A stretch of DNA of 35,665 nucleotides from positions 1 through 35,665 of the forward strand of contig CAISYC010000019.1 of NCBI GenBank assembly GCA_903889565.1, given 5' to 3'. Under the pieces are notes generated by a model that saw nothing but the letters and a program-made list of their open reading frames with translations, ran no database searches and was not told where the DNA came from. Positions 1 to 35,665 of this stretch are shown one piece after another. The DNA is from an uncultured beta proteobacterium (GTDB taxonomy: Bacteria; Pseudomonadota; Gammaproteobacteria; Burkholderiales; SG8-41). Positions within the stretch are counted from its first letter, which is position 1. Each line of letters opens with the position of its first letter. The translations under genes were made by a program, and so were the position numbers.

Positions 1-102
1 TACAACCGCAGTCGCCGTCATTCCACGCTCGACTACCGTTCGCCGGTTCAGTTCCTGCAGGACTGGATCACAAAGCAGCATGGGCAGAAAATGGCGGCTT
101 AA
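1..102 (+). CDS. IS3-family transposase OrfB, C-terminal end (partial)
   Basis: The frame starting at base 1 reads through YNRSRRHSTLDYRSP and VQFLQDW to a TAA at 100-102. The YNxxRRHSxLxYxSPxxF signature is the usual C-terminus of IS3-family OrfB (DDE integrase, rve domain), which carries out strand transfer. Only the last 33 residues are inside the window, so the catalytic residues cannot be checked. The element lies inside a sugar-transferase gene, whose 3' part resumes right after the IS end. Recognition is from the family signature; no search was run. Confidence 0.85.
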   Translation, partial: YNRSRRHSTLDYRSPVQFLQDWITKQHGQKMAA

Positions 103-141
103 GACCACGACCTTGGAAGACGAAAAACCGAGGGAAGCTCA
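1..141 (+). mobile_element. right end of an IS3-family insertion sequence
   Basis: After the transposase stop at 102 there are about 39 bases, ending in GAGGGAAGCTCA (130-141). Read on the other strand this is TGAGCTTCCCTC, which fits IS3-family termini (5'-TG...CA-3', often TGA-rich). From 141 onward the sequence is in frame with a bacterial sugar transferase. The left end and any target duplication are outside the window, so the exact boundary is inferred. Confidence 0.7.
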
Positions 142-506
142 AAAACGACCAGCGCATCACGCGGCTCGGCGCGTTTCTGCGCAAATCCTCGCTCGACGAG
201 CTGCCGCAGTTCATCAACGTCATCCAGGGCCGCATGAGCGTGGTCGGGCCGCGTCCGCACGCGGTGGCGCACAACGAGCTTTACCGCAAACTGATCAAGG
301 GTTACATGGTGAGGCACAAGGTTAAGCCCGGCATCACCGGCTGGGCGCAGGTCAACGGCCTGCGCGGCGAAACCGAAACGCTGGACAAAATGAAGGCGCG
401 CATTGAATTCGATCTTGCCTATCTGCGCAACTGGTCGCTGCGGCTCGATCTGGCAATCATCCTGCGCACCGTGCTGGTCGTATTAAAAGACAGGCACGCC
501 TACTAG
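142..506 (+). pseudogene. undecaprenyl-phosphate sugar phosphotransferase, 3' part, interrupted by IS
   Basis: The frame ending at TAG 504-506 encodes about 120 residues of the C-terminal catalytic domain of a bacterial sugar transferase (WcaJ/EpsB/PssY-type polyprenyl-P hexose-1-P transferase). Visible family blocks are RITRLGAFLRKSSLDELPQ, SVVGPRPHAVAHNE, KPGITGWAQVNG and the ending DRHAY. These membrane enzymes load the first sugar phosphate onto undecaprenyl phosphate for exopolysaccharide synthesis. The reading frame is open right up to the IS end at about 141 and no proper start exists, so the gene is split by the IS. The 5' half must lie left of the window. EpsB-like enzymes often accompany PEP-CTERM/exosortase loci, which fits the PEP-CTERM genes nearby. 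Confidence 0.85.
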
Positions 507-552
507 GACGGCAAAAGAACAGGCGGGCAGCAGTCGCAGCAAGGGGAGCAGC

Positions 553-1236
553 ATGGCGGCAACCATACTCGTCGTCGAAGACGAGCCGGCGATCCAGGAA
601 TTGATCAAACTGAATCTCGAGCAGGCCGGCTACCGGATCCTGCAGGCGTTCAACGCGCAGCAGGCCTCGGCCATGGTGCGCGCCGAGCTGCCCCACCTGG
701 TGATTCTTGACTGGATCCTTCCCGGACAACCGGGCATCGAGTTCGGCCGCGGTCTGCGCGGCGACAAACGAACGGTGTCGATTCCCATCATCATGCTGTC
801 GGCACGCGCGGCCGAACAGGACAAGCTCGCCGCCTTCGAGATGGGCGCCGACGATTACGTCACAAAGCCGTTTTCGCCGCGCGAATTGTCGGCGCGCATC
901 GGCGTGCTGCTGCGCAATGCCGCGCCCCAGTTATCGGATACGGCAGTCGAATACCGCGGATTGCGCATCGATCCGGTACGTCGCCGCGTCATCGGCAGCG
1001 GGCTGTCGCTGAATCTCAACCCGACCGAGTTCCGTCTGCTGCATTTCATGATGACGCATCGAAACCGCGTCTATTCGCGCGCCCAGCTGCTCGACAAAGT
1101 TTGGGGCGATCACGTCTACGTAGAGGAGCGCACGGTCGATGTGCACATCCGGCGTCTGCGCAAAGCGCTCGCTCAGAGCGGCCACGAGCATTTGATCGAA
1201 ACCGTACGCGGGTCCGGTTACCGGTTTTCCGCCTGA
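553..1236 (+). CDS. OmpR/PhoB-type response regulator
   Basis: A two-component DNA-binding regulator of 227 aa. The receiver domain (about 4-120) has the acidic pair E9/D10, phospho-acceptor D53 in VILDWILPG, S83 and K105 in VTKPF. The winged-helix output domain (about 130-225) shows LNPTEFRLLHFMM, EERTVDVHIRRLRKAL and ETVRGSGYRF, as in PhoB. The start is the ATG preceded by AAGGGGAGCAGC, a good ribosome binding site. No histidine kinase adjoins it: the sugar-transferase remnant is upstream and a convergent GGDEF gene is 12 bp downstream. It is an orphan here. PhoB itself is possible, but the missing phoR keeps the symbol open. Confidence 0.9.
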   Translation: MAATILVVEDEPAIQELIKLNLEQAGYRILQAFNAQQASAMVRAELPHLVILDWILPGQPGIEFGRGLRGDKRTVSIPIIMLSARAAEQDKLAAFEMGADDYVTKPFSPRELSARIGVLLRNAAPQLSDTAVEYRGLRIDPVRRRVIGSGLSLNLNPTEFRLLHFMMTHRNRVYSRAQLLDKVWGDHVYVEERTVDVHIRRLRKALAQSGHEHLIETVRGSGYRFSA

Positions 1237-1248
1237 GCCGGCGCTGCG

Positions 1249-2298
1249 TTATTCAGCGGGGGCGCGACGCTCGACAAACAGGCTCGAGCCCTCGCTGCGC
1301 TTGGCCATTTTTTTGGCCTCCGTCGCGTGTGCGGCAACCTGCAGGTGCGTGAAAAACCGGCCTGCCGGCACAATCACCGCGCCGATGGCAAGGCTGGTCA
1401 GAGGAAACATCACCTTCTGTCCGCGACGATCCTCGCCGCTGATGCCGCCGCGCGCCAGATCCGCCGGATCGAACAGCGCGCGCGCATTGCGGTCGAACGA
1501 GGCCAGCGCGTGGTTGCAGCGGCGCTCCCAGTCCTCGCTGCGAAACAGCGCGATGAAATCGTCGCCGCCGATATGGCCGATAAAATCGGCGATCGGATCG
1601 ATCGCATCGACCAGTATGCGCGCTGTCAGCTTGATCATCTCGTCGCCGACCGAATAGCCGTAAACGTCGTTGAAAGCCTTGAAGTGATTGAGGTCGCAAT
1701 AGGCGGCGACAAAGCGCGTGCCGGCGCCGAGCAACTGGTCGATCTCTTCATTGATCGGCACGTTGCCCGGCAGGAGCGTGAGCGGATTGGCATAACGCGC
1801 CGACTCCAGACGCAGCCGCGTCATTTCGCGGATCAGGTCCTGGCTGCGGCCGAGGCCGACGAAATGACCCTGCTCACAGATGATGAAACCTTCGGACAGA
1901 TAGCGCTGATCCGCCTCGACCAGCGTTTCGCTCAGTTCTTCGAGCGTCAGCGATGACTCGATGATCAGCGGATGCGGATCCATGTACAGCGTGCAGGAAC
2001 GCTTGCCATGCACCTCGCGATAATACGGGCGCACGAATAACTCGACAAAGCGGTGACGGTGAATCATGCCCTCGGGAATCGCCTCCTGCACCACCGGCAG
2101 CGCGTAAAACTCCGGATGGGATTCAAAAATCTGCAGCACTTTATCGTTGGTGGTGGCGGGACTGACATGCGGCACGGTGACCAGCAGCTTGGCAACGGTT
2201 TCAGTGCGGCGCTGCACCTCGCGCACAAGACGGCTCGCCGCACTGGTCGATCCGGCTGTTTCTACAATATCTTCCGTCGTCATGTCCGGGCCGGGCAT
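1249..2298 (-). CDS. GGDEF-domain protein with N-terminal CBS-like sensor region
   Basis: About 349 aa, predicted cytosolic diguanylate cyclase or degenerate relative. The N-terminal half (about 30-165) resembles paired CBS modules, with FYALPVV, HRFVELFVRPYYREVHGKR and GFIICEQGHFVGLGRSQDLI. The C-terminal half (about 175-345) is a GGDEF domain with the metal-site block YCDLNHFKAFNDVYGY and the signature HIGGDDFIALF, that is GGDDF instead of GG(D/E)EF. No RxxD inhibitory site is visible in front of the signature. The N-terminal region matches the same part of the GGDEF/EAL protein at 13160-15046. I chose the ATG at 2298 over a TTG at 2307; the ATG at 2283 is also possible and none has a strong ribosome binding site. 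It converges on the response regulator. Confidence 0.85.
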   Translation of the reverse strand: MPGPDMTTEDIVETAGSTSAASRLVREVQRRTETVAKLLVTVPHVSPATTNDKVLQIFESHPEFYALPVVQEAIPEGMIHRHRFVELFVRPYYREVHGKRSCTLYMDPHPLIIESSLTLEELSETLVEADQRYLSEGFIICEQGHFVGLGRSQDLIREMTRLRLESARYANPLTLLPGNVPINEEIDQLLGAGTRFVAAYCDLNHFKAFNDVYGYSVGDEMIKLTARILVDAIDPIADFIGHIGGDDFIALFRSEDWERRCNHALASFDRNARALFDPADLARGGISGEDRRGQKVMFPLTSLAIGAVIVPAGRFFTHLQVAAHATEAKKMAKRSEGSSLFVERRAPAE

Positions 2299-2577
2299 CG
2301 TGTGCAATTATTCGAAACGTGCAATTGAGCATCCTTGCGCCATCGTCGATGCCGCAGCAAAGTTCATGTGCGCCGACGTTTGCCGCAGCGCGGCGCCGGT
2401 ATCAAGCATCGTCGGGGAAAACACCGCGGATTCGGGTCATCCGTATCACGGCCAATCCCGGCAGGCGCGGTTTGCAGCCGCCATGATGCGGTGCAACCGT
2501 TAAGAAAATATTTCCAGCGGCGCGGGCATGGTTCAAACGGCCCATGTCGTCATAAATTCACAACAAGTCACAAGCGC

Positions 2578-2970
2578 TCAGGCGGCCGTCCTCACCGCAC
2601 GGCGGGACGACGCACCCAGTGCTGCCACCGTCTGCCTCCAACGCGGCGTGGCAAGTCCCAGCGCGCACAAAGCAGTATCGGTCAGTGCGGCGGCGCCGAT
2701 AAAGCGGAATGCACCGGCAGTTTCGGTCCAGCGCAGATCGAGCAGGAAATAGCAGCGTGACGCCGGATCGAATTCGACAAAGCTTATCCGCGTCGGCTGC
2801 AGCGGAAACAGAAACCGGCGGTAGATGCGCGTAGGAATCTCGCTGACGGCCAGCGGCACCAGATGATCGGCCATCAGCACCAGCGCATAGTCGCCGCGGA
2901 TCTGATAATCGAAATGGCCGCCAAAGATGACTTCACGGCCCTCGGCATAGCGATAACTGTAGCGTCGCAC
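2578..2970 (-). CDS. hypothetical protein, 130 aa
   Basis: An unrecognised small protein read from a GTG at 2970, preceded on its strand by GAAAGG about 6 bases upstream, a plausible ribosome binding site. The N-terminal part alternates aromatic and charged residues (MRRYSYRYAEGREVIFGGHF), suggesting beta strands. The C-terminal 40 residues are Ala/Arg-rich. No signal peptide or membrane segment is evident. It stands alone: a 280-bp gap separates it from the GGDEF gene, and the PilZ operon diverges from it. Codon use matches the neighbours, so I take it as a real gene of unknown function. Confidence 0.55.
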   Translation of the reverse strand: MRRYSYRYAEGREVIFGGHFDYQIRGDYALVLMADHLVPLAVSEIPTRIYRRFLFPLQPTRISFVEFDPASRCYFLLDLRWTETAGAFRFIGAAALTDTALCALGLATPRWRQTVAALGASSRRAVRTAA

Positions 2971-3126
2971 AGGCTGCCTTTCACGATTCCGGCTGCGCAG
3001 AGATTAGCCCGCGAATATGACAACTTTGCGGCGCGCGGGAACGTGCGACCGCGGCGTATTTGCGCGAATTCATCATCGCGTCATTTCAATGTGAAACGCT
3101 CGCACTTTCGCCAATGAGGACAACTC

Positions 3127-3570
3127 ATGACTCTACTCAACAACCGTCAATCGGCGCGGGTGCGCATGCGCAATAACGCCGTGATCCTGCTGCTGTTGCC
3201 GCCGGCCTATATCGACGCCACCGTCATCGATCTGTCGGCGAGCGGTGCGCTGATCGAACTGGACAATCCGCTGCAACTACCGCTCGGTGCGCATTGCGCG
3301 CTGCGTCTGCTGTCGGACAACGGGCGGCAGCTGGTCGAATTCGGCGCCACCGTTGCGCGCCACGACGGCGACCGCCGCATCGCTCTCAAGGCCACCTTCC
3401 TGAGCCCCGGCGCACGCGGCGCGCTGCAACGCCTGCTCGAGGGCGGCGCACCCGCTGCGAGAACTTCGCATCGCGAGGTCTGCGCGTTGTTGCGGCCGGT
3501 CAATCAGGCCGATGTGCAACACGCTGCCGCGGCCAACAGCGAAAGGCAGTTTTCGCGGCAATCGATCTAG
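3127..3570 (+). CDS. PilZ-domain protein (c-di-GMP receptor candidate)
   Basis: A 147-aa protein with a PilZ domain in its first 100 residues. The c-di-GMP-binding signatures are present: RxxxR as R7-QSA-R11, and (D/N)xSxxG as D35-LSASG. A strand-rich segment follows. The C-terminal 40 residues look disordered. PilZ domains bind c-di-GMP and act on motility, exopolysaccharide or pilus machinery; the target here is unknown. The start has GAGGA 6 bases upstream. It is the first gene of a three-gene operon: PilZ, DsbC-like protein (26 bp downstream), second PilZ (2 bp after that). Confidence 0.85.
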   Translation: MTLLNNRQSARVRMRNNAVILLLLPPAYIDATVIDLSASGALIELDNPLQLPLGAHCALRLLSDNGRQLVEFGATVARHDGDRRIALKATFLSPGARGALQRLLEGGAPAARTSHREVCALLRPVNQADVQHAAAANSERQFSRQSI

Positions 3571-3596
3571 ACGCCACACGCCCGAAGGACGTCACC

Positions 3597-4313
3597 ATGC
3601 GCACTACATTGACCGCGCTGGCTTTGTTCGGCGCAGTCGTCACCACGCCGGCAGTGGCCGCCGACATCGTAACCATCCGCAACAACCTGCGCGCCGCGAT
3701 GCCGAAGGTGGAGATCGGAGAAATCCGTCCTTCGCCGATTCCCGGTCTGCTTGAGGTGGTCGGCAACAAAAAGAACGTTTTTTATATCACCGAAAACGGC
3801 AATCTCGTTTTCACCGGCCAGATATTCGATCTCGCCAAAAAGCAGAACCTCACGCAGCAGCGCGCCGATGAACTCGGCAGGATTGATTTTGCCCGGCTCC
3901 CTTTCGACATGGCGATCGTCAAGGTCAGGGGCAGCGGCGCACGCAAGCTTGCCTTGTTCTCCGATCCCGACTGCCCGTATTGCAAGCAGTTGGAGAAGGA
4001 GATGACCGGTATCACGGACGTGACGATATATACCTTCCTCTATCCGTTGACTTCGATCCATCCGGATGCACAACACAAAGCGGAACTGATCTGGTGCGCG
4101 AACGACCGCGCAAAAACCTGGGACGAATGGATGCTGACAGGCAAGGAACTGCCGGACTCAGCGGCGAAATGCGAAACACCGATTGCGGCGATTGAAGCGT
4201 TGGGGGTAAAGCTGGGGGTCGCGGGAACGCCGGGTATCGTTTTTGCGAACGGGCGCCTGGTCGAAGGTGCGATGCCCAAAGCGCAAATCGAATCGCTGCT
4301 CAGCGCGCCCTGA
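3597..4313 (+). CDS. DsbC-like periplasmic thiol:disulfide isomerase
   Basis: A 238-aa exported thioredoxin-fold protein. Residues 1-21 form a signal peptide ending ATTPAVA-like (TTPAVA|AD). Residues about 22-100 resemble the DsbC dimerisation domain (VEIGEIRPSPIPGLLEVV, FYITENGNLVFTGQIFDL). The catalytic domain has C126-PYC-C129 and the cis-proline loop GTPGIVF; a second cysteine pair (C167, C192) matches the structural disulfide of DsbC. It would shuffle wrong disulfides in the periplasm, kept reduced by a DsbD not seen here. The start is the ATG after GAAGGACGTCACC; a longer upstream frame overlaps the preceding PilZ gene and is not used. The location between two PilZ genes is unusual. Confidence 0.9.
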   Translation: MRTTLTALALFGAVVTTPAVAADIVTIRNNLRAAMPKVEIGEIRPSPIPGLLEVVGNKKNVFYITENGNLVFTGQIFDLAKKQNLTQQRADELGRIDFARLPFDMAIVKVRGSGARKLALFSDPDCPYCKQLEKEMTGITDVTIYTFLYPLTSIHPDAQHKAELIWCANDRAKTWDEWMLTGKELPDSAAKCETPIAAIEALGVKLGVAGTPGIVFANGRLVEGAMPKAQIESLLSAP

Positions 4314-4315
4314 CC

Positions 4316-4807
4316 ATGCGTGACGGGCGTTACACCGAGCGCAGGCGCTGTCCGCGATTTGCCGTCGCGATGCGGGCAATCATCAGCGCGGACGGCATCC
4401 GTTACGATGTGCAAATCGGCAATATCTCGATGCACGGCGCGCTGGCCGCCGCGACGGTAATGTTCCCTGCAGGATCGACATGTGTTGTTGCTCTTGCCGG
4501 CTGTTACGGAGAACGGTTCGAACTAGGCGCAACCGTCATCGCGCGCGGCGACGCGCAGACATCCGGGCTGGTCTGGCAGGCTGCATCGCCATCGATTCAA
4601 AAACAATTACGCCGCCTGATCTGGGCGCAATTGGGCGCATTCGAAGCACCTACCACGGCCCGGCCGCAGCTGCGCATCGTGAGGGCTGCGCCGGCAGGCG
4701 TCGCACGCCGCATTCCGTCAGGCCCGGGAGCCAGCTGCCTGTTAGCGCAGCCGCCCCGCAAAATACCGCATCTGAAAATTCTGCGCGGCCTTGCCGGCAG
4801 AAATTGA
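4316..4807 (+). CDS. PilZ-domain protein
   Basis: A 163-aa protein starting 2 bases after the stop of the DsbC-like gene, so probably translationally coupled. The N-terminus has the arginine cluster RRRCPRF followed by NISMHG (the (D/N)xSxxG motif), the two c-di-GMP contact sites of PilZ. The domain covers about residues 8-105; the last 55 residues are Pro/Arg/Ala-rich and probably disordered. It ends one base before the convergent PEP-CTERM gene. It resembles the first PilZ protein of the operon in layout (short N-terminus, PilZ, disordered tail), but sequence identity looks low. Confidence 0.8.
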   Translation: MRDGRYTERRRCPRFAVAMRAIISADGIRYDVQIGNISMHGALAAATVMFPAGSTCVVALAGCYGERFELGATVIARGDAQTSGLVWQAASPSIQKQLRRLIWAQLGAFEAPTTARPQLRIVRAAPAGVARRIPSGPGASCLLAQPPRKIPHLKILRGLAGRN

Positions 4808-4808
4808 A

Positions 4809-5678
4809 TCAGGCTGTGCGCGCCCGCTTCGCGCGGCGCGCTACACCGCCCAGCAGACCTAGACCGGCCAGCAGCATTGCCCAGGTCTCCGGTTCCGGCA
4901 CTGCGGCGACTCCCGAAATCGTAACGTTGTCAAAACGCCAGTTGCCCGAGCTATTGTTCAAGGCGGTGCCCTGTGTGCTGACATTGTCTGCGCCCGTCGA
5001 TGCGTTCACCAGTTCAATGGCAAAGAGCGGATCGTTCACTGCATTGGGATCGTTGATGGTCGCCGTCAATCCGGTAAACCAATCCTGCCCGGCCTTCGAT
5101 CCGTTAGTCAGCAGATTGTCGCTGATATACGAACCGTTAACCGTATTGGCGGAAATCGAGTTCGTCAATACAGCCAATCCAAGCGAGCCATTCGCGCCAA
5201 TGTTGATCGGGGTATTGATCCAGTTGACGCCATCCGTGGTGTATTCCAATTGCAAATTGGCCTCACCCTGAGTCGTCGCATACCAGTCGAAGCTGACATT
5301 AATACCGGTGTAGCCGAGGGTGCTTGCGGAAAACACGGCACCCTGCGTGCCGATTGGCGCAAGGCTGGACCAGCCGTTGGCCGCTCCGTTAGCGCCGGCC
5401 TGCGCGCGGACGCGCCAGGTCTGAGTGGTGTCGGCAACACCGTTCGCTCCCGTGTCGGAAGACTTCCCCACAAGGACGTCATTGGTGGTTACCCCGATAT
5501 TCGGCGTTGCGTAGATATTCATACCGATGGATTGCGCGGAACCCGATCCCGTCGAAGGTGCCGGATTGTTATTGACCGCTATCGAATTGTTCTCGAAAGT
5601 CCACTGGGTGATCACACCAGCGTGAGCAGACGGCACTGATGCCGCAACTAAGGCTGCAATGGATAAGATTTTTTTCAT
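4809..5678 (-). CDS. PEP-CTERM sorting-domain protein
   Basis: A 289-aa exported protein. The N-terminal signal peptide is MKKILSIAALVAASVPSAHA, and the extreme C-terminus is a PEP-CTERM signal: VPEPETWAMLLAGLGLLG followed by a basic tail (ARRAKRARTA). Such proteins are cut by an exosortase (EpsH) and are usually linked with exopolysaccharide export; no exosortase is in the window. The mature part is Asn/Thr/Gly/Ser-rich with few Cys or Lys, like a beta-sandwich adhesin or extracellular matrix protein (WTFENNS, VSFDWYATTQGEANLQLEYT). I start at the ATG at 5678 because it opens the signal peptide; a longer frame to 5705 adds nine unlikely residues. It follows the larger PEP-CTERM gene by 73 bp. 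Confidence 0.85.
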   Translation of the reverse strand: MKKILSIAALVAASVPSAHAGVITQWTFENNSIAVNNNPAPSTGSGSAQSIGMNIYATPNIGVTTNDVLVGKSSDTGANGVADTTQTWRVRAQAGANGAANGWSSLAPIGTQGAVFSASTLGYTGINVSFDWYATTQGEANLQLEYTTDGVNWINTPINIGANGSLGLAVLTNSISANTVNGSYISDNLLTNGSKAGQDWFTGLTATINDPNAVNDPLFAIELVNASTGADNVSTQGTALNNSSGNWRFDNVTISGVAAVPEPETWAMLLAGLGLLGGVARRAKRARTA

Positions 5679-5751
5679 TTGAGGTTGCTCCGTTTTGCCG
5701 AACATTTAACAATCAACGGTCAATAGCTATTGCGCTTCTGCCTGCAGCTCG

Positions 5752-7359
5752 CTAGGCGGCTTTCTGCTTTTTACGACGAGCCGCAAATCCAAGCAGACCA
5801 AGACCGGCAAGCAGCATCGCGTATGTCTCGGGCTCGGGAACCGGTGCCGCCAAGGCAACACCACGGTATGCCTGCCCAAGGGCCGCCGTATCGAGCACCG
5901 TAAAGTCTTCCGAGGCAGCCTGGCTCGCTGTGGTGTCGGCGAGAGTATCGGTGATCGAAACTACCTGATTTGGATCAGCGCCTGAATCGCCAAGCGCACT
6001 ACCAGCCGTCGACGTCGCCGCGAAGAGTGTGACGGTTCCGTCGGCGTTCACCTGGCCCGTCAGGTTCCTTAGGCCATCGGTAAAAGTGGTCAACGAATGA
6101 CCGTTGCCATCATTGACAGTAAAGGAACTGCCGATCAGGCTGCCCCTCAACGTGTAGTTGAGGACCCACGTCCCGTTGACCAGACTCCATTTCTGCAGTC
6201 CGCCAGCCAGTGTCGTCGCATTTGACCCGAAGTCGGTCGTGGCCCCCGACCCTTCGTCAGCGACATACAGCGTGGTCGCATTCGCAAACCAGATACCAAA
6301 CGGGTGCGGAGTCATGGTGTCTGTTTTTGCGAGCAGGGTATTGAATCCGGGCAGAATCGACACGGTTGTATTACCGGCGCCCGGCAAAGATCCCGCGTTA
6401 CCGACCTGGTAAACCGTATCGATCCCGTTGCTGCCGCTGCCCTTCGTCACATAAAGAGTGCCGTTATAAACGGTCTCGCCACGGTAGTTGCTGTCCTTGG
6501 CAGTCTTGTCGGCTGCGTAGCCATTCTGGGTAATGCTGTAAGGCGCCACATTGCTCAGCGTTGTGGTACTAGGGTTGGAGCCCGGCGCGATTCGCTGCAC
6601 ACCGGTACCGTTCGTTATGCCGGCGCCACCATTGCCGTTACCGGCGTTTCCGGTCGTGTAGTAATTCCCGTCTGCGCCGAGGATCGCAGCGCGGCCGTTG
6701 TTACCCGAGTAGGCGTTGGTGTTGGTAACTTGAACCGAGTTGTTGTTGAGGTTCAACTGGCCGATCGAACGATAGGACGCGGTTGCCGTGTCGGTGTTGC
6801 CCGCCTCGGCCACCCCGGGTGTCGCCGAATTTGAAACATCCAGAAGACCGGTCGTAGACGCGTAGCCCATGAATGTCAGGGACTGTCCGTCCGGCGTCAG
6901 GTTGATCGCGAGTTCGGATTTTGACGCAAAACTCGTAACCAGATTGATGCCCTGGCTGGCGGCCTGAGCCGTGACATTCACCGTGTTAAGGACCGCACCC
7001 GTGCTTGCATTGATATTTTGCATCACTACGTTCGCCGTTATCCCGAAATTGGCGTCAACGCTGGCGTTGTTCCAAACGTTCACGGAGCAATTTGCATTGG
7101 CGCAAAACGAGCTTCCGGCGACCGCGTTTGCACCAGTGCTGATCGGCAACGATGCACCCACGGAAAATCCCGGATCGACGTAGGACGCGCTGCTGACAAT
7201 CAAACCGCCGGCGAAACTGCCGAGAGCCGATTGCGCGAATGCCGGTGCTGCAATAAACGAACTGGCGGCAAGAATGGCGGCGTAAGCAACGCTGCGCCGG
7301 AAAGGTACGAAGTGCGCCGCCTGTGCTGCCGTACGCGCACGGCTGAATTTCTTGTTCAT
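5752..7359 (-). CDS. PEP-CTERM sorting-domain protein, large
   Basis: A 535-aa exported protein. A long N-terminus (about 42 residues, basic for the first 25, then AYAAILAASSFIAAPAFA) acts as the signal peptide. The C-terminus has VPEPETYAMLLAGLGLLGF and a basic KKQK tail, the exosortase-processed PEP-CTERM signal. The body is Asn/Thr/Gly-rich, with repeated segments such as VQRIAPGSNPSTTTLSNV, GTLYVTKGSGSNGIDTVYQV and TTLYVADEGSGATTDFG that look like propeller blades (inference from alternating LYV/LQKW strands). Ribosome binding site GGAGAT is 7-8 bases upstream of the ATG. A 10-residue-scale inverted repeat (7443-7485) lies in the upstream region. It is likely cotranscribed with the smaller PEP-CTERM gene. 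Confidence 0.85.
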   Translation of the reverse strand: MNKKFSRARTAAQAAHFVPFRRSVAYAAILAASSFIAAPAFAQSALGSFAGGLIVSSASYVDPGFSVGASLPISTGANAVAGSSFCANANCSVNVWNNASVDANFGITANVVMQNINASTGAVLNTVNVTAQAASQGINLVTSFASKSELAINLTPDGQSLTFMGYASTTGLLDVSNSATPGVAEAGNTDTATASYRSIGQLNLNNNSVQVTNTNAYSGNNGRAAILGADGNYYTTGNAGNGNGGAGITNGTGVQRIAPGSNPSTTTLSNVAPYSITQNGYAADKTAKDSNYRGETVYNGTLYVTKGSGSNGIDTVYQVGNAGSLPGAGNTTVSILPGFNTLLAKTDTMTPHPFGIWFANATTLYVADEGSGATTDFGSNATTLAGGLQKWSLVNGTWVLNYTLRGSLIGSSFTVNDGNGHSLTTFTDGLRNLTGQVNADGTVTLFAATSTAGSALGDSGADPNQVVSITDTLADTTASQAASEDFTVLDTAALGQAYRGVALAAPVPEPETYAMLLAGLGLLGFAARRKKQKAA

Positions 7360-7442
7360 GGTTGCCTTATCTCCAGTTGGGCTGAGGCCCCGATGACCAT
7401 CAGCCGTTGTCGATACTTTTTACGCTGGATGTATTACGGGAG

Positions 7443-7485
7443 ACGTAGTCAATGAGGTGCGAAACGTAGCCTTATTGGACTACGT
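7443..7485. promoter_or_regulatory. inverted repeat upstream of the large PEP-CTERM gene
   Basis: ACGTAGTC (7443-7450) and GACTACGT (7478-7485) form a perfect 8-bp inverted repeat with a 27-bp spacer, about 85-125 bp upstream of the PEP-CTERM start. A further ACGTAGCC lies inside the spacer. Similar TAGTCC/GGACTA elements occur at 23240-23257 and 28491-28516. It may be a binding site of a regulator (LuxR/NarL-type sites have this look), but that is inference. The rest of 7360-7610 shows no gene. Confidence 0.4.
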
Positions 7486-7610
7486 ACGGGATTTCCGGCG
7501 CCCTAACAACTTTCCAGTGCGATAAGGCACCTTCTTGAATTGGCAAGCGGATTAATCGCTGCTTCAAGCTGGCTGGGCGCGTCGACCGAACCGCGCAAGG
7601 CGAGCCAAGG

Positions 7611-9791
7611 TCAGCGCTGCAGCGCGGCGACCAGGGCGTTGGAAAACTCCAGCCGGTCGGCGACGGTCTTGACCACCATCGCGTGGAAGCGCGCCGCCAC
7701 CCCGGGATGGATGGCTTCGATTTCGCGCATGGCCTGAACATTGAGCTGATAAACCACCGCCGCTTCCTGAATCACGACATTCGCGCTGCGACGGGCTGCC
7801 CTGTAAAGCCCCATCTCACCGAGTATGGTTTTCGGTCCCAGCGTGCGCAGACGGCGCGCAGTCGAGCCCTCGACATCGAGTTCGATCGCGACGCGGCCGC
7901 TTTCGATGAAATACATGTCGTCGGCGGCTTCGCCCTGCCGGCACAGCACTTCACCGGCCGCCAGCGAACGTCGCTGCATATAGGTCAACAATGTGGTCGC
8001 GCTGTCGCCGACCTCGGCATGCAGCCAGTCGCGGATCACGCCATCGGCGCCCGCCTGCGTGGTGCGACGCGCATTGATGACGGCGCTCTCGCACCATTCT
8101 GCGCCGGTATCAATGGCGGCAAAATGCCGGATTGCGGCGAGATCCGGATCGGCGCGTCCCTGCCATTCAGCCACCTGCTCTTCGCGCATGCCGGTGATCA
8201 CGAGTTGTGCGCCCGTCGCGCGCGTGCTGAAACTGATTTTCTTGAAACTGGCGATGGCCGAGGCATCGACGCCGTGCACCAGCTTGAGATCGAGGATAAC
8301 GAAACGTGCCCTGGCGCCGGCCGGCGGAAACGCCGTGTCGAGCACTGCGCGATAGAGGCGGTCGGCCATGCCGAAAAAAATAAAGCCCTGCAGTACGAAT
8401 ATCCGGATGTCTTCGCCGTACTCGGTGAGCAATGCCTTGTCGTCGGCCGAGCGCTCGTGACTGCTGCGGTATTCGCGGCCGGTAAAACTGAATTTGACAA
8501 CGCGGATTTTGCTATAGGTCACGGCGAACAGCACACAGCCGACCAGCACGCCGAGGATCAGCCCGTAGCCGAAACCGAACACCACCGTCACGCCGAGAAT
8601 GAGCAGCAGCGTCAGGTGTTCGGCGCGTGGCAATTGCAGTCGCGTGTCCACCGCCCATTTTCGCAGCAGCGCGATACCGAAGTAGAGCAGCAGGCCCCCC
8701 AACAGCGAACGCGGCAGATAGCCGATCAGACCCATGCCGGACCACGCAAGCATGACGGCGACCACGGCAAACACGATCCCGCTCAATCGGCTGGTGGCGC
8801 CGAGCCGGAAATTCATCAGACTGCGGTTCATCGACAGATAGCCGAGAAATCCGCCCAACAGCGGCGCCACGATATTGGCTGCGCCCTGCACCGCGAGTTC
8901 GCGGTCAAGATTGGCGTCGGTGCGCGTTTCCATCTCGAGTCCGGTGGCGTTGATCAGCACGGTCAGCGTCGTTACCAGCACCAGCGTGCCGATGTCGCCG
9001 GCGCGTTCCAGCAATAACGACCACTGCGTCTGCACGAAACCGGCGCTGTGCCACGGCATCCACGGCGCAGTATCGGCAGGTGCACCGAACAGCCAGCCAT
9101 CGGCGCGCGCGGCATCGATCGAAATGCCCGCAGCGAACAAGGCAATATGAAAAGCGAACATGCCGCCGATTTGCAACAACGGCAGCGCCACCGCGCTCTT
9201 GAGACGCGGCAGCACGATGAACAGCAGTACGGCCCAGATCAGGCCGACGCCAAACTGGAATTGCAATTGCGGATCGACCAGCAGACCCAGTGTACGCGGT
9301 GTCACCGGCACGCCACCGATCACGCGCAAGGCGCCGAGCACGGTCAGCGCGCCAGCCGCCGCGATCAGACCACCGACGACCGGATAGGGAATGAAACGGA
9401 TCCAGCGTCCGGCGCGCGCAACGCCCATGGCCGTCAGGCAGACGCCGGTGATCAGCGTGCTGACGGCGAGCAGGTAAAGCACATTGCTGGTCGCGACCGC
9501 GGCAGTCACGCCGACCGACAGGTCTTTGGCGATTGCCGCCGCCATCGCCGCCATCACCGCACAGGCATTGGCATCCGGGCCGGATACGGCGAAGCGAAAC
9601 GCGCTGAACACCGCCACCGCCAGCGCGGTAACGCCGGTGCCGATCAACAGCGCGCTGATGCCCTGGGCAAAACCGCCCGCCGTGGCGCCCGAAAAAATCA
9701 GCGCCGCAAAACTCAGGCTGTAAACCAGCGATATGACGGAGGTGACCGCACCGCTGGTGACGTCACGCGTGACTTGCCGGAACGATTCCAA
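7611..9791 (-). CDS. SulP-family anion transporter with STAS and cyclic-nucleotide-binding domains
   Basis: A 726-aa inner-membrane protein. Residues about 10-420 are the SulP/SLC26 transporter with 10-14 hydrophobic helices and the block FAVSGPDANACAVMAA near helix 3. A cytoplasmic STAS domain follows (about 450-560; VILDLKLVHGVDASAIASF). The last 120 residues are a Crp-like cNMP-binding domain (GEAADDMYFIESGRVAIELD, LGEMGLYRAARRSANVV). SulP proteins carry sulfate, bicarbonate or dicarboxylates; the substrate here cannot be told. The STAS-cNMP tail suggests gating by a nucleotide or by lipid/protein partners. The start is a TTG at 9791, because no ATG lies ahead of the first helix. It is 112 bp downstream of galU and may be in its transcription unit. 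Confidence 0.88.
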   Translation of the reverse strand: MESFRQVTRDVTSGAVTSVISLVYSLSFAALIFSGATAGGFAQGISALLIGTGVTALAVAVFSAFRFAVSGPDANACAVMAAMAAAIAKDLSVGVTAAVATSNVLYLLAVSTLITGVCLTAMGVARAGRWIRFIPYPVVGGLIAAAGALTVLGALRVIGGVPVTPRTLGLLVDPQLQFQFGVGLIWAVLLFIVLPRLKSAVALPLLQIGGMFAFHIALFAAGISIDAARADGWLFGAPADTAPWMPWHSAGFVQTQWSLLLERAGDIGTLVLVTTLTVLINATGLEMETRTDANLDRELAVQGAANIVAPLLGGFLGYLSMNRSLMNFRLGATSRLSGIVFAVVAVMLAWSGMGLIGYLPRSLLGGLLLYFGIALLRKWAVDTRLQLPRAEHLTLLLILGVTVVFGFGYGLILGVLVGCVLFAVTYSKIRVVKFSFTGREYRSSHERSADDKALLTEYGEDIRIFVLQGFIFFGMADRLYRAVLDTAFPPAGARARFVILDLKLVHGVDASAIASFKKISFSTRATGAQLVITGMREEQVAEWQGRADPDLAAIRHFAAIDTGAEWCESAVINARRTTQAGADGVIRDWLHAEVGDSATTLLTYMQRRSLAAGEVLCRQGEAADDMYFIESGRVAIELDVEGSTARRLRTLGPKTILGEMGLYRAARRSANVVIQEAAVVYQLNVQAMREIEAIHPGVAARFHAMVVKTVADRLEFSNALVAALQR

Positions 9792-9903
9792 TGAACTCGC
9801 TTAAAAATGTTGCCGGTGGCATGCCGGCCGTGCCGAGATCGCGAAAAACCGCGTTTCCAGTTTAATGGCGAATGCTTGCAGCGTCCACGCGGGTGCCGCG
9901 GCC

Positions 9904-10788
9904 CTAGCGCTTGCGCAGCGCCTTCAGGTGCGCCGAAAAACCGCGCGCCGTTTCCGGATGCCGCAGTCCGTAGGCGACGTTGGCCTTGAGGTAACCCAGT
10001 TTGCTGCCGCAATCGTAACGGATGCCGTCGAAGGTATAAGCAAGCACCGATTCCTCGGACAGCAGCGCAGCGATGGCATCGGTCAACTGGATTTCGTCGC
10101 CGGCGCCGGGCTTACCGTGCTGCAAATGGTGAAAGATGCGCGGCGTCAGCAGATAGCGGCCGACCACCCCCAACGTGGAAGGCGCATCGGCCGGCTGCGG
10201 TTTCTCGACGATTGCATCGACTCGGCTCAGCTTGCCGCGGCGCGCACCCGGCTTGATGATGCCGTATTGCCGCGTTTCCGCGCGCGCCACCTTCTGCACG
10301 CCGAGCAGCGAGCATTGCTCGTGCTCGAAGACATCGACCATTTGCCGCATCACCGGCGGTTTGCCGTCGATCAAGTCGTCGGCCAGAATCACCGCGAACG
10401 GCTGTTCGCCGATCACCGGCCGCGCGCACAGCACGGCATGGCCGAGCCCTAGCGCCTGCGGCTGGCGCACATAGATGCATTTGACGTGCGGCGGCACGAT
10501 TTCACGCACCGCCTTGAGCATGATGGATTTGCCGCGCGCTTCCAGTTCGGATTCGACTTCGAACGCGCGGTCGAAATGGTCCTCGATCGCGCGCTTGCTG
10601 CGGCCGGTGATAAACACCATCTCGGTAATGCCGGCGGCGACCGCCTCTTCGACCGCATACTGGATGAGCGGTTTATCGACCACCGGCAACATCTCCTTGG
10701 GACTGGCCTTGGTCGCCGGCAGAAATCGCGTGCCCATGCCGGCCACCGGAAAAACCGCTTTCTTGATTGTCGCCATAAAATCTTTCAT
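9904..10788 (-). CDS. galU: UTP--glucose-1-phosphate uridylyltransferase
   Basis: A 294-aa nucleotidyltransferase that makes UDP-glucose from UTP and glucose-1-phosphate, the precursor for exopolysaccharide, LPS and trehalose or glycogen-type glucans. The N-terminal signature [20 protein letters not shown] and [16 protein letters not shown] is complete. Further GalU blocks are [28 protein letters not shown] and [14 protein letters not shown]. Length fits GalU (about 290-300 aa). The start could be 10788 or the internal ATG at 10776 ([10 protein letters not shown]), which aligns better with GalU N-termini; neither has a strong ribosome binding site. It begins 6 bp after the stop of the PP2C phosphatase gene, so it is the last gene of the partner-switching operon. 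Confidence 0.93.
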
Positions 10789-10794
10789 TCCGCG

Positions 10795-12117
10795 TTATGG
10801 GGAGTCCGCGCCGTCGCTGTCCGCCGGCGCTTGCGCCTTGAGACAATAACGAACGGCCAGCATGGTGATGTCGTCGGCCTGCGGCGCGTCCAGCACGAAC
10901 GTGCCGATATCGGCACGCACCTCGTCAACGAGGCTGCGCGGCTCGCGCCGGGTGGCGCGACGCACCGTTGCCAGCAGCCGCTCCTCCGAATAAAAATCGC
11001 TCGCCATGTTCATCGCCTCGGTCACCCCGTCGGTATACAGGAGAATTGTTTCGCCAGGATTTAACTGGCGCGAATCGACCGGATAACGCGCGTTGTCCAT
11101 GATGCCGGCGACGAGCCCCTTCTTGAGTTTCAGAAATTCGGGCCGGCCGTCGAGCCCGACGAACAGCGGCGGGTTGTGGCCGGCGTTGGCAAAGCTGAGT
11201 TGCCCGCTCTCGGTGTCGAGCACGGCGCAAAACAGGGTGACGAACATGCCCTCGTCGTTGCCTTCGCAGAGCGCCCGGTTGACCGCCTCCAGAACGGCGG
11301 ACGGCGAGCGCCGGCGCACCGCCTCCATCCGCAGCTGGGTGATAGTGCGCGCCATGAACAGGGCCGCCGGCACGCCCTTGCCCGAAACATCGCCAACAGC
11401 GACGAACAGCCGGTTGGGCGCGGCGAAGAAGGCATCATAGAAATCGCCGCCGACGTTTTTTGCCGGCTCCATGATGGCGTAGGCCTGCACTGCGGCATGG
11501 TCGGGAAACAGGCGCGACCCCGGCGGCAGCATGCTGACCTGAATGTTGCTGGCGATCGACAGTTCTTTCTGCAGGTGCTCGAGCGCGAGCTTGTCCTTCA
11601 TGCGTTCGAGGATCATGTCGCGATTCAGCCGCATGCGTTCGGACAGCACGTTGAGCAGGTTGCGCGCCACCCCGGGCTGCGGAATCAGGCGTTCCCAGAA
11701 CAGCGTCTCGTGTATCGCCAGCACGCGACTGGCAACATCGGCCACCACGTAGGCGGAGACCGGACGGCCGTCGATAATCGACAGTTCGCCGAAACAGCCG
11801 CCCTCTTCGATCGCGATGTAATCGGCCGAATCGGCCCGGTCGAGGTGAATGCGCAGGCGCCCTGACACCAGCAAGTGAATCGAATCGTTGCGCTGCCCCG
11901 GCTCAAGCAGAATGGCGCCGGCCGGCACATCATGGGCGACGCACGCCGCCAGCACCGCTTCCACCGCCTCGTAGGGGATGGTCGAGAACAGCTGCAAATG
12001 GGAGATGAACCCGTTGCGCCGGCGATCTTCACCGGCACGGCGTTCCGCCGGCAGCCCCAATGCGATGCGCGAGGTACCGAGAAAGGCCTTGCGGCGGTCG
12101 GCGCCGCGGCTATGCAT
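10795..12117 (-). CDS. cNMP-domain PP2C-type (SpoIIE/RsbU) phosphatase
   Basis: A 440-aa cytosolic protein. Residues about 40-165 form a Crp-like cyclic-nucleotide-binding domain (GAILLEPGQRNDSIHLLVSG, GCFGELSIIDGRPVSAYVV). A helical linker (about 170-215; LERMKDKLALEHLQKELSIA) leads to a SpoIIE-type PP2C domain with metal-site motifs VGGDFYDAFF, VGDVSGKGVPAALFMA, FANAGHNPPL, LLYTDGVTEAMN and ADDITMLAVRY. RsbU/SpoIIE phosphatases remove the phosphate from STAS anti-anti-sigma factors, so the STAS protein two genes upstream is the expected substrate. The cNMP domain would be the signal input. The ATG overlaps the end of the kinase gene by 8 bp, which suggests translational coupling. Confidence 0.9.
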   Translation of the reverse strand: MHSRGADRRKAFLGTSRIALGLPAERRAGEDRRRNGFISHLQLFSTIPYEAVEAVLAACVAHDVPAGAILLEPGQRNDSIHLLVSGRLRIHLDRADSADYIAIEEGGCFGELSIIDGRPVSAYVVADVASRVLAIHETLFWERLIPQPGVARNLLNVLSERMRLNRDMILERMKDKLALEHLQKELSIASNIQVSMLPPGSRLFPDHAAVQAYAIMEPAKNVGGDFYDAFFAAPNRLFVAVGDVSGKGVPAALFMARTITQLRMEAVRRRSPSAVLEAVNRALCEGNDEGMFVTLFCAVLDTESGQLSFANAGHNPPLFVGLDGRPEFLKLKKGLVAGIMDNARYPVDSRQLNPGETILLYTDGVTEAMNMASDFYSEERLLATVRRATRREPRSLVDEVRADIGTFVLDAPQADDITMLAVRYCLKAQAPADSDGADSP

Positions 12118-12553
12118 CGCTGGGCTGGAGTGTACGCTCCGTTTCCAGACTCAACACGTTGACGCCGTTTTCGCGCCGATAATAAAGGCGCGTAGCGAGG
12201 CGGCGGATCAACCTGATACCGAGTCCGCCGACCGCGGCCTCCTCCAGGCTCGCCGGCGCAGCAGTAGCCGGCGCCGCCAGCAGATCGAAGGGTTTGCCGT
12301 CGTCGCGAATGACCAGCGAAGCGCCGTGCGGCGTCGCATTCAATTCGACGGTGATCTCGTGTCGTCGCGTGTCTTCGTAGGCGTAGCTGATGATGTTGAT
12401 CAATGCCTCGTTGGCGCAAACATCAAGCTTGTGCAGTATCTCGGCGGGCAGCGCAGAGGCCGCCGCACTGGCGCGCAACCAGTCGGTCACGCGTCGCAGT
12501 TCGGACACGTCGTTGTTTATTATGAGGCGTTCGACTGGCATGGCGGATGGCAT
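12110..12553 (-). CDS. RsbW-like anti-sigma factor / serine kinase (HATPase_c)
   Basis: A 147-aa GHKL ATPase-fold protein. The N box is DVCANEALINIISYAYED, the G1 box VIRDDGKPFD and the G2 box GGLGIRLIRRLA, as in RsbW/SpoIIAB/BtrW. Such proteins phosphorylate a STAS antagonist and sequester a sigma factor or another target. There is no sigma factor gene in the window, so the output partner is unknown. It sits between the STAS gene (17-bp gap) and the PP2C gene (8-bp overlap). The start at 12553 gives MPSAMPVER; the ATG at 12541 is the other option. Confidence 0.9.
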   Translation of the reverse strand: MPSAMPVERLIINNDVSELRRVTDWLRASAAASALPAEILHKLDVCANEALINIISYAYEDTRRHEITVELNATPHGASLVIRDDGKPFDLLAAPATAAPASLEEAAVGGLGIRLIRRLATRLYYRRENGVNVLSLETERTLQPSDA

Positions 12554-12570
12554 GCCACCTGTAACGGCCG

Positions 12571-12909
12571 TCAGACAGCGACGGCCGAGCGCGCCTCGTC
12601 GAAGCTGCGGCAGATCGGGATCAGGGTGTCTATTCCGGCCATCTCGAGCACGTGCGACACGTTGGTATCGGGATTGAACAATACCATTTTGCCGCCGCGG
12701 CGGGAAATGGCCTTGGCCACCAGCAACAGCGTGCGAATGCCGATCGAGGCCAGAAAATCCACCGCCGTCATGTCGACAATCACCGCCTTTTGGTTCGCCG
12801 TGTAGCCGTTGAACTTGAGATCGATTTCCTGCGTGCCTTGCACATCCATGCGGCCGGCGAGGCTGATTTTCAGCACGCCGTTGTCCAACGTTTCGCTCTC
12901 AATATTCAT
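12571..12909 (-). CDS. STAS-domain anti-anti-sigma factor
   Basis: A 112-aa single-domain STAS protein of SpoIIAA/RsbV type. The block VDFLASIGIRTLLLVAK carries the expected phosphorylatable serine S55, followed by the usual I-G-I/R pattern. Its phosphorylation by the kinase and dephosphorylation by the PP2C protein would decide whether the kinase is free to bind its target. It is the first gene of the leftward operon STAS - kinase - phosphatase - galU. Divergent from it, 250 bp away, is the GGDEF/EAL gene, so 12910-13159 must contain promoters for both sides; no clear -35/-10 pair stands out. Confidence 0.9.
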   Translation of the reverse strand: MNIESETLDNGVLKISLAGRMDVQGTQEIDLKFNGYTANQKAVIVDMTAVDFLASIGIRTLLLVAKAISRRGGKMVLFNPDTNVSHVLEMAGIDTLIPICRSFDEARSAVAV

Positions 12910-13159
12910 GTGTGTGTCGAGTATGCCGGAGGGTCAATCAAGTCCATCATCGTAGTCGTGCAATGTTACGTTTCGGTTACAGCGCATTCTGCATCTTTCA
13001 CTGGGCAGGCGATTGTCGTAATGTGTTGGACTGCCAAAAAATGCGTTCAAACAAAATGTCGCAGACATCACCCGGGAATTTTTACGATAACCACTCAAGA
13101 TTGCGCGAGCGTGGTCGATACCAGCCATTGGGGTCCATTGGTTTCGACCGGAGCGTGTC

Positions 13160-15046
13160 ATGAGTAAATCGATCGAATTGAGCCAGACCGGCGCGTCTGT
13201 CGCCGTGACACCGGTCGCCGGCAGTGGTCGGCTGCTGCGCCAGTTCATTTTCATCGACGAAGGCCAGTTGCAGGAAGCGCCGACGGTGCAAGAATTGCTG
13301 CGCCCGCTGGCACCGGTGCGCGACGATGAACTGTGCGAAACCATCCTCGCCCGCTTCCTGGATGACGACGCGCTCTACGCATTGCCCGTGATCGACGCCG
13401 AGAACAAACCGCTGACGCTGATCGACCGCAAACACTACATCGAATTTTTCAGTAAACGCTATACCCGCGAAATCTTCGGCCGCCAGAACGTGCTGCAATT
13501 GCTGGCTTACGAAGACTACCGCAACGGCAAACCGACCGTCGTCGAAGATACCTGCACCGTCGAGGATGTGGCGAAGATCATCATCGATGCCGGCATGCAG
13601 CACATGGTGACCGGCTTCATCGTCACCCGCGACCACGGCTACGCCGGCGTCGCCAACGGTCACGATCTGCTCAACATCATTACGCAGCGCAAGCAGGCCG
13701 AACTCTATTATCTCGCGCACTATGACGCGCTCACCGGCGTTCCCAACCGGGTCCTGCTCGCGGACCGCCTGGAGCAGGCCTGCCGCGACGCCGAACGCAA
13801 AGGCAAGCTGGTTGCCCTGCTCTACATCGACGTCGATCGTTTCAAGCAAATCAACGATTCGCTCGGTCACAGCGCCGGCGATGCGGTGCTGCGCAAGGTC
13901 GTGGACCGCCTCAAGACCTGCGCGCGACGCGCAGACACGGTGGCACGGCTGGCCGGCGACGAATTTGTCATCCTGATGGAGAACCTCGCCGATGCCGGCG
14001 ATGTCGAGATCGTCGCCCGGCGGCTGGTCAAGTTGATGCGCGAGCCGATCGAACTGCATGGTCATTCGCTGGTTGCCACTGTCAGCGTCGGCAGCGCGAT
14101 TTTCCCGACCGATGACACCGCAGTCAGCGCGCTGCTCGCAAAAGCCGATGCCGCGATGTATGACGCCAAATCAAAGGGCCGCAATGGCCATCGCCGTTAC
14201 CTGCCCGATACGGCCATGTACAACCCGGCCAAGATGCTGCTCGAAAACGATCTGCGCCAGGCGATCGAACGCAACGAACTGGTACTGCATTTTCAGCCGC
14301 AGGTCGATCTTGCAACGCAGACGATTCCGGGCGTGGAAGCGCTGGTGCGCTGGCGGCACCCTGCCCGCGGTCTGGTTCCGCCCGGACAATTCATCGCCAT
14401 TGCCGAGGAAAGCGGCCTGATTGTGCCGCTGGGCGAATGGGTGATCTGCGAGGCGTTCCGGCAATTGAAGGCGTGGCAGGCCGCGGGGCTGCAGGCGCTG
14501 CGCATCTCGGTGAATATTTCAGCGCTGCAGTTTCATCAGCGCAGCTTCCCCGCATTTCTCAAGGCGCAGCTCGCGGAATACGGCGTCGATCCGGGACTGA
14601 TCGAACTGGAACTGACCGAGAGCGCGTTGATGCAGAACCTTGACGAGGTGTTGCAATCGCTGAAGGAGATCAAGTTGCTGGGCTTCAGCCTTGCCATCGA
14701 CGATTTCGGCACCGGCTTTTCAAGCCTGAGTTACCTGCGGCGGTTCCCGATAGATCGCCTGAAAATCGACCAGTCCTTCGTGCGCGACATCGAACGCACC
14801 CCGGTCAACGAATCGATCGCGCGCGCGATTGTCGCGCTCGCCAACAGCCTGTCGCTCGACATCGTTGCCGAAGGCATCGAAAATCCGCTGGAAAAAGGCG
14901 TGCTGGCCGGAATGGGGTGTACCGAGGGGCAAGGCTATTTATTTGCAAAACCACTTGCCGCGGATGACTTCGTGCAATGGCTTGCCGCGCATCGCAGCAA
15001 TAATGTGGTCAGACTCGCCGACCCGCGCGCGGCGCAACGGGTCTGA
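13160..15046 (+). CDS. CBS-like/GGDEF/EAL bifunctional c-di-GMP protein
   Basis: A 628-aa cytosolic protein with three parts. Residues about 40-175 are a CBS-like sensor region (ALYALPVIDAENKPLTLIDR, YIEFFSKRYTREIFGR, TGFIVTRDHGYAGVANG). Residues about 185-350 form a GGDEF domain with LYIDVDRFKQINDSLGHSAG and RLAGDEFVILME, that is AGDEF. Residues about 365-620 form an EAL domain with VEALVRWRHP, ISVNISALQF, ELTESALM, IDDFGTGFSSLSYLRR and RLKIDQSFV, all phosphodiesterase residues present. EAL activity is therefore likely; AGDEF variants may be active or serve as a GTP-sensing module. The ATG has GGAG about 7 bases upstream. It is divergent from the partner-switching operon, and shares its N-terminal module with the GGDEF protein at 1249. 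Confidence 0.93.
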   Translation: MSKSIELSQTGASVAVTPVAGSGRLLRQFIFIDEGQLQEAPTVQELLRPLAPVRDDELCETILARFLDDDALYALPVIDAENKPLTLIDRKHYIEFFSKRYTREIFGRQNVLQLLAYEDYRNGKPTVVEDTCTVEDVAKIIIDAGMQHMVTGFIVTRDHGYAGVANGHDLLNIITQRKQAELYYLAHYDALTGVPNRVLLADRLEQACRDAERKGKLVALLYIDVDRFKQINDSLGHSAGDAVLRKVVDRLKTCARRADTVARLAGDEFVILMENLADAGDVEIVARRLVKLMREPIELHGHSLVATVSVGSAIFPTDDTAVSALLAKADAAMYDAKSKGRNGHRRYLPDTAMYNPAKMLLENDLRQAIERNELVLHFQPQVDLATQTIPGVEALVRWRHPARGLVPPGQFIAIAEESGLIVPLGEWVICEAFRQLKAWQAAGLQALRISVNISALQFHQRSFPAFLKAQLAEYGVDPGLIELELTESALMQNLDEVLQSLKEIKLLGFSLAIDDFGTGFSSLSYLRRFPIDRLKIDQSFVRDIERTPVNESIARAIVALANSLSLDIVAEGIENPLEKGVLAGMGCTEGQGYLFAKPLAADDFVQWLAAHRSNNVVRLADPRAAQRV

Positions 15047-15061
15047 GCGCGGCGTATCCGC

Positions 15062-15244
15062 TCAGGCGGGTTCGCGTGCCTGTTCCTGACGGGGCGTCTG
15101 GATCGCCGCGGATGCCGGCATACGCGCAAGCGAACGGTAACTCGGTTTAGCGCCCATTTGCGGCCATACGTGTTCGTTGCTGAGCGAGTCGCAATAATCG
15201 ACCCAGCTCATTTGTTCCGGCAGTTGCTCATCTTTTCTGTCCAT
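15062..15244 (-). CDS. small hypothetical protein, 60 aa
   Basis: A short hydrophilic protein, MDRKDEQLPEQMSWVDYCDS at the N-terminus and a Gln/Glu/Arg-rich end, with no membrane segment. The ATG at 15244 has AGAGGTG 5 bases upstream, which is why I prefer it to the longer frame reaching 15391. It converges on the GGDEF/EAL gene 15 bp away. Function is not recognised. Confidence 0.5.
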   Translation of the reverse strand: MDRKDEQLPEQMSWVDYCDSLSNEHVWPQMGAKPSYRSLARMPASAAIQTPRQEQAREPA

Positions 15245-15344
15245 CGGACACCTCTGGGTAAAACTGAATTCGGGATTGCAAGTTTCAGCAGCCATCCGCG
15301 ATGACGCGATGGCGACACGCACACAAGCTGTAGTTTTGTTGAGT

Positions 15345-15362
15345 CGATCCGGCACCGGATCG
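15345..15362. repeat. perfect 8-bp palindrome
   Basis: CGATCCGGCACCGGATCG is an 8-bp inverted repeat with a 2-base centre, about 100 bp upstream of the 60-aa gene on the opposite strand. It could be an operator or a short hairpin. No T-run follows on either strand, so a terminator is unlikely. Confidence 0.45.
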
Positions 15363-15610
15363 GGCGAAAGGAAGAAAGAACCTGTTTTCATGGACTTGAA
15401 CGATGATCGACGGCTTCATGGCGGTAAACGCAACGGGCTTGAGAAGTACTCTAGATCAACCCGGTGAAGCACTTCAAGCGGTTTTCCCGGTGCATTTTGC
15501 AATCCGATCACAATCCTTTTTGTCCCGCCGGCGACCCGCCCAGAGAACACCGCTGTAAGACCAATGTAATACAGGGGTTTGGCGTCAGGCCCGGGCCGGG
15601 AGCAGAAAAG

Positions 15611-15619
15611 TTATCCACA
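15611..15619 (+). promoter_or_regulatory. DnaA-box-like sequence
   Basis: TTATCCACA matches the TTATNCACA consensus of DnaA boxes exactly. A single box is expected by chance at low frequency; a second occurrence, in a palindrome, is at 20370-20391. Function here is open. Confidence 0.3.
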
Positions 15620-15714
15620 GATTTTTTGCGCGAAAAAAAATGTGCGGTTTTCTGCTTGCCAAAGCGTTGATTGGCGGGGTGAACCGGCGGTAAAAGCAGG
15701 ACGTGCGCGCAACG

Positions 15715-16590
15715 CTAAAACGACGGCGTAACCTGCCCTCGCGGCAGCGCCGAGGACGCGCGCTCGCGCGCCGCTTTGCGTAAACGCAATTGCGGCGCCG
15801 GCGCATGCACCAGCGCGATGCTGAGCCAGACGGCAACGCTGAAGTAAAGAGACATCCACGCAACCTCGTGGCGCCAGTCCTCCCAACGATGAGAAACCAC
15901 CCAGCGCTGCGAAACATCGGTCAGACCCTGCGCGATGCTGAGATAAACGCGACCATGCGCCTCATCCGCAATCCAGCGCGCCCAGTACATTGGCACGTCC
16001 ACCATGAACATGAAGCAGACATAGGCGACACCCGCGGCACACCATGCCGCCAGCAGCGTTCTCATGCCGGCGCCGCAACGCGGCCACACCGCGATGAAAC
16101 TCATGACCAGCAATCCGCCGCACAGCCCCCACAGGGATTCCTCGAATACGTGACCAATATTCGCGGTGGTCAGCACCGAATACCACGAGCAGGTTTCGGC
16201 GATGACAATCAATGGCACCACCAGCGCCGAAACCGATTTGCCGATGGCGCTGCCGGTGGCATGCGCGATTTCTCGCAATAGCAACGCCCACTGCGCGACA
16301 AAACACAGTTCCGCAAAGGTGGCGACCGAACGACCGACGATCACGCTCGACAGCCAAGTATCGAACAGACACAGCCGCGGCACGTCATAGACCGGCAAGG
16401 TGGAGCGGAAGGCGCAACCGAATACGTAGCCAGCCGATAACAGCAGTTGCAACCGCCGGTTGGCATAAACCTCGGCCGACATCGTGCCCTGACGCCGCCG
16501 CAGGGCGGCGGCCGACAGCGACCAAGCGAGGACATTAAGTCCGCTCACCGCGCAGAGGAAGACCCACCAGAGATAAACGTCGGCTGACAT
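15715..16590 (-). CDS. multi-pass membrane protein of unknown function
   Basis: A 291-aa protein with about seven hydrophobic helices, for example VYLWWVFLCAVSGLNVLAWS, LQLLLSAGYVFGCAF, ALVVPLIVIAETCSW, LWGLCGGLLVMSFIAVW and AAGVAYVCFMFMVDVPMYW, and a basic cytoplasmic tail. Trp and His are frequent between helices. I do not recognise the family. The ATG at 16590 was chosen because the frame upstream to 16824 codes for Arg/Gly-rich sequence without sense and overlaps eutB; the ribosome binding site is weak. It diverges from eutBC with 113 bp between, so a link with ethanolamine uptake is possible but unproven; it does not look like EutH or an amino-acid permease. Confidence 0.65.
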   Translation of the reverse strand: MSADVYLWWVFLCAVSGLNVLAWSLSAAALRRRQGTMSAEVYANRRLQLLLSAGYVFGCAFRSTLPVYDVPRLCLFDTWLSSVIVGRSVATFAELCFVAQWALLLREIAHATGSAIGKSVSALVVPLIVIAETCSWYSVLTTANIGHVFEESLWGLCGGLLVMSFIAVWPRCGAGMRTLLAAWCAAGVAYVCFMFMVDVPMYWARWIADEAHGRVYLSIAQGLTDVSQRWVVSHRWEDWRHEVAWMSLYFSVAVWLSIALVHAPAPQLRLRKAARERASSALPRGQVTPSF

Positions 16591-16703
16591 AATTTTGTAA
16601 TACTGCCATGGTATGCGAAAAGCACCAACTTTTATGACAGCCCACCGCTCAAGCACATCGCCTCCGGAAACGAGCGGCCGCCTCGTCCCCTCTGGAACTC
16701 CGC

Positions 16704-18104
16704 GTGCCTGAATTCGTTCACACCGTCGGCGCCCGCAGCCATCGCTTCGCCGACCTGAAGGCCCTGCTGGCAAAGGCCTCGCCCGCGCGCGCGGGCGACC
16801 GGCTGGCGGGCATTGCCGCGTCAAACGCGGAGGAACGCGTCGCCGCGCAGATGGCGCTGGCCGAACTGCCGCTAAAAACCTTTCTCGATCAATCGGTGGT
16901 CGATTACGACGCCGACGACATCACGCGCCTCAGCATCGACAGCCATGACACCGCCGCCTTTGGGCCGGTGGCACATCTGACCGTCGGCGATTTCCGCAAC
17001 TGGCTGCTCGCCTATGAAACCGAGGCGGCGGAATTGGCCGCGGTGGCGCCGGGGTTGACGCCGGAAATGGCCGCGGCGGTATCGAAAATCATGCGGATTC
17101 AGGACATGGTGCTGGTGGCGCGCAAAATCAGCGTAGTCACGCGCTTTCGCAACACGCTGGGTCTGCCGGGGTGCTTGTCCAACCGCTTGCAACCGAATCA
17201 CCCGACAGACGACGTCAAAGGCATCGCCGCCAGCCTGCTCGACGGACTGCTCTACGGCTGCGGCGACGCCGTGATCGGCATCAACCCGGCCACCGACAAT
17301 CTGCAACAGGTGATCCGGCTCAACCATCTGCTCGCCGATGTCATCGCGACCTATGCCATCCCGACCCAGTCATGCATCCTGACCCACGTCACCACGACGA
17401 TGCAGGCGATGGCGCAGGGCGCGCCGGTCGATCTGGTGTTTCAGTCGATCGGCGGCAGCGAGGCCACCAACCGCAGCTTCGGCGTCACGCAGTCGATGTT
17501 AAGCGAAGCGGCGGCGATGGCGCGTGCACTCCAACGCGGCAGCGTTGGCGACAACGTCATGTACTTCGAAACCGGACAGGGCAGCGCACTCTCCGCCAAC
17601 GCCTATCACGGCGTCGATCAGCAGACGATGGAAGTGCGCGCCTACGGCCTCGCACGCGCATTCTCGCCGCTGCTGGTCAACAGCGTGGTCGGCTTCATCG
17701 GACCCGAATATCTCAACGGCCGCGAGATCATTCGCGCCGGCATTGAGGATCACTTCTGCGGCAAGTTGCTCGGCCTGCCGATGGGCGTGGACATCTGTTA
17801 TACGAACCACGCTGACGCCGATCAGGACGACATGGACACGCTGTTGACGCTGCTAGGCGCCGCCGGCGTTACCTACATCATGGGCGTGCCCGGCGCCGAC
17901 GACATCATGCTCAATTACCAAAGCACGTCATTTCACGATGCGTTATATCTGCGTCAACTGCTGAATCTCAAACCGGCACCGGAGTTTGAGGACTGGCTCG
18001 CGGCGGGGTGCATCGTCAGCAATGGCATCACGTTGCAACCGGCGGTCGAAAACCACCGGCTGCTGCAACTCGTTGAAATGGACAATAACGAAACCCTGCC
18101 GTGA
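16704..18104 (+). CDS. eutB: ethanolamine ammonia-lyase, large subunit
   Basis: The 466-aa catalytic subunit of coenzyme-B12-dependent ethanolamine ammonia-lyase, which converts ethanolamine to acetaldehyde and ammonia. Family blocks are clear: LPGCLSNRLQPNHPTDDVKG, GDAVIGINPATDN, PTQSCILTHVTT, QSIGGSEATNRSFGV, MYFETGQGSALSANA, LLGLPMGVDICYTNHADADQ and YIMGVPGADDIMLNYQSTS. These carry the TIM-barrel substrate and cobalamin contacts. Length is close to the enteric protein (about 453 aa). The start is a GTG at 16704; the spacer GGAACTCCGC is a weak ribosome binding site. It overlaps eutC by 4 bp (GTGA). No eutA reactivase, microcompartment shell or aldehyde dehydrogenase is in view. Confidence 0.95.
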   Translation: MPEFVHTVGARSHRFADLKALLAKASPARAGDRLAGIAASNAEERVAAQMALAELPLKTFLDQSVVDYDADDITRLSIDSHDTAAFGPVAHLTVGDFRNWLLAYETEAAELAAVAPGLTPEMAAAVSKIMRIQDMVLVARKISVVTRFRNTLGLPGCLSNRLQPNHPTDDVKGIAASLLDGLLYGCGDAVIGINPATDNLQQVIRLNHLLADVIATYAIPTQSCILTHVTTTMQAMAQGAPVDLVFQSIGGSEATNRSFGVTQSMLSEAAAMARALQRGSVGDNVMYFETGQGSALSANAYHGVDQQTMEVRAYGLARAFSPLLVNSVVGFIGPEYLNGREIIRAGIEDHFCGKLLGLPMGVDICYTNHADADQDDMDTLLTLLGAAGVTYIMGVPGADDIMLNYQSTSFHDALYLRQLLNLKPAPEFEDWLAAGCIVSNGITLQPAVENHRLLQLVEMDNNETLP

Positions 18105-18904
18105 CCGACGACGCAAAACGCGGCAGCGAAATCGGCCGTCCCGACCCTTGGCACACCCTGCGCAGCCTCACCGCAGCACGCATCGGCTTGGGACGCGCCG
18201 GGGGCAGCCTGCCGACACGGCCGCTGCTCGAATTCCAGTTAGCGCATGCGCGGGCGCGCGATGCCGTCCTGCACGAACTCGATGCGGCAGCGCTGGCGCA
18301 ATCGCTGACATCGCCGAGCGATGATATTTTTCAACTGCACAGCGCGGCGGGCGATCGTGCCGCCTTTATCGCACGCCCCGATTGCGGACGCATACTCGAC
18401 GACACTTCGCGCAAACTGCTCGAGAAACGTACGGCCGCGATAACACCGTACGACTGCGCCTTCATCGTCGCGGACGGACTTTCCGCCTGCGCCATCGAAC
18501 ATCACGCAGCAGGGCTGCTCGCGGCAATTTTCGAAAAGCTCGCCGGCGACGACTGGCGTCTGGCGCCGCTGTCGATCGTGCGCCAGGGACGGGTCGCCAT
18601 CGGCGACGAGATCGGCGCCCTGCTGCAAGCGCGCATGACGGTGCTGCTGATTGGCGAACGGCCCGGCCTGTCCGCGCCGGACAGCCTCGGCATATATCTT
18701 ACGTATGATCCGCTGCCGGGCCGCAGCAACGCCGAGCGCAATTGCATTTCGAACATCCGCGAACCCGGTGGGCTGTCATACGCACGCGGCGCGCACAAAC
18801 TGGCCTACCTCATGCGGGAATCGCGCCGGCGACATCTTTCAGGCATTGACTTGAAGGAACAGGCAGCTGCGCTGGACGATGCCGGGTCTGCCGAGAACGC
18901 CTAA
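18101..18904 (+). CDS. eutC: ethanolamine ammonia-lyase, small subunit
   Basis: The 267-aa small subunit that completes the B12 pocket of ethanolamine ammonia-lyase. Recognisable blocks are DPWHTLRSLTAARIGLGRAG, LEFQLAHARARDAV, IVADGLSACAIEHHA, IGERPGLSAPDSLGIYLTYD and NCISNIREPGGLSY. The GTG start overlaps the eutB stop, so the two are translated together. It is slightly shorter than the enteric EutC, mainly lacking the N-terminal extension that in enteric bacteria targets the microcompartment, in line with a non-compartmentalised lyase. Its last 4 bases overlap the end of the convergent ppk2 gene. Confidence 0.94.
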   Translation: MTDDAKRGSEIGRPDPWHTLRSLTAARIGLGRAGGSLPTRPLLEFQLAHARARDAVLHELDAAALAQSLTSPSDDIFQLHSAAGDRAAFIARPDCGRILDDTSRKLLEKRTAAITPYDCAFIVADGLSACAIEHHAAGLLAAIFEKLAGDDWRLAPLSIVRQGRVAIGDEIGALLQARMTVLLIGERPGLSAPDSLGIYLTYDPLPGRSNAERNCISNIREPGGLSYARGAHKLAYLMRESRRRHLSGIDLKEQAAALDDAGSAENA

Positions 18905-19824
18905 TAAATTGCCGGCACGTACATTTCCTTGGGCACCGGCCCGCGCAGATAATTCGGGTTGTGCACGCGTTCCGGCAGCGTCACGGTCTCGCGCGGCACT
19001 TCTTCATACGAAATCTGGCTCAGCAGGTGGTTGATGCAGTTCAGGCGCGCGCGCTTCTTGTCGACCGCCTCGACCACCCACCAGCGCGCCTCGGGAATGT
19101 GCGTGCGCTCGATCATGGTTTCCTTGGCTTTGGTGTACTGCTCCCAGCGGCGGCGCGACTCGAGATCCATCGGACTCAGTTTCCACTGCCGCAGCGGGTC
19201 GTGAATGCGCATCTTGAATCTGAGATGCTGCTCGTCGTCGGTGATCGAGAACCAGTATTTGATCAGGATAATGCCCGAGCGCACCAGCATCTTCTCGAAT
19301 TCCGGCACGGTGCGGAAAAATTCTTCGTATTCGTCATCGGTGCAAAAGCCCATCACGCGCTCGACACCGGCGCGGTTGTACCAGCTGCGATCGAACAGCA
19401 CCATTTCGCCGCCCGCCGGCAGGTTCGAGACATAGCGCTGAAAATACCATTGCGTGCGCTCGCGTTCGCTGGGCGCCGGCAGCGCGCACACGCGGCAGAC
19501 GCGCGGATTCAGGCGCTGTGTGATGCGCTTGATAATGCCGCCCTTGCCGGCGGCGTCGCGACCTTCGAACACGACCACCACCTTCAGTTTTTTGTGGACG
19601 ATCCAGTCCTGCAGCTTGACGAGTTCGCCCTGCAGGCGGAACAGTTCGTTGAAATAGATCTTGCGGTCGATCGAGTCCGGCGCCGGATGCTCGGCAAGGT
19701 CGCCCAGCATATTGGCAAGGCGTTCGTCGTCGATCTCCATCTCGAGTTCTTCGTCGAAACTGTCAATCATTTCGCCATGCACCCGGCGGTAGAGCGCGCT
19801 GTGATCCTGATGATCGTTGCTCAT
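18901..19824 (-). CDS. ppk2: polyphosphate kinase 2
   Basis: A 307-aa PPK2-family enzyme that moves phosphate between polyphosphate and nucleotides (usually making GTP or ATP from the diphosphate, depending on class). Walker A is EGRDAAGKGGIIKRI and the Walker B/lid region is DRSWYNRAGVERVMGFC. Other family blocks are RVCALPAPSERERTQWYFQR, LIKYWFSITDDEQ and RWWVVEAVDKKRARLNCINH. The N-terminal 60 residues are acidic. Length matches single-domain class I PPK2. The ATG overlaps the stop of the upstream 99-aa gene (ATGA), indicating one operon. It converges with eutC with a 4-bp overlap, leaving no room for a terminator between them. Confidence 0.93.
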   Translation of the reverse strand: MSNDHQDHSALYRRVHGEMIDSFDEELEMEIDDERLANMLGDLAEHPAPDSIDRKIYFNELFRLQGELVKLQDWIVHKKLKVVVVFEGRDAAGKGGIIKRITQRLNPRVCRVCALPAPSERERTQWYFQRYVSNLPAGGEMVLFDRSWYNRAGVERVMGFCTDDEYEEFFRTVPEFEKMLVRSGIILIKYWFSITDDEQHLRFKMRIHDPLRQWKLSPMDLESRRRWEQYTKAKETMIERTHIPEARWWVVEAVDKKRARLNCINHLLSQISYEEVPRETVTLPERVHNPNYLRGPVPKEMYVPAIY

Positions 19825-20120
19825 TTGACGATTTCCCCTCGATTCGCCGGCGAAACCATGAGCAGAAACGGAATGTCGCCGTGCGCGAAAATCAGCGAAC
19901 CAGTCGCCATCACGACCTGCTTCTTGCGTTTTTTGATCGCCGAGTTCAATTCGTAGTGCAGCGGCACCGGCCGGCCGCCCGCGCTCGACATCGAAGCGAC
20001 AAAGGCGCCGACGATATCGTCAGCGGGCTTGCCGAATAGGTCGTCGGCGCCCTCGAATTCGTAGTTTTGACTGCCGCCGGTTTCGGCGTCCATCATCGCG
20101 GCAAGATATTTGGTCGCCAT
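19821..20120 (-). CDS. hypothetical protein, 99 aa, operon partner of ppk2
   Basis: A small protein starting MATKYLAAMMDAETGG; the ATG at 20120 has AGAGGGGG about 5 bases upstream, so the longer frame to 20300 is not needed. The middle is hydrophilic (GADDLFGKPADDIVGAFVAS) and the C-terminal half has a basic turn (SAIKKRKKQ) followed by a hydrophobic strand-like segment (VVMATGSLIF). I do not recognise it. Its stop overlaps the start of ppk2, so the two proteins are made together; a role near polyphosphate is a guess from that. Confidence 0.65.
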   Translation of the reverse strand: MATKYLAAMMDAETGGSQNYEFEGADDLFGKPADDIVGAFVASMSSAGGRPVPLHYELNSAIKKRKKQVVMATGSLIFAHGDIPFLLMVSPANRGEIVK

Positions 20121-20442
20121 GGGCCCCCTCTTTAGCAAGGACGCATTGCACCGGAACCATGTTACGAATTCATGTATGCTGCCCGCCGGCGTCTTCGCGA
20201 TGGCGAGGTTTGATATCGCCAATCGGGGACAAGTTATTGTTTTGGCAATAATTGCGTAACAAGAAGGCGCAAGAATGCGCGTGCTAAGATTGCCCAGCAA
20301 TTAGGCAAGCTGTGTAACATTTGAATATGGCCCTTGCGGCGAAACCTGCCACGCTACTTGTTCACAGACTTATCCACAGAATTTGTGGATATTTTCAGCC
20401 GCGCTGCCGACGTAAAAAAATTCGAACCGCTTAGGAAAATTC
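20121..20442. other. divergent promoter region with AT-rich inverted repeats
   Basis: No gene seen. The region separates the leftward 99-aa/ppk2 operon from the rightward 81-aa gene and must hold both promoters. TTATTG (20234-20239) and CAATAA (20246-20251) are inverted around TTTTGG. A stronger palindrome is listed separately at 20370-20391. Confidence 0.5.
20370..20391. promoter_or_regulatory. palindrome of two DnaA-box-like sites
   Basis: TTATCCACA (20370-20378) is followed after GAATT by TGTGGATA (20384-20391): TATCCACA and TGTGGATA are perfect 8-bp inverted repeats. The left arm fits the DnaA-box consensus exactly; the right arm read on the minus strand is A-TATCCACA, one base off. It lies 52 bp upstream of the 81-aa gene start, so it may be an operator for DnaA or another factor, or an RNA hairpin in the leader. 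Confidence 0.5.
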
Positions 20443-20688
20443 ATGAAAACGGTCAAGGTCACGCGCGGTCAATTCCAGGTGCTGCAGAAGCTGACACGCA
20501 AAGAAGTCGGCACTCTGAAAAAGTATCCGAAAATTCTCGTCGAATCCAAACACCTGCTGCGCACCTGCAAGAAGGTGATCAAGAAAATCGAGTCGCTGCC
20601 GGAACATGCCAACAAGCACAAACGGCAAACCGCCTACAAGCGCATCATCAGCCTCTGCCAGAAGGCGGTTGACTCGGTCGAGAAGTAG
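20443..20688 (+). CDS. lysine-rich small protein, 81 aa
   Basis: A strongly basic protein with about 20 Lys and several Arg in 81 residues (LTRKEVGTLKKYPKILVESK, TCKKVIKKIESLP), probably helical, without signal peptide or membrane segment. The spacing of hydrophobic residues fits a small helical bundle. The charge suggests contact with nucleic acid or polyphosphate, but no family is recognised. The ATG follows CTTAGGAAAATTC, a good ribosome binding site (AGGA). It is monocistronic, divergent from the 99-aa/ppk2 pair. Confidence 0.65.
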   Translation: MKTVKVTRGQFQVLQKLTRKEVGTLKKYPKILVESKHLLRTCKKVIKKIESLPEHANKHKRQTAYKRIISLCQKAVDSVEK

Positions 20689-20715
20689 CCGTCAATCAAC
20701 CGCCTTGCGGGCGGA

Positions 20716-21327
20716 CTAGGCGTGGCGATGTTCCGGTTCGATCGGATCCAGCCACTGGCCGCGCAACAATGCCAGTGGTGAACGCCAGTAGATGGCGATG
20801 TTGTGAAACGGGTCCGTCAAAATCTTGCACGCCCAGGCCAGTCCCCACGCCGGGCTGCGCAGGAAGAACAGGTGAACCGTGCGGAATATGATGCCGGCAA
20901 TGCCCAGTGCCAGCCAGCTCATGCCGACGTCGTGCACATAGCCTTTGGCCCCGGCTGCCGGTTCGATCAAGCCGAACAGGCTCGGGCTCAGATAGAGCAA
21001 GACCGGCATTGATAGCCAGACCGCGATCAGGATGGCCTTGCGGCGCATGTTGTAACCGACCTTGATCGACTCCTTGTATTCGTCGCTGGCGTTGTTGATG
21101 TGATCAAAGCAGCGCGGCTCGAAGAAGATATGCCCGGACTGGCGCGTCACCATCCCAACTGCCCAGCCAACAATGCCGGCAGCAGCCGGATTCACAAACA
21201 GCAGCGCATAGGCGAACAGAAAACTGACCGCGCTCACCAGATGCAGCGTCTGGTTGATACGGCTCTGATGGTAATAGCGGTGGTCGTCCCAGCGCAGCGT
21301 ACGGATTTTCGACAAGAATTCACGCAT
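20716..21327 (-). CDS. membrane protein, possibly Mpo1/DUF962-like
   Basis: A 203-aa protein with about four hydrophobic helices. The N-terminal part has YYHQSRINQTLHLVSAVSFL and then GWAVGMVTRQSGHIFFEPR. This layout (His, then N-x-x-x-H-x-V before a helix, later G-H-x-x-F-E) resembles the Mpo1-like DUF962 family, in which the histidines bind iron for alpha-oxidation of 2-hydroxy fatty acids in yeast. That match is from memory of the pattern and is uncertain. The ATG at 21327 has CAGGAG 6-7 bases upstream; the frame to 21369 is longer without support. The SDR gene lies 143 bp upstream on the same strand. Confidence 0.6.
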   Translation of the reverse strand: MREFLSKIRTLRWDDHRYYHQSRINQTLHLVSAVSFLFAYALLFVNPAAAGIVGWAVGMVTRQSGHIFFEPRCFDHINNASDEYKESIKVGYNMRRKAILIAVWLSMPVLLYLSPSLFGLIEPAAGAKGYVHDVGMSWLALGIAGIIFRTVHLFFLRSPAWGLAWACKILTDPFHNIAIYWRSPLALLRGQWLDPIEPEHRHA

Positions 21328-21470
21328 GGTTTCGCTCCTGTAGTCGATTGCGTGACGCGAGCGTGACAATCACCCATGACGGCGAGGTTACGCATCGGTT
21401 GCAATTTCGCGAAACCGCATGCGAGTTTGAGATGGATCAAACTTCACGCAGGCGCTGCCGGAGAAACGAA

Positions 21471-22310
21471 TCAGCAGGAAGGCGCGGACAAGCCAACCCA
21501 GCGCGTGCTCGCCTCCCACAGCGCCTCCTGCAACGCGACGTCTTCGGCCGTAGCGAGCGCCGGGCGAACCATGTGAAATTCGTCGAAGTATTTTCCGCTC
21601 TCTCGCGCCACCGAAGTGTCAAGCGCGAGAAACAGCGTGGTTTCCGCGCCACGCTCGACATCGAACGTCTGCGGACTGATCAGCGGCTTGATCAAGCGCA
21701 GCCAACGCGGCAGCAGATTGCTTGCCACCACGCCCGGATGCAGGCAGTTTGCGGTCACCGCAGTGCCGGCAAGCCGGCGCGCCAGTGCAAATGTGTGCAG
21801 CACATTGGCAAGCTTCGACTGTGCATACATCGCCAGCGAGTTGAATCGCCGGGGCACACTGCGAACGCCGGCCAGATCGAGTCCGCCGCGCAGATGAACC
21901 CGCGATGCGACGTTGATGATGCGCCCGGGTGCGGCCATGCGTTCGCGCAGCAGCTCCGTGAGCAGGAAGGGTCCGAGATGATTGATGGCAAAGTTCAGTT
22001 CGAAGCCGTCTACCGACAGCCGGTGCTTCATGGTGGTAATACCGGCGTTATTGATGAGCAGGCGGATCGGTCCGTAGCGCTCGCGCACGATGGCCGCAGC
22101 TGCGCGCACCGAGGCAAACGAAGCAAGATCGCAGGTGATCGGGTCAATCGACGCGCCCGGGATCTTCTGCAAAATTTCGTCGCGCACTTCGTGCGCGGCC
22201 AACAGATCGCGGCAGAGCATGACCACCGCGTAGCCGGCGCCGGCAAGTTCGCGCGCGGTAACGCGACCGATGCCGTGCGTGGTGCCGGTAATGACAGCCA
22301 GGTCAGGCAC
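21471..22310 (-). CDS. short-chain dehydrogenase/reductase (retinol-dehydrogenase-like)
   Basis: A 279-aa classical SDR. The cofactor loop is TGTTHGIG (residues 8-15), followed by DLASFASV, the structural motif NNAG, the active-site serine in INVASRV and the YxxxK pair in YAQSK. The Arg after the second beta strand (MLCRD) suggests NADP preference. HPGVVASNL and the long C-terminal half are like the retinol-dehydrogenase/WW-oxidoreductase group, which acts on lipophilic alcohols or carbonyls; substrate unknown. It starts 64 bp after the PAP2 gene on the same strand and may be cotranscribed with it. Confidence 0.88.
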   Translation of the reverse strand: MPDLAVITGTTHGIGRVTARELAGAGYAVVMLCRDLLAAHEVRDEILQKIPGASIDPITCDLASFASVRAAAAIVRERYGPIRLLINNAGITTMKHRLSVDGFELNFAINHLGPFLLTELLRERMAAPGRIINVASRVHLRGGLDLAGVRSVPRRFNSLAMYAQSKLANVLHTFALARRLAGTAVTANCLHPGVVASNLLPRWLRLIKPLISPQTFDVERGAETTLFLALDTSVARESGKYFDEFHMVRPALATAEDVALQEALWEASTRWVGLSAPSC

Positions 22311-22374
22311 GTTCAGTCACCCCCTGGATGGGAGTTACGCGCCACTCTCGGGCAAGCCAACGCAACAACCGGAG

Positions 22375-22905
22375 TTATGACACTGCCAGAACGGTGTCCG
22401 CGATGCTGAGGCCGACCAGAGCGCCGGCCAGCACGTCGCTCGGATAATGCAAACCGAGAATCACGCGGGAGGCGGCGACGAGCAATGTGAAGGGCAGCAC
22501 CAGCCAGATCAGAACGGGAAAGTAGGCGACGGCCACGACGCTGAAGCCGACCGCGTGCAGCGTGTGACCCGAAGGGAAGCTGAATTGATCGAGCGGCTTC
22601 GCCGAGCAGATGATGCCGCGGTGAATCTGGTACGGGCGCGGCCGCGAGGTCTTGTGCTTGAGCAGTTTGTAGAGCGTGGTGCAAACTAGTCCCGCACCGA
22701 TCATATGCAGAACCGCCGGCACCGCCTCGCTGCGAAAAGCCAGCAACAACGCCAGCATCAGCGCATACCAGAACACGCCGTCGCCGAGCCGGCTGATTGC
22801 GCCGAAGGCAACACGCATGAATCGATGGCGGCTTGCGCGATTGACTCGAATGCACAGCGACTGGTCCCACTGGTTCAAACGCTGCAGGGGGTACGGAATG
22901 TTCAA
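22375..22905 (-). CDS. PAP2-family membrane phosphatase
   Basis: A 176-aa integral membrane protein with the three phosphatidic-acid-phosphatase type 2 motifs: KHKTSRPRP (motif 1), PSGH in FSFPSGHTLHAVG (motif 2) and SRVILGLHYPSDVLAG (motif 3, with the catalytic His). Such enzymes dephosphorylate lipid phosphates, including undecaprenyl diphosphate. About five hydrophobic helices can be seen. I start at the TTG at 22905, which follows GGCGGAG at a fitting distance; an overlapping frame to 22957 is in another phase and is not coding. A function in undecaprenyl-phosphate recycling would suit the polysaccharide genes but is only inferred. Confidence 0.87.
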   Translation of the reverse strand: MNIPYPLQRLNQWDQSLCIRVNRASRHRFMRVAFGAISRLGDGVFWYALMLALLLAFRSEAVPAVLHMIGAGLVCTTLYKLLKHKTSRPRPYQIHRGIICSAKPLDQFSFPSGHTLHAVGFSVVAVAYFPVLIWLVLPFTLLVAASRVILGLHYPSDVLAGALVGLSIADTVLAVS

Positions 22906-23346
22906 GGCATGCTCCGCCGGTTGCGTTAGGTCGCAACCTTACAGATCGCATGCGCAATTTTTATTAAGTGAACTTGAAGAAATTTTTACAGCGGGTCGCC
23001 GCAAACGGTCCGACTCATACCGAAACAGGAATCATGGGCAGAGCGTGCCGGCTACGCGGTGTGTCGGGCGACTGCGATCGCCTTGACAATGGGTTGGCCG
23101 GCGGGCGCCATGCCCATGTTCCATAGGCGAAGCATCGCACCGACTGCCTCTCGTTAATTCGACGAATTCGACAGAAAAACCGACCCAATTCCACCTTCAC
23201 CCCATTCAATGCGTCAAAAGCGCTGGAATGGTCGTTTGGCGTAGTCCGAATGGACTACTCGGTCCGGGCCATTGCGCCCGATGGATTGACTCACTTGGCT
23301 GCTACATTGGTTCTCATCGAAAACGTCCGGCAAACCGGCAGGGATC
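22906..23346. other. non-coding stretch containing a perfect palindrome
   Basis: No convincing gene in 441 bases between the PAP2 gene (leftward) and the 77-aa gene (rightward). It should contain promoters for both. GAATTCGAC-like short direct repeats occur near 23155-23175, and the palindrome at 23240-23257 is listed separately. Confidence 0.45.
23240..23257. promoter_or_regulatory. perfect inverted repeat upstream of the RRM-like gene
   Basis: GTAGTCCGAATGGACTAC: 7-bp arms around GAAT, 90 bp upstream of the 77-aa gene. The arms share TAGTCC/GGACTA with the elements upstream of two PEP-CTERM genes (7443-7485 and 28491-28516), hinting at a common regulator. Confidence 0.4.
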
Positions 23347-23580
23347 ATGCTGCACATCGACCTCACCATGAGCGACCGCGAAGTGAGCCTGTTTGTCGCA
23401 GTGCATTGCGCCGAACTCGGCACGGTCAAATCGGTGAAAATCCACCGCCAGCCGAAACCGTTTGCGCTGGTGGACATGGCGACGCATGACGAATCGCAGC
23501 GGCTCGCCGCGCAAACCGGCAGGCCCGCCTTCGGCACCTGCGTGCTGTTTCATCTAGAACAGGCGCAAAAGTCGAATTAG
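23347..23580 (+). CDS. small RRM-like protein, 77 aa
   Basis: A small protein whose pattern recalls a degenerate RNA-recognition motif: an N-terminal strand (MLHIDLT), a helix, GTVKSVKIHRQ as strand 2 and KPFALVDMATHDESQRLAAQ as the RNP1-like strand plus helix 2. True RNP1 has aromatic residues at more positions, so RNA binding is unsure. The ATG has CAGGGA a few bases upstream. No neighbour is close enough to form an operon; the next gene starts 113 bp later. Confidence 0.55.
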   Translation: MLHIDLTMSDREVSLFVAVHCAELGTVKSVKIHRQPKPFALVDMATHDESQRLAAQTGRPAFGTCVLFHLEQAQKSN

Positions 23581-23693
23581 TCCGCGGCGGGTTTCATGGC
23601 CGAGCGCGCAGCAGACCGTCACATTGATCCGGCATCATCGGCCACCCGATGATTTAAGCGGTCGCGGCGACGCGCATACCTGCCACAGACGCA

Positions 23694-24380
23694 ATGAACA
23701 CTTTATTTGCCGGCGGCGCGGCTTTGATTCTGCACTCGGCACTTTTCAGCAGCGCACTGGCGGACGATTTCGCAGCGCGCTGTGCCGAACTGCCGCAGCA
23801 GGCCAGAATCGACGTGACGTTCCGCGACCGACCGGTCGATCGTGACGATACGCGCAGCGTCCAGGATTTAAACCGCATCGCCGGACGGCCCGCCGGCGAT
23901 TATCACAACGTGTATGGTCTGACCCACGCCAGGCCCGAATTCAGGCTGCAGGCGGCGCCACGCGTGCTGGCAGACGATAACGGGCGCGTCTGCGCGGTGC
24001 CCGATATCGCGATCGAACTCGGCTTCTCGGCCTTTGTGGTGTACCTTGCAAAGGAGCTGACCGACCCCTGCCCTCAGGACATCATCCGCCAGCATGAGCA
24101 GGAACACGTGAATACCTGGAAGTCGCACCTGCGCGCCAGCGCCCAATTGCTCGCCACCGTGCTTCGCCGCAACCTCGGCGAAGCACGCAACTATGCCTCG
24201 CGCGAAGACGCCGTTGAAGGCGTGCGGGCATGGGCCACCGAACTGGTCGCCCCCTGGCCCAAGCGCATAATGGATTCGGTCAGCGCGGCACAGGAGGCAA
24301 TCGATACCCCGGTCTCTTACGGCATCGTAACGAGCCGGCTGCGCACCTGCGGTCAGAGCCTGCGCGGCGGCAGCCGTTGA
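23694..24380 (+). CDS. exported HExxH-motif protein (putative zinc peptidase)
   Basis: A 228-aa protein with a signal peptide (about 1-23, LILHSALFSSALA|DD) and a single HExxH motif, H134-EQE-H138, in IIRQHEQEHVNTWK. Cysteines at 30, 100 and 126 and near the C-terminus suggest periplasmic disulfides. A helix rich in Arg/Ala follows the motif. HExxH points to a zincin-type metallopeptidase, but no third ligand can be fixed by eye, and non-catalytic relatives exist. It is followed 16 bp later by a rhomboid protease gene, so the two are probably one operon. Confidence 0.65.
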   Translation: MNTLFAGGAALILHSALFSSALADDFAARCAELPQQARIDVTFRDRPVDRDDTRSVQDLNRIAGRPAGDYHNVYGLTHARPEFRLQAAPRVLADDNGRVCAVPDIAIELGFSAFVVYLAKELTDPCPQDIIRQHEQEHVNTWKSHLRASAQLLATVLRRNLGEARNYASREDAVEGVRAWATELVAPWPKRIMDSVSAAQEAIDTPVSYGIVTSRLRTCGQSLRGGSR

Positions 24381-24396
24381 AGAACAACACCTGAGC

Positions 24397-25551
24397 ATGC
24401 GGGGGAAAAAAACGCGGATTCACACCGCTGAGGCGCCGTCGTTGAGTCTGGACGCGTTGATGCACGGCGATATTGCAGGCACGCCGGCGACCGTCGTGCT
24501 GATCCTGCTCAACCTCGGGGTTTTCGTCGCGATGCTGATGCACGGGGCCGGCCTGTGGCACTCGCCGAACGATGTGCAACTCGCGTGGGGTGCGGGCTTC
24601 GGTCCCGCCACCAAAGACGGTCAGTGGTGGCGGCTGGGAACGGCATTGTTCCTGCATTTCGGGCTGCTGCATCTATCGCTCAACATGTGGGCGCTGTGGG
24701 ACGGCGGCCGGCTGGTCGAACGACTCTACGGCACCGCGCGTTTTGTCACGCTGTATTTCGCCAGCGGCCTCTCAGGCAATCTGGTTTCGTTGCTGGCGCA
24801 GGGCGACCACGCCGTGTCCGGCGGCGCCTCGGGCGCGGTGTTCGGTGTCTACGGCGCACTGCTGGCCTGCCTCTGGATCGAGCGGCAGCGCGTGCATCCG
24901 GTCGAATTCCGCTGGCTGTTCGGCGCCGCTGCAATCTTTGCGGTGGCCAACGTCATTTTCGGCCTGCTCGTGCAGGGGATCGACAACGCGGCCCACCTGG
25001 GCGGGCTGTTCTCCGGCATGGTCGCCGGCGTCGCACTGCTGCCGGCATCGCCGCATCCCGACGAACGGCGGCGCAGCGCAAGCCGCATCGCCGCCGCTGT
25101 TTACGCACTGGCGGTAATCGCATTGGTAGTGGCGATCCCGCCGCCCAGCTATCGCTGGCGCGAAGAATTGCAGGCACGCGAGGAAATCCGCCGCTTTCTC
25201 GATGATGACCGGCGCATCGCCGAACGCTGGCAAAAAATTCTCGACGAAGGCAAGCAGGGCAATGCGACCTTCGACGAACTGGCCGGGCAGATCGATACCG
25301 ATGTCACGCGCGAATACCGCGAAAGCTTCGAACAGCTCTCCGCTCTGCACCTCGCCCCGGCCGCGCCCTCGACACCGGCGCTCGACGCCCTTAAAAAATA
25401 CACGCAGTTGCGGAGCGCAGCGTCGCAATCGCTCGCTGAGGCCCTGCGCCAGAAAGATCCTGCGCGCATTCGCGCCGCACTGGAAATGGCGCACCGCGCA
25501 CCGGAAACGGCACGAGAACCCTCATCCACGCGCGCCGCGCCGGCTCACTGA
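24397..25551 (+). CDS. rhomboid-family intramembrane serine protease
   Basis: A 384-aa membrane protein. The rhomboid core (about 28-220) has HFGLLHLSLNMWAL (H87, H92, N96), the nucleophile loop GGASGAVFG with S145, and the catalytic His in AAHLGGLFSG (H200). Rhomboids cut substrate proteins within or near the membrane. After a further helix (about 226-246) comes a soluble, charged, helical tail of about 135 residues (EEIRRFLDDDRRIAERWQKI) that is not part of the usual bacterial rhomboid. The ATG is 16 bp after the HExxH protein gene; its ribosome binding site is weak. Confidence 0.9.
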   Translation: MRGKKTRIHTAEAPSLSLDALMHGDIAGTPATVVLILLNLGVFVAMLMHGAGLWHSPNDVQLAWGAGFGPATKDGQWWRLGTALFLHFGLLHLSLNMWALWDGGRLVERLYGTARFVTLYFASGLSGNLVSLLAQGDHAVSGGASGAVFGVYGALLACLWIERQRVHPVEFRWLFGAAAIFAVANVIFGLLVQGIDNAAHLGGLFSGMVAGVALLPASPHPDERRRSASRIAAAVYALAVIALVVAIPPPSYRWREELQAREEIRRFLDDDRRIAERWQKILDEGKQGNATFDELAGQIDTDVTREYRESFEQLSALHLAPAAPSTPALDALKKYTQLRSAASQSLAEALRQKDPARIRAALEMAHRAPETAREPSSTRAAPAH

Positions 25552-25695
25552 GGCTGGATACGATGCAATATGCGTGGGCAGCCCTCTCTTCAATCCGTTT
25601 GCGTCAGCCGTCACCGTGATGGATACTTGTCATTCAAGCCGACACCGTCGATTTAATTTCCCTTTCTGCGCTGTGCAGGGCGCAGGTTTGCATTC

Positions 25696-26238
25696 GTGAC
25701 CGAACCAACACCCCCGGACTTTTTACCCATGGCATGGACCACGCCCAACGATACGGCGCTGACCCTGCGGCAGATTCGGGCGGATGACGTCGCACTTCTG
25801 ACCGCGTTTGTCGGCGGGCTGTCGTATGGCGCGCGCTACTTTCGCTACGGCCGCGGCGATATCGAGTTCACAGCGGAGGAGTTCCGGCATATCTGCACGC
25901 CGAACCCGCGCGAATGCGTGCATTTGCTGGTGGTGAAGAGCGACGGCGCTGTAAGCACGGTAGTAGCCTCGGCAAGGATCGTTTTTGCGGAAGGCGACAC
26001 GGCCTGCGAGGTGGCGATCACGGTTGCCGATGCCTGGCAATTGCATGGCATCGGCAAACGCCTGATCGATGCGCTGTTCGATCAGGCGCGCGTGCGGAAC
26101 ATGACGGAAATGCACGGCCGGATACTCGCCAGTAACCGGCGCATGATCGAGTTCATGCGTCGCCGCGGCTTCGCGATTGCCGACAGCGCGGAGGGACCGT
26201 CTTTGAAAATTGCCCGCCGGGCGATCCTGAAAATGTAA
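25696..26238 (+). CDS. GNAT-family N-acetyltransferase
   Basis: A 180-aa protein with a GNAT fold: LTLRQIRADDVALLTAFVGG at the N-terminus, strand 4 in EVAITVADAWQLHGIGKRLI (the acetyl-CoA loop Q-x-x-G-I-G-x, here QLHGIGK) and ASNRRMIEFMRRRGF near the end. It resembles the acetyltransferase domain found in PatZ/Pat-type protein acetyltransferases, but free-standing; the substrate is unknown. The GTG at 25696 was used; the ATG at 25732 (MAWTTP) is also possible. Ribosome binding sites are weak for both. Confidence 0.82.
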   Translation: MTEPTPPDFLPMAWTTPNDTALTLRQIRADDVALLTAFVGGLSYGARYFRYGRGDIEFTAEEFRHICTPNPRECVHLLVVKSDGAVSTVVASARIVFAEGDTACEVAITVADAWQLHGIGKRLIDALFDQARVRNMTEMHGRILASNRRMIEFMRRRGFAIADSAEGPSLKIARRAILKM

Positions 26239-26334
26239 CGTTGGTCGGCCAGCCTCGCGGCGAAGCACCTGCCGACGCGCCGCGTTTCGGCTATGCTGGC
26301 AGCCTGCCCGGCCATTATCATCCAGCGAGAAACC

Positions 26335-27693
26335 GTGCCGCAAACACCGAACGCCGAATTCGACCGCCTGACCGAGTATCTGAACGAGGCACAGCGCCTG
26401 TTATCGCGCCACCGGCTGGTCGAAAACCTGGTCAACCGCCAGGAAATGCCCAAGCACAAACTGGTCGAGAGCCTCGTTCACAAGCAGAACCTCGGTGAAC
26501 TCGGTGCTCTGCTCAACCGCCTCGACGCAGTCGATACCGCGCGCATTCTCGAGGCGCTGTCCGGGGAAGACCGCCTGCTGGCGTGGGAACAGATCAATCA
26601 GGACCGGCTCGACCCGATCCTGTTGCTGCTTCTGGATGAAATCCGCGAAGAACTGGTCAACGCATCCAGCCACCAGAGCCAGAAAGTATTGCTCAACGCC
26701 TTCGATCTGCATGAGGGCCGGCTGCGCCAGGTCAGGATCAGCAACAAGGCCGACCTCGCTAGCATCAAGCCGATCTGGGTCGATCTGGTGGCGCCGCCGG
26801 CCGAGATGCGTTTCTGGGTCGGCGAATTTTTCGGGCTCGACCTGCCCGATCCCGACAGCCTCAACGATCTCGAGGCCAGCGCCCGTTTCTATGTCGAGGA
26901 TGACGGCGAAATCCACCTGCATTCCGATTTCCTGCTCGATGCTGATAACGAGGCGCATAACATCGCAGTCGCCTTCATTCTGCACAATGACATTCTCTTC
27001 TCGGTGCGCAAGGAGGAACTGCCGGTATTCCGCCTGCAACGCCTGCGCGCCAGCAGCCAGCCGCATTACGTCACCGAAGGCAAGGATGTGCTGCTCGACC
27101 TCTACGCGGCAGACGCCGAATACTCGGCCGACGTCCTTGAGGAGGTTTATTCCGATCTGGAAACCGTCGGCAAGAGCGTGCTGAATCCGGAGCTCACCGA
27201 TGACGCAGCGGCACAGGTGCTGTCGGAAATTGCCCGCAGCGAAGACTCGAACGGCCGCATCCGCCGCAACGTGCTCGACACGCGGCGCGCTTTGTCCTTC
27301 CTGATGCGCACTAAATCGCTGTCGGTGCAGCAGCAGGACGAAACGCGGCAGATCCTGCGCGACATCGAATCGCTCGACGGCCACACCAACTTTCTGTTCG
27401 GCAAGATCAACTTCCTGATGGATGCGACGGTCGGCTTCATCAACATCAACCAGAACAAGCGCGTGTCGAAGCTGACCAGCATCAGCCTCATCTTCATGCC
27501 GATCAATATCCTCGCGGGCATCGGCGGCATGTCGGAATTCTCGATGATGACCAAGGATTTCAATATCGACTGGCCGGTGGCCTATAGCGGATTTCTGATC
27601 TGCTCGGCGCTGATCGGCTGGGGTACCTATCACGTGCTGAAGTTCTTCGAGGCACGCGAGGCGCGGCGCATTCTGGAGGCGAAGAGCCAGTAA
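26335..27693 (+). CDS. CorA-family divalent metal transporter with MgtE-N-like N-terminal domain
   Basis: About 452 aa. Residues about 30-115 look like the MgtE N-terminal helical domain (NLGELGALLNRLDAVDTARI, ALSGEDRLLAWEQI). The rest is CorA-like: a soluble alpha/beta funnel, a long helix (NFLFGKINFLMDATVGFINI) and two C-terminal membrane helices (ISLIFMPINILAGIGGMSEF and VAYSGFLICSALIGWGTYHV). The hallmark GMN after helix 1 is replaced by GGMSEF, a known subfamily variation that may alter ion choice. I use the GTG at 26335 because the conserved part begins right after it; an ATG at 26293 would add 14 hydrophobic residues without a ribosome binding site. Confidence 0.85.
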   Translation: MPQTPNAEFDRLTEYLNEAQRLLSRHRLVENLVNRQEMPKHKLVESLVHKQNLGELGALLNRLDAVDTARILEALSGEDRLLAWEQINQDRLDPILLLLLDEIREELVNASSHQSQKVLLNAFDLHEGRLRQVRISNKADLASIKPIWVDLVAPPAEMRFWVGEFFGLDLPDPDSLNDLEASARFYVEDDGEIHLHSDFLLDADNEAHNIAVAFILHNDILFSVRKEELPVFRLQRLRASSQPHYVTEGKDVLLDLYAADAEYSADVLEEVYSDLETVGKSVLNPELTDDAAAQVLSEIARSEDSNGRIRRNVLDTRRALSFLMRTKSLSVQQQDETRQILRDIESLDGHTNFLFGKINFLMDATVGFININQNKRVSKLTSISLIFMPINILAGIGGMSEFSMMTKDFNIDWPVAYSGFLICSALIGWGTYHVLKFFEAREARRILEAKSQ

Positions 27694-27706
27694 CGGACGC
27701 ATCACT

Positions 27707-27722
27707 CGCGGGCATTCCCGCG
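27707..27722. terminator. GC-rich hairpin after the CorA-like gene
   Basis: CGCGGGCATTCCCGCG is a perfect 6-bp stem with a CATT loop, 13 bases after the stop codon. No T-run follows, so it may be a weak or Rho-assisted terminator or an mRNA-stabilising hairpin. Confidence 0.4.
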
Positions 27723-27826
27723 CGGCGATATTCACGGCTTGTTGCTGTAGCCCTGCTGCAATGTTGCTAGGGCACAGTAAGCCAAAGCAGGCTGCCACCA
27801 ATACCGATGCAGTCGACATCCAAACA

Positions 27827-28384
27827 ATGAATCAGCGTCTATTCAGCTTCGCCGGCGGCAATGCCGGCCCATGGCGGATCAATTCGATTACCGCGGTAAT
27901 GGGTGAGCCGGTTCCCGTAACCAGGCATCTCAGCGTAATACCCGGAGATGCGACCCCGCAGGACGCATCATGGGTACTTCGCGGCGTCACCAGCAACGAG
28001 CGCTACGTCATGCGCGAGGAGAAAAAGCAACTGGTCAACCGCCAGCCCTTTCTTGCGCGCACCGAAGCGACGCACGCCGCGCTGATTCCGATTCGCAAAT
28101 CGCAGGCGTGGTGAGCGTTGTCGCAGGACGACCGGCGCCAAATATTCGAGGAGCAGTCGGCGCACATCAAGGTCGGCATGAAATACCTGCAAGAGGTGGC
28201 GCGCCGCCTACACCACTGTCGCGATCTGGGCAGGCCGGAACCGTTCGATTTTCTGACCTGGTTCGAGTTCGCTCCGGAACACAGCGCCGCGTTCCACGCC
28301 CTGCTTGCCGAACTCCGCGCCTCGCCCGAATGGCTTTTTGTCGAACGTGAAATCGATATCAGGCTGCAGCGCGTAGCGGCCTGA
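27827..28384 (+). pseudogene. chlorite-dismutase-family heme protein with in-frame TGA
   Basis: A reading frame of 186 codons with a single internal stop, TGA at 28112-28114. Before it: MNQRLFSFAGGNAGPWRI, SWVLRGVTSNERYV and ALIPIRKSQAW. After it, in the same frame: ALSQDDRRQIFEEQSAHIKV, GMKYLQEVARRLHHCRDLG, FDFLTWFEFAPEHSAAF and EWLFVEREIDIRL. This is the chlorite-dismutase-like (Cld/Dyp superfamily) heme-protein fold; family members read WW at the interrupted place, so TGG has become TGA by one base. Codon use and frame are intact on both sides. It may be a fresh pseudogene, a read error, or UGA readthrough. The start has no good ribosome binding site. Confidence 0.75.
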
Positions 28385-28490
28385 TGATCGTGGCAGAACG
28401 TTATCGCCGCAATTAATCCAGCCGATGCAGTGCGGCACGCCCCCTGCCCCGCGTCACCTGTTTTGTCCCCGGCTTGGCGGAGTCTCGTCA

Positions 28491-28516
28491 TAGTCCGTTC
28501 GGCCCAGTCGGACGTA
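28491..28516. promoter_or_regulatory. imperfect inverted element upstream of PEP-CTERM gene
   Basis: TAGTCCG (28491-28497) and CGGACGTA (28509-28516) share GTCCG/CGGAC arms, about 90 bp ahead of the PEP-CTERM start. It resembles 23240-23257 and part of 7443-7485. It is a candidate operator only. Confidence 0.3.
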
Positions 28517-28606
28517 AACAAAATTCAAATTGAGACTCTCCAATCATGGTCTACTGTACTTATGCCGCTTTGACCAAAGTGGCGCCAGCCCGACAACCAT
28601 CGAAGA

Positions 28607-29575
28607 ATGACGGCCATGTTCAATTCCTGGAAATTCGCCGCGATTGTTCTTGGAACATCCGTGGTCATTTCGCCGGCCCACGCGCTGACCTTCAATAATG
28701 AATTTTCCAGCCTGTCGAATCTGTCCGGTGCGACGCAAAGCAGCTGGCTGACTGATATCTCCACTGCGGAGGCGGCTTTCACCAGCGTTTTCAGCGACCC
28801 CATATCCATCAATATCAGCTGGAACGCCGATCCAAACCTGTCCTCCGTCGGTGCATCCGCGAGTTACATCAATCTGGAGAACTGGTCGGCGCTGAAGACG
28901 GCCGCCGTAAAGGACGCGACGAGTGCGGGCGATTTCACCGCGATCGGCACAGGCGGGTCGCTAAACGGCAGCGGCCCCAACAACAACGCAAGCCTTTACA
29001 TCACAACGGCAGACGCCAAAGCGCTTGGACTGGTACCTGCCAATGCCGCCGCCTCGGACGGGACCATCACCATAAACTCCAGCCTCGTCTTCAACGGCAG
29101 TAATGCGGTCGCAGGGCTGTACAGTTTTATCGGTACCGCCGAACATGAAATCTCGGAAGTCATGGGTCGCATCGGGCTAAGCGGTGGAAGTGTTAGCGGC
29201 GTAGCCGGGGGCCAATACAGCCTGCTTGATGCCTTTAGTTATTCGGGCGCGGGTTCGCGCAGTCCCGGCAACGGCAGCGGCAACTATTTCTCGATAGACG
29301 GGGGTAAAACACTGCTGAAGGCCTACAACAATCAGCAGGGACCCGGCGGAGATTCCCGCGACTGGGCGTCGAGCGCGACGCCCGACCAGTTCGACGCCTT
29401 CGGCACGCCGGGACAGGCCTACGCAGGCTTATCTGCAATCGATGTTGAAGAACTGGATGTGCTCGGTTACAACCTGATCACGCCTGTTCCCGAACCGGAA
29501 ACCTACGCGATGCTGCTTGCCGGTCTTGGCGTGCTTGGATTTTCAGCTCGTTACCGGAAACACACAGACGCCTGA
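28607..29575 (+). CDS. PEP-CTERM protein with HExxxxMGR zincin-like motif
   Basis: A 322-aa exported protein. The signal peptide covers about residues 1-26 (FAAIVLGTSVVISPAHA). The middle contains AEHEISEVMGRIGLSGG, with H180-E181 and the nearby E184/R188: a zincin-like HExxxxMGR motif, as in the NF038122-type PEP-CTERM metalloprotease group (recognition by pattern, not by search). Two further blocks, YSLLDAFSYSGAGSRSPG and YFSIDGGKTLL, usually accompany it. The C-terminus PVPEPETYAMLLAGLGVLGF plus a basic tail is the exosortase sorting signal. The ATG at 28607 has CGAAGA upstream; the ATG at 28616 is an alternative. A strong terminator follows. Confidence 0.85.
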   Translation: MTAMFNSWKFAAIVLGTSVVISPAHALTFNNEFSSLSNLSGATQSSWLTDISTAEAAFTSVFSDPISINISWNADPNLSSVGASASYINLENWSALKTAAVKDATSAGDFTAIGTGGSLNGSGPNNNASLYITTADAKALGLVPANAAASDGTITINSSLVFNGSNAVAGLYSFIGTAEHEISEVMGRIGLSGGSVSGVAGGQYSLLDAFSYSGAGSRSPGNGSGNYFSIDGGKTLLKAYNNQQGPGGDSRDWASSATPDQFDAFGTPGQAYAGLSAIDVEELDVLGYNLITPVPEPETYAMLLAGLGVLGFSARYRKHTDA

Positions 29576-29600
29576 TATTTTTTTTGCTGCAGTGACAGAG

Positions 29601-29623
29601 ATCCCGCTTCGGCGGGATTTTTG
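29601..29623 (+). terminator. rho-independent terminator of the PEP-CTERM gene
   Basis: ATCCCGC-TTCG-GCGGGAT is a 7-bp stem with a TTCG tetraloop, directly followed by TTTTTG. It is 25 bases after the stop codon at 29575, in the right orientation. Confidence 0.9.
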
Positions 29624-29801
29624 TTTGCGGGAGCGGGTGCCTGCTCTGTTATTTAACCGCAATGTCAACATGCAGCCGTGGCGACGGATAAATCACGGCA
29701 AACCCCGATCCCGGCGCCAATTCGGGACCGCGTAACGTAACGGTAACAACCGCCTGTTAATTTTTGCCGGCAGTCCTCTTCAAACCTCCGGACAACCCGT
29801 C

Positions 29802-31613
29802 ATGCATCTTCGTCCCGTTCTTTTCGCGATTGGCTGTATCGCGGCGATTTTCGCGGCCCACTTCGCAAGTGCCGCAGAACAAGCGCACAACGTTATTCTG
29901 TTTGTGCCGGACGGGCTGCGCGCGGGGATGGTCAACGCGGAGAACGCGCCGGCTATGGCGGCTCTGCGCTATAAAGGAGTCGACTTCAGGAACAGTCATG
30001 CGTTGTTCCCGACGTTTACGATGCCGAATTCATCGGCCATGGCAACCGGTCATTACCTCGGCGATACCGGCGTTTTCAGCAACACCATATCCTCCGGGTT
30101 TCCGGTCGCCGCAGCAGACGGCAGTGTCACGCCATTCATTGAGAACAATGCAGTGCTCGGCACGCTGGATGAACATTTCAGCGGCAATTTTCTGAACGAA
30201 ACCACATTGCTCGCGGCGGCACGCGCTGCCGGTTACAGCACGGCTGCCATCGGCAAGGTCGGCCCGACGCTGGTCTTTGACCATACCGCCCGGGCCGGCG
30301 ACAACACCATCGTCCTCGATGATTCGACCGGCACGCCGAACGGAATACTGCTGTCGAAAGCGGTCATCGATGCGTTGGAGGCGAGCGGATTTCCTGCCGC
30401 ACCACCGTCGCGCGGCGAGAACGGCAAGGCCGGCGATGCGCAAACGGCAGGCACCACGGTGGCCAATGTCATCCAGCAGGACTACTTCGCGGATTTCGCA
30501 GGCAAGGTCGTTCTGCCGATGTTCAAGGCGCGCGGCAAACCGTTCCTGCTGGTGTTCTGGTCACGCGATCCCGACGGCTCCCAGCACAACCAGGGCGACA
30601 GCCTGAATCAGCTTACCCCGGGAATCAACGGCCCGACCTCGCTGGCCGCAATACGGAATGCAGACAACGATCTGGCAAAGCTGCGGGCCGCTCTCGAGGC
30701 GCAAGGACTTGCCGAAACCACCGATATCCTGATTGCTGCCGATCACGGGTTTTCCACGATATCCAAAGAAAGCAAGACCAGCGTTGCGGCCAAACAAACG
30801 TACGCGGACGTGCCGGCAAATTTTCTGCCGCCGGGCTTTGTCGCCATCGATCTCGCCAACGCGCTGGCGCTGCCGCTGTTCGATCCCAATGCGCGCAACG
30901 CCCCGGTGGTCGAAAACAATCACCCGAAAGCCGGCAACGGTTTGATCGGAAAAGACCCGGATCACCCCGATGCCATAGTTGCCGCCAACGGCGGCTCCGA
31001 TCTCGTCTATTTGCCCAATCGCGACAGCAAACTGGCGGCAAAAGTCGTTGCGGCGCTGCTCGAGCAGGATTATGTCAGCGGCTTGTTCGTTGACGAATCG
31101 CTGGGACAATTCCCCGGCACCCTGCCACTGGCCAGCATCAACCTGAGCGGTTCTGCATTGACGCCGAAACCGTCGATCGTGATCAACTTCCGGAGCTTCA
31201 CAACCGGTTGCAGCCAGTCGACCAACTGCGCGGTCGAGATTGCCGACACCACCTTGCAGCAGGGCCAGGGTATGCACGGCAGCTTCAGCCGCGGCGATAC
31301 CCTGAACTTCATGGCCGCGATCGGCCCGGATTTCAAAAGCGGGTTCGTCGATCAGGCGCCCGTCAGCAATGCCGATATCGGGCAAACCATTGCAAAAATT
31401 CTTGGCCTGCCCGTATCGCGCGAAGGCAAGCTGGCTGGTCGTGTGATTAGTGAAGCCATGCCGGGTGGCAAGGCGGTCAAATTCTTCCGCCAAACGCAGC
31501 GGTCAAAACCCGCGGCGAACGGGCGCCGGACCGTGCTGCAATACCAGATGGTGGGCGCGACCCGCTACTTCGATGCGGGCGGGTTCCCCGGACGAACGGT
31601 CGGGCTGCACTAA
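29802..31613 (+). CDS. exported alkaline-phosphatase-superfamily phosphodiesterase (NPP-like)
   Basis: A 603-aa protein with a signal peptide (1-24, cut near FASAA). It has the metal site D37 in FVPDGLR and the probable nucleophile T73 in FPTFTMPNSSAMATGHYLGD, as in nucleotide pyrophosphatase/phosphodiesterase enzymes. Later metal ligands fit VFWSRDPDGSQHNQGDS and ILIAADHGFST, with another His in QGMHGSFSRGD. It would cleave phosphate diesters or nucleotides in the periplasm; the exact substrate is unknown. A triple GTAAC repeat lies at 29731-29750 in the upstream region. It is followed 40 bp later by another exported phosphoesterase, likely cotranscribed. Confidence 0.87.
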   Translation: MHLRPVLFAIGCIAAIFAAHFASAAEQAHNVILFVPDGLRAGMVNAENAPAMAALRYKGVDFRNSHALFPTFTMPNSSAMATGHYLGDTGVFSNTISSGFPVAAADGSVTPFIENNAVLGTLDEHFSGNFLNETTLLAAARAAGYSTAAIGKVGPTLVFDHTARAGDNTIVLDDSTGTPNGILLSKAVIDALEASGFPAAPPSRGENGKAGDAQTAGTTVANVIQQDYFADFAGKVVLPMFKARGKPFLLVFWSRDPDGSQHNQGDSLNQLTPGINGPTSLAAIRNADNDLAKLRAALEAQGLAETTDILIAADHGFSTISKESKTSVAAKQTYADVPANFLPPGFVAIDLANALALPLFDPNARNAPVVENNHPKAGNGLIGKDPDHPDAIVAANGGSDLVYLPNRDSKLAAKVVAALLEQDYVSGLFVDESLGQFPGTLPLASINLSGSALTPKPSIVINFRSFTTGCSQSTNCAVEIADTTLQQGQGMHGSFSRGDTLNFMAAIGPDFKSGFVDQAPVSNADIGQTIAKILGLPVSREGKLAGRVISEAMPGGKAVKFFRQTQRSKPAANGRRTVLQYQMVGATRYFDAGGFPGRTVGLH

Positions 31614-31653
31614 ACCGTCCCGACAAATTCTTTTTTGACCTTTCGGGATCGCC

Positions 31654-32649
31654 ATGCGCCTTGTCCGGATCGCGCGGTTTTTTGCCGCGGTACTCGTCGC
31701 ATCGGCGATTGCATTGCCCGCGCTCGCCGACAGCGAACGCTTCAGCTTCATGGCGATCGGCGACATGCCCTACAACCTGCCCGGCGACTACGCCGCGTTC
31801 GCGCGCCTGATCACGCGCATCAATGCGTTGCGGCCGGCGTTCACCGTCCACGTCGGCGACATTATCAGCGGACAAACGCGTTGCGATGACGATCACTTCG
31901 TGCGAGTGCGCGACATGTTCGCCACCTTTGACGGCCCGCTCGTCTACACGCCGGGTGACAACGAATGGACCGACTGCCACCGCCCGAACAGCGGCGGCTT
32001 TGATCCGATCGAGCGACTTGCGCGCGTGCGCGGGCTGTTTTTCCCCGACCCCGCGCAATCGCTCGGCAAAATGCCGCTGCGCGTAACCTCGCAGGCTGCG
32101 GATGCGCGATATTCAAAGTTTGTCGAAAATGCGCGCTGGGAACGAGCCGGCGTCGTGTTCGCGACGGTACATATTATCGGCAGCAACAACAACCTGCAGC
32201 GCGATCAGGCCGCGGTCAACGAATACATCGAACGCAACGCCGCCAATCTAGCGTGGATCAATGCCGCCTTCGCTCGTGCCCGCGAATCTGGCGCGAAAGC
32301 CGTGGTGCTGGCATTTCAGGCGAACCCGCGGTTCGAACGCGAACCGCCCGACACCGACCAGCGCTCCGGCTTCAACGACACGCTCGACGCCTTGAAGCGC
32401 AACGCCATTGTCTGGGGCAAACCGGTGCTGCTGATTCACGGCGACTACCATCATCTTGTAATTGACCAGCCGTTGTTCGGACCGGGGCGGCGGCGCATCA
32501 TGAATGTCACGCGCCTGATGGTGCATGGCGAAGACGAGGTCCACGGCACGCTGGTTACGGTTGATACCGGCAACCCCGATCTGTTCAGCTTTACGCCGGT
32601 CTACATTCACGAAAACATTCCGCCGTTCAAGCCGGCGGCCCAGCCCTGA
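31654..32649 (+). CDS. exported calcineurin-like metallophosphoesterase
   Basis: A 331-aa protein with a signal peptide (1-25, AIALPALA|DS). Motifs of the calcineurin-like fold are MAIGDMPYN (GD-x-), VHVGDIISG (GDxx), YTPGDNEWTD (GDNE, in place of GNHD) and HGDYHHLVID (the last His pair). The order and spacing are as in two-metal phosphatases, though the GDNEW variant marks a special subgroup, and the substrate is unknown. ATG follows GGGATCGCC (weak-moderate ribosome binding site). It forms a pair with the NPP-like phosphodiesterase upstream, so nucleotide or phosphodiester scavenging is a reasonable guess. Confidence 0.85.
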   Translation: MRLVRIARFFAAVLVASAIALPALADSERFSFMAIGDMPYNLPGDYAAFARLITRINALRPAFTVHVGDIISGQTRCDDDHFVRVRDMFATFDGPLVYTPGDNEWTDCHRPNSGGFDPIERLARVRGLFFPDPAQSLGKMPLRVTSQAADARYSKFVENARWERAGVVFATVHIIGSNNNLQRDQAAVNEYIERNAANLAWINAAFARARESGAKAVVLAFQANPRFEREPPDTDQRSGFNDTLDALKRNAIVWGKPVLLIHGDYHHLVIDQPLFGPGRRRIMNVTRLMVHGEDEVHGTLVTVDTGNPDLFSFTPVYIHENIPPFKPAAQP

Positions 32650-32693
32650 CTTGGGTCAGTAGCAGCCCCGTCTAGGCAATTCATTCCAAAACC

Positions 32694-32730
32694 CAAAAAA
32701 CGCCCTAAGTCAGAGGAACAAAGGGCGCTG
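32694..32730 (-). terminator. minus-strand rho-independent terminator
   Basis: CGCCCT (32701-32706) and AGGGCG (32722-32728 region) form a stem around a 15-base loop. On the minus strand it is followed by TTTTTTGGGTTTT. It would end leftward transcription from the small minus-strand ORFs; it cannot end the phosphoesterase gene, whose own terminator was not found. Confidence 0.6.
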
Positions 32731-32771
32731 AAAACCACCACTGCGGAAGCGTGGAGAGGTATTTAAATTAA

Positions 32772-32786
32772 GGAAACTCTGATTAA
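32772..32786. repeat. solitary IS5-type terminal repeat
   Basis: GGAAACTCTGATTAA equals the first 15 bases of the right end (reverse complement) of the IS5-family element at 33379-34555. No transposase or second end accompanies it here, so it looks like a remnant of an earlier insertion. Confidence 0.6.
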
Positions 32787-32823
32787 TTTACAGGGCGACA
32801 ATTACGGCCTGAAAGGGAAATCG

Positions 32824-33027
32824 CTAACGAGGCTCCAATAAAACATTCGGGGCTTTTCCGGATACTGGCTGGTTAACGACTCCACCACCGAACCAGAAAA
32901 TGCGCATTACCAAGGGGACAGTTCTGCGCAAATGATCACCTACACATTGCAGTCGCAATTTCCGCGCTTCACGAATGAGATTCTCGTGATCGTGGTTGAT
33001 TTTTACCGCTGACTTTTCGGTCTTCAC
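32824..33027 (-). CDS. small hypothetical protein, 67 aa
   Basis: Read from a GTG at 33027: MKTEKSAVKINHDHENLIRE, then ARKLRLQCVGDHLRRTVPLV and a Gly/Phe-rich end. The I-x-EARxLR pattern followed by a short hydrophobic helix recalls small proteins widespread in proteobacteria (for example the RSP_7527-like type), but the match is weak. No good ribosome binding site is visible. A minus-strand terminator lies about 95 bases downstream, which favours a real leftward transcript. Confidence 0.35.
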   Translation of the reverse strand: MKTEKSAVKINHDHENLIREARKLRLQCVGDHLRRTVPLVMRIFWFGGGVVNQPVSGKAPNVLLEPR

Positions 33028-33038
33028 TGGGCGTTCGC

Positions 33039-33227
33039 TTAAGGTGCCAACTCGATATCAGCACCGGACTGCATGAGTTCAACTGACGCCACTATGTCCG
33101 CGTAAGCAAAACAAACCGCAAGCAAAACGCAGATTGCGACCTTTGTCCATTTGGTAAATGCTAACGCCTTGGTGATTTTGGACGTATCTAAGTTCGATAA
33201 GAGTTTGCGATCATGTATCAATAGCAT
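33039..33227 (-). CDS. small single-span membrane protein, 62 aa
   Basis: The ATG at 33227 has AGAGG 7 bases upstream, a good ribosome binding site. Residues about 29-48 (KVAICVLLAVCFAYADIVAS) form one membrane span or a late signal segment. The N-terminus is hydrophilic and basic. Base composition is AT-richer than the surroundings, as in the whole 32650-35160 zone. No family is recognised. It ends 11 bp before the 67-aa ORF on the same strand. Confidence 0.45.
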   Translation of the reverse strand: MLLIHDRKLLSNLDTSKITKALAFTKWTKVAICVLLAVCFAYADIVASVELMQSGADIELAP

Positions 33228-33378
33228 GGGGGGCCTCTATTAAGTCTCGTTACCTCCAATACATTTATTATTTCGGCATTTTATAAATCATACGATTGCA
33301 GGTTGATGAAGCATCACTTTACGGTAGCGGTGATTTCTGTCGATAGTTCAAATGGCGTAGATATCTCTTTACAACTAA

Positions 33379-33394
33379 GGAATCTCTGATTAAG
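33379..33394 (+). repeat. IS5-family left inverted repeat
   Basis: GGAATCTCTGATTAAG, preceded by the target duplicate CTAA (33375-33378). Confidence 0.9.
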
Positions 33395-33458
33395 TCATCC
33401 GATCGAGTGTCTTGTACGTTGTAGAGCAAATACGAGACGAATCGAGGGAAGTATAACG

Positions 33459-34430
33459 ATGAAACAAATGACACTGGCTGCTGCGGGTTTCGAGCGCTAC
33501 GCGAAGACGACGCGGCGGGCGGAGTTTTTGGCGCATATGAATCAGGTGGTTCCGTGGGGCACGTTGTGCGCACTGGTGTTCCCTGTGTATCCCAAAGCAG
33601 GTGACGGCCGCCCGCCCACCGATCTCGAACTGATGATTCGAATCCACTGTCTTCAGCACTGGTTCAATCTGTCGGACCCGGCAATGGAGGAATCGCTGAA
33701 CGATTCGGTGTCGATGCGCCAGTTTGCGGGCATTGATTTGGGGCGCGAGCCAGTGCCCGACGAATCCACCATCTGCAAGTTTCGTCACCTGCTGGAGAAG
33801 CACGATCTGGGCAAGCGCATATTCGAAGAGATCGGGCGCCACCTGCAGGCGTGCGGCTTCCAGGTCGCGAAGGGCACGATCGTGGACGCCACTATCATCA
33901 GCGCCCCATCCTCGACCAAGAACAATGACCATGCGCGCGACCCCGAGATGCGTCAGACCAAGAAGGGCAACCAGTGGTATTTCGGCATGAAGATGCACAT
34001 CGGCACGGACAGCCAGAGCAAGCTCATCCATTCGGTAGCGTTCACCGCCGCCAACGTGCACGACAGCCAAGCACTGCCGCAACTGCTGCACGGCCAGGAA
34101 ACCCGCGTCTGGGGCGACTCGGCATATACCGGTCAGACCAAAGTCATCAAGGCGCATGCACCCAACGCGCTGGACTTCACCCACCACAAGGCCACGCGAA
34201 ACAATCCGCTCTCCGCAGCCGAGAAGTCGAAGAACACCACCAAGTCGAAGGTGCGCGCCAAAGTCGAGCATGCGTTCCTGATCATCAAGCGCATCTTCGG
34301 TTTCGCCAAGGTGCGCTATCGCGGTCTCATGAAGAATGCCAATCGATTGTTCGTAACCTGTGCGCTGGCCAATCTCTATAGAGTTCGGCATCGTTTGCTG
34401 CGACTGCAACGGGATACGTGTGTCCAGTGA
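33459..34430 (+). CDS. IS5-family transposase
   Basis: A 323-aa DDE transposase. The N-terminal DUF772-like region has GDGRPPTDLELMIRIHCLQH and ESLNDSVSMRQFAGIDLG; the DDE core has GTIVDATIISAPSS (first D), RVWGDSAYTGQTK (second D) and the C-terminal block KVRAKVEHAFLIIKRIFGFA (E in the Y/R-x-x-E-like signature). Length and motifs fit IS5 (IS4-superfamily-related) transposases. It is intact with an ATG about 80 bp inside the left end. The ORF fills most of the element; a 9-bp hairpin follows its stop. Confidence 0.95.
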   Translation: MKQMTLAAAGFERYAKTTRRAEFLAHMNQVVPWGTLCALVFPVYPKAGDGRPPTDLELMIRIHCLQHWFNLSDPAMEESLNDSVSMRQFAGIDLGREPVPDESTICKFRHLLEKHDLGKRIFEEIGRHLQACGFQVAKGTIVDATIISAPSSTKNNDHARDPEMRQTKKGNQWYFGMKMHIGTDSQSKLIHSVAFTAANVHDSQALPQLLHGQETRVWGDSAYTGQTKVIKAHAPNALDFTHHKATRNNPLSAAEKSKNTTKSKVRAKVEHAFLIIKRIFGFAKVRYRGLMKNANRLFVTCALANLYRVRHRLLRLQRDTCVQ

Positions 34431-34453
34431 CACGAGCATTGATACTAAAAAAG

Positions 34454-34474
34454 GGTTCAGAGAACCTCTGAACC
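34454..34474. terminator. hairpin after the transposase gene
   Basis: GGTTCAGAG-AAC-CTCTGAACC is a perfect 9-bp stem with a 3-base loop, 24 bases after the transposase stop and inside the IS. There is no T-run on the plus strand (on the minus strand it is followed by CTTTTTT), so it may block transcription into the IS from outside as well as end the transposase message. Confidence 0.55.
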
Positions 34475-34539
34475 TCAGCAAACGGCTTCATTTTGATCAA
34501 TTCGCTCATGCGTTCACTCACTCAACAGCATTGCAACTA

Positions 34540-34555
34540 CTTAATCAGAGTTTCC
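34540..34555 (-). repeat. IS5-family right inverted repeat
   Basis: CTTAATCAGAGTTTCC, followed by the second CTAA target copy (34556-34559). Confidence 0.9.
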
Positions 34556-34860
34556 CTAAGCAAATCGGATGCCTGCCATATGACGCCACTGCATTTGAAC
34601 GGAATCAGGGGATTAGCCTCGTCTTAAGGACAAGAAACCACGACGGAGAGGAACTACTTTGGTGCCCCGGACATTTTCTGCACCGGTTAGGATCACACAG
34701 CCGACTTGACCACCCGCCGCGCACCAAAAAAAACACCACCGGGCTCATGATACCGAGGGTGTTGAGGAGGAAAACCATGCGGGATTGCTCCCGATTTAAC
34801 TTATCCGGGGAATGTGTGACGTAGATGTGACGTTCAGCTTGTAAATCATATTGGGATTTG
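34556..34860. other. gene-poor flank of the IS5 element
   Basis: About 300 bases with no convincing protein gene. A leftward terminator lies at 34726-34764. A 15-codon ORF at 34777-34824 has a good ribosome binding site (GAGGAGGAAAACC) but no other support. Confidence 0.4.
34726..34764 (-). terminator. minus-strand terminator-like hairpin with T8
   Basis: On the minus strand ACACCCTCGG, a loop, and CCGGTGGTGT pair with a two-base internal mismatch, followed by TTTTTTTT (A-run 34726-34733 on the plus strand). It is placed to end transcription of the 19-aa minus-strand gene at 34861-34920. Confidence 0.55.
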
Positions 34861-34920
34861 CTAACGGAATAAGATAACGAGAAGGACTATGAGCACAAGA
34901 GTGCCGATGCCGATATACAT
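34861..34920 (-). CDS. tiny hydrophobic membrane peptide, 19 aa
   Basis: The minus strand encodes MYIGIGTLVLIVLLVILFR and then TAG. An excellent ribosome binding site, GGAGG, stands 5 bases before the ATG, and a terminator with a T8 run lies about 100 bases downstream. The peptide is one short membrane helix ending in Arg. Very short single-span peptides of this MYIGxGxLxxI type are known in many bacteria but are rarely annotated; the function is unknown. An in-frame ATG 4 codons upstream (MEVY) would include the ribosome binding site, so I prefer 34920. Confidence 0.55.
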   Translation of the reverse strand: MYIGIGTLVLIVLLVILFR

Positions 34921-35160
34921 ATAAACCTCCATCGCACGCCCGATCCTCAGCGAGGATGCTTAAGCAGGCATTAGAAGATTTATTGAAGCATTCCAGAATA
35001 CCGCCGTCCGTGCGGTAACCGACTCAAATAAAAGGTTTCGCTGTTTTCCTCTGTTCGCTATCGCACAGACCGTAGGTGGGAACACGAGGAAAAATACCGC
35101 GCAGATACAATCATTGAATCAATTTTTACTTACACTGCCCCCACTACCCGGAGATACCAA
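34921..35160. other. divergent upstream region
   Basis: 240 bases between the 19-aa minus-strand gene and the entericidin-like gene. It should contain both promoters; AT-rich patches at about 35020-35040 and 35110-35135 are candidates, but no clear consensus was picked out. Confidence 0.35.
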
Positions 35161-35319
35161 ATGATCAAGAAACATTTCACTTCGCTTTTTGCTGTGCTGT
35201 TCCTGGCCGGAGCGTTTGGTTCACTTGCAGGCTGCAACACCGTTGAGGGCGCAGGTAAAGACATTCAGCAGGGCGGTAAAGCAATGTCGGACGAAGCGCG
35301 AGAACAAAAAAACAAATAG
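35161..35319 (+). CDS. entericidin-like small lipoprotein
   Basis: A 52-aa lipoprotein. The signal peptide has the lipobox L-A-G-C (GSLAGC, Cys 25), and the mature part NTVEGAGKDIQQGGKAMSDE has the pattern CNTxxGxGxDIxxGGxAI of entericidin A/B. Entericidins are small outer-membrane lipoproteins; EcnB is a bacteriolytic toxin and EcnA its antidote in E. coli. Only one copy is present, so toxin, antidote or plain stress lipoprotein cannot be decided. The ATG follows CGGAGATACCAA, a good ribosome binding site. The ORF was too short for the usual length cut-off. Confidence 0.85.
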   Translation: MIKKHFTSLFAVLFLAGAFGSLAGCNTVEGAGKDIQQGGKAMSDEAREQKNK

Positions 35320-35326
35320 CGATTTC

Positions 35327-35355
35327 GGGCCAGGAATGGCATGGCCCTGATTCTT
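35327..35355 (+). terminator. possible terminator after the entericidin-like gene
   Basis: GGGCCA (35327-35332) and TGGCCC (35342-35347) form a 6-bp stem around GGAATGGCA, followed by TGATTCTT, a weak T-rich tail. Confidence 0.45.
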
Positions 35356-35357
35356 AG

Positions 35358-35522
35358 TGGCTCACCATTAACCAAACCCGCGACCTAACGTTCAGCAAGG
35401 TTCCAGAGGTCACATTGATCTTCTGGGTCACAAAGATCGCAGCCACCACCTTGGGTGAGACCGGCGGTGATGCGGTATCGATGTCGATGGGCCTTGGCTA
35501 CCTCGTGGCTACTGCAATTTTC
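35358..35522 (+). pseudogene. COG4705-type membrane protein, 5' remnant
   Basis: The frame after a TAG at 35355-35357 reads SKVPEVTLIFWVTKIAATTL then GETGGDAVSMSMGLGYLVAT and AIF, which is the first helix and signature (KVPEVTxxFWxxKI..TTxGETxxD) of an uncharacterised membrane-anchored protein family (COG4705). No ATG/GTG/TTG precedes the conserved part in frame (only ATT at 35367), and after AIF the frame continues into unrelated charged sequence without the other three helices. It is probably cut by the IS3-type element that begins just to the right. Identification is from memory of the motif. Confidence 0.6.
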
Positions 35523-35617
35523 TCGGAGAAGTGGCTCCGGAAATTTGAACAACGCTATAAGTGGAAACTCCGGTCACAATGCTGGTCCGAAGACGGACTG
35601 GCGAAAAGGAGTTTTCG

Positions 35618-35665
35618 ATGGTCAAGAAATCAGCACGACGCACCCGCCGTACACATACCCCGGCA
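35618..35665 (+). CDS. IS3-family transposase OrfA, N-terminal start (partial)
   Basis: MVKKSARRTRRTHTPA at the window end is the usual start of IS3-family OrfA proteins (basic K/R-rich leader before the helix-turn-helix, normally continuing FKAxVALAAL). AAAAGGA stands 7 bases before the ATG. Only 16 codons are visible, so the subgroup is uncertain. The IS left end must lie between about 35523 and 35600. It may be the same kind of element as the OrfB tail at the left edge. Confidence 0.6.
   Translation, partial: MVKKSARRTRRTHTPA

Follow-up and report, generated by a model that had tools for sequence, protein, structure and literature searches.

The STAS, kinase and phosphatase genes in the window (the whole stretch of 35,665 nucleotides analysed here) most probably form a free-standing partner-switch cassette that has a non-canonical CNBD-like sensor and a target encoded elsewhere, with galU as a spare neighbour; we give this reading a probability of roughly 60% (Table 1). 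All four genes lie on the minus strand and, according to the ORF calls, are separated by 17 bp, an 8-bp overlap and 6 bp, as the earlier note had claimed. Its description of the module as fused in operon with galU holds for the tight packing of the genes, but galU itself has no fusion partner in the window. Pfam searches matched the encoded proteins to STAS (5.1e-16), HATPase_c_2 (3.4e-23), SpoIIE (1.3e-54) and, for GalU, NTP_transferase (2.4e-29), and the CNBD-like domain of the phosphatase to cNMP_binding (PF00027, 3.6e-11, 43.3 bits versus a cut-off of 27.5).

Table 1 Features of the cassette and its surroundings in the window.
Feature	Position	Strand	Description	Basis
STAS gene	12571..12909	-	112 aa; STAS-only, RsbV/SpoIIAA-like phospho-acceptor; predicted phospho-serine S55 in FLASIG	Pfam STAS, TIGR00377
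Kinase gene	12110..12553	-	147 aa; RsbW/SpoIIAB-like GHKL serine kinase / switch protein	Pfam HATPase_c_2
Phosphatase gene	10795..12117	-	CNBD-like (Pfam 64-140), long helix 150-196, SpoIIE/PP2C (Pfam 234-423)	Pfam, AlphaFold2
galU, second copy of the genome	9904..10788	-	Probable start 10776	TIGR01099
Weak terminator-like hairpin, T-rich tail	9812..9828	-	Between galU and the SulP gene	Terminator scan
SulP transporter with STAS and CNBD domains	7611..9791	-	Neighbour; no switch membership claimed	Pfam
CBS-GGDEF-EAL protein gene	13160..15046	+	Divergent, 250 bp upstream of the STAS gene	Pfam; CBS below cut-off

Because aligned GalU proteins begin at the second ATG, galU probably starts there, which gives a phosphatase-galU gap of 18 bp that is still operon-like. 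A consensus scan of positions 7000-13400 revealed no promoter-like site on the minus strand, and the numbers of promoter-like (1 versus 1.5 expected) and terminator-like sites (10 versus 6.9 +/- 2.6 expected) in this region were close to chance. As terminator-like sites occur at chance level, the hairpin downstream of galU is by itself no evidence, and it was not visible by eye in the relative from genome G006. The absence of a sigma factor, also claimed earlier, was confirmed for the 18 window ORFs (8 + 10, a part of all ORFs in the window) that were put through Pfam, none of which contains a sigma-factor domain. Pfam also identified PEP-CTERM proteins nearby in the window.

To judge from the motifs, the set of STAS protein, RsbW-like kinase and PP2C phosphatase appears complete, with intact catalytic and phospho-acceptor residues. 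The STAS protein scores above the cut-off of TIGR00377 (ant_ant_sig; 60.6 versus 53.45 bits), and its S55, invariant in 10/10 homologues, aligns with the first serine of the SpoIIAA DSSG motif. The kinase matches the profiles of RsbW (6m36, 2.5e-13) and SpoIIAB (1th8, 2.6e-7), and residues E49, N53, D84, G86, G110 and G112 of its kinase boxes, among them the N-box (Glu/Asn) and the glycine-rich lid, are invariant in all 10 homologues; with 36.8 bits it remains far below the RsbW equivalog cut-off of 145. The metal-ligand aspartates of the phosphatase in GGD, GD[VI] and [TS]DG are kept in 22/22 homologues of the motif table and the C-terminal DD in 20 of them, the other two having gaps there. 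An AlphaFold2 model of the phosphatase (mean pLDDT 79.7; about 62-80 in the helix region) shows strands and helices in the expected CNBD region and a continuous helix linking the CNBD to the PP2C domain, consistent with the coiled-coil linker reported for RsbU in the accessible part of that source (PMC12143880).

Comparing the loci with this phosphatase showed the ordered triad of STAS, kinase and phosphatase genes on one strand in 20/26. The six exceptions are L033, in which the phosphatase gene lies on the opposite strand, and L101 (at a contig edge), L104, L156, L157 and L158, in which the phosphatase is found alone. Kinase and phosphatase share one open frame in 9/26 loci (9/21 of those with a kinase found), including the closest relative, L032 (68%). 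The cassette is patchily distributed, being present in 10/74 genomes of the family, 16/399 of the order and, at a threshold of 1e-80, 4/398 of the phylum including its own genome. At an E-value of 1e-40, the phosphatase was matched in 29/100 genomes including its own; neighbourhoods were read for 9 others with near-full-length matches, leaving out 19 genomes whose best match begins at about residue 128 or later and hardly extends into the CNBD, if at all. A related-locus search returned eight loci, namely the 68% relative and seven from other bacteria at 38-46%, which match mainly over the phosphatase part and were excluded from the counts.

No neighbour family was constant near all 26 loci when 942 neighbouring frames were compared. 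The immediate neighbours were mostly varied (5'-nucleotidase, 2-hydroxyacid dehydrogenase, SulP, ChaC, amidase, PEPCK, HMGL, TctC, MFS, ECH), with synteny shared by L098, L102 and L107 of one genus. In 8/26 loci a TctC-like receptor gene is found within 5 kb of the module, a recurrence that we tentatively attribute to the size of the TctC family, which is large in these bacteria, and a frame common to L034 and L159 is presumably a REP-associated transposase. Because the cassette has no constant neighbour, its target would be encoded in trans.

The cassette resembles the RsbV-RsbW-RsbU and SpoIIAA-SpoIIAB-SpoIIE systems of Bacillus in that its STAS substrate, GHKL kinase and PPM/SpoIIE phosphatase carry the corresponding motifs, but differs from them in that the cluster shows no sigma gene, the kinase falls below the RsbW equivalog cut-off, and a CNBD-like input replaces the N-terminal domain of RsbU. 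In HsbR-HsbA-HsbD of P. aeruginosa and CrsR-CrsA of Shewanella, kinase and phosphatase reside in one protein, the STAS protein is separate and the sigma target is RpoS, according to the accessible part of the source (PMC6482189). The separate STAS protein and the joined kinase-phosphatase frames described above are similar, whereas HsbR and CrsR have a receiver domain as input and carry the phosphatase ahead of the kinase. Partner-switch genes also cluster with a carbohydrate enzyme in the icfG cluster of Synechocystis (Slr1856, Slr1859, IcfG, Slr1861), which includes the isoamylase gene slr1857 and whose kinase Slr1861 is reported to be an anti-SigC factor; there, however, the enzyme is a different one, the accessible part of the report mentions no CNBD, and a role in carbon metabolism was shown by mutants, while the window cassette is known from sequence (PMC12329169). 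SypE-SypA of Vibrio fischeri, a STAS phospho-switch linked to polysaccharide, has a target given as unidentified in the part of the source available, and differs in that SypE is a single multi-domain kinase/phosphatase within an 18-gene polysaccharide locus (PMC8256260). Myxobacteria likewise join PP2C-superfamily (PP2c-type) phosphatases to a cNMP-type domain, but in the proteins described in the accessible text this domain is C-terminal and the phosphatase belongs to PF00481, whereas that of the window has an N-terminal domain and a SpoIIE-type phosphatase (PF07228) (PMC2887360). A limited literature search returned nothing on partner switching combined with STAS, PP2C and cyclic nucleotide-binding, on arginine-less CNBDs or on a switch-galU operon.

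In functional CNBDs, an arginine of the phosphate-binding cassette (PBC) holds the cyclic phosphate. This arginine is absent from all 26 phosphatase homologues, which carry V (14), A (6), I (4), S (1) or N (1) instead; the window protein has V, which aligns with the PBC arginine of MlotiK1 (3cl1). The PBC glutamate is kept in 24/26 homologues and is Asp in the other two, and four CNBDs of SulP and BrkB proteins retain the arginine, with RRSA in the window SulP. Because the arginine is missing in 26/26, cAMP or cGMP is unlikely to act as input through the usual chemistry, which speaks against the cyclic-nucleotide input to the phosphatase suggested earlier, and the CNBD-like domain appears to be a non-canonical sensor.

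The earlier note proposed that the switch works together with galU as one functional operon and, with a cyclic nucleotide as its driver, governs the supply of UDP-glucose or the export of exopolysaccharide. The tight packing on one strand, the nearby PEP-CTERM proteins and an intact galU frame with a full-length match to solved GalU (TIGR01099, 373.5 bits versus a cut-off of 326.8) are consistent with this, as is the control of biofilm polysaccharide or c-di-GMP by known partner switches (SypE/SypA, HsbRAD), as far as the accessible parts of those sources go. However, galU adjoins the module in 1/26 loci, that of the window, and in 0/23 other loci with a visible downstream side; the conservation in relatives on which the note had made its proposal depend is thus lacking. 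Another galU of the same genome (G000:C8:73275-74144, 84% identical to the window copy) is placed after ligA, as is galU in 12/12 same-genus loci compared (from 12 of 14 other genomes; G006 and G014, with partial galU matches, were left out). In G007 (9% contamination), two of three galU matches follow ligA. Conversely, the module was found in none of 17 galU loci drawn mostly from genomes that have additional galU copies, a set that leaves out G047 (two partial galU matches). Set against these counts and the lost PBC arginine, the proposed operon is quite unlikely, and switch control of UDP-glucose supply is unsupported. A conserved switch-galU operon is rejected, as the arrangement occurs in 1/26 loci, and so is the window galU as the sole source of UDP-glucose, given the other copy.

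The spare galU has an intact frame and departs from 1 of 125 conserved columns, compared to 0 to 6 in other copies, which suggests that it is under selection; the closeness of its junction with the switch could be significant. That the phosphatase lineage repurposed the CNBD fold to sense something other than cAMP/cGMP (e.g. a cyclic dinucleotide, nucleotide or protein ligand) and that the switch here captured this diverging spare galU to set UDP-glucose output is distinctly improbable. The galU next to the switch is a spare copy that is probably co-transcribed locally by position, but in our reading neither a conserved part nor the target of the cassette.

In G006, a SulP relative (81%) is preceded by a galU 3' remnant that is 82% identical to the window spare galU over 77 bp (73 bits), compared to 19, 24 and 33 bits for the C8 copy, G006's own galU and the galU of G012. 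Since the remnant is far closer to the window spare galU, the galU-SulP pair would be older than the window genome. On the far side of the remnant are a zinc-ribbon ORF, which we take to be an IS91-type transposase, and a presumably TctA-like C-terminus, while the G006 module, with its phosphatase cut by the contig end, is on a different contig; an ancestral module-galU-SulP block is therefore unsupported. A CNBD membrane protein lies near the module in 3/22 loci, namely in the window, in L038 (SulP 191 bp downstream) and in L099 (BrkB-CNBD and a STAS gene), which could suggest a connection between the switch and membrane proteins with a C-terminal CNBD (SulP-STAS-CNBD, BrkB-CNBD) whose STAS or CNBD parts would share the partners of the switch. 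We consider this highly improbable, as one of the three loci is the seed, the SulP proteins of the window and L038 are 22.5% identical, BrkB is a different family, and the G006 SulP relative and its module are on different contigs. Four further loci, searched for SulP only, had none near the module.

We likewise consider it unlikely that the divergent CBS-GGDEF-EAL protein is the target of the switch, with phosphorylated or free STAS protein binding it and setting c-di-GMP as HsbA does with HsbD, although the latter pair, HsbA with a diguanylate cyclase in Pseudomonas, offers a precedent in the accessible parts of two reports (PMC5085249, PMC6482189). The closeness of the divergent gene to the STAS gene, a divergently adjacent EAL-CBS-GGDEF protein in L037 from another family, and similar frames in L040 and L156 at a distance of a few kb from the module argue for such a link. 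In contrast, direct adjacency is limited to two loci, one of them the seed, L156 has neither a STAS nor a kinase gene, and the window protein has its best relatives in G002 (73%) and G073 (53%) at places away from the module. Genes of this type are common (24 first-look candidates in the genome of the window), and chance adjacency is therefore plausible. A c-di-GMP gene as regular neighbour was rejected at 2/26 loci directly adjacent and 4/26 within 5 kb.

For the free-standing cassette, we propose that the kinase would phosphorylate the STAS protein at S55 and that the phosphatase would strip this phosphate when its N-terminal CNBD-like domain is active, with the signal passing through the long helical linker. 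Unphosphorylated STAS protein would then capture the kinase and release a kinase-bound target, for which a sigma factor is the likeliest candidate, followed by a c-di-GMP enzyme or some other regulator.

These analyses illustrate that a tight operon-like junction in a single genome can mislead, with copy number and relatives removing most of the proposed galU link. What stays useful is a compact and patchy partner-switch family with no constant neighbour and a CNBD that is without its key arginine in each of the 26 homologues compared. It raises testable questions, namely which signal is sensed by arginine-less CNBDs on PP2C phosphatases and which distant targets orphan switches may have.

ORF calls and Pfam searches confirmed the layout described in an earlier note, in which STAS, kinase, phosphatase and galU genes are closely packed on one strand. 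The galU frame probably opens at the second ATG, four codons after the first, as this is where aligned GalU proteins start; this start places galU 18 bp behind the phosphatase gene, compared with 6 bp for the first ATG. A consensus scan of positions 7000-13400 gave no promoter-like site on the minus strand. The window also encodes a second CBS-GGDEF protein, the ethanolamine ammonia-lyase pair eutB-eutC and three PEP-CTERM proteins, which point to a surface system of the exosortase type.

Features of the window around the partner-switch module
Feature	Positions	Strand	Remark
CBS-GGDEF protein	1249-2307	-	second of its kind
PEP-CTERM protein	4809-5705
PEP-CTERM protein	5752-7359
SulP transporter with STAS and CNBD domains	7611-9791	-	112 bp downstream of galU; Pfam
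galU	9904-10788	-	6 bp from phosphatase gene (first ATG)
CNBD-SpoIIE/PP2C phosphatase	10795-12117	-	8-bp overlap with kinase gene
RsbW-like kinase	12110-12553	-	17 bp from STAS gene
STAS protein	12571-12909	-
CBS-GGDEF-EAL protein	13160-15046	+	upstream of module, divergent; Pfam
eutB-eutC	16704-18904	+
PEP-CTERM protein	28607-29575

The three genes were also rightly named as a partner switch, with motifs intact in all three proteins. In the STAS protein, the putative phospho-acceptor serine aligned with the first Ser of SpoIIAA DSSG and was invariant in ten aligned proteins. The kinase retained the GHKL residues in the alignment; among proteins of this type with solved structures, RsbW and SpoIIAB came closest to it. 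The phosphatase retained its metal-binding motifs. Moreover, kinase and phosphatase form one open frame in 9 of 26 homologous loci, including that of the closest phosphatase relative (L032, 68% identical), strengthening the case for the two as a unit. Judged by its sequences, the set is a working switch on paper.

Of the 26 loci, one was the window; nine came from the 100 nearest genomes, 12 from a set of 399 genomes of the order, and the last four from sets covering the phylum (398 genomes) and the family (74). These sets overlap and were searched at different thresholds. The triad stood in order on a single strand in 20 loci (one of them, L099, has a further STAS gene on the opposite strand), the phosphatase lay on the opposite strand in one (L033), and five showed only the phosphatase. 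This survey spoke against a conserved link between switch and galU, as galU lay beside the module in the window only (1/26). Downstream of the module, galU was absent from all 23 other loci with that side visible (the visible stretch is 0.6 kb for L100 and about 1 kb for L159); L035 and L097, whose contigs stop within the phosphatase gene or just past it, were left out of this count. Among the 100 nearest genomes, match tables compared by eye had galU near a phosphatase match only in the window's own genome; in the remaining genomes the matches fell on separate contigs or at a long distance from each other, unless galU was missing from the table altogether. As far as the 26 loci show, the switch has galU, a spare gene, as its neighbour in this one genome only.

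The genome's other galU copy (contig C8, 73275-74144) is 84% identical to that of the window. In all 12 same-genus galU loci compared, galU followed a gene like ligA of C8, and the C8 genes on its other side were common to 11 of them, the exception being L062 (ligA was named by eye, as were smc and zipA, which lie further upstream in C8). Because these loci match the C8 surroundings, the C8 copy is most likely the housekeeping gene and the window galU the spare. A 31-sequence tree united the window galU, the C8 copy and three further same-genus copies (support 0.995), with the window galU branching as sister to the other four (0.79), a grouping that indicates a spare copy of within-genus origin. 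It looks intact, since it differs at 1 of the 125 conserved columns, compared with 0 to 6 in the other copies. More than one galU match at E 1e-60 was found in 10 of 100 genomes, the window's included, one of which (G047) probably holds two pieces of a single gene. No copy of the module turned up among 17 galU loci fetched mainly from genomes with extra galU copies. One extra galU, on contig C149 of genome G007 (L130), lies next to frames that, read by eye, resemble galE and dTDP-rhamnose genes, which is a commoner setting for a second galU. In genome G006 (L110, contig C86), a frameshifted galU 3' remnant, closest to the window's spare galU, stands in front of the gene for a SulP relative (81%), so the galU-SulP pair is older than the window's genome. 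Beside the remnant lies a zinc-ribbon ORF, which we take to resemble an IS91-type transposase.

When 942 frames within 5 kb of the 26 loci were compared all against all, no constant neighbour emerged, and the 20 neighbouring proteins submitted to Pfam belonged mostly to different families (gene calls were mechanical). Three loci of one genus (L098, L102, L107) had surroundings in common. TctC-like receptor genes occurred within 5 kb of eight loci (L033, L035, L036, L038, L098, L100, L102, L107); these receptors form a very large family in these bacteria, which probably accounts for the recurrence. Frames like the window CBS-GGDEF-EAL protein lay near four of the 26 loci; GGDEF/EAL proteins were seen divergent from the module in L037 (10017-11975) and a few kb away in L040 (2506-3360) and L156 (501-2261). 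As in the window, membrane proteins with a C-terminal CNBD adjoin the module in two more loci, L038 (SulP, 9220-11511) and L099 (BrkB with a STAS gene, 9335-11203). In L032, a 5'-nucleotidase frame (1337-3061, minus strand) begins 2 bp past the fused kinase-phosphatase gene (mechanical start), a downstream neighbour also tight but different from galU.

The phosphatase N-terminal domain matches PF00027 and aligns with the CNBD of the MlotiK1 channel. In the phosphate-binding cassette, an Arg holds the cyclic phosphate. Opposite this R in channel 'GEPRSATV' (3cl1) the phosphatase has V, and chains 3clp (E) and 3co2 (W at that position), presumably binding mutants, align with similar scores. Arg was found at this position in none of 26 homologues (V in 14, A in 6, I in 4, S and N in one each), which makes the proposed cyclic-nucleotide input unlikely. 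The cassette glutamate is kept (24 E, 2 D), and all four SulP (window, L038, G006) and BrkB (L099) CNBDs retain the Arg. So uniform a loss points to a change of ligand or to a structural function rather than recent decay.

In an AlphaFold2 monomer model (10-sequence alignment, mean pLDDT 79.7, pTM 0.57), a single helix (residues 150-196) connects the CNBD-like part with the phosphatase; its confidence is modest, with block values from 62 to 80 pLDDT. Excerpts of a study on RsbU describe its linker as forming a short coiled coil through which the phosphatase domains dimerise and become active, a principle its authors extend to related phosphatases (PMC12143880); the window helix may act analogously. 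The CNBD-like sensor would set the state of the helical linker, the phosphatase would then act on STAS-P, and STAS would capture the kinase, releasing a target encoded elsewhere. In excerpts of further papers, Slr1861, the kinase of the Synechocystis icfG cluster, reportedly acts on SigC (PMC12329169), and the Pseudomonas proteins HsbR and HsbA act on RpoS and on FlgM plus HsbD, respectively (PMC6482189; PMC5085249). Given these cases, the lack of a nearby sigma gene is no pointer to a metabolic target. What remains of interest is the family of arginine-less CNBDs and the target of the switch.
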